From NCBI GenBank assembly GCA_021787845.1, contig JAJYLH010000005.1, forward strand, positions 1 to 64,000: DNA of 64,000 nucleotides, written 5' to 3'. Both the position numbers and the translations under genes were made by a program. This stretch comes from Myxococcales bacterium. Lineage in GTDB: Bacteria; Myxococcota; Myxococcia; Myxococcales; JAJYLH01. Below the pieces are notes generated by a model, which worked only from the letters and a program-made list of their open reading frames with translations, made no database searches and was not told the DNA's origin. Positions 1 through 64,000 of this stretch are shown here, in pieces (position 1 is the first letter of the stretch; each line of letters begins with the position of its first letter).

Positions 1-20
1 CTGCACCTCGCATCATCAGT

Positions 21-91
21 CGTGGCACGGGCGTCCCCGCCCGTGTAGCCTTCGTTGTGGCTTTCACAGGCGAGGACGCCTGTGCCACGAG
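21..91. repeat. Inverted-repeat element, family A, copy 1
   Basis: Two arms of about 25 nt (GTGGCACGGGCGTCC... and its near reverse complement) flank a short loop. Two further copies lie near 9637-9729 and 30244-30337 with nearly the same arms and different loops. It sits 46 nt downstream of the radical SAM gene stop (minus strand). It looks like a small non-autonomous palindromic repeat; no transposase is present in the window. Confidence 0.75.
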
Positions 92-137
92 ACTCCGACT
101 GCGACTACTTTCGCAACGATTAATACCACCGCGCCGA

Positions 138-1358
138 TCAGTATCCCATCAACCCGCAGCAGCGGCGGCAGACGGGCAGGATGCCGTCGTTGGCGATCGA
201 GCGGCGGAACGTCTTCGCCTTCTCGCCGTTCCAGATCGACTCCAGGCTGTCCGTGCCGATGTTGCCGAGCGTGTAGTCGTGGTAGTCGCGGCAGGGCGAG
301 ACGTCGCCGTTCGAGTCGAGCTCCAGGGTCATGTAGATCGAGACGCACTGGTCGTAGCCGAAGGTCTCCTTGTGGTTCGCGTAGTAGCGGACCATCTGGT
401 CGCGCTCGCGCAGCTCCGGCATCATCACCGGAGGGCAGGTGCCGCGCTTGACCGCCTCGGCCTCCATTTCGCAGAAGCGGTCGAAGAGCAGACCGTGGTC
501 GAAGTCGTGCCAGGTGCCGATCCAGCCGAGGTGCGTCTTGGGCTCGAAGCCGAACCGCTTCTTGAAATCGGCGGTGTGCTCCCGCGCGCTTTCCGGGTCG
601 ATCCACCAGGTCAGGTAGAAGATGTGCAGGTCCGCGTACTGGGCGACGAACCGGTTGAGGTCCATCACGTGATCGAGGTTGCCGGCGGTCAGGCACGAGA
701 TCGGCGCGAGGTACGGGAACGTCGAGCCGCGCTCCTCCTTGCCCTTGCGAATCGCCTCCAGCGCGGACTTCACCTCGCCGAAGTTGTCGGTCGAGGCCGC
801 CACGCCCGGGCGCGCGCGGTTGTGAATCTCCGCGGTCGGGCCATCGACGGAGAGGTGCAGGATGTGGCAGGTGTCGAGGATGTCCTTGGCGTGCTCGGCG
901 ATGCCATAGCCGTTGCTCACGAGCGAGACGGGCATCCCCCGGTCGTGGATGTAGTGCATCAGCTCGATGATCCCGGGGTACATCATCGGCTCGCCGCCCC
1001 AGATGTACCAGATCGGCCGCTGCCCGCTCTCCACCACCTGGTCGACGAACCGCTGGTACGTCTCGAGCGGCACCTCGCGCTGCTTGAGGACCTTGAGCGA
1101 CGAGTCCTTCAGGTAGCCGCTGTCGCCCCACTGCCCACAGGTGTGGCAGCGCAGGTTGCACATGTCGGTGATGCGGATGCCGACCAGCTCCAGCGAGTCG
1201 CCCCGGCCGGTGTTCCTCGCGAACCGGTGCCGCAGGTTGAAGGTCTCCTTCGCCAGTTGATAGCGGAGGAAGGTGCGCGAAGTACGGAAGTCCTCCCGCA
1301 GCGACCGGAGGGCCAGGCTGGCCGCGAACTTGACGGGAATGCGACTACGAACGGGCAT
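138..1358 (-). CDS. Radical SAM protein with SPASM-like C-terminus
   Basis: A 406-residue protein of the radical S-adenosylmethionine superfamily. The 4Fe-4S binding motif CxxxCxxC is visible as CNLRCHTC (C67, C71, C74). The glycine-rich SAM-binding GGEPMM segment follows. The C-terminal third has the layout of a SPASM/Twitch domain, with a DSNGDVSPC segment, an NIGTDSLESIW segment and a final CRRCC cluster, so one or two auxiliary clusters are likely. Such proteins modify peptides, act in cofactor maturation or work on cell-surface precursors. No precursor peptide is seen next to it, and the only same-strand neighbour is a membrane glycosyltransferase, so the substrate is unknown. The first Met was kept as the start because residues 1-55 read as a plausible basic N-terminal helix. 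Confidence 0.85.
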   Translation of the reverse strand: MPVRSRIPVKFAASLALRSLREDFRTSRTFLRYQLAKETFNLRHRFARNTGRGDSLELVGIRITDMCNLRCHTCGQWGDSGYLKDSSLKVLKQREVPLETYQRFVDQVVESGQRPIWYIWGGEPMMYPGIIELMHYIHDRGMPVSLVSNGYGIAEHAKDILDTCHILHLSVDGPTAEIHNRARPGVAASTDNFGEVKSALEAIRKGKEERGSTFPYLAPISCLTAGNLDHVMDLNRFVAQYADLHIFYLTWWIDPESAREHTADFKKRFGFEPKTHLGWIGTWHDFDHGLLFDRFCEMEAEAVKRGTCPPVMMPELRERDQMVRYYANHKETFGYDQCVSIYMTLELDSNGDVSPCRDYHDYTLGNIGTDSLESIWNGEKAKTFRRSIANDGILPVCRRCCGLMGY

Positions 1359-1367
1359 GCGGGGTCA

Positions 1368-1450
1368 CCATCCTTCGACTGCGCTCAGGATGAGCGGGGT
1401 AGAGCCGCTCACGATGAGCGGGGTGGAGCCGCTCGCGATGAGCGGTTCGG
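1368..1450. repeat. Family D repeat cluster (CTTCGACTGCGCTCAGGATGAG type)
   Basis: The stretch between the glycosyltransferase stop and the radical SAM start carries a CTTCGACTGCGCTCAGGATG unit, then two degenerate GATGAGCGGGGT-GAGCCGCTC copies. Related units occur near 5981-6005, 6120-6180, inside ileS (9177-9330), 33625-33700, 39649-39777 and 46827-46883. It begins about 13 nt after the glycosyltransferase stop codon. Confidence 0.6.
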
Positions 1451-1462
1451 GGTATCAGCGGT

Positions 1463-2677
1463 TCACGGAACGGAGAGCTCGGGCTCGCTTTCCACGGCGG
1501 GCAGCTCGTCGCGGCTCACCGCCAGCACCCGGCCGCCGGGGGCCACCGTGTAGGTGATTCCCCGCCAGCGCATCGTCCGGGACGTCGCGGCCTCGAAGAA
1601 GCTGGCGGCGTTGAGCACGACCGCGATCGGCACCATCACCACCCAGCGCCAGGCCGCGAAGTTCGTCTTCACCATCGAGCGCACCACCAGCATCAGGGCC
1701 GCGAACGAGACCAGGAAAACGAGCCCGGCGAGGCCCGCGTGCACCCAGAGCGCCTCGCCCATCCAGAGGCCGTAGGTCAGCTCGAACGGGATGGCCAGCG
1801 TCACCACGCCGGCCAGGAGGTAGCTCGTAACCGCGAACGCGAAGAGCGGGAAGAGGTGGTAGCGCACGTAGAGCAACTGGCGGGTCCACCAGTCCAACAT
1901 GTCATGCACCTCGGCGATGCCCTCCGGGCTGATGATCACGCATTCGGGCACGGTCTTGCGGGCGATGCCGTTCTTGCGAAGGATCTCGGCGGTCGAGATG
2001 TCATCGACCACCGTCTCGCTCCAGCGCGCTCCCACCTGGTAGCGCTCCCAGAAGTCGCGGCGGATGGCGAGCGAGCCGCCCCACACCCCGGGGAAGACCT
2101 TGTTCGCGAGCAGCGCCAACTGGAAGGCGTTGAGCATCGCGTGGACGACCGACCCCACGGTCAGGTTGGCCGGGACGTGCCACTTGTAGCCGCTGGCGAC
2201 CGGGGTCTCGGCGTCGGCGAGGGGGGCGAGCAGCGTTTGGAGCCAGCCGGGGCCGGGCCGGACGTCGGCGTCGCAGAAGACGAACGCCTTCGCGTCGCCG
2301 CCGTGCGCCGCCACGCCCGCCAGGAGGTTGTGGTTCTTCTGGCCGCACCGGTGGGCGAGCCCCGCGACCACGTGGCTCGTGTTCCGCCGGCGCGCGACCA
2401 CGCGCTGGATCGCTTCGCAGGCGGGGTCGGACTCCCGCTCGGTGATGTAGGTCACCGTGAAGTCGGGGTGCTCCTGCCGGGCGACGGCGTCGAGGTTCTC
2501 CTCGAGGTCCGCCTCCCAGCCCTTGCAGGGCACGAACACCGCCACCTTGCCGGCGAACGGCGGGCCCGCTGTCTTGCGGCGGCGCTCGTGCATGACGTAG
2601 AGCTTCGCCGGCACGATGACCACGAGCTGCAAGACGACGAGAAAGGCGGGTACGCCCAGCACAAGCCACGGCAACAT
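1463..2677 (-). CDS. Membrane glycosyltransferase, family 2 (ceramide-glucosyltransferase-like)
   Basis: 404 residues. An N-terminal membrane anchor (about residues 5-27) is followed by a GT-A fold: FVPCKG near residue 49, the metal-binding CDADV (DxD type), then VDDIS, and RQLLYVR in the place of the QxxRW motif of GT2/GT21 enzymes. Three or four C-terminal membrane helices follow. It probably transfers a sugar onto a lipid at the cytoplasmic membrane face. A longer reading frame extends upstream to 3085, but the start at 2677 has an AAGGAG Shine-Dalgarno sequence 5 nt away and starts directly with the anchor. The upstream part is low-complexity Arg/Gly/Pro and is judged non-coding. The lipid acceptor and sugar cannot be told. 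Confidence 0.85.
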   Translation of the reverse strand: MLPWLVLGVPAFLVVLQLVVIVPAKLYVMHERRRKTAGPPFAGKVAVFVPCKGWEADLEENLDAVARQEHPDFTVTYITERESDPACEAIQRVVARRRNTSHVVAGLAHRCGQKNHNLLAGVAAHGGDAKAFVFCDADVRPGPGWLQTLLAPLADAETPVASGYKWHVPANLTVGSVVHAMLNAFQLALLANKVFPGVWGGSLAIRRDFWERYQVGARWSETVVDDISTAEILRKNGIARKTVPECVIISPEGIAEVHDMLDWWTRQLLYVRYHLFPLFAFAVTSYLLAGVVTLAIPFELTYGLWMGEALWVHAGLAGLVFLVSFAALMLVVRSMVKTNFAAWRWVVMVPIAVVLNAASFFEAATSRTMRWRGITYTVAPGGRVLAVSRDELPAVESEPELSVP

Positions 2678-3219
2678 TCGGACTCCTTGGCGTCCAGATC
2701 CTCGGCCCGGAAATCGGCGGAGCAGGTGCCGCCGCCAGGGCCTAGAGCGGTTTCTTTCGAGCGCGCGTTCCCATCGCCTGCCGCCGGAGTGAACCTGGAC
2801 CGACGGCCCGGCCTTCCTTCGGGGCGCGCAGCCTAGGCAGGCTTCGCCTCCACCGTCAACTGGCCTACCGGAACCCCGGAAAACGGGCGGAAGTCGACGG
2901 TCGCGGCGCCGGCGGGGCAGGGGCACGAAGCGCGGGCCGACCGGGCGATGGGTGCTCGGGCGCCCTCGCCCCTGCCGCTGCCGCTCGGCTCCTCTTCGCT
3001 CCGACGGCTGGGCGCTGCCGGACCTTCCCGAGGCCGGACGCGGACGCCCGCAACCCAAACCGTAGGTGGGTGGAGCGGAGCCCATCGGCGAGCGCCGCTC
3101 GAGGCCGGGGAGGTGCCACCCCGGGAGTTCTTCGCGTCGCGCAGTCGAGCGAACGCGACGTCGAGCGCTGTCGCGAGACGGGCTTGCGTCGTAGCTACAG
3201 CGTCGGTACGATGCACGCG
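2678..3219. other. Intergenic region without a convincing gene
   Basis: All frames here are open only because of high GC. A minus-strand frame ending at 2833 has a short tail that looks protein-like (ATVDFRPFSGVPVG), which may be a gene remnant, but the rest of that frame is compositionally implausible. A half copy of the GGGTGGAGCGGAGCCCATCG repeat (family C) lies at 3061-3088. No clear promoter was seen for the toxin-antitoxin pair downstream. Confidence 0.5.
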
Positions 3220-3509
3220 ATGTTGCGGTTCGCCTGGGACCCCCGCAAGAACGCTTCCAATCGCCGGAAGCATGGCGTCTCGTTCGACGAGGCCCGCGAC
3301 GTCTTCTCGGACGAGGAAGCGCTGCTGATGGCGGATCCCGACCATTCCATCGAGGAGGAGCGCTTCGTCATCCTCGGGCTCAGCTTTCGGCTGCGACTCT
3401 CGTCGTGTGCCACTACTACCGCGAGAACGACGAGGTGATTCGGATCATCTCGGCGCGAAAAGCGGATGCGGACGAGCGGGCTTTGTACGACGGGAGGCGA
3501 AGACCATGA
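3220..3509 (+). pseudogene. brnT: BrnT-type RNase toxin gene, frameshifted
   Basis: The first part reads as a BrnT toxin: MLRFAWDPRKNASNRRKHGV, then FDEARDVF and EERFVILGLS, all family hallmarks. After ILGLSFRLR the frame runs into non-family sequence and stops at 3438. In the frame shifted by one base the expected BrnT end continues: LVVCHYYRENDEVIRIISAR and then KADADERALYDG, stopping at 3509 with the ATGA overlap to brnA that intact operons have. The break is around 3394-3402 and equals one missing base (or two extra). BrnT family members are ribonucleases fitted against the BrnA antitoxin. Either the toxin is inactivated or this is a sequencing or assembly error; the downstream codons are still well preserved. 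Confidence 0.85.
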
Positions 3510-3730
3510 GGAAACACTACGACTTCTCCAGTGCCCGCAAGAACCCCTATGCGAAGCGGCTCAAGAAACAAGTCACGATTCGCCTGGATGAGGAGACCGT
3601 CGCGTACTTCAGGGAGCTCGCGGCCCAGATGGGAATCGGCTACCAGACCCTGATGAACCTCTACCTGCGAGATTGCGCGGTTGCCCGCAAGCGGCCTTCG
3701 CTGCGGTGGAGCTCCGAGTCCGAGGGGTAG
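3506..3730 (+). CDS. brnA: BrnA-type antitoxin
   Basis: 74 residues. The middle has the ribbon-helix-helix signature KKQVTIRLDEETVAYFRELA followed by GIGYQTLMNLYLR, typical of BrnA/CopG antitoxins that bind the toxin and repress their own operon as dimers. The start ATG overlaps the brnT stop (ATGA), so translation is coupled. The N-terminus MRKHYDFSSARKNPYAK is also typical of BrnA. The reading frame is intact while the toxin is not, which fits retention of the antitoxin after toxin loss. Confidence 0.88.
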   Translation: MRKHYDFSSARKNPYAKRLKKQVTIRLDEETVAYFRELAAQMGIGYQTLMNLYLRDCAVARKRPSLRWSSESEG

Positions 3731-3844
3731 GACGTCGGCCTGACGATCGCGGAGATGGACGCGACGGTTGCTCATCGCTGCTGGTGACCGTACCACGACC
3801 ATCAGGGGAGCGGGATGCCGGGCTCTCCGCACCGACCCGTGGAT

Positions 3845-3967
3845 TGGAGCCGGACACGCGAGTGTCCGGGTTCATGCACGGCCGCCGGACAGGCGCACAG
3901 GCTCCACGTCCGCGGAGCGTGCGCGATGGTGTCGCCTGTACCCGGACACTCACGTGTCCGGCTCCAA
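3845..3967. repeat. Nested palindromic element (TTGGAGCCGGACAC ends)
   Basis: The ends are inverted copies of about 27 nt starting TTGGAGCCGGACACGCGAG, and each arm contains its own small hairpin (GGACAC-GTGTCC). The 123-nt unit therefore folds as a large stem or as two hairpins. Related units with diverged bases lie at 45588-45715 and 45757-45833. It sits between brnA and the end of the PEGA gene, 29 nt downstream of the latter's stop. Confidence 0.75.
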
Positions 3968-3996
3968 GTCGCGCGCCGCCCGCCGCTTGCTGCCAT

Positions 3997-6012
3997 TCAT
4001 TGCGGCGGGAGGAACTTCACCATCAGCCGCGGCGGGAAGGCCTGCTGGGGACGCTTGAACTCGATCTTGATAAGCCCTTTCGACAAGTCCATTGCCTGCG
4101 GCGTCATCCCCACGGTGCCGTCGTCGACCGCGATGATCGACCACGGGTCGGTGCTGACCACCGCCGTCATGCGCTTCCCGGAAACCTTATAGCGGATCGT
4201 GATTCGCATCGGGCTCGACGCGTCCCCGATGCGGAAAGTGCCGGCCGCGTTCTTCAGCACGATCCTCTGCGGAGCGGCGCCCAGGTTCTTGCCATCCAAC
4301 CAGGTCGGCATCTCCGGCATTGCTCTCAATAGCAAGGCTCCAACGCGAAGGGGACTCCTACCGGGCTCCTTGGAGAGCGCATTCGAGGGCTCACGCACAC
4401 AACGGACGCTGCATGGTGGAGCCCACGTAGTTGTGGTACGTGCGTAGCCGTTGCTGAAGTCGATGTACCAGGCGCCGGCCAAGTACCAAGCGCGCGGCGT
4501 CGAAGACCAGTACCACCACTCGTTCATGTGCGGATAAGCTGCGATCTCCGCGGAGGCGGTCTTGGCATTGAACAGAGCTAGAAGCTCATGCTTCGTGGGC
4601 AGTCGCCATCTACCTCCAGCCAGCGCCAGGTTCGCGCAGTACGACTTTGCGTCGTCCCAGTTCATCCCGCGCGGCGCCGGCTGCATCTGCCACTCGAGCC
4701 CTGCGGCGCGGAAGGTCTCGCCGTTCGACGACGCTTCCGCAGATGCCGCGCTCACGTTCGTCGCAGCCTGCGCTTGAAAGACGACCTTCTTCCTCGACAC
4801 CTTGCCTTCCCGCAGGCTCAGCTCGACCGACTGCGTTTGGCCGCCGGCCTCGACGTCCACCTTGCTCGTGCAAATCGAGAGCTTGTACGCACCCGGCACC
4901 TTGCCCAGCTCGTTGCCATCGACGAGCGCGCGTCCCTCGAGCGCGTTGCCGTCCGTGTCCTGCGCCGTCAGCCGCAGCCCCGCCATCCGCGCCTTGGCCG
5001 TCAGGTTCAGGTCACGGTCCTCGCCTTTCTTCAGCGTCAGCCGCTCGCCGGTCTTCTGCCAGCACGGATCGTCGATGAGCACCGTGTGCGTCGTTCCTGG
5101 CGCGAGGTCGGTCGGCGAGAGCGGCGACTTCCCCACCGACTTCCCGTCGATGGTCAGCGCAAGCCCGCTCGGGTCCGTCTCGACAGTCAGCCGCGCCGAG
5201 ATGCGCTGGAGCTTCAACTTGAGCCGCGCACCGTCCTTCGCGTCGAGGTTCTTCGTGCCTGGCTCGTAGCCCTCCCGCTGCATCGAAACCTGGTGCTCGC
5301 CTTTCGCCACCATCTTCGAGCATGGCGTCGCCTGGCAGAGCAGCGTCCCATCGACCAGCACGACCGCACCGTCCGGCCGGCTCGCAAACTTCACCACCAC
5401 CTGGTTCATCGCGCCGAGATCGATGTTGTCGCTCGACCCGCCGATCGCCTCGTCGACCGGCGCCGTCCCGGTGCCTGTCGCCATCGCCGGCGACATGCCT
5501 CCCAAGCCAGCGCGGGCGAAGAACTCCGGCGCCTGCTTCTGGAACGCCGCCTCCAGGGCGAGGGTGTTCTTGCCCAGCACCCGCGTCGCCGCCAGGATGC
5601 GCCCCGTCTTCGTGTCGATGAGCCGGATCGACACCGTGTACTCGTCGTCGACGTACTGGACCGCGCCGGTGAAGAACTTGTCCGCCTCGATCTGCCGCGC
5701 GGTCTGGAGCTGGCACGACGAGTCCGAGCACTTCGTCGGGTCGATGCCGTTGTCGACCAGGAGCTGCACCGTCGTCGCGCCGGTCATCACCGTCCATCCG
5801 GGCAGCGAGTTCGACGCCACGTCGCGCAGCATCTCCTCCAGCGACACCCGGTCGGCGTCCTTCATGTGCTTGCCCGCGTACTTCACGTCGAGCGGCAGCA
5901 CCGCCAAGAGCTTCTGCACGGCCCTCGCACGCGGCGCGAACGCCGTCACGCCCAGCAGGAGCGCCATCGCCCAGGCCCGTCCCTCGACTGCGCTCGGGAT
6001 GTTCGGACCCAT
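3997..6012 (-). CDS. Secreted PEGA / DUF1566 protein
   Basis: 671 residues. After the signal peptide (core MALLLGVTAFAPRARA) comes a domain of about 160 residues (VLPLDVKYAGKHM... KFFTGAVQYVDDEYTVSIRLID), similar to the assembly/regulatory domain that often precedes PEGA repeats in Myxococcota. Next are PEGA-like beta repeats (FASRPDGAVVLVDG..., VETDPSGLALTIDG...) and a DUF1566/Lcl-type domain (WDDAKSYCANLALAGGRWRL, YWSSTP, SVRCVRE). About 130 residues of unknown fold end the protein. It is probably an envelope-exposed binding protein. The start at 6012 has GGAGG 6 nt upstream. The n-region GPNIPSAVEGRAW is encoded by a family D repeat, so the natural start may once have been the Met at 5967. 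Confidence 0.75.
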   Translation of the reverse strand: MGPNIPSAVEGRAWAMALLLGVTAFAPRARAVQKLLAVLPLDVKYAGKHMKDADRVSLEEMLRDVASNSLPGWTVMTGATTVQLLVDNGIDPTKCSDSSCQLQTARQIEADKFFTGAVQYVDDEYTVSIRLIDTKTGRILAATRVLGKNTLALEAAFQKQAPEFFARAGLGGMSPAMATGTGTAPVDEAIGGSSDNIDLGAMNQVVVKFASRPDGAVVLVDGTLLCQATPCSKMVAKGEHQVSMQREGYEPGTKNLDAKDGARLKLKLQRISARLTVETDPSGLALTIDGKSVGKSPLSPTDLAPGTTHTVLIDDPCWQKTGERLTLKKGEDRDLNLTAKARMAGLRLTAQDTDGNALEGRALVDGNELGKVPGAYKLSICTSKVDVEAGGQTQSVELSLREGKVSRKKVVFQAQAATNVSAASAEASSNGETFRAAGLEWQMQPAPRGMNWDDAKSYCANLALAGGRWRLPTKHELLALFNAKTASAEIAAYPHMNEWWYWSSTPRAWYLAGAWYIDFSNGYARTTTTWAPPCSVRCVREPSNALSKEPGRSPLRVGALLLRAMPEMPTWLDGKNLGAAPQRIVLKNAAGTFRIGDASSPMRITIRYKVSGKRMTAVVSTDPWSIIAVDDGTVGMTPQAMDLSKGLIKIEFKRPQQAFPPRLMVKFLPPQ

Positions 6013-6088
6013 CGCCCACCTCCGTCGCGGCGCCGGATAGCACGCCAGGCGCGGAGCGCGCAAGAGGCGGAGCCGGATACCAGGGCTG

Positions 6089-6180
6089 ACTGCTTATCGG
6101 GATCACCGCACCACGCTCGCGTTTCTGGCCGCTCGTACTGAGCCCAGCCGAAGGCTCATGACGTCTCGGGATGAGCGAGG
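6089..6180. repeat. Partial copy of the TGCTTATCGGG palindromic element
   Basis: Positions 6089-6154 match 33579-33644 with about three mismatches over 66 nt (starts ACTGCTTATCGGGATCACCG). A family D-like segment (CTGAGCCCAGCCGAAGG and CTCGGGATGAGCG) follows. The full palindrome at 33579-33743 has a second inverted end that is missing here. Confidence 0.7.
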
Positions 6181-6262
6181 TCGCCCGTGCCACAGGAGAA
6201 GAACCGGCGCGGAGAGCCGTTGCGCGTGGGAGGCCGCTTTTACGCCGCCGCGTATTTTCGCT

Positions 6263-6291
6263 TTGACCCTCGGCCGCGTTGCCGCTAGATT
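6263..6291 (+). promoter_or_regulatory. Sigma-70-like promoter for ileS
   Basis: TTGACC (6263-6268) and TAGATT (6286-6291) are separated by 17 nt, matching housekeeping consensus spacing. Transcription would start near 6298, giving a leader of about 48 nt before the ileS start. No T-box or other riboswitch structure fits in that leader. Confidence 0.6.
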
Positions 6292-6345
6292 GCCGCGCTT
6301 TTCCGCGTCCGCCCCAGGCGCGGGCTTTTCGCGAGCGAGACACCG

Positions 6346-9300
6346 ATGGCGCAGGACTACCGCTCGACCGTGCATCTGCCGAAGACCGCGTTCCCCATGC
6401 GGGCGAACCTCCCCGAGCGCGAGCCCGCCCTGCTGCGCGCCTGGAAGGACGAGAAAGTCTACGACCGCCTCGTCGAGGCGCACGCCGCCGACCCGAAGTT
6501 CATCCTCCACGACGGCCCGCCCTACGCCAACTTCGGCATCCACCAGGGCACCGCGCTCAACAAGATCCTGAAGGACCTGGTCGCGAAGTACCGCGCGATG
6601 ACCGGCCGCCTGGTCGACGTCGTTCCCGGCTGGGATTGCCACGGCCTGCCCATCGAGCTCGCGGTCGACAAGCAGCTCGGCCCGAAGAAGAAGGCGATGA
6701 GCGCGGTCGAGTTTCGCCGCGAGTGCCGCCGCTACGCGGAGAAGGCGGTCCACGCGCAGAAGGAATCGTTCGAGCGCCTGGGCGTCCTGATGCGCTGGGA
6801 CCAGCCCTACCTGACGATGGCCTACGCCTACGAGGCGCAGACGGTCCGCGAGCTCGCGAAGTTCGTCGAGCGCGGGCATCTGTATCGGCAGAAGAAGCCG
6901 GTCTACTGGTGCCCGAAGGATCGGACGGCGCTCGCCGAAGCCGAAATCGAATACGCCGACCACACCTCGCCCTCCATCTTCGTCGCGATGCGGCTCGTCA
7001 GCGATCCCGCGCGCCTCTCGCCCGCGCTCGCCGGGCGCGACGTCGACCTCGTCATCTGGACCACGACGCCCTGGACGCTGCCGGCGAACCTCGCCATCGC
7101 CGCGCACAAGGAGTTCACCTACGTCGCCTACGACCTTAGCGGCCGCGTCATCGTCGTCGCGAAGGACCTGCTCGCGAGCATGCTCGCCGAGTGTGCTCCG
7201 GCCGAGCTCCAGGTGAAGGACGCGAGCGCGCTCGGGGTCCAGGGCGCGGTGCTGCGCGATCCGTCGAAGGTCCTCGCGTTCTTCCAGGGCTCCGAGCTCG
7301 AGGGCCTGGAATACCGGCATCCGTTCTTGGACCGCGTCTCGCCGGTGCTCCTCGGCGAGCACGTCACGCTGGAGGCCGGGAGCGGCCTCGTCCACACCGC
7401 GCCCGGGCACGGCTACGACGACTACGTCTTGGGCAAGCAGCACGGGCTGGAAATCCTCGCGCCGGTCGACGACGCGGGCCGCTTCACGCCGGAGGTGCCG
7501 GGCTTCGAAGGGAAATTCGTCTTCGACGCGAACCGGGAGATCGTTGAGCGGCTCCACGAGACCGGCCATCTGCTCTCCGACCCCGCCGCGACCATCACGC
7601 ACTCTTATCCCCACTGCTGGCGCTGCGACGGGCCGGTGATTTTCCGCGCGACCGACCAGTGGTTCCTCTCGCTCTCCGAGCACGACCTGCGGCAGAAGTG
7701 CCTGGACGCCATCGACGACGTGACGTGGATTCCGCATTGGGGCAAGGCGCGCATCCTCGGCATGATGGAGAACCGTCCCGACTGGTGCGTCAGCCGGCAG
7801 CGCACCTGGGGCGTGCCCATCGTCGCGTTCTATTGCGAGTCGTGCGGCACCTGCATCCTCGACGCGGGCGTGATGCGGCACGTCGCCGACGTCTTCGAGA
7901 AGGAGAGCGCCGACGCCTGGGCCGCGCATCCGGCGACCGAGCTGCTTCCGGAGGGCTTCCGCTGCCCGTCGTGCGGTGGCGCCGAGTTTCGCAAGGAGAA
8001 GGACATCCTCGACGTCTGGTTCGACTCCGGCGTCTCCTACGCGAACGTCGCCGAGATGCGCGGAAACCAGGGCTTCCCGGTCGACCTCTACCTCGAAGGC
8101 TCGGACCAGCACCGCGGCTGGTTCAACTCGTCGCTCATCGCCGCCGTCGGCACCCGCGGGCGCGCGCCGTATCGCGCGGTCCTGACGCACGGCTTCGTCG
8201 TCGACGGCCAGGGCCGCAAGCTCTCGAAACGCCTGGGTAACGGCGTCCCGCTGGAGACGATGCTCAAGAAGTACGGCGCGGACATCATCCGGCTCTGGGT
8301 CGCCGCCGAGGACTACCGCGAGGACATCCGGCTCTCGAACGAGATCCTCGACAACCTCTCCGAGGCCTACCGGAAAATCCGCAACACCCTGCGCTGGATG
8401 CTCGGGAGCCTCGACGGGTTCGATCCGGCCCGCGACTCGGTGACCGCGGCCGAGCTCCTGCCCCTCGACAAGTGGGCGCTGGAGATGACCGCCCGCTACG
8501 TTGAACGGATGCACGAGGCGTTCGAGACCTACGAGTTCCACCTCGCCCACTTCGCGACCCAGGAGCTGTGCGCGAAGACGCTCTCGGCGTTCTACTTCGA
8601 CGTGCTCAAGGACCGGCTGTACACCCACGCGCTCAAGTCGACCTCGCGCCGCAGCGCGCAGACGGCGCTGTGGAGAATCGCCGACGCTCTGACACGCAGT
8701 CTGGCACCCATTCTCTCGTTCACCGCCGACGAGGCATACCGCGAGCTTCCCGGGCACCCGCAGGCGAACGTGTTCCTCGCCGGGATGCCGAACGCCGACG
8801 AGTTGCGGGCCGGCCTCGCGCCGGGCGAGGGCGAGAGGCTGGTCGAAAAGTACGGGCGGCTAGTCCGAGCGGTGCGGGTGCCCGTGCAAAAAGAACTCGA
8901 GGACCTGAAGGCCGCACAGCAGCCGCTCTTCAAGGAGCGCAAGGCGCTGGAGGACCGGTCGAAGGCGGCGCCGCTCTCGGAGCCTGAGCAGGAGCGGTTG
9001 CGAGCCCTCGACGCTGAGACCATCGGCAACTCGCTCGACGCACGGGTGACGCTCGCCGCGTCGGGACCGCTCGCCGAGTTCCTCGCCGCCCACGAGGCCG
9101 AGCTGCCCGAGCTGCTCATCGTTTCGCAGGTCGAGCTGACGAAAGCCGCGAGGGGCGATGCCGAGCCTGACGCTCGCCCCTCGACTGCGCTCGGGACGAG
9201 CGAAGAACGCGGAGGGCAGGCCGACCGCGCCGACGCATGGCTGAAACACCCCGCGGCTGCGCTCGGGACCAGCGAAGAACGCCGAGGCACCGAAGCCGCT

Positions 9301-9513
9301 CATGTCGAGCGCAGTCGAGACATCGAGCGGCCGTCATCCGCTACCCGGGCCTTCGAAAACCTCACGGTCCAAGTTTCCCGCGCGCGCGGGGATAAATGCG
9401 CGCGATGCTGGTGTTATACCGAGTCGCGCGGGATCGATCCGCGACATCCGGAGCTGTGCCCGAAGTGCACGCACGCGGTGCTGGCCGACGCCGGCGAGGA
9501 GCAGGGATCGTGA
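6346..9513 (+). CDS. ileS: Isoleucyl-tRNA synthetase
   Basis: 1055 residues; charges tRNA-Ile with isoleucine. It is a class I synthetase: the first signature lies in HDGPPYANFGIHQGTALNK (residues 55-73), the editing domain is in the middle, and KLSKR (625-629) is the second signature. The C-terminal zinc-binding cysteines are C1018, C1021, C1038 and C1041 (CARC and CPKC). Two oddities stand out. The HIGH motif reads HQGT, so its last His is Thr. About 60 residues between the anticodon-binding domain and the zinc site (roughly 943-1005) are encoded by family D repeats (STALGTSEERGG and relatives), in frame. The gene heads an ileS-lspA-lgt series, as in many proteobacteria. Confidence 0.95.
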   Translation: MAQDYRSTVHLPKTAFPMRANLPEREPALLRAWKDEKVYDRLVEAHAADPKFILHDGPPYANFGIHQGTALNKILKDLVAKYRAMTGRLVDVVPGWDCHGLPIELAVDKQLGPKKKAMSAVEFRRECRRYAEKAVHAQKESFERLGVLMRWDQPYLTMAYAYEAQTVRELAKFVERGHLYRQKKPVYWCPKDRTALAEAEIEYADHTSPSIFVAMRLVSDPARLSPALAGRDVDLVIWTTTPWTLPANLAIAAHKEFTYVAYDLSGRVIVVAKDLLASMLAECAPAELQVKDASALGVQGAVLRDPSKVLAFFQGSELEGLEYRHPFLDRVSPVLLGEHVTLEAGSGLVHTAPGHGYDDYVLGKQHGLEILAPVDDAGRFTPEVPGFEGKFVFDANREIVERLHETGHLLSDPAATITHSYPHCWRCDGPVIFRATDQWFLSLSEHDLRQKCLDAIDDVTWIPHWGKARILGMMENRPDWCVSRQRTWGVPIVAFYCESCGTCILDAGVMRHVADVFEKESADAWAAHPATELLPEGFRCPSCGGAEFRKEKDILDVWFDSGVSYANVAEMRGNQGFPVDLYLEGSDQHRGWFNSSLIAAVGTRGRAPYRAVLTHGFVVDGQGRKLSKRLGNGVPLETMLKKYGADIIRLWVAAEDYREDIRLSNEILDNLSEAYRKIRNTLRWMLGSLDGFDPARDSVTAAELLPLDKWALEMTARYVERMHEAFETYEFHLAHFATQELCAKTLSAFYFDVLKDRLYTHALKSTSRRSAQTALWRIADALTRSLAPILSFTADEAYRELPGHPQANVFLAGMPNADELRAGLAPGEGERLVEKYGRLVRAVRVPVQKELEDLKAAQQPLFKERKALEDRSKAAPLSEPEQERLRALDAETIGNSLDARVTLAASGPLAEFLAAHEAELPELLIVSQVELTKAARGDAEPDARPSTALGTSEERGGQADRADAWLKHPAAALGTSEERRGTEAAHVERSRDIERPSSATRAFENLTVQVSRARGDKCARCWCYTESRGIDPRHPELCPKCTHAVLADAGEEQGS
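9177..9330. repeat. Family D repeats inside ileS
   Basis: Three related units lie in the coding sequence: CTCGACTGCGCTCGGGACGA near 9180, CGGCTGCGCTCGGGACCAGC near 9256 and, inverted, TCGAGCGCAGTCGAGACATC near 9304. The first two are followed by GCGAAGAACGC. All keep the ileS frame open, adding a low-complexity linker to the protein. Confidence 0.7.
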
Positions 9514-9530
9514 AAAGGCACGCGGTAGCA

Positions 9531-9606
9531 GTGGGTGGAGCGGAGCGTAGCCCATCGTGCCTCGGCCGTGGTCTCTCGATGGGCTCCGCTGACGCTCCAC
9601 CCATCC
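9531..9606. repeat. Family C palindromic repeat, copy 1
   Basis: The arms GTGGGTGGAGCGGAGC...AGCCCATCG and CGATGGGCTCCGCTGACGCTCCACCC are imperfect inverted copies around a short loop. Copies also lie at 11714-11787, 12611-12641 (half) and 51675-51755. It begins 17 nt after the ileS stop. Confidence 0.75.
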
Positions 9607-9636
9607 AACGGTCTCGACGTGGTGCGACAGAACTTT

Positions 9637-9729
9637 GTGGCACGGGCGTCCTCGCCCGTGAGCGCAGGGGGACCGGCCGCGCCTGCGCGGGTTCGGCTGG
9701 GCTTTCACGGGCGAGGACGCCCGTGCCAC
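9637..9729. repeat. Inverted-repeat element, family A, copy 2
   Basis: Perfect 24-nt inverted arms (9637-9660 and 9706-9729, starting GTGGCACGGGCGTCCTCGCC) flank a 45-nt loop. It lies between ileS and lspA, directly after a family C element. Confidence 0.85.
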
Positions 9730-9767
9730 GATCCCGATCGTTTCCCAGGTCGACGAGGTGACCGCAC

Positions 9768-10517
9768 GTGACTGAATCGAGCTCCACGCCCACGGGGCAG
9801 AAGCGGTTTCGACCCCGATGGTCGTTCCTCATCGGCGTCGCGCTGTTGATCCTGGTCGCCGACCAGTCGACCAAGTTCCTCGCGGTGAAGAACCTCACGA
9901 CGGCGATGCAGTCCGCGAACGCGACCACGCTAGGCCAACAGGTTCACGTCTGGCTGTCGTCGCGGCAGATCGTCGACGAGGCCAAGCAGGTGCCGCCGCT
10001 CTTCTCGCACTGGTGGAGCTGGCGCTACGACGAGAACACCGGCGCCGCCTGGAGCTTCGCCGCCCGCTGGCCGAAGAGCGCGCGGGTGCCGTTTTTCGAC
10101 ATCATCTCCGTCCTCGCCATCGGGCTCATCGCTTTCTACTACCGGCGGCTCAAGACGAACCAGAAGCTTTTGGGCATGGCGCTGGCGCTGGTGATGGGCG
10201 GCGCCATCGGGAACCTGACCGACCGGCTCGTCCGCGGGTACGTCATCGACTTCATCGCCTGGCACTGGAACGACCCGCACTGGCTCCATCCGAACCTGCA
10301 CTGGCCCACGTTCAACATCGCCGACTCCTGCATCAGCGTGGGCGTCGCGCTGATCGCCCTCGACTCGCTCATCGTCTGGGCCGCGAGCAAGCGTCAGCCC
10401 GCCGCGGGCGGCTCCGCTCGTCGGCCGACGGGGCTCCAGGCGGGCGGGAAAGCTTCTGGCGCCGGCGGCGCCGCCGATCGACCGCAGAAGGGAACGCATG
10501 CATCCGATTCTCTTTGA
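9768..10517 (+). CDS. lspA: Lipoprotein signal peptidase (signal peptidase II)
   Basis: 249 residues, GTG start. Cleaves the signal peptide of diacylglyceryl-modified prolipoproteins in the inner membrane. Visible family marks are VADQSTK in the first helix, ENTGAAWS, and the catalytic aspartates in GNLTDRL and NIADSCI. It is longer than the usual 150-180 residues because of an extended periplasmic loop (residues 45-80) and a Gly/Ala-rich cytoplasmic tail after about residue 210. The tail overlaps the first 20 nt of lgt, so the two are translationally coupled. Lsp and Lgt act one after the other on the same substrates, and this window encodes several candidate lipoproteins. Confidence 0.93.
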   Translation: MTESSSTPTGQKRFRPRWSFLIGVALLILVADQSTKFLAVKNLTTAMQSANATTLGQQVHVWLSSRQIVDEAKQVPPLFSHWWSWRYDENTGAAWSFAARWPKSARVPFFDIISVLAIGLIAFYYRRLKTNQKLLGMALALVMGGAIGNLTDRLVRGYVIDFIAWHWNDPHWLHPNLHWPTFNIADSCISVGVALIALDSLIVWAASKRQPAAGGSARRPTGLQAGGKASGAGGAADRPQKGTHASDSL

Positions 10518-11691
10518 CATCCCGCTGAACCTCTGGGCGGTGGGCATCGTCGCGGCGCTCTTCGGCATCGGCTCCTTCATCCGCACGCGCTACCAGCCGG
10601 CCGACCGCAACTCGAGCTACATCGCGGACTTCCTCGGCCTCAACGTCCGCTGGGGCGAGGTCAAGAGCGACTGGATGACCTCGATCGTCCGCGGCCTCTT
10701 CGGAGCGGTCATCGCGGGCGCCATCGCCTATGGCGTCAAGCTCATCGCCGACAAGAAGTTCGACGCCCAGGCGATTCCGCTGCACATCTACGGTCTGATG
10801 ATGGCGACCGGGTTCATCGTCGCGATCTGGCTCGCGATGCGGGCGGCGAAGATCCAGGGGCTGCCAGACGTGCCGCTGCGCAACGCCCAGGGCAAGGTGG
10901 TCAAGGACAAGAAGGGCCGGCCGGTCCAGCTCACCTCGTCGGAGCTGGTCAGCGATCTCGCTTTCTACATCCTCGTCGCGGGGCTCGTCGGCTCGCGCAT
11001 CCTCTACATCATCACCCGCTGGGACGCCGAGTACTCGCACGACCCGCTGAAGATGCTGGAGGTCTGGAACGGCGGGCTCGTCTGGTACGGCGGGCTCATC
11101 GGGGCGACCTTGACGGCGGCCTGGTTCGTGCGCCGCTACCAGGTGTCCTTCTGGACTTACGTCGACCTGTTGGTTCCGTCGGTGTCCATCGGCCACGCGC
11201 TCGGGCGCCTCGGCTGTTTCTCCGCCGGGTGCTGCTTCGGGCGAGTCGTCCATTCGAGCTGGTTTCCGTTCGCGGCGAAGTTCCCGCCCGGGAGCCCCGC
11301 CGCGATTCAGCACTTCGGAGACCTCGGCGTGACGCACTGGTCCTTGCCCATCTACCCGACCGAAATCATGGAATCGTTGGGCGAAGTAGTGATCTTCTTC
11401 ATCCTCCTGCGCATCGCCTCGCGCAAGCGGTACCACGGCCAGGTGCTCTTGACGTACTTCTTCCTCTACCCGATTCTGCGCACGGTGATGGAGATGTTCC
11501 GCGGCGACACCATTCGGGCCTTCCTCTTCCACTGGCCGGCGCCGGACAAGTTCGGCAACAGCATCTTCATGTCGACGAGCCAGGCGGCGTCGATCGTGGT
11601 CGCCATCGCCGGCCTCGTGCTGATGATCGGCCTGGCCCGGGCTCGCAAGGCGAAGACGGCCGAGGCGGTCCCGAGCGCCAAGGCGGCCTGA
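10498..11691 (+). CDS. lgt: Prolipoprotein diacylglyceryl transferase
   Basis: 397 residues with seven or more membrane helices. Transfers diacylglycerol from phosphatidylglycerol to the lipobox cysteine, the first step of lipoprotein maturation. The Lgt signature is seen as GHALGRLGCFSAGCCFGR, with the invariant Arg and Gly residues, preceded by WNGGLVWYGGLIG. An insert of about 45 residues (residues 120-165, including QGKVVKDKKGRPVQL) lengthens it relative to the usual 260-300. The start ATG lies inside the end of lspA. Confidence 0.93.
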   Translation: MHPILFDIPLNLWAVGIVAALFGIGSFIRTRYQPADRNSSYIADFLGLNVRWGEVKSDWMTSIVRGLFGAVIAGAIAYGVKLIADKKFDAQAIPLHIYGLMMATGFIVAIWLAMRAAKIQGLPDVPLRNAQGKVVKDKKGRPVQLTSSELVSDLAFYILVAGLVGSRILYIITRWDAEYSHDPLKMLEVWNGGLVWYGGLIGATLTAAWFVRRYQVSFWTYVDLLVPSVSIGHALGRLGCFSAGCCFGRVVHSSWFPFAAKFPPGSPAAIQHFGDLGVTHWSLPIYPTEIMESLGEVVIFFILLRIASRKRYHGQVLLTYFFLYPILRTVMEMFRGDTIRAFLFHWPAPDKFGNSIFMSTSQAASIVVAIAGLVLMIGLARARKAKTAEAVPSAKAA

Positions 11692-11700
11692 GGACGGCGC

Positions 11701-12516
11701 ATGCGCGAGAGCCGTAGGATGGGCCAAGCACAGCGCGGCCCATCGTTGCGACCATCGATGATGGGTTCCGCTCCGCTTCACCCATCCCGCGCGGTGCCGC
11801 TCTGCGTCTGTTGTGGCTTGTTTCTCGCGTGCGCATCTCCGTCGTCGGCTTCGAAGCATCCCGATGCGGGCACGACTTCCGCCGACGCGGGCGTTCCGAG
11901 CGCGTTGCCGTTTCCCTTCGTCCGGATGACCGACCCGCAGGATGGCACCAGCCACTCCGTTTCGTTCCAAGGGAAGGTCACCAGCATCGATCCGCCGCAG
12001 ACGCAGGTCGACGGCGAGACGCCCGCCAGCCAGTTGCAGGTCTTGGACAACAGCAATCAGGAGACGCTCTTCTACACCTTGCCCACAGGCTTCTACGTCA
12101 GCGCCTTTCCCAACGACTGGGTGCAGGTGCTCTACCGCCAGAACTCCGATGGCTCGGCCTCTTCGTATGGCGCGCGCATCGAGGACCTCGACGGGCACCT
12201 GATTGCGATGTTCGTCGACGGCGAAATCGGGCCCGCGCTTCTGGACAGCGAGCGCCTGGGGTTCACGTTCGCGCTCGACACGACGCAGCCGCTCGCGACC
12301 GAGACGACGGACTGCGGAACCAAGCTGCACTATCCGGTCATGGTCACGAACGGCAGTCGGACGAAACGCCTCTTCGATGGCCAGAGCGAAACGTACACCC
12401 TCGCCGACGGCGAACCGGTGACCTTCACGCTCTTCGACGCCTGGCGCCTGGAGGATCCGAGGTGCCCCGCGCCGCCGGACTACGCCATCGGCTACGTCGT
12501 CGAACCGGCGAAGTGA
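11701..12516 (+). CDS. Putative lipoprotein of unknown function
   Basis: 271 residues, starting 9 nt after the lgt stop with a GAGGA Shine-Dalgarno 6 nt ahead. The hydrophobic stretch VPLCVCCGLFLAC with an FLAC lipobox-like site is followed by a Ser/Asp/Ala-rich linker and a beta-rich domain (SFQGKVTSIDPPQTQVDG...LPTGFYVSAFPNDWVQV...). No family is recognised. Residues 4-29 are encoded by a family C repeat that lies between the start codon and the hydrophobic core and keeps the frame. An alternative start is the GTG at 11794, which would omit the repeat but lacks a ribosome binding site. The position after lspA-lgt fits a lipoprotein substrate. Confidence 0.65.
   Translation: MRESRRMGQAQRGPSLRPSMMGSAPLHPSRAVPLCVCCGLFLACASPSSASKHPDAGTTSADAGVPSALPFPFVRMTDPQDGTSHSVSFQGKVTSIDPPQTQVDGETPASQLQVLDNSNQETLFYTLPTGFYVSAFPNDWVQVLYRQNSDGSASSYGARIEDLDGHLIAMFVDGEIGPALLDSERLGFTFALDTTQPLATETTDCGTKLHYPVMVTNGSRTKRLFDGQSETYTLADGEPVTFTLFDAWRLEDPRCPAPPDYAIGYVVEPAK
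11714..11787. repeat. Family C palindromic repeat, copy 2 (inside a CDS)
   Basis: Begins GTAGGATGGGCCAAGC and ends with the inverted arm GCTTCACCCATCC. It lies in frame inside the N-terminal coding region of the lipoprotein downstream of lgt. Confidence 0.75.
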
Positions 12517-12540
12517 TCGGCAGCACCGGCTTTCTGGCCA

Positions 12541-12587
12541 GTCCGATCCGACCGATCGGACCGATCGGTCGGATCGGACTGATCGGT
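12541..12587. repeat. GATCGGACC hairpin repeat (family B), locus 1
   Basis: Runs of ATCGGACCG and its complement form a hairpin. It starts 25 nt after the lipoprotein stop, between convergent genes, where a bidirectional terminator would be expected. Confidence 0.8.
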
Positions 12588-12610
12588 CATGTCGGGGCGT
12601 CGGCAGATCA

Positions 12611-12641
12611 GTAGGATGGGCCAAGCGCAGCGCGGCCCATC
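12611..12641. repeat. Family C repeat, half copy
   Basis: One arm only (GTAGGATGGGCCAAGCGCAG then GCGGCCCATC); the distal arm is missing. It lies 31 nt downstream of the stop of the minus-strand membrane gene. Confidence 0.65.
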
Positions 12642-12671
12642 ATCGCGGGCCGCCGCCGGTGACAAAGCGAA

Positions 12672-13241
12672 TCAGAACCGCAGCGCCACCAGCGGCAGCC
12701 GAATTCCCGAGCCGAGCGAGTGCTCGACGGCGGTCTCGCCGCTTCCGACGACGGCGGCCGGCGCGCCGATGACCGGCACCGGCGCGAGGCTGCGCGCCTG
12801 CTGCACCTTCGCCACGTGATAGGCGTCCCACATGCTCCAGCCGGTCACGCCGGCCCCCGACAGGAACACCACCAGGCCGTCGAAGCCAAACGCGCCCCCC
12901 TGGCCCTTCTCGGCCTTGGCCGCCCGAACGAGGAGCAACGCGCCCACGACGTAGAACACCACCGCGCTCGCGAAGAACCCGGCCGCCTTCAGCCCTTCCC
13001 CGTTGATGAGCTGCCCGAAACCCGGGACGATGCTCGCCGCGCACGGAAGCCAGGGGCTCAAGCCCGCCCCGGCACCGCTGCCGCTCTCCCCGACAACGAC
13101 CGGCATCGACGCGGCGGTCGCCCCCGCGACCGGCGATGCGAGCGCCTGATCCAGCAGTGGAACCGGCGCGGCCCGCGCCAGCCGCGGTAGCCCCAGTGCG
13201 AGCACCCCGACCACCAGCACCACCCGAACGCCGACCCGCAT
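12672..13241 (-). CDS. Exported membrane protein, DUF5683/TM2-like
   Basis: 189 residues. A signal peptide (MRVGVRVVLVVGVLALGLPRL then ARAAP) is followed by a two-helix region with PGFGQLINGEGLKAAGFF, a pattern of small TM2/DUF5683-like membrane proteins, then WSMWDAYHVAKVQQ. Function unknown. The ATG at 13241 has GAGG 5 nt upstream; a GTG two codons earlier is less likely. It is the last gene in a minus-strand row with two other envelope proteins. Confidence 0.7.
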   Translation of the reverse strand: MRVGVRVVLVVGVLALGLPRLARAAPVPLLDQALASPVAGATAASMPVVVGESGSGAGAGLSPWLPCAASIVPGFGQLINGEGLKAAGFFASAVVFYVVGALLLVRAAKAEKGQGGAFGFDGLVVFLSGAGVTGWSMWDAYHVAKVQQARSLAPVPVIGAPAAVVGSGETAVEHSLGSGIRLPLVALRF

Positions 13242-13323
13242 CGTCACCTCGCGAAGACCATCACGCCTCGGCGCTGGTCCTCGCCGCCCGGGCGCCGGCG
13301 ACGAGGAACCGCCGCGGCCCGAC

Positions 13324-13995
13324 CTATCTTCCGCCGAAGAGGAAGCCGACGCCGAATTGCATCAGGACGCCGGCGTTGTCCAGCGAGCTGACTTCGGTCG
13401 AGGATCCGTTGGAAGCTGCGGCGCCCGTCATCGGCTTGAGCACCGTCACCTCCGGCAAGAGCTGGAACGAATCCCCCAGCCGGAGCGCGAGGCCCACGCC
13501 GGCGCCGACGCTCAGGACCTGCACGACGCTGCTGCCGCCGGAATCGCTCGCGAACACGAACAGGTCGTGCACCTTCGGCGAGAGGACGAGCTCGCTCGAC
13601 CCGAGCGGAATGCCGATGAGCAGCGGGACCTGCACCATGCCGATGCCCCCGCTGCTCGTTCCGGTGAGGAACACGCCGCCGACCGACGGCGCGAGCGAGA
13701 GCGTGAACTGATCGCGGCCGCCCATCAGTTGGAACTTGGTCAACAGGTCGATGCCATTGAAGCCGAGGCGGGCACCGAGCTCGGCGGAGTCGGAGATACC
13801 GTAGCGGATGGCGACCGCGGCGCTCGGCAGATACTCGCCCCCGCCCGACCCGCTGGCGCCCCAGTAGCTCGGCTCCAGCGCCCATTGGGTTCTCCCCGCG
13901 CCGATGGTGTGCGCGGTCTCGAACGTCCCCATCGTGACGCAACCGGTGGAGAGCAAGAGGGTCGTGCAGACGAGCGCGAGACTTCGGCCGGACAT
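13324..13995 (-). CDS. Putative outer-membrane lipoprotein, beta-barrel-like
   Basis: 223 residues. A signal peptide ends at LLLSTGC, a likely lipobox. The mature part alternates short hydrophobic strands with Gly/Ser turns (ALEPSYWGASGSGGG..., AELGARLGFNGID..., LSLAPSVGGVFLTG...) and ends VLMQFGVGFLFGGR. Alternating strands with a C-terminal aromatic segment suggest a small outer-membrane barrel. The start at 13995 has GGAGG 6 nt upstream and excludes the longer frame to 14028. Confidence 0.7.
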   Translation of the reverse strand: MSGRSLALVCTTLLLSTGCVTMGTFETAHTIGAGRTQWALEPSYWGASGSGGGEYLPSAAVAIRYGISDSAELGARLGFNGIDLLTKFQLMGGRDQFTLSLAPSVGGVFLTGTSSGGIGMVQVPLLIGIPLGSSELVLSPKVHDLFVFASDSGGSSVVQVLSVGAGVGLALRLGDSFQLLPEVTVLKPMTGAAASNGSSTEVSSLDNAGVLMQFGVGFLFGGR

Positions 13996-14050
13996 GAATA
14001 GCCTCCGAGGTTGGTTGAAGTGCGCCACTTACCACGGGCGACGCAGGCGA

Positions 14051-15508
14051 TCAAGGCCCAGGCTCGCCTCGCCGCCGCCGCAGGACGAGCCCCATCAGCC
14101 AGAGCACCGACAGCGCTCCCGCTCCGTTGCAGTCGCAGCCGTCCTTGACCTCGACCAGCCCGGCCCCGCCGTCCGCCTTCTTCGGCGTGGTGCCGCCGCC
14201 GGTCGATCCGCCGTCGCCCTCGGTGCCCCCGCCGCCGGTCGGGCACGTCGTCGAGCTCGCGTCGGAGCAGGTTCCCTGCGAGCAGCGGTAGCCCTCCTGG
14301 CAGTCGGCATCGCCCCCGCAGGACCGGCGATAACCCCACACCACCCCGTCCGCGCCGACCAGCCACCCGTTGTCGAAGTCGCGCAAGGTGCCCGCCTGGA
14401 ACGAGCCGTCGCCGCCCGACATCCCGCTGTACGAGATGGTCACGTGGACGGTCCCCAGGTCCGATTTCGTCCAGCTCGCGCCGCCGTCGCTCGTCACGTA
14501 GTCCGCCACCTTCCAGAGGTTGCTGGACATCGTCGTGCTCGACCCTCCGCCGCCTCCCGAGCTGGACTGCTGCTGGGTCTCGTGGCCGAGAAAGCCGAGC
14601 GCGCCCAGGTGCCCGTGCTGCGCGTCGTCCCACCACTGCGCCAGGATTTCGCCGGTGTCCAGGTCGCTCGATCCGAAGGCGCTGATGGTGCCCACCTTCT
14701 CCGGCAGTTGGAGGTCCGTCAGCGTCTGGCCGCCGTCGGTCGTCGCGTAGAGCGAGGCGTCGAAGGTCGACGAGTCGTCCGCCTGCCTCCACGCCGCGAC
14801 GTAGCCCGTCTTGCCGTCGCAGAGGAAGAAGATCGAGCTGATGCCCTGGTCGGCGATCCCGGCGCCTTCGGTCCAGGTGAGCCCGCCGTCGGTCGAGGAG
14901 AGCAGCACCGCATTCGAGGGGACGCCGGTGTCGGAGTCGACGTCGTAGCCGGCGGCGAACGCGAGCTTCGCGCTGACGACCTGGACGTGCCAGAGGTCCG
15001 TCGTCACCGGGCTCGTCACCGCCTTCCAGGTTGCTCCGCCGTCGGTCGTCCGCGCGATCCGGCCGCCGTCGCCCACCGCGAGCCCGGTCGTCGCGTCGAG
15101 GAACGCCATCGCCTCGACCGGAAAGCCCGCCGCGGCTGGCTTCCAGGTCGCGCCGCCGTCGCTCGTCCGCTGGATCGACTGGCCGATGGCGACGAAGCCG
15201 TGCGTCGGGTCGACGAACGCGACGCTCGTCGTCCATGCCTGGAGCGAGCCGACGTTCGCGAGCGAGTTGGAGATGTCGGTGAAGCTCTGGCCGCCGTCGT
15301 CGCTCGCGAAGACGCGGGTCAGCGGCTTCGTGCTCATCCCGCTGCCTTCGAGGACGTAGCCCGCGGTGAAGACATGGGTCGCGTCGGGCGCGCAGACGCC
15401 GACCAGGTAGACACCGGTGTCGGAGCCGAGCGAGGTCCAGCCGCCGGTGTCCGCGCGGGCGCAGACGGCGGCGAGCGTGCAGACGGCAAACACGGCGGCG
15501 CGACGCAT
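14051..15508 (-). CDS. Secreted BNR/YCF48-type repeat protein with MYXO-CTERM-like tail
   Basis: 485 residues. A signal peptide (MRRAAVFAVCTLAAVCARA) precedes repeated strands of the SxDGGxTW type (TSDGGATWKPAA, TTDGGATWKAV, STDGGLTWTEG, TSDGGASWTKSD). These form a beta-propeller as in sialidase Asp-box or photosystem II assembly HCF136/YCF48 proteins. A short Cys-rich segment (CGGDADCQEGYRCSQGTCSD) and a Gly-rich linker lead to a C-terminal GCDCNGAG, a hydrophobic helix and RRRR, the layout of the MYXO-CTERM surface-sorting tail. It is likely cell-surface anchored; the ligand is unknown. Confidence 0.8.
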   Translation of the reverse strand: MRRAAVFAVCTLAAVCARADTGGWTSLGSDTGVYLVGVCAPDATHVFTAGYVLEGSGMSTKPLTRVFASDDGGQSFTDISNSLANVGSLQAWTTSVAFVDPTHGFVAIGQSIQRTSDGGATWKPAAAGFPVEAMAFLDATTGLAVGDGGRIARTTDGGATWKAVTSPVTTDLWHVQVVSAKLAFAAGYDVDSDTGVPSNAVLLSSTDGGLTWTEGAGIADQGISSIFFLCDGKTGYVAAWRQADDSSTFDASLYATTDGGQTLTDLQLPEKVGTISAFGSSDLDTGEILAQWWDDAQHGHLGALGFLGHETQQQSSSGGGGGSSTTMSSNLWKVADYVTSDGGASWTKSDLGTVHVTISYSGMSGGDGSFQAGTLRDFDNGWLVGADGVVWGYRRSCGGDADCQEGYRCSQGTCSDASSTTCPTGGGGTEGDGGSTGGGTTPKKADGGAGLVEVKDGCDCNGAGALSVLWLMGLVLRRRRGEPGP

Positions 15509-15600
15509 CGAGGGCTCCCGCGTACGACCGCGCGCCAGGATAGCGCAAGGTCCCGCGCACGCCGCGCGCCCGGCGCGACCGTCCCTGTTACGCTCGGGCG

Positions 15601-16395
15601 ATGAAGGTCATCGCGTTGGTGAAGGCGCCGAAGGACCCGGAAGCGGCGGCGCAGGTGTTGGCCCGCGAGTCTGGGACGACGCTCGCGGAAGCGCGGATGC
15701 GGCTGGCGCCCGAACCACCGGCGCTCCTCGCGCGGCTCGTGCCCGAGGCGACGGACGCCATCGCCGACCGGCTGCGGGCAGGAGGGCTTCAGGCCCTCGC
15801 GATTTCGACCCAGCCCGCGCCCGGGCGCACCCGGGTGAAGAGCGTCGATTTCCAGCCGAATCTGGTGCGCTTCCTGCCGCGCGCCGGGGAGGCGTTGGAG
15901 ATTCCTTTCGGCGACATCGCGGCGATCCTCCGCGGCATCAGCGCGGTGACGACCGAGAGCGAGACCATCGAGAAGCAGAAGAAGCTGAACTGGGGAGCGA
16001 CGCTCGCGGGCCTGCCGATGCAAAAGACCGTCACCCGGACGGTTCGCTCCGAGACCGAGGACATCGAAAACGCGATCTACGTCTACGCGGCGGACGGGCG
16101 CTGCGCGGTCTTGCGCGAGCTGTCGATGGAGCTCGCCTGGCTGGGGAAAGCGCTCCAGCCGAGCAGGACCGCCAACATGATGCTCATCGCGCGGATGCTC
16201 CGGGAGAGAGCGCCGGGCGCGTTCTACGACGAGCGGCTGGTCCGCCTCGGACGCCGGCCGGTACCGTTCCTGGCCCTCGGCGAGTCCCAGGTGTCGAGCA
16301 AGGCCGGCACCACCACCACCCAGGACACCTCCAGCGTCCTCGACCTGCTCGCCGAGGCGCTCTTCCAGGGCGTGCGCCAGCGGATGCTGCCGTGA
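15601..16395 (+). CDS. Conserved hypothetical protein
   Basis: 264 residues, no signal peptide or membrane helix. Residues 1-75 form a small alpha/beta domain (MKVIALVKAPKDPEAAAQVL... LRAGGLQALAIS) with the look of a ferredoxin-like or L7/L12-type unit, followed by a beta-rich domain (VDFQPNLVRFLPR, IPFGDIAAILRG, AIYVYAADGRC). No name can be assigned. TACGCT lies 6 nt before the ATG with no Shine-Dalgarno, so a leaderless transcript is possible. Confidence 0.7.
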   Translation: MKVIALVKAPKDPEAAAQVLARESGTTLAEARMRLAPEPPALLARLVPEATDAIADRLRAGGLQALAISTQPAPGRTRVKSVDFQPNLVRFLPRAGEALEIPFGDIAAILRGISAVTTESETIEKQKKLNWGATLAGLPMQKTVTRTVRSETEDIENAIYVYAADGRCAVLRELSMELAWLGKALQPSRTANMMLIARMLRERAPGAFYDERLVRLGRRPVPFLALGESQVSSKAGTTTTQDTSSVLDLLAEALFQGVRQRMLP

Positions 16396-16449
16396 AGAGC
16401 GACGGCCCAGCCGCTCCCCTTGGGTTCCCCCGGCCGGAGAAACACGAAC

Positions 16450-16488
16450 GGCTCCACCGGAGCGCTCTTGGCGAGCGTCGGCGGAGCC
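16450..16488. terminator. Hairpin between convergent transcripts
   Basis: GGCTCCACCG pairs with CGGCGGAGCC (one mismatch) and an inner CGCTC pairs with GAGCG. On the plus strand TTT follows. It sits between the plus-strand hypothetical gene and the 3' end of minus-strand tRNA-Glu, so it can stop both. Confidence 0.6.
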
Positions 16489-16498
16489 TTTGAAGAAG

Positions 16499-16573
16499 TG
16501 GTGACCCCTAGGAGAATCGAACTCCTGTCTGGAGCGTGAGAGGCTCCCGTCCTGACCGCTAGACGAAGGGGCC
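16499..16573 (-). tRNA. tRNA-Glu (anticodon CUC)
   Basis: The minus strand folds into a complete cloverleaf: acceptor GGCCCCT/AGGGGTC, anticodon loop CTCTCAC giving CUC (reads GAG), T-arm GGAGTTCGATTCTCC, and encoded CCA at the 3' end. The next gene on the same strand is tRNA-Gln, 9 nt away. Confidence 0.95.
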
Positions 16574-16582
16574 ACTTCTCGT

Positions 16583-16656
16583 TGGTTGGGGAACTAGGAT
16601 TCGAACCTAGACCAGAGGAGTCAGAGTCCTCCGTCCTGCCGTTAGACGATTCCCCA
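16583..16656 (-). tRNA. tRNA-Gln (anticodon CUG)
   Basis: Cloverleaf on the minus strand: acceptor TGGGGAA/TTCCCCA, anticodon loop CTCTGAC giving CUG (reads CAG), T-arm CTAGGTTCGAATCCTAG, CCA encoded. Its 5' end lies 5 nt after the stop of the small secreted-protein gene, so the three are probably one transcript processed by RNase P. Confidence 0.95.
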
Positions 16657-16661
16657 GCAGC

Positions 16662-17006
16662 TCATTTTTTCTGGCGCACGAGGACGAACAGCCGCACCTC
16701 GCCGCCCAGCTCGTACAGGTTGAAGCCCTCCCACGCGGCTTTCCGGTTCGGGTCCCAGACGTGAATCGCGCGGATTCCCGGCTGGTCGACGACGAACGTG
16801 CGGGGGTACCTCGACGGCCTGTACGTGACCCGGTAGAACCTCAGCGCGGTCTCCCACGAGTCCGGCAGCCGAAACCGGTCGGGCGCGATCCGCACCGCGC
16901 CGCTCGGCAGCACGACCCCGTGGTCCTTGAAGCCCCCGGCGGCCAAGGCGGCGCCGCTCGCGAGCGTCAAGAAGAGCGCGGCTGTATAGGCGATGCGCCG
17001 GAGCAT
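16662..17006 (-). CDS. Small secreted hypothetical protein
   Basis: 114 residues. The signal peptide MLRRIAYTAALFLTLASGA ends at ALA/AGG. The mature part (about 90 residues) has DSWETALRFYRVTY, RTFVVDQPGIRAIHVWD and GGEVRLFVLVRQKK; no family recognised. GAGG lies 8 nt before the start. The stop is only 5 nt from tRNA-Gln. Confidence 0.7.
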   Translation of the reverse strand: MLRRIAYTAALFLTLASGAALAAGGFKDHGVVLPSGAVRIAPDRFRLPDSWETALRFYRVTYRPSRYPRTFVVDQPGIRAIHVWDPNRKAAWEGFNLYELGGEVRLFVLVRQKK

Positions 17007-17121
17007 GTCAACTGCCTCGTCGGGCGGAGAGAACCGCGACCGCGGCGCCCGGCTTCCAGCGCCTCGCGTTCTCTAGCCGCCCCCGCTCGCCCCGGTCAAG
17101 CCCACCCATCGGAGCCACGCC

Positions 17122-17979
17122 CTAGAAGTGCGCGGGAAACCGGTGCGTCTGCGCCAGCGCCAGCACGTCCATCGTGATCGCGATCGAGGCGTGCAGGAGC
17201 GCTCCGTACCAGAACGAGCGCGCCCGCACCGCCACCACCCCCAGCGCCAGCGCCGCCACGATGGCCCCGTACGCCTCGGGCTCGGGCTTCCCCGCGTGCA
17301 TCACCGCGAAGGCGATGGCGGGGAGCAGAATCGCTGCCGCCCCTATCCGCGGGTAGAGCCCGTTCGCCAACAGGCCCCGGTAAACGAACTCCCAGCCGAC
17401 GAAGTAGGCGGCATAGGAAAGCTCGTACGTCAAGAGCGCCGCGCCGCTCGTGGTCGCGCCCGCGCACATCGGATAGGCGCCGCTGAAGGTGCCGGTGAAG
17501 CTCGCGCCCACCACGAACGGCAGCATCACCGCGTAGAGGACCGCCACCGCTTTCAAGCCATAGCGCCAGTCCCCCAGACCGAGACCGAAACCGCTGAGCG
17601 GCACCCGGAACAGGCGCGCGCCAAGGAGCGGCACCACACAGAAGAGCAGAAGCGATCCTAAAAACCAGTAGAGGAAATCTCCGACAGGAGCGGTCGCGTG
17701 CTCCACGGCGTGCCCGAGCGCGGTCAGGTGCATCGCGTAGAGCGGCGCGGCGAAGAGGCCGTGGTGCACGATCGCCGGAGAGCTGAACCGCTGGTATTCG
17801 CCGGTGGAGACGTGGTAGCGCGAGACGGTGAGCACCACCGCCGCCGCCAGGCTCGCGTAGAGCGTCACCCGGTCCGCGCGCAGGAGCGCGAACGCCTCGC
17901 GCAACCACCCGGGAACGCAGTGGCGCGCGCCAAGCTCCGGCGGCGTGCTCGCGGCCCCGGCGGATGTCTCTTCGCCCAT
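17122..17979 (-). CDS. CPBP-family intramembrane metalloprotease
   Basis: 285 residues with about eight membrane helices. The three CPBP/Abi motifs are present: WEFVYRG (EExxxR-like, here with one Glu), FAVMHAG and GALLHAS, which supply Glu and His ligands for a prenyl-protease-like active site in the membrane. Family roles include protein cleavage and self-immunity; no bacteriocin gene is nearby. The start at 17979 was preferred over the GTG at 18018, whose extra codons run toward a family B repeat. Confidence 0.75.
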   Translation of the reverse strand: MGEETSAGAASTPPELGARHCVPGWLREAFALLRADRVTLYASLAAAVVLTVSRYHVSTGEYQRFSSPAIVHHGLFAAPLYAMHLTALGHAVEHATAPVGDFLYWFLGSLLLFCVVPLLGARLFRVPLSGFGLGLGDWRYGLKAVAVLYAVMLPFVVGASFTGTFSGAYPMCAGATTSGAALLTYELSYAAYFVGWEFVYRGLLANGLYPRIGAAAILLPAIAFAVMHAGKPEPEAYGAIVAALALGVVAVRARSFWYGALLHASIAITMDVLALAQTHRFPAHF

Positions 17980-18018
17980 CGAATCGGTCGCCCCTTGGGT
18001 TCCCCCGCTCCGCGACAC

Positions 18019-18060
18019 GATCGGACCGATCGGTCGGATCGGACTGATCGGTCCGACTCA
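18019..18060. repeat. GATCGGACC hairpin repeat (family B), locus 2
   Basis: Inverted CGGACCGATCGGTC blocks; ends 21 nt past the gltX stop (minus strand), before the CPBP gene. Confidence 0.8.
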
Positions 18061-18080
18061 GCCCGACGCGAGCGATCCGC

Positions 18081-19526
18081 TCACGCCCCGGGCGGCGTCT
18101 TCTCGCTCATCCACTCGAGCGCCGCGCCGACCCGGCGGACCGCCTCGTCGCGGCCGATCAACACGAGCGTGTCGAACAGCGGCGGGCTCACCGTGTTTCC
18201 GGTGACCGCGACCCGCAGCGGCTGCGCCACCTTCCCGAGCTTGACCCCCGCTTTCTCTGCGTGCGCCTTGGTCCACTCCTCGAGCGAAAGCGCCTCGAAC
18301 GTGCCAGACGCGAAGCGCTCGCGCGCGGCCTCGAGGAGCGGGCGGTTTCCGAGAAGCTGCTTCTCGCCCGCCTTCTCGTCGATGGCGACGCCGTCCGAGA
18401 AGAAGAACGCCGCCTGCTCCGCCGCCTCCTTCAGCGTGCTCGTCCGCTCGACGTACAACCGCAGAATCGCCCGGGAGCGCTCGTCGTCGCCCGCGGTCAG
18501 CCCGAGCCGGGCGAGTTGGCCCATGAAGAGGGGCATCAGCGCTTCCGGTGGGCTAACGCGCATCCAGTAGTTGTCGAGCCAGTCGAGCTTCTCCTTGTTC
18601 CACACCCCGCCCGCCTTGCCGATGCCGTTCCAGTCGAAGTGCTCGAGGAGCTCGGCCCGGGTGAACACTTCCTGGTCGCCGCGGCTCCAACCCATCCGGG
18701 CGAGGAAGTTCACCAGCGCGTGCGGCAGGTAGCCGTTGTCGCGGTACTCGGTGACCGAGACCGATCCCGTCCTCTTCGACAGCTTCTTCTTGTCCGGCCC
18801 GAGGATCATCGGCAGGTGCGCGAACTTCGGCGGGTCGTGGCCGAGCGCGCGGAAGACCAGAATCTGCATCGGCGTGTTGTTCAGGTGGTCGTCGCCACGC
18901 GCCACGTGGGTGATTTCCATCGTCAGGTCGTCGACGGCGGCGCCGAAGTTGTAGGTCGGAATCCCGTCCGGCCGCAGCATGATCCAGTCGTCCATGTCCA
19001 CATGCCGCTTGGAGACCTGGCCGTACACCAGGTCGTCGAACCCCACCGGCTGCTCGTCCTTCGGCATCTTGAAGCGCACGACGAACGGCCCTTCCCGCGG
19101 CGGCTCCCGCCCGTCGCGCCAGCGCGACTCGTACCGGAAGTCGTCCCGCCCCGAGCCCTGCTTGTGCGCTTCCCGTAAGCGGGAGAGCTCCTCCTTGGTT
19201 TCGTAGCTCTTGTAGGCGTGGCCGGTCCGAATCAGCCGCTCGGCGTAGTCGCGGTAGACCTCCAGCCGCTCGGTCTGGAAGTACGGCCCGTACTCGCCGC
19301 CGACGCCCGGCCCCTCGTCCCAGTCGAGCCCCAGCCATTCGAGCGCCTCGAACACCGCCCGCACGCTCTCGTCGGTCGACCGCGCCCGGTCGGTGTCCTC
19401 GATGCGCAGGACGAACGTCCCCTGGTACTTGCGCGCGTACAGCCAGTTGAACAGCGCAGTCCGCGCCCCGCCGATGTGCAGGTAGCCGGTCGGCGATGGC
19501 GCGAAACGAAGGCGCGGCTTGGTCAT
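18081..19526 (-). CDS. gltX: Glutamyl-tRNA synthetase
   Basis: 481 residues; charges tRNA-Glu. Class I signatures: PSPTGYLHIGGARTALFNW near residue 10, and KKLSKRTG as the KMSKS motif. The GPGVGGEYGPYFQ and HVARGDDHLNNT segments are also typical. Length is normal for the family. Glutamyl-tRNA is also the precursor for tetrapyrroles by the C5 route, and hemL and hemB lie 19 kb away. The frame extends far upstream to 20087, but the enzyme clearly begins at the ATG at 19526. tRNA-Glu is encoded 1.5 kb downstream. Confidence 0.95.
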   Translation of the reverse strand: MTKPRLRFAPSPTGYLHIGGARTALFNWLYARKYQGTFVLRIEDTDRARSTDESVRAVFEALEWLGLDWDEGPGVGGEYGPYFQTERLEVYRDYAERLIRTGHAYKSYETKEELSRLREAHKQGSGRDDFRYESRWRDGREPPREGPFVVRFKMPKDEQPVGFDDLVYGQVSKRHVDMDDWIMLRPDGIPTYNFGAAVDDLTMEITHVARGDDHLNNTPMQILVFRALGHDPPKFAHLPMILGPDKKKLSKRTGSVSVTEYRDNGYLPHALVNFLARMGWSRGDQEVFTRAELLEHFDWNGIGKAGGVWNKEKLDWLDNYWMRVSPPEALMPLFMGQLARLGLTAGDDERSRAILRLYVERTSTLKEAAEQAAFFFSDGVAIDEKAGEKQLLGNRPLLEAARERFASGTFEALSLEEWTKAHAEKAGVKLGKVAQPLRVAVTGNTVSPPLFDTLVLIGRDEAVRRVGAALEWMSEKTPPGA

Positions 19527-19634
19527 GGCCCAGTCACTCCCCGCGAAAAAGCGCGACACTGTAGGCAGCGATCGCCCGAGGGTCAACGCGTGAAGGATGC
19601 GGCCGGCAAGCGCCCGGACTATCGTTGCCGAGCG

Positions 19635-20177
19635 ATGTCGCGCGCGCTCGCCGCTTTCGCCCTCGCCTCGATCGCGGCCGTCGCCCAGGCGACCACGCTC
19701 GTCGCCCTCGACACCCAAGACCTCGTCGCGCAGGCGAAAGTGGTGGCGGTGGTCGACGTGGTCGCCACCCGCGTCGCCCGTTCGGGCGGAATCCTCACCA
19801 CGGTCGCGACCCTCGAGGTCGTCCGCGCGGTCAAGGGCACCGCTCTCGGAGAGCGGCTCGTCGCCTTCAGCCCCGGCGGACGCCAAGGGGAATGGGTGCA
19901 GCTCGTCGACGGCGCTCCTAGGCTCCAGGAGGGCGAGACGCGGGTGGTCTTCCTCGAGCCGGCCGGCCCCGGCGTCTACCGCTTTGTCGGCCTCGAACAG
20001 GGCGCCTTGCGCGTCGTGCCCGACCGGAGCGCTCCCGGTGGCTTTGCGGTCGAGCGGCACTTCGTCTCTCGCCTGGTCCCGAAGCACTCCGGCCTGCCGT
20101 TACCGCTGCTGCCTAGCCGCGAGCCGCTGATGCCCTACCTGGCGAAGCTCGACCACCTCGCCGGAGCCCGTCGATGA
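19635..20177 (+). CDS. Secreted hypothetical protein
   Basis: 180 residues. The signal peptide MSRALAAFALASIAAVAQA precedes a beta-rich domain (LVAQAKVVAVVDVVATRVA..., GILTTVATLEVVRAVKG..., ERLVAFSPGGRQGEW, GETRVVFLEPAG), a pattern common in secreted myxobacterial proteins of unknown role. The stop overlaps the start of the downstream protease by ATGA, so the two are coupled. TATCGT ends 9 nt before the ATG with no Shine-Dalgarno. Confidence 0.75.
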   Translation: MSRALAAFALASIAAVAQATTLVALDTQDLVAQAKVVAVVDVVATRVARSGGILTTVATLEVVRAVKGTALGERLVAFSPGGRQGEWVQLVDGAPRLQEGETRVVFLEPAGPGVYRFVGLEQGALRVVPDRSAPGGFAVERHFVSRLVPKHSGLPLPLLPSREPLMPYLAKLDHLAGARR

Positions 20178-21148
20178 AACGGGCGGTCCTCGCGCTCGCG
20201 CTCGCGCTCGCGGGCGCGCTCGCGACTCCCGCGCGCGCGTACGTACGCAGCCAGGACGCGAACACCAGCGTCTGCCTCTTCTGGACCAGCCGCGACATCC
20301 ACTGGCGCTTGAGCGAGCCGATCGACGACCTGCCCTTCGCCGACGTGGAAGCGGCGGTGAAGCAGTCGTTCCAGACCTGGCACGACGCGACCACGCCGTC
20401 GGGCGCGCATTGCAGCGACATGAGCTTCACCTACGACGGCGCGACCACGCGCACCGACACCGGCTACGACCCGAACGCGACGAACAACATCAACCTGGTC
20501 GTCTTTCGCACGAAGAACTGCGACGACCCGGGCGTCGTTCCGACGGGCGACCCGTGCGAGAAGGACGTGTTCGACCATCCGTTCGCGTGCGCGAACAAGT
20601 ACGACTGCTGGAGCCACGACCCGAGCGCGGTCGCCTTGACGACGACCGACTACAACGTCAACACCGGCGTCATCGTCGACGCGGACGTCGAGGTGAACGA
20701 CACCGGGGCGTACCACTTCACGACCTACAGCCTTCCCGGCTGCGACCCGGATCAGGCGGGAAGCTGTGGCCGGACCTGCAACTCGAATACGGACACCGAC
20801 TGCATCGGCTGGGACGTGCAGAACACCGTCACCCACGAGATCGGGCACGTCCTCGGCCTCGGCCACGAGCAGGCGCTCTGCTTCCAGCAGGACCCGACCC
20901 AGGACGCGACGATGTGTCCGACCGCGACCAACGGCGACACCGACAAGCGCACGCTCGCGCCGGACGACGTCGCCGGGCTCTGCGCCATCTACCCCAAGGG
21001 AGCGCCGCCGACGACCTGCACCCCTTCCGGTCACATCACCATCACCTCCGCGCCCGCCGGCGGATGCTCCAGCAGCGGTCCCGCTGGCCTGCTCGCCCTG
21101 GTGCTGGCGCTCGCCGTCGTGACGCTCCGCCGAGAACGAAGAACCTGA
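20174..21148 (+). CDS. Matrixin-like zinc metalloprotease with MYXO-CTERM-like tail
   Basis: 324 residues. After the signal peptide (MKRAVLALALALAGALATPARA) comes a protease domain with the zinc motif HEIGHVLGLGHE (HExxHxxGxxH). It is rich in cysteines (about 14 in the mature part), suggesting disulfides outside the cell. The C-terminus GGCSSSGPAGLLALVLALAV with RRERR is a MYXO-CTERM-type sorting tail that would anchor it at the surface. The start is coupled to the upstream secreted protein. The target is unknown; predation or surface processing are possible roles by analogy only. Confidence 0.88.
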   Translation: MKRAVLALALALAGALATPARAYVRSQDANTSVCLFWTSRDIHWRLSEPIDDLPFADVEAAVKQSFQTWHDATTPSGAHCSDMSFTYDGATTRTDTGYDPNATNNINLVVFRTKNCDDPGVVPTGDPCEKDVFDHPFACANKYDCWSHDPSAVALTTTDYNVNTGVIVDADVEVNDTGAYHFTTYSLPGCDPDQAGSCGRTCNSNTDTDCIGWDVQNTVTHEIGHVLGLGHEQALCFQQDPTQDATMCPTATNGDTDKRTLAPDDVAGLCAIYPKGAPPTTCTPSGHITITSAPAGGCSSSGPAGLLALVLALAVVTLRRERRT

Positions 21149-21194
21149 CCGGAACTCCCCGGCGCTTTCCGCGATGAGTGCGCACCCGCCTTCC

Positions 21195-21237
21195 CGATCG
21201 GACCGATCGGTCGGATCCGTCGGATCGGTCCGACCCG
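21195..21237. repeat. GATCGGACC hairpin repeat (family B), locus 3
   Basis: Inverted CGATCGGACCGATCGG blocks starting 47 nt after the metalloprotease stop. Confidence 0.8.
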
Positions 21238-21345
21238 TCGTCCGTGCTGCCAGCCTGCTGCCGGTGAGCGTCGGCCGCCGATTCGCTGGATTTTTCGGCC
21301 GTTTCGCCGCTCCAGCTCTGGCCTCATTATTTTTGAGCGAAAAAG

Positions 21346-21375
21346 TTGACGGCTGAGAACAACCAGCGATAGAGT
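21346..21375 (+). promoter_or_regulatory. Promoter of the PadR gene
   Basis: TTGACG (21346-21351) and TAGAGT (21370-21375) with an 18-nt spacer, in a locally AT-rich island. The -10 ends only 7 nt before the ATG and no Shine-Dalgarno is seen, so the mRNA is probably leaderless. Confidence 0.6.
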
Positions 21376-21382
21376 CACAGCC

Positions 21383-21943
21383 ATGGCTCGCACCCGCACC
21401 GGTCCCACCCGCGCAGAGCTCGTCCTCCTCGGCCTCTTGGCCGATGGCCCCGCGCATCCCTACTCGCTCGACACGAGGCTGCGTAAAGAAGGCTCGTGGA
21501 GCGACATCGCCTTCTCCTCCATCTACGCCGCGCTCGACCGGCTCGACCGGCTGGGGCTCGTCACCTCGCGGCCCGACGCCGGATCCCGCGGCCGCGCCCG
21601 GCGCGTCTACAGGCTGACCGCCCAGGGCCGCTCGGCCCTCAAGAGCGCCGCCCGCACCGCGCTCGCGCGCCCGCTGGGTCCCAGGCCCAACGACCTCGGC
21701 GTGGGAAACCTCCTGCTTCTCTCCCGCGCCGACGCGCTCGCCGCCATCGGCGAGGCCCGCAAGGCGGTGGCCGAAGAGAAGAAGGCCCACCACGGCGGCG
21801 ACCAGGCCGAGTACCCGGCGAACGCGCTCGCCCTGCATCGTTCCGCCATCCTCGCAGCGGAGGACCGCTTCTACGCCGAGCTCGAGAAGCTCGTGCAGAA
21901 GACCCATCCGGAGCGCGGCCGCAAGCGCGACGACGACGACTAA
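21383..21943 (+). CDS. PadR-family transcriptional regulator
   Basis: 186 residues. Residues 10-80 form the PadR winged helix (ELVLLGLLADGPAHPYSLDT, SSIYAALDRLDRLGLVTS, RRVYRLTAQG), followed by a helical C-terminal dimerisation region (ADALAAIGEARKAVAEEKKA... AAEDRFYAELEKL) of the PadR/Vir type. It likely represses a nearby gene or its own promoter in response to a small molecule. No obvious partner such as an efflux gene is adjacent on the plus strand; the ABC exporter 1.7 kb away is a possible target. Confidence 0.85.
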   Translation: MARTRTGPTRAELVLLGLLADGPAHPYSLDTRLRKEGSWSDIAFSSIYAALDRLDRLGLVTSRPDAGSRGRARRVYRLTAQGRSALKSAARTALARPLGPRPNDLGVGNLLLLSRADALAAIGEARKAVAEEKKAHHGGDQAEYPANALALHRSAILAAEDRFYAELEKLVQKTHPERGRKRDDDD

Positions 21944-22232
21944 GCCGCCGCCAACCGGCAGGGCATCGGCCCAGCGGTTGCGCCGCCACCGATCGTGACG
22001 CGGTCGTTTGCCAGCAGCGCTGGCGGGCTACATCGCCGTTCCGCCCACCCTCGACGCGAGCCATCGGCACCCGGTTTCGCTCCCACTGGGCGCCAGCGCT
22101 CGACCAAGTCGAAATCGCTCAAGCCCCTCGCGAGCAACCCCTTCTCAACTCGTAGTCCGCGCCACCGCGCCGGACGAATCCGAGGCGCTCCGCTCTAGTG
22201 AAGCGAAACCGGTGAGCAGGGAGGAGACAGCG
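21944..22232. other. Intergenic region, nothing recognised
   Basis: High-GC sequence without a plausible reading frame, repeat family or RNA gene that I can identify. The only notable element is the strong GGAGGAG at its end, which serves the small ORF that follows. Confidence 0.5.
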
Positions 22233-22382
22233 ATGCCGGCATCCAAGAAACGCGAACGAGTGCTTGAACCCATGTCCCACGTGGTCGGCGCCTCGCGCGT
22301 GCTCGCGGCGGGGACGTTGACGGCGCCGGCCATCGAGGATCGCGTCGCCGTGAGCTTGGCGGCAGCGCTGGCGGCCACCTGA
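22233..22382 (+). CDS. Small protein, 49 residues, unknown
   Basis: The ORF is preceded by GGAGGAG with 6-nt spacing, the best Shine-Dalgarno in this neighbourhood, which is the main support. The peptide starts MPASKKRERVLEPMSHVVGA and ends in an Ala-rich helix (VAVSLAAALAAT). It has no membrane segment or known motif. It is convergent with the small gene at 22415-22711. It could be a genuine small protein or a remnant. Confidence 0.45.
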   Translation: MPASKKRERVLEPMSHVVGASRVLAAGTLTAPAIEDRVAVSLAAALAAT

Positions 22383-22414
22383 TGCGGTGCCTAAGCCTAT
22401 CGAGGCGTGACAGA

Positions 22415-22711
22415 TCAGGGCCCGCAGCCGGGCATGCGCGGCGCAAAGCCGGGCTCGGCCCGCCATTCGTGCTCGCGGCAGGTCAAGATCACGCGCGGCG
22501 GATCGCCTTCGGTCACCGGCTGCTGCGAATCCCAGTCGATGTCGGTCCGACCCGCGTACTCCAGCTCGCCCAGTCCGTTCTCGGCCAGCGCGGCGACGGC
22601 GTAGAGGCGTTCCACCGCCCCCCGGCAGGCTTCCCGCAGGTCGGACAGATCGGAATGCTCATCGGTCCTCCCACGGACGTGAAGTCGCTCTGGGCTTCCG
22701 CTCCTGCCCAT
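22415..22711 (-). CDS. Small hypothetical protein downstream of the response regulator
   Basis: 98 residues. The stretch DLREACRGAVERLYAVAALAENGLGELEYAG has protein-like composition, and the end (TDIDWDSQQPVTEGDPPRV, then ILTCREHEWRAEPG) suggests a compact alpha/beta fold with a possible metal or redox cysteine. The ATG lies 17 nt after the response regulator stop, so it is likely in the same operon. No family recognised. Confidence 0.5.
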   Translation of the reverse strand: MGRSGSPERLHVRGRTDEHSDLSDLREACRGAVERLYAVAALAENGLGELEYAGRTDIDWDSQQPVTEGDPPRVILTCREHEWRAEPGFAPRMPGCGP

Positions 22712-22728
22712 CGGCGGCGCCGCCGTCC

Positions 22729-23412
22729 TCAGCCGTCGAAGCGGTACCCCTCGCCGCGGACGCTGACGAGGTGCGTCGGGTTCTCCGGGTCCGGCTCGAA
22801 GTAGCGGCGCAGGCGCAGGACGAAGTTGTCGACGGTGCGTTCGGTCGGCGAGGCGTCCATGCCCCAGACCTCTTCCAGGATGTCCGCGCGCGCGAGGGTC
22901 TGGCCGCGGTGGCGGGCGAAGAGCGCGAGGAGCTTTCCTTCTTTCTCCGTCAGCGTCACCCGGCCGGCGTTGGTCACCGCCTCCAGCGTCTCCAGGTTCG
23001 CCTCGCACCGGCCGATGCGCACGATGGAGGAGCTCGGCATGTGGCGCGAGCCCTGGCTGCGACGGATCAGCGCTCGCACGCGGGCCTTGAGCTCCGACAT
23101 GTCGAACGGTTTCACCAGGTAATCGTCGGCGCCCGCGTCGAGGCCGCGGACCTTGCTCGTGGTGTCGCCCCGTGCGGTCAGCATCAGAATCGGCAGCGTC
23201 ACCTCGGCCTGCCGGAGCGCGCGCGCCACCTGGAACCCGGTCTGGCCGGGGAGCATCACGTCCAGCACCAGCACGTCGAACGGCTCCGAGAGCGCCAGCG
23301 CTTCTGCTTCGCTTCCCGTCTTGACCCAAGCGACCTCATAGCCTTCGTGCTTGAGGTTCAGCTCGACCATCCGGCCGATCAGCTCTTCGTCCTCGGCGAG
23401 CAGGATGCGCAT
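22729..23412 (-). CDS. OmpR/PhoB-family response regulator (orphan)
   Basis: 227 residues. The receiver domain has the acidic pair in LLAEDEELIGRM, the phospho-acceptor Asp in VLVLDVMLPG, the Thr in MLTARGD and the Lys in DYLVKPF. The C-terminal winged helix ends RTVDNFVLRLRRYFEP... VRGEGYRFDG. It binds DNA when phosphorylated. There is no histidine kinase beside it. The only kinase in the window is 12 kb away (35147-36394), also without an adjacent regulator. The start at MRILLAEDEE was chosen because the receiver begins there. Confidence 0.9.
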   Translation of the reverse strand: MRILLAEDEELIGRMVELNLKHEGYEVAWVKTGSEAEALALSEPFDVLVLDVMLPGQTGFQVARALRQAEVTLPILMLTARGDTTSKVRGLDAGADDYLVKPFDMSELKARVRALIRRSQGSRHMPSSSIVRIGRCEANLETLEAVTNAGRVTLTEKEGKLLALFARHRGQTLARADILEEVWGMDASPTERTVDNFVLRLRRYFEPDPENPTHLVSVRGEGYRFDG

Positions 23413-23516
23413 CGCGCGCGGGAGCATAGCGTGGCGCGGGTCTCGAACGAGGCCAACCGACCCTACCGGCGCAAGTTTCATCGGGTTGCACGCGCAGGCC
23501 CCCGTTCCCTGGCCCG

Positions 23517-23562
23517 TCCGATCAGACCGATCGGTCGGATCCGACGGATCGGTCTGATTGGT
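23517..23562. repeat. GATCGGACC hairpin repeat (family B), locus 4
   Basis: CAGACCGATCGGTCGGATCC and its inverted partner; ends 52 nt past the ABC permease stop (minus strand). Confidence 0.8.
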
Positions 23563-23613
23563 GCCAGCCCTGCCGAGAAGCTGCGGGCCGCAAGACAGGA
23601 TCAAGCTTGCGCC

Positions 23614-26022
23614 CTACCCTTCGCGCACCCGCACCGCTTCGGCGAGCGAGGCGCGCGACAGCCGCCGGAGCGCGGGCCACTGCGCGACCAGGAGCACGGC
23701 GACGATGCCGACCAGCGTCGAGACCAGCGTCCGCGGCGAGTAGACGAACGGCATCGGGAACAGCTCGCTCGTGTAGAGCGAGAGAACCTGCTTGGTGGCG
23801 AGCACCGCCAGCGGAAACCCGATCGCCAGCCCGAGAATCCCGAGCAGCGCGTGCTCCACCGTGAAGCCGACCGTGATTTCCCGCATCGTCCTTCCGAGCG
23901 CGCGCAACGTCGCGAGCTCGCGCCGCCGCTCCAGGATGGCGAGCGTCGCGGTGTTGAAGAGAATCGCCGCCGCCAGCACCACCGCGCACAGGAGCATCAC
24001 GCCGAGCATCACCCAGAAGAGGCCCATCAGCGCGTTCATCTCGTCGCGAAGGCTCGCTTGGTCCTCGACCTGCGCCGCGTCGCCGAGCGCGGACACCGCC
24101 CGCTTCACCTGGGCGAGCTTTCCGGGCCGCACGCCGAGCACCACCGCGGTCGCGACGGGCGGCAGCCCGAGCGCGCGGTGCACCACCGCTTCGAGGTCGC
24201 TGAGCCGAGCGGTAGCGGTGTCTCCCATCGTCGCGTCGGCGAAGCCACTGACCTTGAAGGTGACCTTCGGAAAGGTCTCGACGCTGACCTGCACCGGATC
24301 CCCTGCCTCGACGTGCAAGCTCCTCGCGAGCGCGCGGGTGATGACGACGCCGTTCGCCGACGGCATGACGGCGCGACCATCGATATCCACCGAGCGCAGC
24401 AAGGTCGCGTTCGTCGCGAGCCCCTGGAGCAGGATCGGCTTCGATCGATCGCCGGCGCGCATCGTCGCGGGCGCGGCCATCAGCGCTTCCGCTCGCGTCA
24501 CGCCCGCGATCGCCGCGAAGCGCTTCTCGACGGAAGCGAGCGGCTCCGGATTCGCCAGGTCGACCCGCAAGGCGTAGTGGCGCGCCTGCGAGAAGACCGC
24601 GTCGAACGTCTGCGCCATCGAGTCGAGCAGGCCGCCGGTGGTGAGAACCAGGACCAGCGCCGCGGAAACGCCGAGCGCGGTGCCGAGGCTGCGCAGCGGT
24701 CGGCCGAGGAGGTCGCGCACGGCGAGGCGCAGGGCGAGCGGTGCCTGGAGCCGTCGCGTCAGACGCGCCAGCACGCCGGTGCTCGGCCGCGGCGGGCGCA
24801 TCGCTTCCGCCGGCATCAGGCGGCTCGCGTGGAGCGCGGGCAGGAACCCCCCCAGGAGCGCCGCGCCCGAGCCGATGAGCAGGCCCCAACCGACGAGGTC
24901 CCAGTGCAGCCGGGTGACGACGAAGGGAATGCCCAGGTCGGCGGCGTAGGCGTGGGTCATCGCCGACCCGGCGCCGGCCCCGCCGACGACGCCCAGCACG
25001 GAACCGGCGACGCCGAGCAGCAGCGCAAACGTGAGGTAGTGGAGGAGCACGCGTCCGCGCCCGACGCCCAGCGCCATCAAGGTGCCGACCACCGGCCGCT
25101 GCGCGTCGACGAGCCGCGCCAGAATCGACGCGACGATGAAGAGCCCGACGCCGAGGAAGAAGATCGGAAAGAAAGCGGCCATCTCCTTGTAGCCATCGAC
25201 GTCCATCTGCAACAGCCGCGTGCCGATGAGCTTGGTCTCGGGGGTCGCGCGGATGACGGCGGCGCTCCCGAGGATCGACCGGATGCCGGAGGCGATTCGC
25301 GCGTCGCTCTCCGGCGCGGCATCGACGAGGATCTGGTTTCCCGGCACCGAGCTCGCCGCGACCACGACGCCCGGCAGGCCCGACGCGGTGCCGGCGAGCG
25401 CATCGGCGAGCGCGCGCAGGTCGCCGCGGCGCATCCAGCCGACGCCGAACTCGTCGGGGCTCGGGAAGATGTCGTGCTCGTTGCGCGCGACCCAGAGGTA
25501 CTCCGCGCTCTCGCCGACGCCCGAGACCTTCAACGTGCGCCGCACCGGGCCCGACGCGATGGCGATGGTGTCGCCGCGCTTCAAGTGGTCGGCTTGGGCG
25601 AGGTGCTTCTCGAGCAGCACCTCGTCGGGCGCGGTCGGCAGCCCGCCGGAGAGGATCAGCACCTGGTCGAGGCGAGGCTGACCGCTCTCGGGGAGCGAGA
25701 GCACGCGCAGCGCGATGCGCGAAGTCGCGCCGCCTTGCGCAACCTCGCCCGGCAGCTCGGCGATGACGCGCGCATCGACCGCCCTCACGCCGGGAATCGC
25801 GCGCACCTTGGCGAGCTGCACCGGCGAGACCTGCGTCACGTCGACGTGCAGCTCGGCGAGCTTGAGCTTCTGCCGCGTGTGGGCGTAGCTCGTCCGCAGG
25901 TCGAGGTAGGCGCCGCCGGACGAGACGAAGAGAAGGATGCCGAGCGCGGTGACCGCGAGCACCGCGAGGGTCTGGCCTTTCTGTTGCCACAGCTCGCGAC
26001 CGAGCTTGCGAAGGAGAAGCAT
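23614..26022 (-). CDS. ABC transporter permease, FtsX/MacB type, two FtsX domains
   Basis: 802 residues. An N-terminal helix (QTLAVLAVTALGILLFVSS) is followed by a periplasmic MacB-PCD-like domain, an FtsX domain (about 265-370, FPIFFLGVGLFIVASILARL), a central region (LALRLAVRDLLGRPLRSLG) with a second periplasmic domain, and a final FtsX domain (about 680-795, LYTSELFPMPFVYSP). This duplicated layout belongs to exporters that work by mechanotransmission, moving lipoproteins, peptides or lipids from the periplasmic side. The ATPase gene ends 11 nt upstream on the same strand. Confidence 0.9.
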   Translation of the reverse strand: MLLLRKLGRELWQQKGQTLAVLAVTALGILLFVSSGGAYLDLRTSYAHTRQKLKLAELHVDVTQVSPVQLAKVRAIPGVRAVDARVIAELPGEVAQGGATSRIALRVLSLPESGQPRLDQVLILSGGLPTAPDEVLLEKHLAQADHLKRGDTIAIASGPVRRTLKVSGVGESAEYLWVARNEHDIFPSPDEFGVGWMRRGDLRALADALAGTASGLPGVVVAASSVPGNQILVDAAPESDARIASGIRSILGSAAVIRATPETKLIGTRLLQMDVDGYKEMAAFFPIFFLGVGLFIVASILARLVDAQRPVVGTLMALGVGRGRVLLHYLTFALLLGVAGSVLGVVGGAGAGSAMTHAYAADLGIPFVVTRLHWDLVGWGLLIGSGAALLGGFLPALHASRLMPAEAMRPPRPSTGVLARLTRRLQAPLALRLAVRDLLGRPLRSLGTALGVSAALVLVLTTGGLLDSMAQTFDAVFSQARHYALRVDLANPEPLASVEKRFAAIAGVTRAEALMAAPATMRAGDRSKPILLQGLATNATLLRSVDIDGRAVMPSANGVVITRALARSLHVEAGDPVQVSVETFPKVTFKVSGFADATMGDTATARLSDLEAVVHRALGLPPVATAVVLGVRPGKLAQVKRAVSALGDAAQVEDQASLRDEMNALMGLFWVMLGVMLLCAVVLAAAILFNTATLAILERRRELATLRALGRTMREITVGFTVEHALLGILGLAIGFPLAVLATKQVLSLYTSELFPMPFVYSPRTLVSTLVGIVAVLLVAQWPALRRLSRASLAEAVRVREG

Positions 26023-26033
26023 CGGCGGGCCCT

Positions 26034-26747
26034 CTACTTCGCGCGCGCGGCGGCGGTGGGGGAATGGCGCTCGTCGGACTCGACGCGGCCATCGCGCAAC
26101 CGGAGGATGCGATCGGCATACGCGGCGAGCGACTCGTCGTGGGTGACCATCACGACCGCGCAACCTTCGTCGTGGCTCGCCTCGCCGAGGAGCGCGACGA
26201 CCTGGTTTCCGGCGTCGTGGTCGAGCGCGCCGGTCGGCTCGTCGGCGAGCAGGAGCCGCGGCTTCTTCGCGAGCGCGCGGGCGATGGCGACGCGCTGTTG
26301 CTGGCCGCCGGAGAGCTCGGAGGGGAAGCGGTCCTCCATCCCGGCGAGGCCGACGCGCGAAAGCCACGCGTCGGCGTCCTGGCGCGTCTGGCCGACGAGC
26401 TCCGCGGCGACGAGCACGTTCTCGCGCGCGGTCAAGCTCGGCACCAGGTTGAAGAACTGGAAGACGAACCCGACGTGCTGGCGGCGAAAGAGCGCCAGCT
26501 CGCGGGCGCTCATGGCGCCGAGAGCGCTCCCGTTCACCACCACCTCGCCTTCCGACGGATAGTCGAGGCCGCCGAGCAGGTTGAGCAGCGTGGTCTTCCC
26601 GGAGCCGCTCGGTCCGAGCAGGCAGGTCACGTCGCCGGCGGCGATTTCCAGGTCCGTCGGCGCGAGCGCGCGGGTGAGCACCTGCGTTCCGTAGACTTTC
26701 CCAGCCTTCTTCAGTTGCGCGAGCGCGGTCACGATGGAGATCCTCAT
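26034..26747 (-). CDS. ABC transporter ATP-binding protein, LolD/MacB type
   Basis: 237 residues. Walker A GPSGSGKTT, Q-loop FVFQFFNLVPSLTA, signature SGGQQQRVAIARAL, Walker B LLLADEPTGALD and switch His (VTHDES) are all present. The family couples ATP hydrolysis to FtsX-type permeases; the permease gene follows after 11 nt. A longer frame upstream is not used because the enzyme begins near KKAGKVYGTQVL. The start at 26747 is a choice between ATG and a nearby GTG. Confidence 0.9.
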   Translation of the reverse strand: MRISIVTALAQLKKAGKVYGTQVLTRALAPTDLEIAAGDVTCLLGPSGSGKTTLLNLLGGLDYPSEGEVVVNGSALGAMSARELALFRRQHVGFVFQFFNLVPSLTARENVLVAAELVGQTRQDADAWLSRVGLAGMEDRFPSELSGGQQQRVAIARALAKKPRLLLADEPTGALDHDAGNQVVALLGEASHDEGCAVVMVTHDESLAAYADRILRLRDGRVESDERHSPTAAARAK

Positions 26748-26921
26748 CGCTCCCTGGGGAGCGGCAACGAAGTTCGGGCGCGGGGATGCTAGCGCGACCG
26801 GCGCGCGGCGGGGACCGGAAGCATCGCGCGGCGAGGCGACCGGGCGGAGGTTCGTCTTCGAGCTCGGGTACGCCCTCTCCGGCGCATGGGCCCGCGTGAA
26901 GCCGCCGAGCTTCCGGCCTGC

Positions 26922-26927
26922 TATAGT
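26922..26927 (+). promoter_or_regulatory. Extended -10 promoter of the PIN toxin-antitoxin operon
   Basis: TGCTATAGT gives an extended -10 (TGn-TATAGT), 31 nt before the antitoxin start, leaving room for a leader with the GGAGGA Shine-Dalgarno. No clear -35 is seen, as is usual for extended -10 promoters. Confidence 0.55.
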
Positions 26928-26958
26928 AGAGTCGGTCGAGAACGCGGGAGGAAACGCC

Positions 26959-27183
26959 ATGAGCACGGCTGAGATGATCGCGGAGCGGGTCGAGGCCCTG
27001 CCCGTCGAGAAGCAGGAAGAGGTCCTCGACTTCGTGGAGTTCCTCGGGTCCCGTCCTGGCGACAAGAAGCCCTTGCACGATCCGGGTGGGCTCTGGGCGG
27101 ACCTGGGAATCGACATCACCGAGGAGGACATCGCCGAGGCGCGCAAGGAGATGTGGGGGAACTTCCCCCGGGATGACATCTGA
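26959..27183 (+). CDS. Antitoxin, DUF2281/VapB-like
   Basis: 74 residues, SD GGAGGA 6 nt ahead. MSTAEMIAERVEALPVEKQE then VLDFVEFLGSR is typical of DUF2281-like antitoxins: a helical DNA-binding or dimer part, then an acidic tail (DITEEDIAEARKEMWGNFP) that would insert into the toxin. The stop overlaps the toxin start (TGATG). Confidence 0.82.
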   Translation: MSTAEMIAERVEALPVEKQEEVLDFVEFLGSRPGDKKPLHDPGGLWADLGIDITEEDIAEARKEMWGNFPRDDI

Positions 27184-27584
27184 TGGGCGGGTTGGTAGCG
27201 GACACGCATGCGGTGGTCTGGTATCTGGGAAAGTCCCCGCGCCTTTCGGCGACCGCGCGTGAGAGGATGCGGGAAGCGATCGCCTCCGGGAATCCCGTTC
27301 ACGTCCCCACGATTTGCCTCGTGGAGCTGACGTACCTCATCGAGAAAGGTCGGCTTCCCGCACTTGTTCGTGAGCGCTTGCTGGACCACTTGCGGCGGCG
27401 GCGATCTGGTTTTCGGGCACATGCGTTGGACCTGGGGACGGCTGCGACCCTCGCGCGCGTTCCGCGCGAGCAGGTCCCGGACATGCCCGACCGCATCATC
27501 GCGGCGACGGCTCTTCATTTGAATCTGCCGTTGATCAGCCGCGACCGCCGAATTCGCGCATCCGGGCTCGAGGTCGTCTGGTAA
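27183..27584 (+). CDS. vapC: PIN-domain RNase toxin (VapC-like)
   Basis: 133 residues. The acidic PIN site is visible as D7 (VADTHAV), E48 (LVELTY), D100/D103 (PDMPDR) and D121 (SRDRRI), so it should be catalytically complete. VapC-type toxins cleave structured RNA such as tRNA. Coupled to the antitoxin by overlapping stop and start codons. Unlike the BrnT locus in this window, this pair is intact. Confidence 0.88.
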   Translation: MGGLVADTHAVVWYLGKSPRLSATARERMREAIASGNPVHVPTICLVELTYLIEKGRLPALVRERLLDHLRRRRSGFRAHALDLGTAATLARVPREQVPDMPDRIIAATALHLNLPLISRDRRIRASGLEVVW

Positions 27585-27627
27585 GAGGCCGGGCATCTCC
27601 CCGCTCGATCGACCGCGGGTTCGCGCG

Positions 27628-28986
27628 CTACCTCTCGGCGCCGGTTGCGATGGCCTTCAGCCGCCGCGCGCGCCGCTCGTACAGCGCTTCATAGACGGGT
27701 GGGCTGCGCCAGAGCATCGGCATCGGGATCGCTCCGGCGAAGGAGACGAGCATCGCGATGAGGAGCGAGTGCCCGCCGGTCATCTCGACGATGAGCGCCG
27801 CCCCGGTGATCGGCGCGCCGACGATGGCGGCGAAGAAGGTTCCCATCCCCACGACGGCAAACGCGCGCGGGTCGAGTCCGAGCACGGGGAACGCGGTCGC
27901 CGAGAGGACGCCGAAGCCGTTGCCGAGCGCGGCGCCGACGACGAGCAGCGGCCAGAACAATCCGCCCGGCGTGCGCGCCGAGTAGGAGACGGGTCCGAGC
28001 ACGAAGCGGACGACGAAGATGACGGCGATGGCGCCGATGGCGAGCCCGCCGTTCACGATCCGGTGCAAGAGGGCGTCGCCATTGCCGGCGAGGCTCGGCG
28101 CGAACCAGGCGACGACGCCGACCGCGCCGCCGATGAGCGCCGCCTTGGTCGTCGTCGAGAGGTGGCCGATGCGGTCGGCGGCGTTGAGCCCGGAAACGGT
28201 GAGTCGGTTGTAGAAAACGCCCGCGGTCCCCGCGACGAGGCCGAAGGCGGCGAAGAGCGGCAGGGAGAGCAGCGGCGGCGCCGTCAGTCCGGGCACCGCG
28301 AGCTCGGCGCGAAAGCCGAGAAGCGTCTGCAGCACCACCATCGACGCGGCGGTCGCGCCGAACGAGGCGGCGGCGACGCGAAAATCGAACCGCTGCTCGA
28401 TCTCCTCGAGGACGAAGATCGCGCCGGCGAGGGGAGCGCTGAAGGCGACGGCGAGTCCGGCGCCCGCGCCCGCGGCGACCAGCACGCGCACGTCGGACGG
28501 GCGCAGGTGCAGGAGCTTCCCGAGCGCGCCGCCGATGACCGCGGCCATCCGGACCGTCGGTCCTTCGCGTCCGAGGGCGAGCCCGCCGCCGATCGCCATC
28601 CCCCCGGCGATGAACTTCACGGGCAAGACGACGAGCGGGTCGGGCGCATCCTCGCGGCGGACGATGCCTTCGACCGCGGGGATGCCGCTGCCCTCCGCGG
28701 CGGGCGCGAACCGGCCGACCATCCACCGCGCGAGCCCGGCGAGGAGCGCGCCCGAGACGATGGTGACGACCCACCCCCACGCCGGACGGTGCTTCAGCCA
28801 GAGGAGCGCGGTCTCCCGATGCGCCGCCGCCCAGTGCAGCGCGAGGCGGAAGCCGGCGCCGACGAGACCGCCGAGCGCTCCCGCGACGACCGCCGCCGCG
28901 ACGACGACGATGAGCCCCTCCGTCTCGCCGAGGACCGGCTTTCGACGCGGCGCGGGCGGGTTCTGCTCGTGAGAGTGCAGGGGCAC
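27628..28986 (-). CDS. CLC-type chloride channel or H+/Cl- antiporter
   Basis: 452 residues, GTG start. CLC selectivity signatures are clear: GSGIPAVEG, GREGP (holds the gating glutamate), the conserved AFSAPLAG segment with EEIEQRFD, and YSARTPGGLFWP near the third signature. About 16 buried helices are expected. The gating Glu suggests a coupled antiporter or gated channel; the proton-side glutamate cannot be assigned with certainty. No regulatory CBS domain is present, so it is a compact bacterial form. Confidence 0.9.
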   Translation of the reverse strand: MPLHSHEQNPPAPRRKPVLGETEGLIVVVAAAVVAGALGGLVGAGFRLALHWAAAHRETALLWLKHRPAWGWVVTIVSGALLAGLARWMVGRFAPAAEGSGIPAVEGIVRREDAPDPLVVLPVKFIAGGMAIGGGLALGREGPTVRMAAVIGGALGKLLHLRPSDVRVLVAAGAGAGLAVAFSAPLAGAIFVLEEIEQRFDFRVAAASFGATAASMVVLQTLLGFRAELAVPGLTAPPLLSLPLFAAFGLVAGTAGVFYNRLTVSGLNAADRIGHLSTTTKAALIGGAVGVVAWFAPSLAGNGDALLHRIVNGGLAIGAIAVIFVVRFVLGPVSYSARTPGGLFWPLLVVGAALGNGFGVLSATAFPVLGLDPRAFAVVGMGTFFAAIVGAPITGAALIVEMTGGHSLLIAMLVSFAGAIPMPMLWRSPPVYEALYERRARRLKAIATGAER

Positions 28987-29077
28987 GGCGGGCTATCTGG
29001 CACGGACGCGCACGATTCCGCAAGTGCGCGTCGCTCGTCGACGGCCGCCAGCTCGCTCTCGTCGCGGCGCGCGACGT

Positions 29078-29352
29078 CTCGGCCGACTGGGTATCCAGAC
29101 ACCTCAGGTGTCTTGGTCCCCGATCCGCTCACCCTGAGGTGCCCGCGCCCACGGAGCATGAATGGAGCACGGCAAGCATGCGCGGGCCTCGAAGGGCGAG
29201 CGCGAGGGTGGCACAGGCTGTGCCGAGCCCTCACGGCCCTTCGAGGGCCGGGCACGAGGGCGGTGGCAACGAGCGAGGTCCGTGGGCCCGGCCGCCTCAG
29301 GGCGAGCGGGAACGACAACCTGAGATGTCTGGATACCCAGCCTCGGCCGAGG
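29078..29352. repeat. Large nested palindrome, about 275 nt
   Basis: The left end CTCGGCCGACTGGGTATCC and the right end are inverted copies. The match continues inward for about 70 nt with few mismatches, then through GGCCTCGAAGGGC/GCCCTTCGAGGGCC to the centre GGCACAG-G-CTGTGCC at 29217. Each arm also holds its own small hairpin (GACACCT-AGGTGTC). No ORF explains it. It lies between the CLC gene and a metalloprotease gene. Confidence 0.8.
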
Positions 29353-29360
29353 CTTCCGTC

Positions 29361-29403
29361 GATCAGACCGATCGGACCGATCCGACCGATCGGTCTGATC
29401 GGA
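29361..29403. repeat. GATCGGACC hairpin repeat (family B), locus 5
   Basis: The clearest copy: GATCAGACCGATCGG (29361-29375) and CCGATCGGTCTGATC (29386-29400) form a perfect 15-bp stem around a 10-nt loop. It ends 57 nt past the metalloprotease stop (minus strand). Confidence 0.9.
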
Positions 29404-29459
29404 CGGCGCACAGCACCGCGGGCCTCCGAGTGGAACCGCGCCCGCGATGGTCGGCGGCT

Positions 29460-30449
29460 TCAGCGCGTGCAACCCTCGAGCTCGGGGTTGCGCTTCGCGG
29501 CGGCGCCGCAGCCTCGCCGATGCCGGGTGAAGCAGCAGCGGATGGCGTCGCGAAGGTAGCGGGTGCTCGCGGCGCCGAACGCGGTCGTCTCGCGGGGGAA
29601 GCCCATGACGGTCCGCGCGTCGGGGCGCAGCCACCGCGCATGACCCGCGCACCCGCGATGGAGCCCGGCTTCGCCTCGCGCGATGAGGTCGCCCCAGCGG
29701 CGCCGCGCCTCCGCTCTCGTCGCCGTGCAGTTCGGTCCCGGCATGCGCGCGGGGCTCCTACTCTTCGCTTCGAGGCGCGCCCGTTCGTCGCGCAGTCCCA
29801 GCGTGTGGCCGAGCTCGTGCAAGAGGTAGCGCGGCCAGGCGTCGTCGGAGGTGGAGACGAAAGCGGCGCTGCTCTTCGACGGCACGGCGATCGCCGCGCG
29901 GGAGGTGAACGTCCGCGCCGAGAGGACCACGAGCTCGAAGTGCCCGGCGCCGCAGCGCGCGAGGATCGGGTTCAGCGCCGGCGAGCAGCGCAGGGTCGGC
30001 GACAGCGAGTTGCGCGTCGCGACGCGGCAGATGCCCGGCACAAGCTCGCCCGCGTCGCGCGCATCGAGGCCGTCGCGCGCAAAAGGCGACGCGAGGAGCG
30101 TTCGGATCGCGAGCTGCTCCGCGGCATCCGCGACGCGCTGGCTCGTGAAGCCGTCGGTCGCGATGAGAACCGTGAAGCCGCGGCGCTCCGCGAGCCGCGG
30201 ACAAGCGGCGCGCGCCGATTCTCGAGGCGACGCAGCGAGACTTCGTGGCACGGGCGTCCTCGCCCGTGGATGTGCGGGCACCTGCCATGCCTGGGGATTC
30301 GACTCGGCTTTCACGGGCGAGGACGCCCGTGCCACGAGACCAGGGAAAGCCGCGACCACGAAGGCTACACACGCCACGCGCGCCTGGGCTCCGACGAGCG
30401 CCGCCAGCGCCGCTAGTAGCGCCGCACGTAGAGCGCCACGTCCTGGCAT
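29460..30449 (-). CDS. Secreted zincin metalloprotease carrying an in-frame repeat
   Basis: 329 residues. A hydrophobic N-terminal stretch (ALRAALLAALAALVGAQA) acts as signal peptide. The catalytic motif is HELGHTLGLRDE, HExxHxxGxxD, as in snapalysin-like zincins where Asp is the third zinc ligand. Before it is a typical zincin core (FTVLIATDGFTSQRVADAAE, HFELVVLSARTF). A family A element (30244-30337) is in frame right after the signal region and encodes VARASSPVKAESNPQAW and similar residues. Cysteines suggest disulfides. The start overlaps the end of the upstream gene by 37 nt, which suggests coupling. Activity after the insertion is uncertain, but the catalytic part is intact. Confidence 0.7.
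   Translation of the reverse strand: MPGRGALRAALLAALAALVGAQARVACVAFVVAAFPGLVARASSPVKAESNPQAWQVPAHPRARTPVPRSLAASPRESARAACPRLAERRGFTVLIATDGFTSQRVADAAEQLAIRTLLASPFARDGLDARDAGELVPGICRVATRNSLSPTLRCSPALNPILARCGAGHFELVVLSARTFTSRAAIAVPSKSSAAFVSTSDDAWPRYLLHELGHTLGLRDERARLEAKSRSPARMPGPNCTATRAEARRRWGDLIARGEAGLHRGCAGHARWLRPDARTVMGFPRETTAFGAASTRYLRDAIRCCFTRHRRGCGAAAKRNPELEGCTR
30244..30337. repeat. Inverted-repeat element, family A, copy 3 (inside a CDS)
   Basis: Arms as in the copy at 9637, with a longer loop (GGATGTGCGGGCACCTGCC...). It lies in the signal-peptide-proximal coding region of the zincin gene without breaking the frame. Confidence 0.85.
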
Positions 30450-31894
30450 CCGTTGCCGCCGTTGGTGATGTTCGTCGACTGGTACGGCAAGGTGTAGAAG
30501 TGCAGGAACTCGTTCTGGTCGTTGCAGGTCTTCGACTCGCCCGAGGGCAAGTCCTTGAGCAGAACGAAGCCGCCGGCATCGAGACCGGCGACGCTGTCGC
30601 CCTCCGCGTAGGTGTAGATGCTCGCGATGCGGATGCCGCCATCCCAGTTGTTGAGCGTCACCGGCACGATGGAGTAGCCGTTGTACGAGATTCCCCACTG
30701 CCAGTCGGTAAGCGGGTACTGCGCGAGCATCGTGTCGAGGTTCGGGTAGAGGTTGCCGGTCACTTGCTTCCACTTGCGGTTGTCGAGCTCGGTCTGGAGC
30801 GCGGTCACTTGCGTCGTGAGAGCGGTGAGTTGGCTCGCGAGCGACGTGTTCTGCGTCTTGAGCGCCGCGATGTCCGCCGCGATCGACGCGCCCGCCGGCG
30901 TGCCAATGGTCGTGACGATGCCGCTCGCCGTCGTCGCCACGCCGTCGACCTTGGCTCCGACGCCATCTACCTTGGTTCCGAGCTGGCCGACATCGGTGCC
31001 GAGGGTCGAGCCCAGGCCGGCGATGTCGGCGGAGACGGTGCTGTTCGCGGGCGTCCCGAGCTTCGCATCGAGTCCAGCGAGCGCGCTCGCCGTCGCGCCC
31101 GTCTGGAGCGTCGTGTTGAGCGAGGCGATGCCGACGGAAATCGACGCGAGGTCGCCGGAGACGGTGCCGCTCGCGGGCGTGCCGACCTTCCCGTCGAGGC
31201 TCGTCAGCGCGCTCGCCGTCGCGCCCGCGTCGACCGTCGACTTGATCGCCGCGATCTCGCCGGAGATCGACGAGCCCTGCGGCGGCTGGCCGAGGACGTC
31301 GACGATCGACGACGGCGCGAAGGCGGACGAGTCGAGCCCGTCGAGCGTGTCCGCGTCGAGGCCGACGAACTTGCCGTTCGTCAGGTCGAGCTTCGCGAGC
31401 GTCACCGAGCCGTCGGCGATTTTCGGCGTCGTCACCGCCTGGTCCTGGAGCGCCGCCGTCGCGACGCCGCCGTCGAGGACCGTTTCCGCTTCCGCTGCCC
31501 GCCCCGCCCGCAGCGCGTACGGCACGCTCGTCACGCGGATCCGGGGCAACAGCTCCGCGCCGTCGATGGTCACCGACAACCACAGCACCGGCTGCGAGAG
31601 AACGTCGTCGCTGATCGCGGTGCCCGCGTGCCCCTGCGACGTGTCGCCGAGCACCACCGAGTACATCCCGTTTCCGAAGGTGACGGTCTGCGTCTCGCTC
31701 CACACCGGCGTCGTCGTGCTCGGATTGTCCGTGTCGTAGAGCGCGAAGACGACCTGCTTCTGGCCGTTCACCGGCTGGTCGCTCGCGTCGAGCAGCCGCC
31801 CGGTCTCCCTCAACACCAGCGGCACGAGGCTATCCGCCATCGAGCGGGACGAGAACGCGAGAGCGACGACGAGAACCACGGCGAGACGACGCAT
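30413..31894 (-). CDS. Secreted fibre-like protein with long coiled-coil stalk
   Basis: 493 residues. The signal peptide (MRRLAVVLVVALAFSSRSMA) is followed by a conserved head (RETGRLLDASDQPVNGQKQV, GNGMYSVVLGD) often seen before stalks in Myxococcota. A long stretch of repeats follows (SxxISGEIAAIKSTVDAGATA..., ASISVGIASLNTTLQTGATA, VGQLGTKVDGVGAKVDGVAT), then a coiled coil (QLTALTTQVTALQTELDN) and a C-terminal domain (WQWGISYNGYSIVPVTLNNW, CNDQNEFLHFYTLPYQ). The trimeric-stalk look resembles phage tail fibres and adhesins. GGAGG lies 5 nt before the start at 31894. A surface or adhesin role is inferred. Confidence 0.75.
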   Translation of the reverse strand: MRRLAVVLVVALAFSSRSMADSLVPLVLRETGRLLDASDQPVNGQKQVVFALYDTDNPSTTTPVWSETQTVTFGNGMYSVVLGDTSQGHAGTAISDDVLSQPVLWLSVTIDGAELLPRIRVTSVPYALRAGRAAEAETVLDGGVATAALQDQAVTTPKIADGSVTLAKLDLTNGKFVGLDADTLDGLDSSAFAPSSIVDVLGQPPQGSSISGEIAAIKSTVDAGATASALTSLDGKVGTPASGTVSGDLASISVGIASLNTTLQTGATASALAGLDAKLGTPANSTVSADIAGLGSTLGTDVGQLGTKVDGVGAKVDGVATTASGIVTTIGTPAGASIAADIAALKTQNTSLASQLTALTTQVTALQTELDNRKWKQVTGNLYPNLDTMLAQYPLTDWQWGISYNGYSIVPVTLNNWDGGIRIASIYTYAEGDSVAGLDAGGFVLLKDLPSGESKTCNDQNEFLHFYTLPYQSTNITNGGNGCQDVALYVRRY

Positions 31895-31989
31895 CGGAGC
31901 CTCCAGGACAGCGGTCACCCCGACGCTAGGCCCGATCCGCGCGCGCGGTCAATCGCGAAGGGCTATCGCCTTCGTTCATGCTCGACCTC

Positions 31990-32036
31990 GCCGATCGGAC
32001 CGATCGGACCGATCGGACCGATCGGTCTGATCGGAC
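31990..32036. repeat. GATCGGACC hairpin repeat (family B), locus 6
   Basis: Four consecutive 9-nt ATCGGACCG-type blocks and an inverted block; ends 45 nt past the stop of the minus-strand hypothetical gene. Confidence 0.8.
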
Positions 32037-32080
32037 GTCTCCCGGAATCGCGAGCCTGGGTAGAACCGCGCGTTCGGCGC

Positions 32081-33034
32081 TCACCCGTGCGCGCGCTTCT
32101 TGCGGGGGGCAGGAGCGCCACCCTTGGGCGGCGGTCCCTTCTTGCCGGGCTTCGCCTTCTCCGGCGGCGGCTCGCTCTCGGTCGCGGCGGCGGCGGTGGC
32201 CGGCGCGGGCTTCGCCTCCGCCGTCTCGCTCTCCTTCGCCGCCTCCTCGGGAGTGCTGCCGCTCTCCGGCGCCGCTTCCTCCTCCTTGGCCTTCTTCCCC
32301 TTGCCCTTCTTCCCCCGCTTCGCCTGCTCCTGCGCCGGCGGGTTGTCGCCCGGCGGCTGCTTCTTCGCCTGGTGCTTCACCGCCGGCTCGACGAGCGCCG
32401 GCGCGGGCGCGAAGACCGCTTCCATCGTCTCCGGCGCGTCGAACCACGCGACGCCCGCCTCGAGCTTGAAGAGATCCAGCGCCCGCTGCCACGTCGGCAG
32501 ATAGGCGTCGCGCTTCTTCATCGCCTGCTGGAACTTCGTCTGCGCGCGCGAGTAGCCGGCGAGCGCCGTGGCCAGCGCGGCGATCGCTTTCTTCAACGCG
32601 TCGACCTGCGGCTTGACCTGCCGCACGTTGCGCATCTTGGCGAGCACCTGAGGGATGACGACGCTCATGCGCCCGTACTTGAGCTTCTTGAGCGCGGTGA
32701 CGGAGAGGTTGGTGTACGTCTTGAGCGGCGCGGTGCGCGTGCCGAGCCCGGCGGTGACGGCGGCGACCGCGAGGGCGTCGATTCCGTTCGCGACCGCGGT
32801 CGCGGCGGAGCTCACCCCCTGGAGGGATTCATCGCGCGTCAGTCGCGCCGCGTCGGCGGCATCGCAGAGCGCCCCATAGGCGAGGTGCGTCGCGAGAAAA
32901 GCGGCGACCGCGGGCTTGAGCCCCGACGGCACCTGGATCACCTCCCCGGGAGGAATCCCCGTGTCGAGCTCACCGAGGCGACCGAGAATGGCGTTGCCGT
33001 ACTCGCGATGGTTGCGGGTGTACTTGGCTTTCAT
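32081..33034 (-). CDS. Hypothetical protein with Lys/Glu/Ala-rich tail
   Basis: 317 residues from MKAKYTRNHREYGNAI; GGAG lies 6 nt ahead. Residues 1-195 are mostly helical (LKPAVAAFLATHLAYGALCD, VDALKKAIAALATALAGYSR). The C-terminal 115 residues are charged low-complexity sequence (KKQPPGDNPP, KRGKKGKGKKAKEEE, KPGKKGPPPKGG), probably disordered and able to bind nucleic acid or polyanions. A longer frame to 33490 would include the 42-bp array as 14-residue repeats; this is rejected because the Shine-Dalgarno and normal composition start here. No family is recognised. Confidence 0.65.
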   Translation of the reverse strand: MKAKYTRNHREYGNAILGRLGELDTGIPPGEVIQVPSGLKPAVAAFLATHLAYGALCDAADAARLTRDESLQGVSSAATAVANGIDALAVAAVTAGLGTRTAPLKTYTNLSVTALKKLKYGRMSVVIPQVLAKMRNVRQVKPQVDALKKAIAALATALAGYSRAQTKFQQAMKKRDAYLPTWQRALDLFKLEAGVAWFDAPETMEAVFAPAPALVEPAVKHQAKKQPPGDNPPAQEQAKRGKKGKGKKAKEEEAAPESGSTPEEAAKESETAEAKPAPATAAAATESEPPPEKAKPGKKGPPPKGGAPAPRKKRAHG

Positions 33035-33165
33035 CTGTTGCTCCGCGCGTCCGTTCCCCGGGCGCAAGATGTCGAGACCGGGACCAGCAGATTCCTTTCG
33101 CGCGGGTTTGTCAACCGGAATCGACCGGGAGCGGGAGAGCAGGTAGAACGCCCGCGAAGGAGCGG

Positions 33166-33479
33166 CTTCCGCCACGCGTGCAACGCCAGGTCCGGACCGA
33201 AGACCTGCCTCCGCCACGCGTGCAACGCCAGGTCCGGACGGAAGACCTGCCTCCGCCACGCGTGCAACGCCAGGTCCGGACGGAAGACCTGCCTCCGCCA
33301 CGCGTGCAACGCCAGGTCCGGACCGAAGACCTGCCTCCGCCACGCGTGCGGTGCCAGGTCCGGACGGAAGACCTGCCTCCGCCACGCGTGCAATGCCAGG
33401 TCCGGACCGAGGACCTGCCTCCCCACCGCGTGGGATCCCAGGTTCCGACCGAGAACCTGCCTGCGCTCGGCGAGCAACG
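33166..33479. repeat. 42-bp tandem array with covarying hairpins
   Basis: Seven contiguous 42-bp units (33166-33459) and a partial eighth. Each unit holds CACGCGTG (perfect palindrome) and a second stem CAGGTC...GACCTG with a 9-nt loop. In unit 7 the first stem is CCCAC/GTGGG and the second CAGGTT/AACCTG; in unit 8 the first is GCTC/GAGC. Both sides of the stems change together. It is in the divergent region between genes starting at 33034 (minus) and 33764 (plus). No spacers separate the units, so this is not a CRISPR array. Confidence 0.9.
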
Positions 33480-33507
33480 GCCCCCTTCATCCTGCCGCGC
33501 CTCCCGC

Positions 33508-33547
33508 CGATCGGACCGATCGGTCGGATCGGTCCGATCGGTCCGAT
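33508..33547. repeat. GATCGGACC hairpin repeat (family B), locus 7
   Basis: Same blocks as the others (CCGATCGGACCGATCGGTCG). This is the only one of the twelve copies that is not just downstream of a stop codon; it lies between divergent genes. Confidence 0.8.
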
Positions 33548-33578
33548 TCTTCCTGCGCGATGCCCGTCTTCAGGGTGA

Positions 33579-33743
33579 ACTGCTTATCGGGATCACCGCA
33601 CCACGCTCGCGTTTCTGGCCGCTCGTCCTGAGCGCAGTCGAAGGACCGGCGGCCGGTGCGGCACCTCGCTCGTCCCTCGACTGCGCTCTTCGATGAGCGG
33701 CATTGCCCACCTGGCTTGGTGTGGTCAACCCGATAAGCATCCC
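33579..33743. repeat. Nested palindromic element (TGCTTATCGGG ends)
   Basis: The outer arms TGCTTATCGGGATCACCGCA and, inverted, GTGTGGTCAACCCGATAAGCA enclose an inner family D inverted pair (CTGAGCGCAGTCGAAGG and CCTCGACTGCGCTC). The left arm has a near-identical copy at 6089-6154. It ends 20 nt before the SEC-C gene start. Confidence 0.75.
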
Positions 33744-33763
33744 GGGTGCTATTCTCGCCCGCC

Positions 33764-35083
33764 GTGGCGCACGACGAACATTTCCTGTCTCGGCTGTCTC
33801 GCGTCGACGACGCGCGGGTCGAGCTGGCGATGTCGCTCTACCACGACCCGGGGCTGGTGCGGGCGGTGCTCGAGCGGTCGGAGCTTCCCCCCGGCGCGGA
33901 ACGGTGCGCCTTGGCGCTCGGTCCCGAAGACCGCGGGCCGTACGTGGTGCTCGCCCGCAGCGGACACTTCGTCACCTGCCTCGGCGAAGGGATGCGCACC
34001 AGCGATCTGCCGATCATCAGCCTGGCCAAGCTCGAGTCGATAGCCACCCGCGTCGAGACCCTGCGCGAGCGGATGGAAATCGCCAAGCGCACCGCTCCCG
34101 ACCAGTCCCACGAAGCCCGGCTCGTGCATCGCATCACGACCGCCGGCCCGGCCTGGTCGCGCGAGGAGTTCATCACCGCCTTGACCTGGATGCCGGTGGT
34201 GGCGAGCGCCTGGTACAAGAGGTTCATCGAGTACGTTCGAACGGTGGACAAGGGGCTGCCCACCCTCGCACGCGGCGATGGACCGCTGGGTTTGCGGGAG
34301 GGTCTCGCGAAGGTCGTGGCGGAGGCGGCCTGGGGTCTCCTGCACCTCGGGACCTTGCTCTTCGCCGATGAGCGCGTGATGAAGACAACGCTCGCGGATT
34401 CCGGCGCTCGCGCCTGGGCAGTGGCGCTGGCGACGATTCCTTTCGATCATTTCGAGCACTCCGGGGGAGCGATCCGGTTCATCCACGGGTTGGCGCGCAT
34501 CGGTCGACCCATGGCCGACCTGTTCAAGAGCTCCGGCGACGAGCCGAGCCGATGGCTGGTGCTCCAGGGCGTAGCTCGCGCCTTCCCCGAGCTGGAGACG
34601 GAGCTGCTCGATCTTCTGGATCGCGAGGCGCCGGACCAGCCCAAGCATCGAGGCTATGACGTCGTGGTGGAATCCGCGATCTCCCTCGGTCGGACCGTGG
34701 CGACCAGACGGCTGGTCGACGCCCACTACGAGCCGCTCTTCCCGAACGCCGAAGATGTTCCAGAGGAACTGGCGGTTCCGATGCTCGCATCGCTCGACCT
34801 CGGCGTGGACGCCCATAACCTGGTCTCGTACATCCTCTTCCCGATGATTGCCGCCGCCAGAGGACCGGCGGAGAAGCTGTATCTGCCCGCGGAATACGCG
34901 AAGCACCTGTGGGCTCCGTCGCTCACGACGACGGGACTGTCCCTCGCCGAGCGCTGGCGCAAACGTTTCGTCACTCGCGAGCCCGCTCAGCGCAAGGACG
35001 AGCCCGGCCGCAACGCCCCCTGCCCCTGCGGGAGCGGCAAGAAGTACAAGAAATGCTGCGCCGGGAAGACCCCGCCCGGGTGA
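33764..35083 (+). CDS. Hypothetical protein with C-terminal SEC-C zinc motif
   Basis: 439 residues from the GTG at 33764 (another in-frame GTG is at 33746). The C-terminus RNAPCPCGSGKKYKKCC is a SEC-C domain: CxC followed by CC binding one zinc, as at the end of SecA, often used to bind SecB or ribosomes. The rest is helical, HEAT-like in character (WGLLHLGTLLFADERVM..., VESAISLGRTVATRRLVDA), and unassigned. TGCTATTCT, an extended -10, lies 8 nt before the GTG with no Shine-Dalgarno, which suggests a leaderless message. Confidence 0.75.
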   Translation: MAHDEHFLSRLSRVDDARVELAMSLYHDPGLVRAVLERSELPPGAERCALALGPEDRGPYVVLARSGHFVTCLGEGMRTSDLPIISLAKLESIATRVETLRERMEIAKRTAPDQSHEARLVHRITTAGPAWSREEFITALTWMPVVASAWYKRFIEYVRTVDKGLPTLARGDGPLGLREGLAKVVAEAAWGLLHLGTLLFADERVMKTTLADSGARAWAVALATIPFDHFEHSGGAIRFIHGLARIGRPMADLFKSSGDEPSRWLVLQGVARAFPELETELLDLLDREAPDQPKHRGYDVVVESAISLGRTVATRRLVDAHYEPLFPNAEDVPEELAVPMLASLDLGVDAHNLVSYILFPMIAAARGPAEKLYLPAEYAKHLWAPSLTTTGLSLAERWRKRFVTREPAQRKDEPGRNAPCPCGSGKKYKKCCAGKTPPG

Positions 35084-35146
35084 GCGGCGGGTAACGAGGG
35101 TCGGCGGCCTCACCCCCCGGTTCCAGCGTCGAAGGGACGCCTCCCT

Positions 35147-36394
35147 TCACGCGGGGAGGATGACGGTGAAGCGGGAGCCTCGGCCGGGACCGGCGCTGTC
35201 GACGGTGAGGTCGCCGCCGCACGCGCGGGCGAGGCCGCGAGCGATGAAGAGGCCGAGGCCGGTGCCCTTCGCGGTCTGCTGCTCTCCCGCCGGAGCGCGG
35301 TAGAACTTCTCGAAGACCTTCTTCTGATCATCGCGCGAGAGGCCGATGCCGTTGTCCTGAACCGCCAGCTCGACGCGCGCGCCGGCGCGGCTCACCGTGA
35401 TCTGCGCCTCGGGCTTGCCCGCCGTGTATTTGAGCGCGTTGTCGAGAAGGTTCCCCAGCACGGTCTCCAGGGCTTCCGGGTCCGCCGTCGCCTCTCCCGC
35501 GCCGGGCGCGATGGAAAGCTTGCCGCCGCGCTCGACGAACAGCCGCGTCTTGCGCTCGCTGACCCGCGCGAGCACCTCGTCCAAGCTCACCGTCTCTAGC
35601 TGCGGCTGAAAGCCCTTCGCCTCCAGCCGCGCCGAGAGGAGGATGTTCCCGACCATCGCGTCGAGCCGCCCGAGATCGCGCAGGCCCAGCTCGACGAACG
35701 ACGCTCGCTCCGCCGCGGGAAGCTCGATGGTCGCCAGGGATTCGAGCAGCGCGCGCAAGCCCGCGATGGGGCTCTTCAGCTCGTGCGTCACCGCGTGGAC
35801 GAAGCTCTCGCGCTGCTGGCTCAGACGCCGCTCGCTCATCAGCATCCGGTAGAGCGCGAAGTTCAAGACGAAGAGCAGGCCGATGAGGAGCGAGCCTTCG
35901 CCTTCGAGCTGGACGGTTTTCTCGTGCGTCTCGTGGCGGATGCTCGCGCGCTCCGCGGGGCTGACGACGATGGCGTGGGTCGGCGTCCCGTGGCGCATCT
36001 CGCTCGGCAGCGGAACCTCGACGAACGGAAACTCTTTCGCCTCCGCCGAGAGCGGGAGCGGCGCGACGGCGAGGTAGCGCGGCAGGGTCGCCTGGAAATC
36101 CTCGATGCTCGGCGCGAAGGGGAAGTGGAACGCGTAGAACATCTCGAGCGCGTGGTAGGTCTCCAGCTTCGAGGCGCGCACCGCCGCGGTCGCTTGATAG
36201 AAATACGTCGCCCACCACGCGGCGAGGCTCGTCCAGACCAGAAGACCCAGGACGAACAGCCCGCGGATGACGCGTACCCGCCGCGCCTGCCGGCGATCCT
36301 CGTAGTGGCCCAGCGGCACCACCGGCCGCACCGGCCTCGGCGACGCAGGCTCCGGCGTCGGCGGCGCCGAAGAGGAGGGCGAGTCGGGTGTCAC
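35147..36394 (-). CDS. Sensor histidine kinase (orphan)
   Basis: 415 residues. A Pro-rich cytoplasmic N-terminus, a membrane helix (VIRGLFVLGLLVWTSLAAWW), an extracytoplasmic sensor of about 110 residues, a second helix (SLLIGLLFVLNFALY), then a HisKA dimerisation domain with the phospho-acceptor in FVHAVTHELKSPIAGLRAL, and a HATPase domain with N-box LGNLLDNALKYT, G1 DNGIGL and G2 GTGLGLF. The sensor binds an unknown signal. No response regulator is adjacent. The OmpR-type regulator at 22729 is a candidate partner but this is not shown. GTG start with a GGAGG 12 nt away. Confidence 0.88.
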   Translation of the reverse strand: MTPDSPSSSAPPTPEPASPRPVRPVVPLGHYEDRRQARRVRVIRGLFVLGLLVWTSLAAWWATYFYQATAAVRASKLETYHALEMFYAFHFPFAPSIEDFQATLPRYLAVAPLPLSAEAKEFPFVEVPLPSEMRHGTPTHAIVVSPAERASIRHETHEKTVQLEGEGSLLIGLLFVLNFALYRMLMSERRLSQQRESFVHAVTHELKSPIAGLRALLESLATIELPAAERASFVELGLRDLGRLDAMVGNILLSARLEAKGFQPQLETVSLDEVLARVSERKTRLFVERGGKLSIAPGAGEATADPEALETVLGNLLDNALKYTAGKPEAQITVSRAGARVELAVQDNGIGLSRDDQKKVFEKFYRAPAGEQQTAKGTGLGLFIARGLARACGGDLTVDSAGPGRGSRFTVILPA

Positions 36395-36558
36395 TGGCGG
36401 CTCATGCCTCCGTCACGCCCGCGCAATGGATGGGCCAATAGCCAGTAGGATGGACAGTCCCGGCGAGCGCGTCTGTTCGCGCTCGGCGGGCTGTCCGTCC
36501 GCGAGCGATCGCACCGGCGCCCGTCCGGGACCCGAATGCTCTGGAAGGACGGGCAGCC

Positions 36559-36904
36559 GGGAATCGCGTTGCGATTCCGCGGACTGCCCATCCCACTGCC
36601 GGGAATCGCGTTGCGATTCCGCGGACTGCCCATCCCACTGCCGGGAATCGCGTTGCGACTCCGCGGACTGCCCATCCCACTGCCGGGAATCGCGTTGCGA
36701 CTCCGCGGACTGCCCATCCCACTGCCGGGAATCGCGTTGCGACTCCGCGGACTGCCCATCCCACTGCCGGGAATCGCGTTGCGATTCCGCGGACTGCCCA
36801 TCCCACTGCCGGGAATCGCGTTGCGATTCCCCGGACTGCCCATCCCACTGCCGGGAATCGCGTTGCGATTCCCCGGACTGCCCATCCCACTGCCGGGAAT
36901 CGCG
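36559..36904. repeat. 42-bp tandem array with palindromic core
   Basis: Eight contiguous 42-bp units starting at 36559 and every 42 nt to 36853, then a 10-nt partial. Each unit begins GGAATCGCGTTGCGATTCC, a 3-nt loop between 8-bp arms, then GCGGACTGCCCATCCCACTG. Units 3-5 read GCGACTCC in the right arm, which leaves a G-U pair if the minus strand is transcribed; units 7-8 carry CCCC in place of CCGC. It lies upstream of the histidine kinase. Confidence 0.92.
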
Positions 36905-37020
36905 CCGCCCCCCCTCCCCGACCTCCCCCGCAAAGAACGCGGGAGAGGGAGGAAAAGATCGTCTGTGCGAAGGCACGGTTAGCCCCTCTCCCGCTTGAGG
37001 GGGAGGGGTTGGGGAGGGGG
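36905..37020. repeat. Inverted CCCTCCCC / GGGGAGGGG segment
   Basis: CCCCTCCCCGACCTCCCCCG and CTTGAGGGGGAGGGGTTGGG sequences face each other around a short unique part (GAACGCGGGAGAGGGAGG...). It directly precedes the hemL stop (minus strand, 37052) and could act as a 3' hairpin of that transcript. Confidence 0.5.
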
Positions 37021-37051
37021 CATGCGATCGTCGAGGTCAGGCCGGCCTCCC

Positions 37052-38398
37052 TCACGCCGCGCGCTGGACGAGGGCGTCGCATTCGGTTTCGAGCGCGTCG
37101 GCCAGCCGCTCGACGTGGGCGTGCGTGTGCGCGGTCGAGAGGAACCCGACCTCGAAGGCGCTCGGCGCGAGGTACAACCCGCGGTCGAGCAGCTTCCCGT
37201 GCAGCGCGACGTACCGCTCCCGCGCTTCCGGCGCGATGCGGTCCGGCCGCCTGGGCAGCGGGCCCTCGGAGAGATGGAGCCAGAACACGCTCCCCCGCCG
37301 CGCCCAGCGAAACCACGGGACCTTGCCCTGGATGCGCGCGAAACGCTCGTCGAGGAGGCGCCCGAGCTCTTCGAGCTTCTGGTAGGCTCCGCCACCCACG
37401 AGCTCGTCGAGGCAGGCGCGGCCCGCGGCCATCGCCACCGGGTTCCCCGAGAGCGTGCCCGCCTGGTACACCGGCCCCAGCGGCGCGAGCTGCTCCATGT
37501 GCGCCTTCGATCCGAGGAACGCCCCCACCGGCATCCCGCCGCCGACGATCTTTCCCAGCGTCACCAGGTCCGGCTGGATGCCGACCTCGTGCCCGTAACC
37601 GCCGTAGCGCAGGCGCAGCCCGCTGATCACCTCGTCGAAGATCAGGAGCGCGCCGTGCGCGGTGCAGAGATCGCGCAGCTTCTTCAGGAGCTCGTCGCGC
37701 TGGAGCAGGAGCCCGTTGTTCGCCGGCATCGGCTCGATGATCGCCGCGGCGATGCGCGGGCCGTGCGCCTGGAAGATCTGCTCGAGCGCGGCCTCGTCAT
37801 CGAGCGGCGCCACGACGGTCAGCGCGGCGATCTCGTCGGGCACGCCCGCGCTGTCCGAAAGCCCCTGGGTGACGAGACCGCTGCCGGCCTTCACCAGCAT
37901 CGAGTCGGCGTGACCGTGGTAGCAGCCAGCGAATTTCAGGAGCAGCGGCCGTCCGGTGACGCCGCGCGCGAGCCGGCACGCGCTCATCACCGCCTCGGTG
38001 CCGGAGGAGACGAAGCGCACCCGCTCCATCTCCGGGAACGCGGCGAGCACGCGCTCGGAAAGCTGCACCTCGCGCGGGCTGGGGGCGCCGAACGAGAGAC
38101 CTTCCGCCGCCGCCTGCCGGACCGCGTCGACCACCGCCGGATGCGCGTGCCCCAGAATCAGCGGACCCCAGGAAAGGCAGAAGTCGACGTAGTGGTTACC
38201 GTCGATGTCGACGAACTCCGCGCCTTCGCCGCTCTTGAAGAACACCGGAGTGCCGCCGACGGAGCGGAAGGCGCGCACCGGGCTGTTGACGCCGCCGGGC
38301 ATCAGCTCGACCGCGCGGGAGAAAGCCTCGGCGGACTTCGTCGTGCGGCGCCCGAGGGGCGACGGCGGGGGCTGGGAGGGCGGTCGGTTCGGGGTCAT
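37052..38398 (-). CDS. hemL: Glutamate-1-semialdehyde 2,1-aminomutase
   Basis: 448 residues; a PLP enzyme that converts glutamate-1-semialdehyde to 5-aminolevulinate in the C5 heme pathway. The PLP lysine is K283 in LGKIVGGGMPVGAF. Other family marks are PGGVNSPVRAF, SSGTEAVMSA, GCYHGHAD and LIFDEVISGLR. Length is normal. hemB lies upstream on the same strand, separated by a family B hairpin, and gltX is in the window; glutamyl-tRNA reductase (hemA) is not. The start at 38398 is the ATG of MTPNRPPSQP; the first 20 residues are an unusual Pro-rich addition. Confidence 0.95.
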   Translation of the reverse strand: MTPNRPPSQPPPSPLGRRTTKSAEAFSRAVELMPGGVNSPVRAFRSVGGTPVFFKSGEGAEFVDIDGNHYVDFCLSWGPLILGHAHPAVVDAVRQAAAEGLSFGAPSPREVQLSERVLAAFPEMERVRFVSSGTEAVMSACRLARGVTGRPLLLKFAGCYHGHADSMLVKAGSGLVTQGLSDSAGVPDEIAALTVVAPLDDEAALEQIFQAHGPRIAAAIIEPMPANNGLLLQRDELLKKLRDLCTAHGALLIFDEVISGLRLRYGGYGHEVGIQPDLVTLGKIVGGGMPVGAFLGSKAHMEQLAPLGPVYQAGTLSGNPVAMAAGRACLDELVGGGAYQKLEELGRLLDERFARIQGKVPWFRWARRGSVFWLHLSEGPLPRRPDRIAPEARERYVALHGKLLDRGLYLAPSAFEVGFLSTAHTHAHVERLADALETECDALVQRAA

Positions 38399-38438
38399 CG
38401 GGTTACCTCGCGGAACGTGCGTTCGTTCTCGCCGTGAA

Positions 38439-38488
38439 TCAGACCGATCGGACCGATCCGACCGATCGGTCTGATCGGTCCGATCGGC
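38439..38488. repeat. GATCGGACC hairpin repeat (family B), locus 8
   Basis: Contains the same 38-nt core as the copy at 29361 plus one more GGTCCGATCGG block. It ends 25 nt past the hemB stop (minus strand), before hemL. Confidence 0.88.
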
Positions 38489-38512
38489 GGGAGCATCCTG
38501 TGAGTGGCAGCG

Positions 38513-39499
38513 TCACGGCCCCACGACGCCGACGCGGACGAGCTCGCGGGCGTGGTAGGTGATGATGAGGTCCGCTCCCGCCCGGCGCATCGCGTGGAGG
38601 TTCTCCAGCGCCAGGTCGACTTCGTTCGCGAGACCCTTCTCCGCCAGCGCTTTCACCGCGGCGTACTCGCCGGAGACGTTGTACGCGACCACCGGCGCCT
38701 CGGTCATCGCGCGCACCGCGGCGATCACGTCGAGGTAGGCGAGCGCCGGCTTCACCATCACCAGGTCCGCGCCCTCCTCGAGGTCGAGCTGCACCTCGGC
38801 CAGCGCCTCGCGGGCGTTGCGGGGGTCCATCTGGTAGCTGCGGCGGTCGCCGAACGCCGGCGCCGAATGCGCCGCCTCCCGGAACGGGCCGTAGTAGCTC
38901 GACGCGTACTTCGCGGAGTAGGCGAGGATCGCGGTGTTCGTCAGCCCCGCCTCGTCCAGCTCGTCGCGGATCATCCCGATGCGGCCGTCCATCATGTCGC
39001 TCGGCGCGACGATGTCGGCGCCGGCCTCCGCGTAGCTGCGGGCGATCTTCGCGATGCGGGCCGCCGAGCGGTCGTTCTCGATTTCTCCCCTCGCCGTGAC
39101 GAAGCCGCAGTGGCCGTGCGTCAGGTGCGGGCAGAGGCAGACGTCGACCGCGAAGACGACCGCGTCGCCGAAGCGCTTCTTCACGGCGGAAATCGTGCGC
39201 TGCGTGATCCCGTGCGGGTCGACGGCGTTGTCGCCGGTCTCGTCCTTCTTCTCCGGCAGCCCGAAGAGGAGGTAGCTCGCGAGACCCCGCTCCAGGTCGC
39301 GCTCGATGGTCTTGAGCGTCTGGTCGAGCGTCTCGTGGCCGATGCCGGGCATGGCGTCGATGGGGCCGGCCATCGCGGCGGTCTCGACGGTGAAGAGCGG
39401 CTGGATGAGCGCCTTGCGACTGAGCCGGGTTTCGGCGACCGCGTCGCGCAGGGCGGCGGTCCGGCGCAGGCGGCGGGGGCGGTGCACGGAGTCCATCAT
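38513..39499 (-). CDS. hemB: Porphobilinogen synthase (5-aminolevulinate dehydratase)
   Basis: 328 residues. Condenses two 5-aminolevulinates to porphobilinogen. The Schiff-base lysines are K197 (YSAKYASSYYGPF) and K250 (LVMVKPALAYLDV). The metal site DVCLCPHLTHGHCG has the three cysteines C121, C123 and C131, so it is the zinc-dependent type. The start MMDSVHRPRR at 39499 was chosen because the upstream frame is Arg/Ser-rich and does not match the enzyme; GAGGAG lies about 10 nt away. Confidence 0.95.
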   Translation of the reverse strand: MMDSVHRPRRLRRTAALRDAVAETRLSRKALIQPLFTVETAAMAGPIDAMPGIGHETLDQTLKTIERDLERGLASYLLFGLPEKKDETGDNAVDPHGITQRTISAVKKRFGDAVVFAVDVCLCPHLTHGHCGFVTARGEIENDRSAARIAKIARSYAEAGADIVAPSDMMDGRIGMIRDELDEAGLTNTAILAYSAKYASSYYGPFREAAHSAPAFGDRRSYQMDPRNAREALAEVQLDLEEGADLVMVKPALAYLDVIAAVRAMTEAPVVAYNVSGEYAAVKALAEKGLANEVDLALENLHAMRRAGADLIITYHARELVRVGVVGP

Positions 39500-39648
39500 C
39501 GGGCGCAAGCTCCTCGCGCGGGAAAACGGCCGGCGCGGCGCCGCCCATCCCGAGCCGGCGGAGCATAGTCCGTACCGCGACCGCGAGGGAGCGACTCGCG
39601 TTGGGACGGTCCCCGGGAGAGGGTGTCGCCTTCGTTCAGTTTGTTCCC

Positions 39649-39777
39649 CGCTCATCCTGAGGGGAGCGAGCGTTCTTTGCGAGCGGACGACCGCTCATCC
39701 TGAGGGGAGCGAGCGCTCTTTGCGAGCGGACGACCGCTCATCCTGAGGGGAGCGAGCGCTCTTTGCGAGCGGACTCG
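39649..39777. repeat. 43-bp tandem repeat, three copies (family D related)
   Basis: GCTCATCCTGAGGGGAGCGA and the rest of the unit repeat exactly three times with a period of 43 (starts at 39650, 39693, 39736). A family D-type inverted arm follows around 39780-39860. It lies between the divergent hemB and the hypothetical gene starting at 39940. Confidence 0.85.
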
Positions 39778-39939
39778 AAGGACGAGCGGGGCGCGGGAAT
39801 ATCCGCCCGCCCTTCGAGTCCGGCCGACCAAGAACCGTCGGCCTCCCCTCAGGGTGAGCGGATATTCCCTGAGTGCCCGAACTCGAACGATGGCGACACC
39901 CCATTCCCCTGGCGGGCGGCGACCGCTATCTTGCGCGCC

Positions 39940-40494
39940 ATGACCGCGTTGAAAGCGCTGTACCGCCGCCTCTGCCGTTCCTCCAACGCCGAGCTGGAGA
40001 AAATCCTCGCCGCCGGCGCGCTCCCCGACGCGACCCAGCTCGCCGGATGGGAGTTCTACGGATACAACACCGGCGCCATCGCCGGACCGCTCGGGATCCG
40101 CAAGTTCAAGAAGGGCTTCTACCGCCGCGAGAACGGCCGCACGCCGGTCGGGGGCTACAACTGCAAGGTCCGCCCGACGCCGCTCGACGGGCCGTGGGTC
40201 AACGGCGGCGCAGGCGGCGCCTACCAGGGCTACTACGACGTGAGACCGCCGCCGGAGGGCTCGCCGATCGCCGAGCACCCGAACGCGCTCTACCTCGACT
40301 ACGGCTCCGACCCGACGAACTCCTTCTTCTCCGGCAGCTTCCTGCGGGACTTCCTCGTGCAGCCCGACCCCCAAGAGCCCGACGTGCTGCTCGGCAAGGC
40401 GTACGCCAAGGTCGGACCGCTCGTGCTCCCGGTCTCCTTCTTCGTCCTCCAGCGCGCGAACCCGGTGACCCAGCCGGCGTCCTTCCTCCACTGA
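39940..40494 (+). CDS. Conserved hypothetical protein of a myxobacterial type
   Basis: 184 residues without signal peptide. The stretch LAGWEFYGYNTGAIAGPLGI then RKFKKGFYR, with the later VGGYNCKVRPTPLDGPW and HPNALYLDYGSDPTN, suggests a single compact beta-rich (calycin-like) domain. I recall similar unannotated proteins from myxobacteria but cannot give a family name. TATCTT ends 7 nt before the ATG with no Shine-Dalgarno. The stop overlaps the next start (TGATG). Confidence 0.7.
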   Translation: MTALKALYRRLCRSSNAELEKILAAGALPDATQLAGWEFYGYNTGAIAGPLGIRKFKKGFYRRENGRTPVGGYNCKVRPTPLDGPWVNGGAGGAYQGYYDVRPPPEGSPIAEHPNALYLDYGSDPTNSFFSGSFLRDFLVQPDPQEPDVLLGKAYAKVGPLVLPVSFFVLQRANPVTQPASFLH

Positions 40495-41429
40495 TGATGA
40501 ACTGGCCGCGAGCGCTTTCGGAAGGCGTGCGGACCGCGACGCGGCAGGGGCGGCTCGTCATCCCGCTCGCGATCGCCGAGCTGTGCGCGATTCTCCTCGC
40601 GATGGCGCCGCGGCTCTTCGTGTCGGCGCGCATCCTCGCTGCCGTGCACGCGCTGGCGCAGCCGACCTCCGCCGCGGGGGCTCTCGCCGGCGTCCTCGAC
40701 GCGGCCGCCGATCCGTCGACCTGGGTGATCGTCGCGCTCGGCGCGGCCGCCGCGCTCGCCGGCGCCTTCCTCGTGCGGACGGTGGTCGAGGCGGGCGCGC
40801 TGGGACCGGTGGCGGAGCAGCTCGGGCGCGCCGCTCCCGTCGAGCCCGATGCCTTCCTGCCGTCGGTCCTCGGGCACACCGCGCGCTACCTCGCGACCCG
40901 CACGCTGGCGATGCTCCTCGAGCTGTTCGCGCTCGTCTGCATCGGCGGCGCAGTCGTCTCGGGCATGCGGATGATGCGGACGACGCCCGGTGTCGGCGCG
41001 GCCTTCGCGATGACCCTCGCGACGCTCTCGGTCCTCGCCCTGCCGTTCACGCTCGCGGCGCTCGAGGTCGGCTTCGCCCGCAGCGTCTTGCTCGGGGAAT
41101 CGCCGGTCGCCGCGCTCGCTGGCGGGTTCGCCATCGCCGTCAAGCGCTGGGAGGCGCTGGTGCCCGCCTGGGCCGCCTACGCCATCGCGGATGGCGCGGT
41201 GGTCTTCGCGCTCGTCGTCGCCGACATCGCGATCGCCGCCGCGGCACCCGGGAGCGCTGCCGGCTTACTCCTGCTTCTGCCCGTGGCCGCCGCCCTCTTC
41301 GCCTTCGCGTACGCCCGGGGAGCGGTGTCGCTCGCGCGGCTCGCCACCCTTGCCGCCTTCGTCGGCGAAGACGAGGGGACCTATCCGCCCGCGCCCGAGC
41401 CGGTCTTCCAAGCGGTCGCGGTCGCCTGA
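40494..41429 (+). CDS. Multipass membrane protein of unknown function
   Basis: 311 residues with about six hydrophobic helices (LVIPLAIAELCAILLAMAP, WVIVALGAAAALAGAFLV, LAMLLELFALVCIGGAVVSG and others), Ala-rich. The pattern of an amphipathic start (MMNWPRALSEGVRTATRQGR) and paired helices resembles DUF7847-like glycerophosphoryl-membrane proteins, but this is only a resemblance. Translation is coupled to the upstream gene. Confidence 0.7.
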   Translation: MMNWPRALSEGVRTATRQGRLVIPLAIAELCAILLAMAPRLFVSARILAAVHALAQPTSAAGALAGVLDAAADPSTWVIVALGAAAALAGAFLVRTVVEAGALGPVAEQLGRAAPVEPDAFLPSVLGHTARYLATRTLAMLLELFALVCIGGAVVSGMRMMRTTPGVGAAFAMTLATLSVLALPFTLAALEVGFARSVLLGESPVAALAGGFAIAVKRWEALVPAWAAYAIADGAVVFALVVADIAIAAAAPGSAAGLLLLLPVAAALFAFAYARGAVSLARLATLAAFVGEDEGTYPPAPEPVFQAVAVA

Positions 41430-41480
41430 GCTACGCCGAGCTTTGCCGACTGCGCGACGCGGGATTGCCCTGCGCGCGCC

Positions 41481-41530
41481 ATCAGACCGATCGGTCGGAT
41501 CGGTCGGATCGGTCCGATCGGTCCGATCGG
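41481..41530. repeat. GATCGGACC hairpin repeat (family B), locus 9
   Basis: ATCAGACCGATCGGTCGG followed by repeated GGTCCGATC blocks; starts 52 nt after the membrane protein stop. Confidence 0.8.
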
Positions 41531-41627
41531 CGCAGCGCCAGCGCAACGTTCTTTGAGCCAACGACCCGAAGTCGCCTACCATTCGCGGGTCGGCGCCGAC
41601 CTTGGCGTCGCGCCCGAGGACGGTTCC

Positions 41628-42557
41628 ATGGCGAAGGTGCCGGTCGTCAACCTGAGGGACTTCACCCACGGTTCGGCCGCCGAGCGGGAGCGCTTCATCC
41701 AGGCGTTCGGCGACGGACTCCAGGGCCTCGGCCCGGTCGCGGTCGAAGGGCACCAGGTTCCCATCGACCTGACCCACCGGGTCTTCGAGCTGGCCGCGCA
41801 GTTCTTCGCGCTTCCCGACGAGAGCAAGCGCCGCTACATCGTCGAAGGCGGCGGCGGCGAGCGCGGCTACACCGCCTTCGGGCAAGAACGCGCCGTCGGC
41901 GCCCGCACCAACGACCTCAAGGAGTTCTGGCACGTCGGGCAGGAGCGCTCCTCCGAGGCCGGCCCGCAGAACCTCTGGCCGCGCGAGCTGCCGACCTTCC
42001 GCCACACGGTGCTCGCCATCTACCGCGCGCTGGAGGAGTGCGCGCTCGACCTGCTCCGGGCGCTGGCGGCTTACCTCCGCCTCCCGGAGCCCTATTTTGC
42101 GGACATGGCCCGCGGCGGCGAGAGCATCCTGCGCATCGCCCACTACCCGCCGGTGCGCGACGCCCCTGAGAACGCCGTCCGCGCCGCCGAGCACGCCAAC
42201 ATCAACCTCCTCACCCTGCGCTGCGAGGCCTCGACCGGCGGCCTCGAGGTCCACGCCCGCGACGGACAGTGGCTGCCCATCCGCTCCCAGGAAGGACAGA
42301 TCGTCTGCGATGCCGGCGACATGCTGGCCGTCGTCACCAACGGCGTGATTTCCTCGACCACCCACCGGGTGACGAACCCGCCGCAAGGCGAGAACAAGTC
42401 GCGCTACTCGATGCCGTTCTTCGTCCACCCGCGCCCGGACGTGCTGCTCGCCCCGGCGCCGACCACCGTCGGGCCCGAGGGGCCGAAGTTCGCGCCGATT
42501 CTCGCGCACGACTTCCTGACCGAGCGGCTCAAGCAGATCGGCCTGCTCGGAGTGTGA
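41628..42557 (+). CDS. 2OG-Fe(II) oxygenase superfamily protein, isopenicillin-N-synthase type
   Basis: 309 residues. The N-terminal DIOX_N domain begins KVPVVNLRDFTHG. The C-terminal double-stranded beta-helix has AAEHANINLLTLR, the second histidine in SSTTHRVTNPP (H246) and RYS (R259, S261) for the 2-oxoacid carboxylate. In active relatives the first motif is HxD; here it is H189-A-N191, so the iron carboxylate ligand is Asn. GAGGA lies 7 nt before the ATG. The enzyme may be inactive, use a different chemistry, or have a binding role. No biosynthetic gene cluster surrounds it. Confidence 0.82.
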   Translation: MAKVPVVNLRDFTHGSAAERERFIQAFGDGLQGLGPVAVEGHQVPIDLTHRVFELAAQFFALPDESKRRYIVEGGGGERGYTAFGQERAVGARTNDLKEFWHVGQERSSEAGPQNLWPRELPTFRHTVLAIYRALEECALDLLRALAAYLRLPEPYFADMARGGESILRIAHYPPVRDAPENAVRAAEHANINLLTLRCEASTGGLEVHARDGQWLPIRSQEGQIVCDAGDMLAVVTNGVISSTTHRVTNPPQGENKSRYSMPFFVHPRPDVLLAPAPTTVGPEGPKFAPILAHDFLTERLKQIGLLGV

Positions 42558-42605
42558 GCCCGGTTCGGCCGGCGACTCCCGGCGCCGCGGCCGCGTCGGA
42601 CGCGC

Positions 42606-42643
42606 ATCGGACCGATCGGACCGATCGGACCGATCGGTCCGAT
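42606..42643. repeat. GATCGGACC hairpin repeat (family B), locus 10
   Basis: Blocks CGGACCGATCGGACCGATCG then GGTCCGATG; 49 nt after the oxygenase stop and 31 nt from the PAP2 stop, between convergent genes. Confidence 0.8.
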
Positions 42644-42673
42644 GCGACTGACGACGGGCGGCCGCGCTCCCGC

Positions 42674-43456
42674 TCAGCTTCCGGCGTGGAGGCTCGGAAT
42701 CACGTACCCGGCGAGCGCGCCGACCGCCATGCCCACGAGGACGTCGGTCGCCCAGTGCTTGTCCGCCGCGATGCGCATCAGGCTCGCGACGACGCCGAGC
42801 GGAACCAGAATCGCGTAGCCGATTCTGCGCCCGGTCCGGAGCTCGACGAGGCGGGACGCCGCGACGGTCAAGGACAGCGCTGCCGCTGAGTGGCCAGAGA
42901 AGAAGGAAAGGTTGTCGTCCGCTGCTCCGACACTTTGGTGGTAGTCGGCGGCGTAGGGGGCGTCGAAGGCCGCGAAGGGGCGCTGGCGAGCCGCGACGAA
43001 CTTCACGAGCTGGTCGACCAGCGCCGCGGCGAGCAGGCTCTCGGCCATGATTCCCGCGTCGTCCGCGAACGGGCGGTCGAGCCTTTCCTGGTGCCCGACC
43101 GTCCAATCGAGCGCGAGCGACGCCAGGGGCACGACGCCGAAGACCGTCACGTCGCTCACCCGCGACCAGGTCGGGGGAGACAATCCGCGTCCGACCAGCG
43201 CCGAGCGAATCGCCCGGTCGAACCCGTTCACGGTGACGTTGCCGGCCTGGTCGCGCTCGCACCAGCGGCAGGTGACGGGGACCAGCCGGCTCTTGAGCGC
43301 CTCGCTCCCGATCCACACCGCCGCCGCCGCGCCGATGAGCGGCAGCTCTACCACCGGCCGGGTGCGCAGCGGCTTTTTTTCCGCCGACTGCGCCGACGCC
43401 GACGCGCCAACCGTCAGGATGGAAATCAGGATCGCTGCCGCCGGCCGGCAACGCAT
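42674..43456 (-). CDS. PAP2-family membrane phosphatase
   Basis: 260 residues with an N-terminal signal-like helix. The three PAP2 motifs are KFVAARQRP (KxxxxxxRP), SFFSGHSA (a PSGH variant with Phe), and RIAADKHWATDVLVG (the nucleophilic His and Asp). The family hydrolyses phosphatidic acid, undecaprenyl diphosphate or similar lipids at the outer face of the membrane. The start is coupled to DUF1844 upstream by TGATG. Confidence 0.85.
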   Translation of the reverse strand: MRCRPAAAILISILTVGASASAQSAEKKPLRTRPVVELPLIGAAAAVWIGSEALKSRLVPVTCRWCERDQAGNVTVNGFDRAIRSALVGRGLSPPTWSRVSDVTVFGVVPLASLALDWTVGHQERLDRPFADDAGIMAESLLAAALVDQLVKFVAARQRPFAAFDAPYAADYHQSVGAADDNLSFFSGHSAAALSLTVAASRLVELRTGRRIGYAILVPLGVVASLMRIAADKHWATDVLVGMAVGALAGYVIPSLHAGS

Positions 43457-43737
43457 CAGGCTTGCTTTTGCGCTTCCACGAACTTGACCCGCAGGTCGTA
43501 CAAGAGCGCGTCGAAGAATCTCGCCTCGTCCTCGGTCAGATTCCCGCGCGTCTTCTCCTTCAAGAGGCCCAAGAGGTCGATGGTCTGCCGGGCGGCCGCC
43601 AGGTCCTTCTTCGTCTCGTTGGTCTCCGGGTTCGGCGCCGCGCCCATCTGGATCAGCGCGGTCGAGCCCAACGAGAGCGCGAAGGTCGTGAAGTCCAGTG
43701 GCGGCGCAGCCGCTCCCATCGCCTCCGGTTCCGCCAT
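43456..43737 (-). CDS. DUF1844 protein
   Basis: 93 residues. LDFTTFALSLGSTALIQMGA then KKDLAAARQTIDLLGLLKEK and LTEDEARFFDALLYDLR match the DUF1844 family, a short helical protein common in Myxococcota and relatives whose function is not known. GGAGG is 6 nt before the ATG at 43737 (an earlier ATG at 43743 overlaps the Shine-Dalgarno). The stop overlaps the PAP2 start. Confidence 0.9.
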   Translation of the reverse strand: MAEPEAMGAAAPPLDFTTFALSLGSTALIQMGAAPNPETNETKKDLAAARQTIDLLGLLKEKTRGNLTEDEARFFDALLYDLRVKFVEAQKQA

Positions 43738-43769
43738 CCGCATCCTCCGCGACCGCTCGGCTCATCCGC

Positions 43770-45134
43770 TCAATAGAAGTCGAGCGGAATCTCCTCGAGC
43801 TGGAAGCCCCGCTGGACGAGCAGCACCGCTATCCCCGAGCGGCGCGCGTGCGCCACCGCCACCCGGAAGTCGGCGAGCCGGGTCACCTCGACCGAGTTGA
43901 CCGCCCGGATGACGTCGCCGGGCGCGAGGCCGGCCGCTTCCGCCGCGCTCCCCCGGCGCACCACCCGCACCGCCACCGCCGAGGCGCTGGCGATTTGCAG
44001 CCGCTGGGCCGCGTAGCCGCTCACCTCGGCCACCGCCGCGCCGATCTTGCGCGCGAAGAGCGCCTCCGCTCGCTTGAGCGGGAACGCCACCGCGGTCAGG
44101 GTGACGTTGCGCTGGTCGCCGCCCCGGTCGACCTGGAGCACCGCCTGCTGCCCGACCCCGACGTCGCGCAGGTCGTAGAGCAGGTCGTCCGCGTCGCGGA
44201 CCGGCTGGTCCTGGACGCTCGTGATGACGTCGCCGACCTTCAGCCCGGCGAAGGCGGCCGGGCTGTGCGGCTCGAGGGCGACGATGCTCGCGCCGTCTTT
44301 CGTGTCCACGCCCAGGGACTGGGCGATGGCGCCGGTCACCGTCTGGACGTCGAGGCCGAAGTAGGCCTGCTTGCCGCTCGCGTTCCGGATCAGGTCGAGC
44401 GCCACGCGTTTCGCCCGCTGAATCGGCACCGCGAAGCCCGTGCGCCCGCCGCTCGACAGGCCGGTGATGACGCCCATCACCTCGCCGTCGCCGTTCACCA
44501 GCGGCCCTCCGGCGTTCCCCGGGTCGATGTCGGCGTCGGTCTCGAGGAGGTCGTGATAGGTGCGCGGGCCGATCCGGACGGTCCGATGCGCGCCGCTGAC
44601 CACCCCCACCGTCGCCGTCCTGGTCTTCGGCAGGGGGTTGCCCATCGCGATGGCGGTCTCCCCCAGCATCACGTCGTCGCTCGCCTGCATCAAGGCGTAC
44701 GGGAACGTCGCCCCGTCGATCTTCAACAGCGCGAGGTCGGTCTCCGGCTCCGTTCCCACCACCCGCGCCACGTAGTCCTGGCTGCCGCCGATGATGACGT
44801 GCAGCCTGGACCCGCGCGAGATGACGCGATAGCTCGTGATGACGTAGCCGGACGGGTCGATCAACGTCCCCGAGCCCAAGGGGTGCAGCCCCCCGGCATC
44901 GCCGCCGTACCCCTGGAGCGCGTAATAAGCGTCGGACGCGTCGTCGAAGGCGTCGCGGGCCGCCGGCCGGACCATCTGCTCGGTGGCCAGGTGGACCACC
45001 GAGTCGGTCACCCGCTCGATGGCGTAGACGGTGCGGGTCTTGCGGGTCGAGGTCTGAGCCGCCCTCGCCGTGCCCGACGCGCCGAGCACGAGAAGCGAGG
45101 CCAGCACGGCCGCCGTGCGAAGAAGCTTGGGCAT
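43770..45134 (-). CDS. HtrA/DegP-like PDZ protein lacking catalytic His and Ser
   Basis: 454 residues: signal peptide (MPKLLRTAAVLASLLVLGASGTARA), trypsin-like domain and two PDZ domains (about 265-350 and 365-450, GDVITSVQDQPVRDAD, GDVIRAVNSVEVTRLAD). The His motif, usually TNxHV, reads TSYRVI with Arg at 103. The Asp is kept (ETDLALL, D133). The nucleophile motif GNSGGPL reads GNAGGPL with Ala at 208. The fold should be kept but not the proteolysis, so it is a pseudoprotease, possibly a chaperone-like binder of envelope proteins. It lies after a 58-residue conserved small protein and before DUF1844 and PAP2. Confidence 0.88.
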   Translation of the reverse strand: MPKLLRTAAVLASLLVLGASGTARAAQTSTRKTRTVYAIERVTDSVVHLATEQMVRPAARDAFDDASDAYYALQGYGGDAGGLHPLGSGTLIDPSGYVITSYRVISRGSRLHVIIGGSQDYVARVVGTEPETDLALLKIDGATFPYALMQASDDVMLGETAIAMGNPLPKTRTATVGVVSGAHRTVRIGPRTYHDLLETDADIDPGNAGGPLVNGDGEVMGVITGLSSGGRTGFAVPIQRAKRVALDLIRNASGKQAYFGLDVQTVTGAIAQSLGVDTKDGASIVALEPHSPAAFAGLKVGDVITSVQDQPVRDADDLLYDLRDVGVGQQAVLQVDRGGDQRNVTLTAVAFPLKRAEALFARKIGAAVAEVSGYAAQRLQIASASAVAVRVVRRGSAAEAAGLAPGDVIRAVNSVEVTRLADFRVAVAHARRSGIAVLLVQRGFQLEEIPLDFY

Positions 45135-45188
45135 CTGTCTCGAGTCTCGTCGGCTGCGAGCCGTTGGAGGGCCCATCCTACCAAGCCC

Positions 45189-45365
45189 CTAACGCGATGG
45201 TGTTCGGTCGCTCTCGGGCTGCTGGACCTCGACGGGCAACGCCTCCTCGTTCCGGTCGGGAAGCGCCTTGAGGTGCTTCTCCAGGTCCTTCTCCGTGAGC
45301 ACGCCGCGGGCGAGGTAGCGGGCCTGGGTGCGCTTGTCGAGGTACTTGGGGGGGATCTCCGACAT
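45189..45365 (-). CDS. Small conserved protein, 58 residues
   Basis: MSEIPPKYLDKRTQARYLAR then GVLTEKDLEKHLKALPDRNE and a short acidic tail. AAGGAG lies 8 nt before the start. It is soluble, charged and helical. It sits 54 nt upstream of the HtrA-like gene on the same strand, so the two may be co-expressed. Function unknown. Confidence 0.7.
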   Translation of the reverse strand: MSEIPPKYLDKRTQARYLARGVLTEKDLEKHLKALPDRNEEALPVEVQQPESDRTPSR

Positions 45366-45587
45366 CGATCGGGCTCCTTGAGCGGCTCCGGGAACCATCC
45401 GCGCGCCGGGAGAAAGGCCGGCCGCCAGCGGACGAACGGGCCGAGAAAACGCCGGCGAACCTAGCGCGCGCCGCGCCAGCGCGTCAACGAGGTCCCGGCG
45501 CGACGCCAGAGCGTGAGGACGGCTCACCGAGTCGAAGCACGTCGCTCGAGCTCCCGCCCGCTCGTCCTGAGCGCCCGTCGAACGAAG

Positions 45588-45715
45588 CATGCCATCCGGT
45601 TGACGCACTTGCCCGACGTTGGAGCCAGGCACGTCGGTGCCCGGGTTGGCTCGGGACGCCGCATCCACCCGGACATTGACATGTCCGGCTCCAAGTGGGT
45701 CAGCCGGATAGGCAT
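45588..45715. repeat. Nested palindromic element, TTGGAGCC family, copy 2
   Basis: The outer arms CATGCCATCCGGTTGACGCA and, inverted, TGGGTCAGCCGGATAGGCAT enclose the TTGGAGCC...GGCTCCAA pair (45619-45694). The small hairpins are GGCACGTCGGTGCC on the left and GGACATTGACATGTCC on the right, so both differ in sequence from the copy at 3845 yet still pair. Confidence 0.7.
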
Positions 45716-45756
45716 GGAACGAAGCATGCCATCCGGTTGACGCACTTGCCCCGATT

Positions 45757-45833
45757 CTGGAGCCGGACACGTGAGTGTTCGAGTCGGGCACGACGTTCCC
45801 GGCAAACCCGGACGAATACGTGTCCGGCTCCAA
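45757..45833. repeat. Nested palindromic element, TTGGAGCC family, copy 3
   Basis: CTGGAGCCGGACACGTGAGTG on the left and ATACGTGTCCGGCTCCAA on the right. The 35 nt before it (45717-45751) directly repeat 45580-45614, so this copy arose by a tandem duplication of about 137 nt. Confidence 0.7.
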
Positions 45834-46031
45834 GTCCAGCTCCAAGCGCGGCAACCGGCTAGGCCATCGAACGGAGGACGGGCGGTTCGGCCGGCACCGT
45901 GCTCGCGCTTCGAATCCGGCCGACCAGGAGCGGCCGTCCATCTCGACGGAACACCTCCGCCCCTCGGCGTGAGCGGTTCGGAAAGACGTCGCTCGTCGGT
46001 CTGACGCGGAACCTCGGTAGAGTCTTCGTTC

Positions 46032-46736
46032 GTGAAGACGGACGACCCGCGCTGGTTCGGCCTCTACGGCATCGTCGGCGCCGACGAGGCGCCCACGCCC
46101 GAAGAGCGGCAGCGCCGCACCCTGGCGCTTGCGGACGCGCTCCTTGGCGCCGGTGTCGGAGTCCTCCAGCTCCGGGACAAGGTCTCCGACGGGCGAGAGC
46201 TGGTTCGGACCGCGCGCCTGCTCGTCACGCGCGCGCACACCAAGGGGGCGCTCTTTCTGGTGAACGACCGCCTCGACGTGGCGCTCATCGCCGGCGCGGA
46301 CGGCGTGCACTTGGGCCAGGACGATCTGCCGGTCGAAGAGGTCGCGGTCGTCCTCCGGGCGCTCGGGCGCGACCGCGAGAAGCTCATCGTCGGCCTGTCG
46401 ACCCACGACCTGGACGAAGTCCGCACCGGCGTCGAGCAACGGGCGGACTACCTCGGCTTCGGTCCGATTTTCCCAACCGCGACCAAGGCCAGCGGGCGCG
46501 CTCCCCGTGGGCCCTCCCGGCTGGCGGAAGCGGTTCGGATGGCAGGAGCGGTGCCGGTCATCGCGATCGGCGGCATCGGCCTTGCGAACGTGGCGGCGGT
46601 GGCCGGCGCCGGAGCGAAGATGGCGGCGGTGATTTCGGACGTTTCCGGCGCCGCCGACCCGCTCGCGCGGGCCCAGGCCATCCAGGCGCGGTTCGAAAGC
46701 GCGGCCGCTTGCGCCCGCCCGCGGCCGGGCGGCTGA
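46032..46736 (+). CDS. thiE: Thiamine-phosphate synthase
   Basis: 234 residues, GTG start. Joins the HMP-PP and HET-P moieties to thiamine phosphate. TIM-barrel marks: GVLQLRDK, FLVNDRLDVALIAGADGVHL then GQDDLP, GLSTHDLDEV, DYLGFGPIFPTATK and VIAIGGIGLANV. TAGAGT ends 8 nt before the start with no Shine-Dalgarno, consistent with a leaderless mRNA; no TPP riboswitch is seen upstream. No other thi gene is adjacent. Its product supplies cofactor for enzymes such as the E1 of the operon at 53053. Confidence 0.93.
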   Translation: MKTDDPRWFGLYGIVGADEAPTPEERQRRTLALADALLGAGVGVLQLRDKVSDGRELVRTARLLVTRAHTKGALFLVNDRLDVALIAGADGVHLGQDDLPVEEVAVVLRALGRDREKLIVGLSTHDLDEVRTGVEQRADYLGFGPIFPTATKASGRAPRGPSRLAEAVRMAGAVPVIAIGGIGLANVAAVAGAGAKMAAVISDVSGAADPLARAQAIQARFESAAACARPRPGG

Positions 46737-46826
46737 GTGCCCGGAAAGGAATTGACTCGAGCAAGTTCGTTCCCGCTGATCCCGAACGCGGTCGAGGGAT
46801 GACGGAAACACCGGGGACCGCTCGAC

Positions 46827-46883
46827 CTTCGACGAAGCTCATCCTGAGCTTGCCGAAGGGCTCAGGGTGAGCGGTCCCGGGCT
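46827..46883. repeat. Family D repeat downstream of thiE
   Basis: CGACCTTCGACGAAGCTCAT then CCTGAGCTTGCCGAAGGGCT and CAGGGTGAGCGGT; an inverted pair with a short loop, 90 nt after the thiE stop. A widespread repeat type, similar to the others in this window. Confidence 0.6.
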
Positions 46884-47005
46884 CCACGGCTTGCCCAACC
46901 AGTTGTTCTCCTGCGGCCGCTGAGCTCGACGTTCACCGCCCGACCGCGTCCGGCGGCTGTCCATACGGCACCAGCGTGCGCACGTTCCCTTCCGGGGGTG
47001 GCGCG

Positions 47006-47971
47006 ATGCGCAAGCTCGGCGCGCTCGTGGCGCTGATCGTCGGCTGCGCGGCACCGGTGCCGGTCGGCGTCTATCGGATGCCCATCCAGACCGGCCAGAA
47101 GAGCGTCACGCTCAAGACCTTTCTCGTCCGCCAGGAAGACGCCGACCTCGTGCTCTACGACGCGAGCGACGGCCGCGAGTTCGCCCACGGCGCCACCCGT
47201 TTCGACTGGAGCGGCAGCCCCCTGCCGTACCAGATGAGCTCCGGCGCCTACCCCTTCAGCTTCTACTTGCGCGACGGCGTCATCGAAGAGGCGGGCACCC
47301 CTCCCTTCGCGACGATTCCCGACCCGCCGCTCGCGCCGAAGGGCACCTCGGTCACACGGGTGACGCTGGTCAGCGGCAGCGATTCCGTGGTGCTCGACAG
47401 CGTGAACGGCTACCTGTTCGCCGACGCCGCGCACCGGCAGCCCGCGCTGTCCGAGACCGCCGGGCCGCTCGCCATCCTCGACTCCTTCAGCGGCGGCGGG
47501 CTCTTCCTCCCGGCGGATCCGACCCGGGCCTCGACCTGGCACGACGCGCTCTCGACCGCCGTGCCGCCGGACGCGACCAAACCCCTCGAGTGCGCTTCCC
47601 CTCTCGTCAGCAGCTACCGCGTGGTCGGCCTGGAAGCGGTCGACGTGCCCGCCGGACATTTCCAAGCGCTGCACCTGAACGAGGTGATCGACTCGTGCCT
47701 TCGCCTGTCGCCGACGGACGTGAAGGTCTATCTGGTCGACCGGTGGCTCGCGAGCGGCGTCGGGCCGGTCCAGCTCAGCTACCAGGCGAGCGACGGGAGG
47801 GTGCGTGAATACCGGCTGGTGCGTGCCGACGTTCGCCCCGGCTCGACCGCGCTCTGGCCGCTCGACGCCGGCGACTCGTGGACCTTCGAGGTGCGCGACC
47901 CGTCCGGCGCGGTCGTCGACCCGGGCGCGGTGGTGAAGGTCCAGTCGGCGCGGCAGGTCACGTTTCCGTAG
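47006..47971 (+). CDS. Putative lipoprotein, beta-rich
   Basis: 321 residues. Signal MRKLGALVALIVGCAAP with lipobox IVGC. The mature protein consists of beta strands (TLKTFLVRQEDADLVLYDAS, GYLFADAAHRQPAL, VDVPAGHFQALHLNEVIDSC) with no named family. It is likely anchored in the outer membrane by the Lgt/Lsp system encoded in the same window. An alternative ATG at 46976 is disfavoured because it would displace the signal peptide. Confidence 0.7.
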   Translation: MRKLGALVALIVGCAAPVPVGVYRMPIQTGQKSVTLKTFLVRQEDADLVLYDASDGREFAHGATRFDWSGSPLPYQMSSGAYPFSFYLRDGVIEEAGTPPFATIPDPPLAPKGTSVTRVTLVSGSDSVVLDSVNGYLFADAAHRQPALSETAGPLAILDSFSGGGLFLPADPTRASTWHDALSTAVPPDATKPLECASPLVSSYRVVGLEAVDVPAGHFQALHLNEVIDSCLRLSPTDVKVYLVDRWLASGVGPVQLSYQASDGRVREYRLVRADVRPGSTALWPLDAGDSWTFEVRDPSGAVVDPGAVVKVQSARQVTFP

Positions 47972-48020
47972 GCGGGGTCCCCGCCAGTCCTCGCGGCGCT
48001 GGCGTGGACGTGGCTCCGAT

Positions 48021-48060
48021 GTCCGATCGGACCGGTCGGTCGGATCAGTCGGATCGGTCT
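48021..48060. repeat. GATCGGACC hairpin repeat (family B), locus 11
   Basis: Blocks GTCCGATCGGACCGGTCGGT then CGGATCAGTCGGATC; starts 50 nt after the lipoprotein stop. Confidence 0.78.
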
Positions 48061-48120
48061 TTCGCCGCCGTCGAAACGCCGAGCCAGCCACACCCCAACG
48101 TGTGGCATCGTGCGCGACCG

Positions 48121-49125
48121 ATGCCGCTCGTCGTCCACCCTCACCTGCACCGCCGCCGCACAGGGGTGACCGCGCACGTCGAGTCGGTGGTGCCGGCGCT
48201 CGCCCGTCTCGGCGACGCGCGGGTCCTGGAGAGCCGCCTGACCGGGAAGGTGCTTGCGAAGGCGCTCCCGCGCGTCGGCTGGCGTGAGGTCTGGAAGCGC
48301 TCCCGCCGATCGGGAGCGGTCTGGCACGCCCACCGGAACATCGAGCTTCTCGCCGGTCTCCTGCTGCGCGCCATCGGCGCCAGGCTCAAGCTCGTCTTCA
48401 CCCGACACGCCTCGCACCGGCCGAGCCTCGTCACCCGTTTTCTCCTCCGCCGCGCCGACCGCGTCGTCTCTCTGACCCGGCCCATCGCCGACGCGGTCGG
48501 TCTGCCGTCAATGGTCGTCGCTCACGGCGTCGACCTGGAGCGCTTTCACCCACCGGCCGACCGCGACGCCGCCTGGCGGAGCCTCCTCGCCGGCGGCCGC
48601 TACGGCGTGGGCGTGATCGGCCGCGTCCGTCCCGCGAAAGGTCAGGGCGATTTCGCCCGAGCGTTCGAGTCCGTGGCGCCCCGCTTCCGGGACTGGCAGG
48701 CTGTTCTCGTCGGCGCGTGCCTCGCCGGCGATCGCGCCTGGGCGAACGCCCTCGCCACACCGCGTCTGGCGCTCATCGGCGAGCAGCCTGACGCGCTGCC
48801 TTGGTACCAAGGCCTGACGGTTCTGGTGCAGCCGAGCCATGCGGAAGGGCTCTCGCTAGCCTTCCTGGAGGGGCTCGCCGCCGGCTGCTGCGTGGTCGCG
48901 ACGCGGGTGAGCGATTTCCCGTCCCTCATCGACCACGGCCGAACCGGGTTTCTCTTCGCCCCGGGCGACGTGGACGGCCTGGCGGAGATTCTCTCGCTGC
49001 TCCTCGCCGATCCCGCCCTGGCGCAGCGCATCGGCCAGGCGGCAGCGCAAGAGGCCCGCACGCGGTTCGGCGTCGAACGGGAAGCGGCAGCGCTATCGGC
49101 CATCTACCGGGAGCTCGCCGGCTGA
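48121..49125 (+). CDS. Glycosyltransferase family 4
   Basis: 334 residues. A GT-B fold: N-terminal half with HRRRTGVTAHVESVV, inter-domain segment HGVDLERFHPP, C-terminal nucleotide-sugar site VGVIGRVRPAKGQGDFARAF, and the E(x7)E motif in PSHAEGLSLAFLEGLAAG. Likely adds a hexose to lipopolysaccharide core or an exopolysaccharide. The stop overlaps the second glycosyltransferase gene (TGATG), so they act in one pathway. Confidence 0.88.
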   Translation: MPLVVHPHLHRRRTGVTAHVESVVPALARLGDARVLESRLTGKVLAKALPRVGWREVWKRSRRSGAVWHAHRNIELLAGLLLRAIGARLKLVFTRHASHRPSLVTRFLLRRADRVVSLTRPIADAVGLPSMVVAHGVDLERFHPPADRDAAWRSLLAGGRYGVGVIGRVRPAKGQGDFARAFESVAPRFRDWQAVLVGACLAGDRAWANALATPRLALIGEQPDALPWYQGLTVLVQPSHAEGLSLAFLEGLAAGCCVVATRVSDFPSLIDHGRTGFLFAPGDVDGLAEILSLLLADPALAQRIGQAAAQEARTRFGVEREAAALSAIYRELAG

Positions 49126-50132
49126 TGCGCATCCTTCACCTCCTCGCGAGCCCCTACTGGAGCGGTCCTGCCGAGCTCGTCGCCTTGCTGGCCGTGAGCC
49201 AACGCGCGCTCGGCCACGAGGTCACCGTCGCGATCGATCGACGGCGCACCGAGACCGCTGCCGAGGAGCTGGCGCTGCCGAAGCTGGAAGCGCTCGGCCT
49301 CGCCGACGGCGGGGGCCTCGAGCTGTCGGTGAAGTCGCGCCCCTGGCAGGTGCTCCAGGACTGCCAGCGGCTCGCTCGGCGCCAGCTCGACGTCGTCCAC
49401 GCCCACTTCTCGCACGACCATTTCGTCGCGCGCTGGGGGAGGCCCAAGGGGGCGCGGCTCGTGCGCTCGATTCACGCGCCGCGGTCCTTGCGCTGGTCGG
49501 CCCCGTTCGCCCACGCCTGGACGGTGCCAGCGATGTCGATGGCGCGCGCCCTGCTCGGCCAGAAGGTGATGGCGCTGCCGGCGCTGGTCGATCCGTCGTT
49601 CGCGCCGCCGGTGGACCGGGCGGCCCTCCGCCGCGAGCTCGGCCTCGCCGGCACGCCGCTCGTCGGGATGATTTCCACCTTCCAGCCGTCGCGCCGGCAC
49701 GCGCTGGGGGTAGCGTCGTTCGCCCGGCTGCGGGACCGCTTACCGCAAGCGCAACTGGTTCTCGCCGGCGATGGAGCCCTCCTTCCGGACGTTCGCGCGC
49801 AGGTCGCGTCGCTCGGCCTCGAGGGGCACGTGACGTTCGCGGGATACCAGAGCGGCGAATCGTTCGTCCGCCATCTGCAAGCGCTCGACCTCGTCTGGAT
49901 TCTCGGGCTCGGCAACGACTTTTCCGCGCGGGCGGCCGCGCAGGCGCGCGCGTGCGGGGTGCGGGTGGTCGCGGTGGACGAAGGCGCTCTCCCTTCCTAC
50001 GCGGACGCGCTGGTCGAGCTCACGGCCGACGCGATCGTCGACGCGACGCTGTCCGATGAACGCTGGCCGGCACCGCTACGGAGCAACGACGCCATCGCCC
50101 GCGACGTGATTGCGCTGTACGAAAGGGCTTGA
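49125..50132 (+). CDS. Glycosyltransferase family 4-like, altered catalytic motif
   Basis: 335 residues, coupled to the upstream GT4. N-terminus MRILHLLASPYWSGPAELVA; nucleotide-binding half GMISTFQPSRRHALGVASFA and LVLAGDGALLPDVRAQV. The region that should hold E(x7)E reads GLGNDFSARAAAQARACG, without the two glutamates, so activity may be changed or lost, or it may bind rather than transfer. Substrate unknown. Confidence 0.8.
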   Translation: MRILHLLASPYWSGPAELVALLAVSQRALGHEVTVAIDRRRTETAAEELALPKLEALGLADGGGLELSVKSRPWQVLQDCQRLARRQLDVVHAHFSHDHFVARWGRPKGARLVRSIHAPRSLRWSAPFAHAWTVPAMSMARALLGQKVMALPALVDPSFAPPVDRAALRRELGLAGTPLVGMISTFQPSRRHALGVASFARLRDRLPQAQLVLAGDGALLPDVRAQVASLGLEGHVTFAGYQSGESFVRHLQALDLVWILGLGNDFSARAAAQARACGVRVVAVDEGALPSYADALVELTADAIVDATLSDERWPAPLRSNDAIARDVIALYERA

Positions 50133-50161
50133 GCCCAACTAAAGCGGTGCCGACCTCAGCG

Positions 50162-50202
50162 TCGATCGGACCGATCAGTCGGATCAGACCGATCGGTCTG
50201 AT
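50162..50202. repeat. GATCGGACC hairpin repeat (family B), locus 12
   Basis: Contains CAGACCGATCGGTCTG, a perfect 16-nt palindrome; 30 nt after the glycosyltransferase stop and 42 nt from the lpd stop, between convergent genes. Confidence 0.85.
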
Positions 50203-50243
50203 TCCGCAAGCCGATACCAGGAGAAAGACGAGCTACGCCCGCT

Positions 50244-51638
50244 TCAGGCGCCGTGAATCGCCCGGCCGTCGGCCGCGAGCGCCGCTTCCTTGATCGCCTC
50301 GGCCATCGTCGGATGCGCGTGGCTGGAGCGCGCCAGGTCCTCGGCCGAGGAGCCGAGCTCCATCGCCACCGCCAGCTCCGCGATCAAGTCCCCCGCGTGC
50401 CAGCCGATGACGTGGGCCCCCAGCAGCCGGTCGGTCTTCTGGTCCGCCAGGAGCTTGACGAACCCGTCGGGGTGCCCCAGCGCTTTCGCTCGGCCCAACG
50501 GCGCAAAGGGGAAGCTGCCCTTTCGATAAGCGACACCGCTCTCGTGAAGCTCCTCCTCCGTCTTCCCGACGCTGGCGATCTCCGGCGCGGTGTAGACGAC
50601 GTTCGGTATCGCCTCGTAGGTCACGTGCGCCGCGAGGCCCGCCATCCGCTCCACCGCCGCGACGCCCTCCTCGCTCGCCTTGTGCGCCAGCATCGGGCCC
50701 GCGATGACATCGCCGATGGCGAAGATGCCCGGCACGTTCGTCTGGAAATGCTCGTCGACCGCCAGCCTCCCCTTGGCGTCGACCGCGAGCCCGAGCTCCT
50801 TCGCGCCCAAGCCCTCGGTGAACGCCCGCCGCCCCACCGCGACCAGGCACCGGTCCCCTTCCAGCGTCTTCGCCTCGCCGCTCTTCTCGGTAAACGTGAC
50901 GACCGCGTGGTCGCCCGCCGCGATCGCGCTCGTCACCCGCGCGCCGAGCGTGAACTTCATCCCCTGCCGCTCGAAGAGGCGCTGCGCGGCCGTCGCCACC
51001 TCGCCGTCGATGCCCGGCAGGATGCGCTCCAGGGTTTCGAGCACCGTCACCTTCGCGCCCAGCCGCCGCCAGACACTCCCCAGCTCGAGCCCGATGACGC
51101 CCGCGCCGATCATCACCAGGTGCTTCGGCACTTCGGAGAACGAGAGCGCTTCCGTACTGGTCACGACCCGGGTGCCGCCCAGCTCGACGCCGGGGAGCGA
51201 GACCGGTACCGAGCCCGACGCGATGAGGATGCGTTTCGTCGCCACCGAACGATCGCCGACCATCACCTCGCCCGGCTGGGACAGGCGCGCGAGGCCCTGA
51301 ATCACCTCGATGCCGTTCTTCTTCATCAGGAAGGCGACGCCGCCGGTGAGCTGGCGCACCACGTCGTCCTTGCGCTTGAGGATCTTGGCGAGGTCGAATT
51401 GCACCTCGCCCACGCGGATGCCGTGGCGGCCGAGGTCCTTCTGCGTCTGTTCGAGGAGGTGGGTGGTCTCCAGCAGCGCTTTCGAGGGGATGCAGCCGAC
51501 GTTCAAGCAGGTGCCGCCGAGCGTCGCGTCCTTCTCGACGATGGCGGTCTTCATCCCGAGCTGCGCGGCCCGGATGGCGGCGACGTAGCCGCCCGGCCCC
51601 GAGCCGATGACGACGAGGTCGAACGTGTCAGAAGCCAT
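50244..51638 (-). CDS. lpdA: Dihydrolipoyl dehydrogenase (E3)
   Basis: 464 residues. FAD site VIGSGPGGYVAAIRAAQLG, redox disulfide GGTCLNVGCIPSK, NAD site MIGAGVIGLELGSVWRRLG, and the catalytic His-Glu pair in HAHPTMAEA. Reoxidises the lipoyl arm of E2 and makes NADH. It is the third gene of the 2-oxoglutarate dehydrogenase operon, separated from sucB by about 114 nt that hold a family C repeat. Confidence 0.95.
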   Translation of the reverse strand: MASDTFDLVVIGSGPGGYVAAIRAAQLGMKTAIVEKDATLGGTCLNVGCIPSKALLETTHLLEQTQKDLGRHGIRVGEVQFDLAKILKRKDDVVRQLTGGVAFLMKKNGIEVIQGLARLSQPGEVMVGDRSVATKRILIASGSVPVSLPGVELGGTRVVTSTEALSFSEVPKHLVMIGAGVIGLELGSVWRRLGAKVTVLETLERILPGIDGEVATAAQRLFERQGMKFTLGARVTSAIAAGDHAVVTFTEKSGEAKTLEGDRCLVAVGRRAFTEGLGAKELGLAVDAKGRLAVDEHFQTNVPGIFAIGDVIAGPMLAHKASEEGVAAVERMAGLAAHVTYEAIPNVVYTAPEIASVGKTEEELHESGVAYRKGSFPFAPLGRAKALGHPDGFVKLLADQKTDRLLGAHVIGWHAGDLIAELAVAMELGSSAEDLARSSHAHPTMAEAIKEAALAADGRAIHGA

Positions 51639-51674
51639 GTCGCACCCTCGCGGGCTCTCCGTGCCGGGCTGGCC

Positions 51675-51755
51675 GTAGGATGGGTGAAGCGCAAGCGAAA
51701 CCCCATCGCCGCCGCGGTCCGCTCGATGGGCTCCGCTGTCGCTCCGCCCATCCTA
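51675..51755. repeat. Family C palindromic repeat, copy 4, at the sucB stop
   Basis: GTAGGATGGGTGAAGCGCAA on one side and the inverted GCTCCGCCCATCCTAC on the other. The TAG of the terminal GTAGGATGGG (minus strand) is the stop codon of sucB at 51753-51755. Confidence 0.8.
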
Positions 51756-53003
51756 CAGCTCGAACAACAGCCGCTCCGGCTTCTCGATGCACTCCTTGAC
51801 TCGCACGAGGAAGCCGACCGCCTCGCGCCCGTCGACCAGCCGGTGGTCATAGCTCAGGGCGAGGTACATCATCGGCCGCACCACCACCTGGCCGTCCACC
51901 ACCATCGCGCGCTTCTCGATCTTGTGCATCCCGAGGATGCCCGACTGGGGCGGGTTGAGAATCGGCGTCGAGAGCATCGACCCGTAGATGCCACCGTTGG
52001 AGATGGTGAAGGTGCCGCCCTGCAGCTCCTCCAGCTTGAGCCGGTTCTCCCGCGCGCGCGCGCCGTAGTCCGCGATCAACCGCTCCAGCTCCGCGAACGA
52101 CCGCCTCTCGGCGTCGCGGATGACGGGCACCACGAGACCCCTGCCGCCCCCCACGGCGACCCCGATGTCGCAATAGCGCTTGTAGACGACGTCGGTCCCG
52201 CGGATTTCCGCGTTCACGGTGGGGAACTCCCGGAGCGCGTCCACACACGCTTTCACGAAGAAGCTCATGAACCCCAGCTTGATCCCGTGTTTGCGCACGA
52301 ATGCGTCCTGGTGCTCCTGCCGCAGCTCGATGACGCGGCTCATGTCCGCTTCGTTGAACGTCGTCAGAATCGCCGCGTTCGACTGCGCTTCCAGGAGCCG
52401 CTCGCCGATGCGCCGGCGGATGGGCGTCATCGGCACCACCTCTTCCGCGCGTTCGGCCGCGGGCGCAATCGGCGCGACGGGCGACGGCACCGCCTTGCCT
52501 TCCGCCACCGGTGCGCTGGGCGCAGGCGACGCGAGCACGTCGCCCTTGAGGATGCGCCCTCCGGGTCCGGTGCCGGTCACCGCGTGCAGATCGAGCCCCC
52601 GCTCCTCCGCGATTCGCCGAACCGCCGGTGTGAGGGGCGGCTCCGGTCTCGGCCCTCGCTTCCCCTCAGGCTGAGCGGGCGAGGTCGCGGCTGGCACGGA
52701 GGCATTCACGCCCACCGGCTCCGCTCGGTGTTCCCGATTCGGCTCCTGCGTAGCGGATGCGCTCACGCCCTCCTCGACGACCGCGAGCACGTCGCCGATT
52801 CTCACCTCGGAGCCCGCCTCGAACCTCGCTTGGGCGAGCCTTCCCGCCGCCGGCGAGGGCACATCCACCGTCGCCTTGTCGGTTTCCACCGAGACGATCG
52901 GCTCGTCCTTGCCGACCGGGTCGCCGAGGTTCTTCAGCCAGGCCGCGATGACGCCGCTCGACACCGACTCGCCCACCTGAGGCATCACGACGTTGACGCT
53001 CAT
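51753..53003 (-). CDS. sucB: Dihydrolipoyllysine succinyltransferase (E2 of 2-oxoglutarate dehydrogenase)
   Basis: 416 residues. N-terminal lipoyl domain with the modified lysine in [12 protein letters not shown]; a peripheral-subunit-binding domain ([20 protein letters not shown]); a catalytic domain with [13 protein letters not shown] and the active-site [16 protein letters not shown]. Transfers succinyl to CoA within the complex core. The stop codon is provided by a family C repeat. Confidence 0.95.
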
Positions 53004-53052
53004 GCCCGTTCCCCAGAAGCGCGGACCGTTCGGCCCCCGCTTCGAATCGGTG

Positions 53053-55857
53053 TCAGGCCGACACCACCGGATACGCCCGCCCATCTCCCACCGGGCGCGT
53101 CCGGTCCCCTTCGGCGAAAGCCTCGTCGAGGAGCCGTTCCTGCTCCAGCTCGTGCGCTTTCGGATGCCCAGTGGCAGGGCTCGCGCTCTGCTGCCGGGAG
53201 ACGCAGGAGAGCGGCAGCGGACTCACCCCTCGTCGCGCGTGCTCGTGCGCCTCGAGGAAGAACCAGGCGCCCATGTTCCACGGTTCTTCCTGCACCCAGA
53301 CCAGCTTCTCCACCCGCGGGTAGCGGCTGAGCTCCTCGGACAGCTCGGCCTGCGGATACGGATAGAGCTGTTCCAGCCGGACGATGGCGGTGTCGTCCGC
53401 CCGCCGCTCGGCGCGTCGCTGCAGGAGGGCGTAGTAGACCTTTCCCGAGCAGAGCAGCACCCGCCGCACCTTCTGCGGATCCGCCCCGCGGTCGCCGAGA
53501 ACCCGCTGGAAAGTGCCCCCGAGGTCGTCGTAGCTCGAGACCGCTCTCGGGTGGCGCAGGAGGCTCTTCGGCGTCATCACGACGAGCGGCTTGCGCCACG
53601 GCCGCACCACCTGCCGTCGGAGCGCGTGGAAGTACTGCGCCGGCGTGGTCAGGTTCACGACCTGCCAGTTGTCCTCGGCCGAGAGGTTCAGGAACCGCTC
53701 GAACCGCGCGCTCGAGTGCTCCGGTCCCTGGCCCTCGAAGCCGTGCGGCAGAAGGAGGGCGAGACCGCTCAAGCGGGCCCACTTGTCCTCGGCCGAGGAG
53801 AGGAACTGGTCGATGATCACCTGCGCGCCGTTGGCGAAGTCGCCGAACTGCGCCTCCCAGGCGACGAGCGCGCTCGGCGCGTCGAGCGAGTAGCCGTAGT
53901 CGAAGCCGAGCACGCCGAACTCGGAGAGCGGGCTGTTGAAGACCTCGAACGGCGCCTGGTTCGGCGACGCGTGCGCCAGCGGGACATAGCGGCGGCCGTC
54001 GCGGTGGTCGACGAGGACCGCGTGCCGCTGGGTGAAGGTGCCGCGCGCCGAGTCCTGGCCGGAGAGGCGAACCCGGTGGCCGGCGGCGACGAGCGACGCG
54101 AAGGCGAGCGCTTCCGCAAAAGCCCAGTCGAAGGGCTTCTGCCCGGCGGCCATCGCGACCCGCTCCTCGAGGACCCCCCGGACGAGCTTCGGCAGCGGCT
54201 CGAAGCCGTCGGGCCAGGCGGCGATGCGACGGGCGAGCGGCTCCAGTTCGTCGCGCGGCAGGCCGGTCGGCACTCGCGGCACGCGGTCATCGCGCCCGCC
54301 GTGATACGGCTTCCACGCCGCGCTGGGGACCGACTCGATCCGCGTCGTGCCGCGCCTGGTCTCGTCGAGCCGCGCCTCCAGCTTCGCCTTGCGCTCGTCG
54401 ATGAGCTTCTGCTCATCGGCAGCGGTGATGAGCCCCTTCGTGACCAGGCGGGACGCGTAGACGGCGCGCACGGTCCGATGCTGGTCGATCTTCCGGTAGA
54501 GGAGCGGCTGGGTGAACCGCGGCTCGTCTCCTTCGTTGTGGCCGTACTTGCGAAAGCACACGAGGTCGACGAGCACGTCGCGCTGGAACCGGTGCCGGAC
54601 CTCGACCGCCATCTGCGCGGCCTGCAGGACCGCTTCCGGATCCTCTCCGTTGACGTGGAAAACCGGGAGGTCGAAAGAGGCGGCGATGGCGCTCGGGTAG
54701 CGCGAGGAGCGGGTTTCCGCCGGCTCCGCGGTGAAGCCGAGCTGGTTGTCGACGATGAGGTGGATGGTCCCGCCGGTGTCGTAGCCCGCGATGCGCGAGA
54801 AGTTCAGGCACTCGCCGACCACGCCCTGCCCCGCGAAGGAGGCGTCGCCGTGGACCACGAGCGCCAGCGTCCGCCGGCGCTCCACGTCACCCCTGCCGTC
54901 CTGCCTGGCGCGCACCCGCCCTTCGAGCACCGGGTAGATGGCCTCCAAGTGGCTCGGGTTGAAGGCGAGCGACAGGTGCAGCGGGCGCCCGCCGCGGGTC
55001 TTTAGGTCGGCCGAGAAGCCGAGGTGGTACTTCACGTCGCCCGAGCCGACGAGCAGCCGCCCGTCCTCGTCGAGCTTCAGGAACTCGCGGAAGATGGCCG
55101 TCAAGGGCTTGCCCAGGACGTTCGCGAGCACGTTCAAACGCCCGCGGTGCGCCATCCCGAGCACGACGTCGTCCACCCCGCGCTCCGCCGATTCGTCCAG
55201 CACCCGGTCGATCGCCACGATCAGCGCTTCCGCTCCCTCCAAGCTGAAGCGCTTCTCGGTCAGGAACTTGGTCTGCAAGAAGCGCTCGAACACCTCCGCG
55301 TCGGTCAGCCGCGCGAGGACCCGGCGCCGCTCGTCGGCGGTGAGCGAAGGACGGCTGCGACTCGACTCCACCCGCTCGACGAGCCAGCGGCGCAGCGCTT
55401 GGTCTTCGAGGTGCGAAAGCTCGACGCCGATGGAGCCGGCATAGGTCTCCTCGAGGCGGCCGATCACCTCGCGCGGGGTGGCGAGCTCCAACCCGAAGAG
55501 GCCGCCGACCGCGGTCGAGACGTCGAGCTCGGCCTCGGCGAGCCCCACCGACCTCGGGTCGAGCTCGGGCACCACGGGAGCGCTGTCGCTCAGCGGATCG
55601 AGCCGCGCGGCCCGGTGACCCCAGGAGCGGTACGCCTCGACGAGACGGGTGAGCTTGAGCGCGCGGGCCTCCTCGGGCCCGACGCCGACCGGCGGCAGCC
55701 TCGACGGTCGTGCGGCCGCGGAAGCCGGAGCCAGCTCCAGATGCGCGAAGTAGGCTGCCCAGTCGGCCGGAACCGAGCCCGGATCGGCCCGCCAGGCGGC
55801 GTAGAGGCCATCCAGGAAAGGCGCGCTTTCGCTCGGCAGCTCGGACCCGTGGCTCAT
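53053..55857 (-). CDS. sucA: 2-oxoglutarate dehydrogenase E1
   Basis: 934 residues. Thiamine-diphosphate-dependent decarboxylase of the TCA cycle. N-terminus [20 protein letters not shown] contains the short E2-binding segment; [35 protein letters not shown] and VDNQLGFT are E1o signatures. Length is typical (about 930). It starts the sucA-sucB-lpd operon; sucA ends 49 nt before the sucB start. The start at 55857 was chosen because it begins the family-typical N-terminus; the upstream frame is unlike protein. Confidence 0.96.
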
Positions 55858-55966
55858 CGGCGCAAACGATCTACCGCGACCGCGTGGCGGGCGATTGGGC
55901 GCTTGTCCGCCGGTGGAAAGCGGGCCCGCCGCCGACACGGCGCTCGCTCGAAGCTAACGGAGAACC

Positions 55967-56001
55967 GAAGAGGCCGCCCCGAAAGACGAGGCGGCCTCTT
56001 C
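55967..56001 (-). terminator. Terminator hairpin after tRNA-Ala
   Basis: GAAGAGGCCGCC (55967-55978) and GGCGGCCTCTTC (55990-56001) form a perfect 12-bp stem with an 11-nt loop, starting 4 nt past the tRNA 3' end. Only GGTTCTCCGTT follows, so the U-tract is weak. Confidence 0.7.
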
Positions 56002-56005
56002 ACGT

Positions 56006-56081
<76 letters not shown>

Positions 56082-56259
56082 TTCGAGAACGGGCACCGAA
56101 AGCGCGATGTAGCTCGCCGGCGCGTCCTGTGTCAAGGCGAAAAAGACGCGCCCGCCCCCGACGGCGGCCACCGGCTCTGTCGGGCACGCGACGGGCGGCG
56201 CCGCCCTCGCCGCGCTGCCCATCCGCCGCACCTTTGCTCTTGGGGAGGTCGAGGCACGC

Positions 56260-57369
56260 ATGGGCCCAGCGCGACCGGCCGGGCGCCCGCGGGGCCTGTT
56301 CGAGCCGAGCCAGCTCTCGCCGCGGACGGTCCTGGTCGCCGGGCTCACCGCCCTGGCCCTCGCCGCCGCTGTCGATATCCTCTGGCGCTCTCCCTTTGCG
56401 GTAGCGGTGACGCTCATCGCGGCGCTCCTCGCGAGCGCTCTCGACCACCTCGTGCGGTGGCTTCCGGAGCGGATTCCCCGCCCGCTCGCCATCGTCCTCG
56501 TGATGCTGGCCGCGGTCGGGCTCGTCGCCGGCGTCGCCTTCGTCCTCGTGCCACCGACCTTCGCCCAGGCGCAGGCATTCGTCGCCCGGGCGCCGGACAT
56601 CCTCCGCCGCTTTCGCGAGAGCGCGACCTTCCAGAACCTCGACCGCCGCCTCCACCTGGGCGAGGAGCTGTCGCGCCTGGGCGTGCCGGAGCTGCTGAGC
56701 GAGCTCGCCTCCCACCTCGTCACCGCCCTGCGCGACGTGCTCACCCTCGCCCTCGCCGCCGTCACCGTCTTCTTCCTGGTCCTCTTCATGTTGTTCTATG
56801 GCGAGGATGTGGTGCGCGCCTGGCTCTCCGAGACCTCTCCCGAGCGGCGTTCGCGCTACGAGCACATCGCCCGGCGCACCTACCATTCGCTCGGCGGCTA
56901 CATCGCGGGGCTCTTCGCGATGGTGGGGTTGAACGTGGGCTTCACCGCCGTCTTCCTCGCCATCATCGGGATTCCCTACAACCTGGCGCTTGGGCTCCTC
57001 AGCGGGCTCTTCTGCCTGATTCCGGCGGTGGGGGCTATCAGTGCGGGAGCGCTCCTGACCCTCGTCGCGCTGGCCGCCCAGGGGCCGTGGAAGGCGGTGG
57101 CGACCCTCGTCTACTACGTCGTCTACCAGCAGGTGGAGAACCACGTCTTTGCGCCCTTCATCTACCAGCGCACGGTGAAGCTCAACCCCCTCGTCACCCT
57201 GGTCGGCGTGCTCTTCCTCACCGAGACCTGGGGGCTCGCGGGCGCGCTCGTCGCCGTTCCGGTGGTCGCCGCCCTTCAGGTGGTGCTGACCGACGTCCTC
57301 GAGCTGAGGCGGCATCGCCTCGGTCTGCCCGAGTCGCCGAGCTCACCGGGACCGGTACGGAGATCCTGA
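56260..57369 (+). CDS. AI-2E family permease (UPF0118)
   Basis: 369 residues with eight predicted membrane helices. Marks of the family are the long amphipathic part after helix 2-3 (PTFAQAQAFVARAPDILRRF), FFLVLFMLFYGEDVVRAWL, and the C-terminal YYVVYQQVENHVFAPFIYQR followed by VKLNPLVTLVGVL. Members export small molecules or ions; the autoinducer-2 role holds for only some. A broad substrate should not be assumed. It stands alone between tRNA-Ala and mraZ. Confidence 0.88.
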   Translation: MGPARPAGRPRGLFEPSQLSPRTVLVAGLTALALAAAVDILWRSPFAVAVTLIAALLASALDHLVRWLPERIPRPLAIVLVMLAAVGLVAGVAFVLVPPTFAQAQAFVARAPDILRRFRESATFQNLDRRLHLGEELSRLGVPELLSELASHLVTALRDVLTLALAAVTVFFLVLFMLFYGEDVVRAWLSETSPERRSRYEHIARRTYHSLGGYIAGLFAMVGLNVGFTAVFLAIIGIPYNLALGLLSGLFCLIPAVGAISAGALLTLVALAAQGPWKAVATLVYYVVYQQVENHVFAPFIYQRTVKLNPLVTLVGVLFLTETWGLAGALVAVPVVAALQVVLTDVLELRRHRLGLPESPSSPGPVRRS

Positions 57370-57490
57370 ACCGCCGCCGACTAGCGGGCCGTTCGCGGTC
57401 GGCACCGGGCAGACGAAACATCTGTTCAGCCCAACCCCTGGGGGACCCCCTCGTGCCAACCCCCACCGAGCCGAAAACGTGGGCGCGCGC

Positions 57491-57519
57491 TTGACCTCCT
57501 GATCCTCTCGGTGGATGAT
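57491..57519 (+). promoter_or_regulatory. Possible promoter of the dcw cluster
   Basis: TTGACC (57491-57496), then 17 nt, then GATGAT (57514-57519). Five GGG-containing clusters follow between 57537 and 57584 and may be MraZ operator half-sites, but the spacing is not the regular 10 bp known from other species. Confidence 0.4.
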
Positions 57520-57592
57520 TTCGCCATCGAGCGGCAAGGGGTGGAAATTTCGGGAAAGGGAGAGCGGCAGGGCTATCGCTGGGCGGGCGACG

Positions 57593-58030
57593 ATGTTCCG
57601 AGGCACGTTTCAACACTCGATCGATCCGAAGGGCCGGACGAGCCTGCCGGCGAAGTTTCGCGAGCGCCTCCAGGCGCAGGGCGCGGACCTCCTGGTCCTG
57701 ACCCAGGGACCGGACCGCGCTCTCTGGGGATACGCGCCGGCGGCGTGGGACGAGCTGATGAAGCGGTTGCAAGGCAAGAGCCCCTTCGACCCGACGACCC
57801 GCGCGTTCAAGGCCGCGTTCGTCTCTCCGGCCCAGGACGTCCCGTTCGACAAGCTGGGCCGGGTGCTGGTGCCGTCGATGCTGCGCCAGCACGCGGAGCT
57901 TCTTCAAGAGGTCGTCTGGGCGGGGTCGGTCGACCACCTCGAGCTGTGGAGCCTGGAGCGGTGGACCGCCCAGGCCGAGAAGGCGAAAGCGGTTCTGGAG
58001 AGCGACCCGTTCGCCGCGGGCGCGCTCTAG
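57593..58030 (+). CDS. mraZ: Transcriptional regulator MraZ
   Basis: 145 residues, MraZ's usual length. Two SpoVT/AbrB-like units: IDPKGRTSLPAKFRERL near residue 10 and DKLGRVLVPSMLRQHAEL near residue 90. MraZ binds upstream of its own gene and represses the dcw cluster. The start MFRGTFQHSIDPKGR is the family N-terminus. The next gene starts 13 nt after the stop. Confidence 0.95.
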   Translation: MFRGTFQHSIDPKGRTSLPAKFRERLQAQGADLLVLTQGPDRALWGYAPAAWDELMKRLQGKSPFDPTTRAFKAAFVSPAQDVPFDKLGRVLVPSMLRQHAELLQEVVWAGSVDHLELWSLERWTAQAEKAKAVLESDPFAAGAL

Positions 58031-58043
58031 CGAGGACTCGACG

Positions 58044-58436
58044 ATGAGCACTCCCCTGGTCAGCGGCAGCGCCGTCCCCAAGCCCAGCGACATCGCGGTC
58101 GTCCGCCTCGAAGGGGCGCTCGGCCGCCCGGGCATCGAGGCCGCCGACTATCTGCTGCGCGAGGCCGCGCGCGAGAAGAACAAGGCCCTGCTCGACCTGA
58201 CCTTCGCCGACGAAATCGACCACCGAGCGGTTGCGCTCCTGGTCGCCAGGGCGCGGGTGATGAGGGCGCAGCGCCAGCAGCTCGCGGTGGTCGCGCCGCC
58301 GCCGGTGCGCCAGGTCCTCAAGGCGGCGGGCGGCGAGCTCAAGGTCTTCTCCACCCTCGCCGAGGCCACCGCCTTCCTCCTGGAGGAGCTGGCGGTCGCC
58401 ACCACCGGTCGCTTGCGCCCCCACCCCACGCCCTGA
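58044..58436 (+). CDS. STAS-domain protein inserted in the dcw cluster
   Basis: 130 residues. The core (DIAVVRLEGALGRPGIEAAD, KALLDLTFADEIDHRAVALL, VVAPPPVRQVLKAAGGELKV) fits the STAS fold of anti-anti-sigma factors. At the position of the phosphorylated Ser/Thr it reads EIDHRAV, so it lacks the usual Ser and is probably not a classic SpoIIAA-type switch. Located between mraZ and rsmH, on the same strand with short gaps, so it is expressed with the division genes. Role unknown. Confidence 0.75.
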   Translation: MSTPLVSGSAVPKPSDIAVVRLEGALGRPGIEAADYLLREAAREKNKALLDLTFADEIDHRAVALLVARARVMRAQRQQLAVVAPPPVRQVLKAAGGELKVFSTLAEATAFLLEELAVATTGRLRPHPTP

Positions 58437-58509
58437 GAAGCGAAGGGCCGGGAGTCTGGATTTTCAGAGGACGCTATTCAAGGGAGGCTCCTGAAGGGAT
58501 TTCGCTCTC

Positions 58510-59439
58510 ATGGCCGCGCGGGAACACAGGACGGTGCTCCGGGAGGAGGCGGCGGCGCTGCTCGCGCCCGCGCCCGGCCGGCGGGTGCTCGACGGGACGG
58601 TGGGCGGCGGCGGTCACGCCGAGACGCTGCTCGAACGCGGGGCGGAGGTGATCGGCTTGGACCGGGACGAGGCGGCGCTCGCGGCGGCGCGGGCGCGGCT
58701 TTCCCGGTTCGGCGAGAAGTTCACGGCGGTGCACGCGAACTTCCGTGACGCGCGCCGGACCCTCGACGCGCTGGGCGAAGGCGCGATGGACGGGGCGCTG
58801 GTCGACCTCGGGGTCTCGAGCTTCCAGCTCGACGACGAGGCGCGCGGTTTTTCCTTTTCGCGGCCGGGCCCCCTGGACATGCGGATGGACAGGTCGGCGG
58901 GCGAGCCGCTTTCGGCCTGGCTCGACCGGGTGGAGGAGACCGAGCTGGAGCGGGTCTTGCGCGTCTTCGGCGAGGAGCGGTTCGCGCGGCCGATCGCCCG
59001 GGCGATCGTGCGGGCGCGTCAGGCGGGAGCGCTGCCGGATACCGCGGCGCTGGCGAAGGTGGTGACGGAGGCGATTCCAGCCGCCCATCGGGGCGGGCCG
59101 ATTCATCCGGCGACGCGCACGTTCCAGGCGCTGCGGATCGCGGTCAACGACGAGCTCGGCGCCCTCGAAGGGTGGCTCGCCGACCTGCCGGACCTCGTCA
59201 GGCCGGGGGGGCGCGCCGCCGCGATCGCCTTCCACAGTTTGGAGGACCGGCCGGTCAAGCGGCGGTTCGCCGAGCTGACGAAGGGCTGCATCTGTCCTAG
59301 AGCGCTGCCGGTCTGCGGCTGCGGAAAGACCGCCGGGTGGCGGCTGTTGACCCGCAAGGCTTGGGTTCCCTCCGTCGCGGAAGTGGCGCGAAACCCGCGC
59401 GCGCGCAGCGCCAGGCTGCGTTGCATCGAACGGCTCTAG
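58510..59439 (+). CDS. rsmH: 16S rRNA (cytosine1402-N4)-methyltransferase
   Basis: 309 residues; methylates C1402 of 16S rRNA with SAM. Motifs: [15 protein letters not shown] (SAM loop), [30 protein letters not shown], and [13 protein letters not shown] near the C-terminus. Also known as mraW. Followed by ftsL after 25 nt. Confidence 0.96.
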
Positions 59440-59464
59440 AGCCGCTTTCTTGGAGCGTGAAGCG

Positions 59465-59908
59465 ATGGCGAACAAGCCCCGCCCACCGATCGGTCGTCGC
59501 GGACCCGGCCACGGGCGCAAGACGTTCTGGCTCTTGGTCGTGATCGCGGCGGGCGTCTGCCTCGGCGGCCTCTTCCTGACCTGGACCCGCATCGCGGTGG
59601 TGAACCGCAGCTACGCTTTGAACGCCGCCCGCGCCGAGAACGCGCGGCTGCACCACGAGCTCGCCGGGCTCAAGATCGAGGTCGCGACCCTCCAGTCGAC
59701 CGCCAGCATCGCCCGCGCGGCCTCGCACGCCTTGAACATGGTCCGGCCGAGCCCCGACCAGGTCGTCGTCCTGGAGCCCAGCCGTCCGGGGGCGCCGATT
59801 CAGGAGCCCGTGACCGCTTCCACCTGGCAGCAGCCGGCAGGAAACGATGGGCTGGGCGGCGCGACCAAGCCTACGGCGCCGGTCCCGTTGGCCGTCAACG
59901 GCCTCTAA
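59465..59908 (+). CDS. ftsL: Cell division protein FtsL
   Basis: 147 residues. A basic N-terminus (RPPIGRRGPGHGRK), one membrane helix (TFWLLVVIAAGVCLGGLFLT) and a periplasmic coiled coil (NAARAENARLHHELAGLKIE) are the FtsL layout. The Pro/Ala-rich tail is variable. It forms the FtsQLB subcomplex that activates septal peptidoglycan synthesis by the FtsI encoded next. An ATG at 59450 is out-competed by MANKPRPPIG. Confidence 0.82.
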   Translation: MANKPRPPIGRRGPGHGRKTFWLLVVIAAGVCLGGLFLTWTRIAVVNRSYALNAARAENARLHHELAGLKIEVATLQSTASIARAASHALNMVRPSPDQVVVLEPSRPGAPIQEPVTASTWQQPAGNDGLGGATKPTAPVPLAVNGL

Positions 59909-59923
59909 GGGCGGGGGTGGGAC

Positions 59924-61966
59924 GTGCCGGGCCGCGACGCGCCGACGACGAGAGGCATTCGCGCCCGGCTGACCCTGTGCGCGGCCGTGTTCTTCCTCCT
60001 CTTCGCGGCGGTGATGGGCCGCGCGGTCCAGCTCGAGGTGCTGGAGGCCGGCCGCCTGGGGTCGATGGCGCGCGACCAGGACTGGCGCACCCTCGACCTG
60101 ACCCCCCGCCGGGGGCCGATTCTCGACGCGCGGGGGTTGCCGCTGGCGTTGAGCATCGAAACCGAGTCGATCTTCCTCGACCCGAACAGCGCCCGCGCGC
60201 CGCGCAAGGACGCCCAGGACGCCCGCCCGCTGAGCGCCCGCGACGTCAGGCGCCTGGCGAGAGCGCTTCACCTCTCCGTCGGGGAGATCAAGCGCAAGCT
60301 CGCCCTGGACCGGTCGTTCGTCTGGCTGGAGCGCCGGCTCCCCACGGCCGAAGCGGAGGCAGCGCTAGCGCTGCACCTGAAAGGCGTCGGTTCCATCAAG
60401 GAGTACCGCCGCTACTATCCTCAGAAGCAGCTCGCGGCGCACGTGCTGGGCATGGTGGGCATCGACGGAAGCGGGCTCGCGGGGGTGGAGCTCGCGGAAG
60501 ACACGCTGCTCAAGGGCGCTCCCGAACAGGTGCACGGCATCCGGGATGTCCACGGGCGGCTGCTCTTCGAGGAGCCGGGGCTGCCGGCGGGCGCGCTCGC
60601 GGGCGCGACGGTGCGGCTGACCATCGACGCGACGCTCCAGCACGTGGCCGAGACAGCGCTCGCGCAGGAGGTGCACGATGCGCGCGCCAAAGCGGGAATG
60701 GCGGTCGCGATGGACCCGCGGACGGGGGCGGTGCTGGCGCTCGCGAACGTCCCGACCTTCAATCCGAATGCGCCCGACGGCCCCCTCGCCCACCTGCGCG
60801 ACCGAGCGGTGACCGACCAGTTCGAGCCCGGCAGCGTGATGAAGTGCTTCTTGATGGCCGGCGCGCTCACCGACCACGAGATCACGCCCTCGACGCTCGT
60901 CGACGTGAAAGGCGGCGTCCTCCAGCTCGGCCGCCACCGGATTCACGACGCCGAGAAGCCCAAAGCGGACGAGATCACGGCCACCCAGGTGCTCGCCACC
61001 AGCTCCAATGTCGGCGCTTCGCGCATCGGGCTCGGCCTCGGTCCGGCGCGGCTCATCGGCTGGTACCGCGCGTTCGGCTTCGGCGAGAAGACCGGCGTCG
61101 ACCTCCCGGGCGAGGTGGCGGGGGTGCTGCAGAACCCGGCGCGGATGGGCGACGTCGCGACCGCCACCTCGTGCTTCGGCCAGGGGATGACCGCCACCCC
61201 GATCGAGCTGGCGACCGCTCTGTCCGCGCTCGCGAACTCGGGCACGCTCATGCGACCGTTCGTCGTGGCGAGGGTGACGCGGGCGGACGGCGAGGTGCTC
61301 TTCGACCGTAAACCGGAGGAAGTGCGGCAGGTCGTTTCGCCCGAGGTCGCCCGCACGGTCGTCTCGATGATGGAAGCGGTGGTTCGCCGGGGCGGCACCG
61401 GCCAGCGCGCGGCGATGCCCGGGTTCGTCGTGGCGGGCAAGACCGGTACCGCCCAGAAGGCGGACCCGCTGACCCACCGCTACGGCGACCAGCGCTTCGC
61501 CTCGTTCATGGGCCTGGTGCCGGCGGATTCGCCGCGAGTGGTGGTGTACGTCGGCATCGACGAGCCGCAGACGTCTCATTACGGCGGCACGGTGGCCGCG
61601 CCCGTCTTCCGCGAGATCGCCACGGCGGCGCTCCAGGAGCTCGGCGTCGCTCCTACCCAGAGCCCGAACCCGCTCGCGGTGGCGGTGGCGCAGCAGGATG
61701 CGGCGAAGGAAGACGCGCAGACGGTGGAGGGGGCGGCGCTCGACCAGGATGCCGTGGACTCGACGCCGGCGCCGAAGGTAGGCGAGGGCGCTCTCGTGGT
61801 GCCGGACCTCACGGGGTTGTCGGCCCGGGCGGCGCTTCGAGCGCTGGCGTCGCGCTCACTGGAAGCGCACCTGTCGGGCACCGGCGCCGTCGAGAAGCAA
61901 TATCCCGCCGCGGGGCGCCGGGTGGCGCCGGGAACGCGGGTCGACGTGGTGCTGGGGAGCGGCTGA
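59924..61966 (+). CDS. ftsI: Septal peptidoglycan transpeptidase FtsI (PBP3) with PASTA domain
   Basis: 680 residues, GTG start. Membrane helix at 17-31, a dimerisation domain, then a penicillin-binding domain with SVMK (S304, K307), SSN (360-362) and KTG (K506). A single C-terminal PASTA domain (about 617-678, LVVPDLTGLSARAALRALAS) is present, a feature of Myxococcota and Gram-positive class B PBPs and absent from E. coli FtsI. Cross-links septal peptidoglycan. The stop overlaps the murE start. Confidence 0.95.
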   Translation: MPGRDAPTTRGIRARLTLCAAVFFLLFAAVMGRAVQLEVLEAGRLGSMARDQDWRTLDLTPRRGPILDARGLPLALSIETESIFLDPNSARAPRKDAQDARPLSARDVRRLARALHLSVGEIKRKLALDRSFVWLERRLPTAEAEAALALHLKGVGSIKEYRRYYPQKQLAAHVLGMVGIDGSGLAGVELAEDTLLKGAPEQVHGIRDVHGRLLFEEPGLPAGALAGATVRLTIDATLQHVAETALAQEVHDARAKAGMAVAMDPRTGAVLALANVPTFNPNAPDGPLAHLRDRAVTDQFEPGSVMKCFLMAGALTDHEITPSTLVDVKGGVLQLGRHRIHDAEKPKADEITATQVLATSSNVGASRIGLGLGPARLIGWYRAFGFGEKTGVDLPGEVAGVLQNPARMGDVATATSCFGQGMTATPIELATALSALANSGTLMRPFVVARVTRADGEVLFDRKPEEVRQVVSPEVARTVVSMMEAVVRRGGTGQRAAMPGFVVAGKTGTAQKADPLTHRYGDQRFASFMGLVPADSPRVVVYVGIDEPQTSHYGGTVAAPVFREIATAALQELGVAPTQSPNPLAVAVAQQDAAKEDAQTVEGAALDQDAVDSTPAPKVGEGALVVPDLTGLSARAALRALASRSLEAHLSGTGAVEKQYPAAGRRVAPGTRVDVVLGSG

Positions 61967-63471
61967 TGCGGCTCTTGGAGGTGATCGCCAACGCGGGGAG
62001 GCTGGCGCGGGGCTCGCCGGACACGCCCATCGCGCGGGTGACCTACGACTCCCGGCGGGTCGGGCCAGGCGACCTCTTCTGCGCGCTGCCGGGGCTGAGG
62101 GAGGACGGCGCGCGGTTCGTGCCCGACGCGGTGGCCAGAGGCGCTGCCGCAGTGCTCGCCGAGCGGGAGCTGCCGGGCGACTTCCCGCTGGTGGTCGCCT
62201 CCGACGCGCGGCGGGCGATGGCCCTGACGGCCGCGCAGATTTTCCGGCTGCCGGCCTCGAAGCTCGTGATGCTGGGGGTGACCGGGACCAACGGGAAGAC
62301 CACCACCGCCTACCTCGCCGAGGCGATGGCGCGCGCGGCCGGACGGCGGACGGGGCTCATCGGGACCGTGGAGACGCAGGTGAACGGGGTCTCGCGGCCG
62401 GCGGCGTACACGACGCCCGAGTCGGTCGACCTCCAGGCGCTCCTCGCCGAGATGGTGGAGAGCGGCTGCGAAATCGTCCCCATGGAGGCCTCCAGCCATG
62501 CGCTAGCGCAGTCGAGGGTCGTGGGCATCCGCTACCGGGCGGCGGCGTTCACCCAGCTCACCCGCGACCACCTCGATTTCCATGGGACGATGGAGGCCTA
62601 TTTCGACGCGAAGGCGCGGCTCTTCCACGAGCACCTGGCGGACGAAGGCACCGCGATCATCGGCCGCGACGACGAGTGGAGCGACCGGCTGGCGCAAAGC
62701 CTTCGCGAGACCAACCGGACCGTCTGGCGCTTCGCCATCGACGCGCCGTCGGACTTGCGGGCGACGAACGTCCAGCTCTCGCTTTCCGGTTTTTCGGCGA
62801 CCTTCGAGACGCCGGCGGGCACCCGCGAGGTGACGAGCCCGCTCGTCGGCGCGCACAACGTGAAGAACGCGCTGGCGGCGACCGGGCTCGCGCTCGCGGC
62901 GGGCCTCCCCCTCGGGGCGGTGGTCGAAGCGCTCTCGCGAAGCCGCGGCGCTCCCGGTCGGCTGGAGCCGGTGGACGATCCGCACGGCCGGCACGTCTTC
63001 GTCGACTACGCGCACACCGACGACGCGCTGGCGCGGGTGCTGGACGCCCTGGAAGCGCTCAAGCCGGCGAGCTCGAGGATCGTCTGCGTCTTCGGCTGCG
63101 GCGGCGACCGCGACCAAGGCAAGCGGCCGTTGATGGGCCAGGCGGTGGCCGAGCGGGCGCACGCGGCGGTGGTGACGAACGACAACCCGCGCACCGAGGA
63201 CCCGGCAGCGATCGTGTCGCAAATCGTGCCGGGAATCGAGGGGCAGGGCGTCGTCGGGCGGTCGGTCGAGGACCTCGCGAGCGGCGAGCGGGGCTACGTG
63301 GTGATTCCCGACCGGGCGGCGGCGATAGCGGCAGCGGTCCGGATCGCCAGGAGCGCAGACGTGGTGCTCATTGCCGGGAAGGGGCACGAGGACTACCAGA
63401 TCGTCGGCAGCGAGAAACGCCACTTCGACGACCGGGAAGCGGCACGGCAAGCGCTTGGGACGAGCGCATGA
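61966..63471 (+). CDS. murE: UDP-MurNAc-L-Ala-D-Glu:meso-diaminopimelate ligase
   Basis: 501 residues. P-loop GTNGKTTTAYL, Mur-ligase N-domain with YDSRRVGPGDLFCALPGL, carbamylated-lysine region THLDFHGT-type (RDHLDFHGTMEAYFDAKARL), and the DNPRTEDP motif that marks meso-DAP as substrate. Adds the third residue of the stem peptide in the cytoplasm. Overlaps the murF start. Confidence 0.96.
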   Translation: MRLLEVIANAGRLARGSPDTPIARVTYDSRRVGPGDLFCALPGLREDGARFVPDAVARGAAAVLAERELPGDFPLVVASDARRAMALTAAQIFRLPASKLVMLGVTGTNGKTTTAYLAEAMARAAGRRTGLIGTVETQVNGVSRPAAYTTPESVDLQALLAEMVESGCEIVPMEASSHALAQSRVVGIRYRAAAFTQLTRDHLDFHGTMEAYFDAKARLFHEHLADEGTAIIGRDDEWSDRLAQSLRETNRTVWRFAIDAPSDLRATNVQLSLSGFSATFETPAGTREVTSPLVGAHNVKNALAATGLALAAGLPLGAVVEALSRSRGAPGRLEPVDDPHGRHVFVDYAHTDDALARVLDALEALKPASSRIVCVFGCGGDRDQGKRPLMGQAVAERAHAAVVTNDNPRTEDPAAIVSQIVPGIEGQGVVGRSVEDLASGERGYVVIPDRAAAIAAAVRIARSADVVLIAGKGHEDYQIVGSEKRHFDDREAARQALGTSA

Positions 63472-64000
63472 CGAGTGCGTGGGATCTCCGGGTGACGTTG
63501 GACGAGGTGATCCGGGCGACCGGCGCCGAGGTGCTGCGCCCGGGGCCGGCGACGTCGGTCCTCTCCGGAATCACCACCGACTCGCGCCGCATTCCTCCGC
63601 AGGGGCTCTTCGTCGGCGTCCCGGGCGAGCGGTTCGACGGTTCGGACTTCGGGTCCGCCGCGCTTGCCGGCGGCGCTGCCGCTGTGCTCGTCAGCCGGGA
63701 GAAGGCCCGGTCCGCGCTCGATTACCCGGCGGGAGCGGTGCTGGCCTCCGACTCGCCGCTCAGGGCGCTGGCACGGCTTGCGCGCTGGCACCGGCGGCGG
63801 ATGCCCGCCCGCGTCGCCGCCATCACCGGGTCCAACGGGAAGACCACCTCGAAGGAGATGCTGGCGGCCTGCCTGCGCGAAGAAGGCCCGACCCTGGCGA
63901 CCGAAGGGAACCTGAACAACGAGGTCGGCGCGCCGCTGACGGTCCTGGCGCTGCGCGAGGAGCACCGGTTCGCGGTCGTCGAGCTGGGGATGAGCCACGA
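63468..64000 (+). CDS. murF: UDP-MurNAc-tripeptide:D-Ala-D-Ala ligase MurF (partial)
   Basis: The first 177 residues only; the gene runs past the right edge. N-domain ITTDSRRIPPQGLFVGVPGE and P-loop ITGSNGKTTSKEML identify MurF. The start overlaps the murE stop (ATGACG). Confidence 0.93.
   Translation, partial: MTSAWDLRVTLDEVIRATGAEVLRPGPATSVLSGITTDSRRIPPQGLFVGVPGERFDGSDFGSAALAGGAAAVLVSREKARSALDYPAGAVLASDSPLRALARLARWHRRRMPARVAAITGSNGKTTSKEMLAACLREEGPTLATEGNLNNEVGAPLTVLALREEHRFAVVELGMSH

Follow-up and report, generated by a model that had tools for sequence, protein, structure and literature searches.

The 64,000-nucleotide stretch of DNA analysed here (the window) carries, in an intergenic gap, an array of 42-bp tandem repeats whose minus strand is likely, though not proven, to fold strand-specifically into a string of hairpins. 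We conclude that this is probably a species-specific array resembling mobile repeats, which may be transcribed, and not a protein gene. The account that we prefer, at a little less than even confidence, is that of a species-restricted family of intergenic minisatellites (21 units with stem B in three arrays), in which the minus strand is constrained to fold as a hairpin string and is most likely transcribed.

Table 1. Arrays, their parts and the flanking genes. Positions without a prefix are those of the window.
Feature	Position	Strand	Remarks
Window array, full 42-bp units (n = 7)	33166..33459	-	Minus strand matches the conserved two-hairpin fold
Window array, partial unit 8	33460..33479	-	First-hairpin half only; 3 of 4 minus-strand helix A pairs kept
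Hairpin B, example from unit 2	33229..33249	-	7-bp stem, 7-nt loop; minus-strand columns 1-7/15-21
Hairpin A, example from unit 2	33211..33225	-	4-bp stem, 7-nt loop; minus-strand columns 25-28/36-39
24-bp tail CCTGCCGCGCCTCCCGCCGATCGG	33491..33514		Identical copy adjoins the C74 array
GATCGG-type 9-bp array	33507..33547		Separate high-copy intergenic repeat of the genome
C74 array	C74:71814-72209		Nine full units
C24 array	C24:22001-22220		Five units with edges
Flanking gene, no Pfam family	32081..33034	-	Likely start at 33034; array lies upstream of and outside the gene
Flanking gene with SEC-C motif	33764..35083	+	In head-to-head orientation to the array's folding strand

TRF, run on the 64-kb window, reported a 42-bp repeat of 7.1 copies at 33168-33466 (score 463), and a unit-by-unit split gave the seven full units and partial eighth unit at 33166-33479 that the initial annotation had described. 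Its reading of the letters was also correct: we found CACGCGTG in units 1-6, CCCAC/GTGGG and CAGGTT/AACCTG in unit 7 and GCTC/GAGC as the first stem of partial unit 8, and the array does occupy the divergent gap between the two flanking genes. Inside the window array, one or two events, in unit 7 and partial unit 8, account for the paired changes. Its layout is not that of a CRISPR, as the whole unit recurs spacer-free and not as identical repeats with unique spacers.

Two more intergenic arrays in this genome are built from the same unit, giving three in total. A pattern search for stem B returned exactly 21 units, all within these arrays, and a covariance model found no convincing isolated 42-bp unit in the genome. 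Comparable arrays were found neither by blastn in 59 relatives nor by pattern search in 144 genomes of the order and 194 of the phylum, a set that includes no other species of the host's family. In line with this, a covariance-model search of related genomes (195 Myxococcota), a check named in the initial annotation, gave no comparable array outside this genome; ten other genomes gave weak single sites (E about 1e-4 to 1e-3), and we do not regard these as relatives, the nine of the ten that were inspected having no tandem copies of the unit. Plasmids and phages gave no match either, one genome collection yielded no similar array, and three viral pattern matches were single sites without an array; a plasmid or phage origin was rejected. 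A Phycisphaerae MAG contains one exact 26-mer, which has no surrounding array and no other exact copy and is probably due to chance. As far as sampled, the array appears to be species-restricted.

Two of the arrays share more than the unit. The order of unit types is common to the window and C74 arrays, with type d last at the same end, and the 24-bp tail was found nowhere else in the genome with up to three mismatches. Because both the unit order and the exact tail are shared, the array and its tail were most likely copied as one cassette between these two loci. No leader is common to the three arrays, and terminal inverted repeats were not seen. Growth and shrinkage of the arrays may have occurred by unequal exchange or slippage.

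The initial annotation had drawn two hairpins on the plus strand and proposed that compensatory changes keep them. Twenty units from the three arrays align gap-free, and in this alignment five pairs of stem B on the plus strand are invariant and one (27-37) varies, being C-G in 6 units, T-A in 7 and a C.A mismatch in the remaining 7. Of the seven distinct cores, five retain the first palindrome, an excess over column shuffles (p 0.00025); it is missing from the other two, GCGACGTTTGC and CCACCGCACGG, and three units of the C74 array have lost it. The covariation term of RNAalifold on the plus strand was only -0.26. The idea of a nucleic-acid structure is supported by our data, whereas the plus-strand stems as drawn fail in the sister arrays and were rejected.

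On the minus strand, the consensus is (((((((.......)))))))...((((.......))))..., which comprises 11 pairs in two hairpins. When the three arrays were pooled, these pairs were formed in all 187 cells of the 17 distinct units with G.U allowed, compared to 77.5% for the same columns read on the plus strand. The first stem differs from the one initially drawn and lies in columns 25-28/36-39 of alignment A2, around a 7-nt loop. Five minus-strand pairs are variable, and every change keeps Watson-Crick or G.U pairing. Pair 6-16 occurs as U-A, C-G and U.G and never as C.A, which is the expected wobble path; pairs 7-15, 25-39 and 26-38 occur as U.G and C-G, and pair 27-37 as G-C and C-G. Both variable pairs of hairpin B (C-G, U-A, U.G) remain paired in all units. 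Linkers and loops vary freely, whereas the helix changes in the pooled units all keep the minus-strand pairs. Every 42 nt of the minus strand would accordingly form a 7-bp hairpin with a 7-nt loop and a 4-bp hairpin with a 7-nt loop, with linkers of 3 nt.

The covariation score of the minus strand exceeded those of all 500 shuffles. Measured against column shuffles, RNAalifold on the pooled units gave z -4.3 to -4.5 for the minus strand and -2.0 for the plus strand, and one of 3000 column shuffles reached the minus-strand value on either strand. When fully paired helices with loops of 3-9 were enumerated separately, the 11 pairs were returned, compared to a shuffle mean of 0.3, and none of 5000 shuffles reached 11. 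This minus-strand fold was also recovered, unchanged or nearly so, from each array by itself. The whole array also folded better than dinucleotide shuffles on both strands (RNA: minus z -4.45, plus z -2.69; ssDNA: plus z -3.37), a measure that is inflated by repeats.

The strand asymmetry bears on a reading as double-stranded protein-binding array, in which each unit would carry two dyad sites, about 21 bp or two helical turns apart, for a dimeric DNA-binding protein. The palindrome centres are indeed about 21 bp apart within a period of 42 bp, and the inverted symmetry of the first-palindrome cores fits such sites. However, C.A is common in the dyad and T.G was never seen, an asymmetry for which a double-stranded site gives no reason; moreover, the dyad is lost in two of the seven cores, and the orientation of the array relative to the neighbour genes varies. 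We regard this reading as unlikely. As a double-stranded site would not distinguish G.T from A.C, a folded single strand is favoured, either RNA or ssDNA of the kind known from REP/IS200-type systems (PMC8266576).

The signal comes from the pooled units. For each array taken alone, the minus-strand z was -0.60 (window), -1.80 (C74) and -1.41 (C24), and on the window's eight units RNAalifold, likewise named as a check in the initial annotation, detected no significant conserved structure on either strand (plus z -0.12). With eight non-redundant units, z was only -2.35, a value reached by 18 of 1000 shuffles. Single 42-nt units of the minus strand folded no better than shuffles. The independent changes are few, and the units are related to one another. 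In addition, a control array of 21-bp repeats (C74:88083-88714), treated as 42-mers, reached a minus-strand z of -3.77 with negligible energy, so that z-scores of this kind can arise otherwise. The earlier proposal that selection or a copying process acts on nucleic-acid structure is supported, but the evidence lies in the pooled arrays and not in the eight units of the window on which it was based.

Minisatellites in bacteria are as a rule regarded as neutral sequence or as binding sites. A neutral origin would involve tandem duplication of chance inverted repeats; quasipalindrome template switching or chance would have produced the paired changes, and unequal exchange would have spread them. 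The restriction to one species, as far as sampled, would fit this, as would the few independent events, the lack of signal in the window array alone and the presence of other intergenic arrays without a conserved fold in this genome, the array survey of which was run on stretches of sequence. It does not explain why the helix changes all preserve pairing on the minus strand, given the free variation of linkers and loops, and we consider it improbable, slightly more so than the binding-site reading.

Since the unit length is a multiple of three and both strands contain open frames, the array could be taken for a translated repeat of the 32081 gene or of another frame. We observed 4-7 synonymous changes in the six frames, compared to 3.9-5.9 expected. 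The absence of synonymous bias in any frame agrees with the initial view that a protein does not explain the changes. The ATG at 33034 is preceded by a ribosome-binding-like GGAG (the start was judged by reading), and since the gene most likely starts there, the open frame through the array is no evidence of translation. Furthermore, the ATG before the window array is absent from the homologous C74 tail, and the strand of the neighbour gene differs between loci. A protein repeat was rejected; its probability is negligible.

At all three loci, the 5′ end of the array, taken on its folding strand, has the start of a divergent gene about 120-285 bp away. The genes facing this end are the SEC-C gene, a DAHP synthase gene and a gene without family. 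Because this end lies opposite a gene start at each locus, a divergent transcript is possible. We envisage as the most likely step that the gap which the array shares with its divergent neighbour gene gives rise to a transcript of the minus strand, which may act, or be tolerated, as a multi-hairpin RNA. Consensus scans, which say little at 70% GC, gave no promoter-like sites for a minus-strand transcript of the window array, and no suitable terminator-like sites were found. Rfam detected only tRNAs in the window and no match over the gathering score for the C74 array; a known RNA family was rejected. A stronger version of the RNA reading, in which the arrays represent a lineage-specific class of multi-hairpin RNA made of tandem 42-nt units, transcribed divergently from their neighbours, selected for G.U-tolerant pairing and copied as whole arrays between intergenic sites, is speculative and in our view doubtful.

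The main alternative for the same data is folding as ssDNA during copying. The array would then be a REP-like set of hairpins whose minus strand folds during replication or excision and which has no RNA function; a Y1 transposase (RAYT) or replication slippage would have moved or amplified it. Folded single strands tolerate G.T, and the array was seemingly copied together with its tail. Transposases acting on ssDNA use one strand only (PMC8266576), and REPs are known to cluster in tandem and to have G-T pairs in their stems (PMC3733652). The genome also has a RAYT gene flanked by GTAG-tagged REPs, and a 42-bp REP expansion lies 3 kb away at 36556-36904. On the other hand, the unit lacks the tag: hairpin B is preceded by GGAGG on the minus strand, the units contain no GTAG, and CGTC is not at the foot. 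Dispersed copies are also absent, all stem-B units being in the arrays, and neither of the two Y1_Tnp matches in the genome (C24:50422 and C84:47305) adjoins any of the three arrays. We give this alternative a modest chance, below our preferred reading of a minus strand that folds and is most likely transcribed.

Several other repeats were seen in this genome. The array at 36556-36904 (8.3 units of 42 bp, 99% identical) belongs to a separate family from that at 33166-33479 and consists of a REP hairpin (GCCGGGAATCGCGTTGCGATTCC...GGACTGCCCATCC) expanded in tandem; this hairpin also occurs, GTAG-tagged, beside the RAYT gene at C24:50422. The region C24:49950-50850 holds this RAYT-like Y1_Tnp gene with long GTAG-tagged hairpin repeats on both sides, a typical REPtron layout in a myxobacterium. 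At L005:1608-1844, an array of the GTAG-REP family (87 bp x 2.7) directly adjoins the C24 copy of the 42-bp array. The mostly intergenic 9-bp GATCGG-NNN arrays are located at 12543, 18018, 21194, 23516, 29360, 31991, 33507, 38438, 41487, 42596 and 50164; a three-unit pattern matched 22 times in the window with 0 expected, and 50 loci were counted in 841 kb of this genome (59 per Mb), compared to 2 in 400 kb of a relative. An intergenic palindrome-bearing repeat (43 bp x 3, around CTCATCCTGAGGGGAGCGAGCG) lies at 39648-39774. Elsewhere, C74:88062-88714 contains 31 units with a common core GCGCAG at strict 21-bp spacing (first step 23) over 650 bp, and C128:204653-205040 contains ten units exactly 41 bp apart, a period not divisible by three; these carry an imperfect CGAAAA...TTTTCG hairpin, and their minus strand folds slightly better.

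Sponge RNAs of the CsrB/RsmZ type consist of a string of hairpins with a repeated GGA motif, and the minus strand of the 42-bp array resembles them in its hairpin string and repeated GGA/GGAGG. CsrA (PF02599) was not found in this genome, which is 98% complete, while control genomes gave matches; because of this absence, the sponge idea drawn from the repeated GGAGG was rejected. Borg tandem repeats are likewise lineage-specific intergenic arrays and have been proposed as regulatory RNA (PMC9879509); their units are perfect copies, whereas those described here have diverged with pair-keeping changes. The array shares with REP/REPIN clusters and their RAYT short intergenic palindromic hairpins (20-40 nt), G.T in stems, tandem clustering and strand-specific folding (PMC3733652, PMC8266576). 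The genome's own GTAG REP family differs in sequence from the 42-bp unit, and membership in a RAYT-driven REP family was rejected, as tag and linkage are absent.

Which strand folds is indicated by the direction of the wobble states, and for a repeat that has no relatives this yields a prediction that can be tested, namely minus-strand RNA or ssDNA hairpins. If transcription is confirmed, the array would represent a short repeat turning into a structured RNA within one lineage. Its closest precedents are species-restricted intergenic minisatellites of the BrickBuilt type, which come nearest, and REP clusters. BrickBuilt of Porphyromonas gingivalis is a species-restricted intergenic minisatellite-MITE with leader and tail, some copies of which are transcribed (PMC4596501). 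Similar to BrickBuilt, the units described here are spacer-free tandem direct repeats in intergenic regions at several loci of one species, without matches outside it, and have predicted hairpins and, at two of the three arrays, a conserved tail beside the repeats (PMC4596501). In contrast to BrickBuilt, the element described here is built of a 42-bp unit with two hairpins and has only three copies, no terminal inverted repeats were found, and its pair-preserving variation favours one strand.
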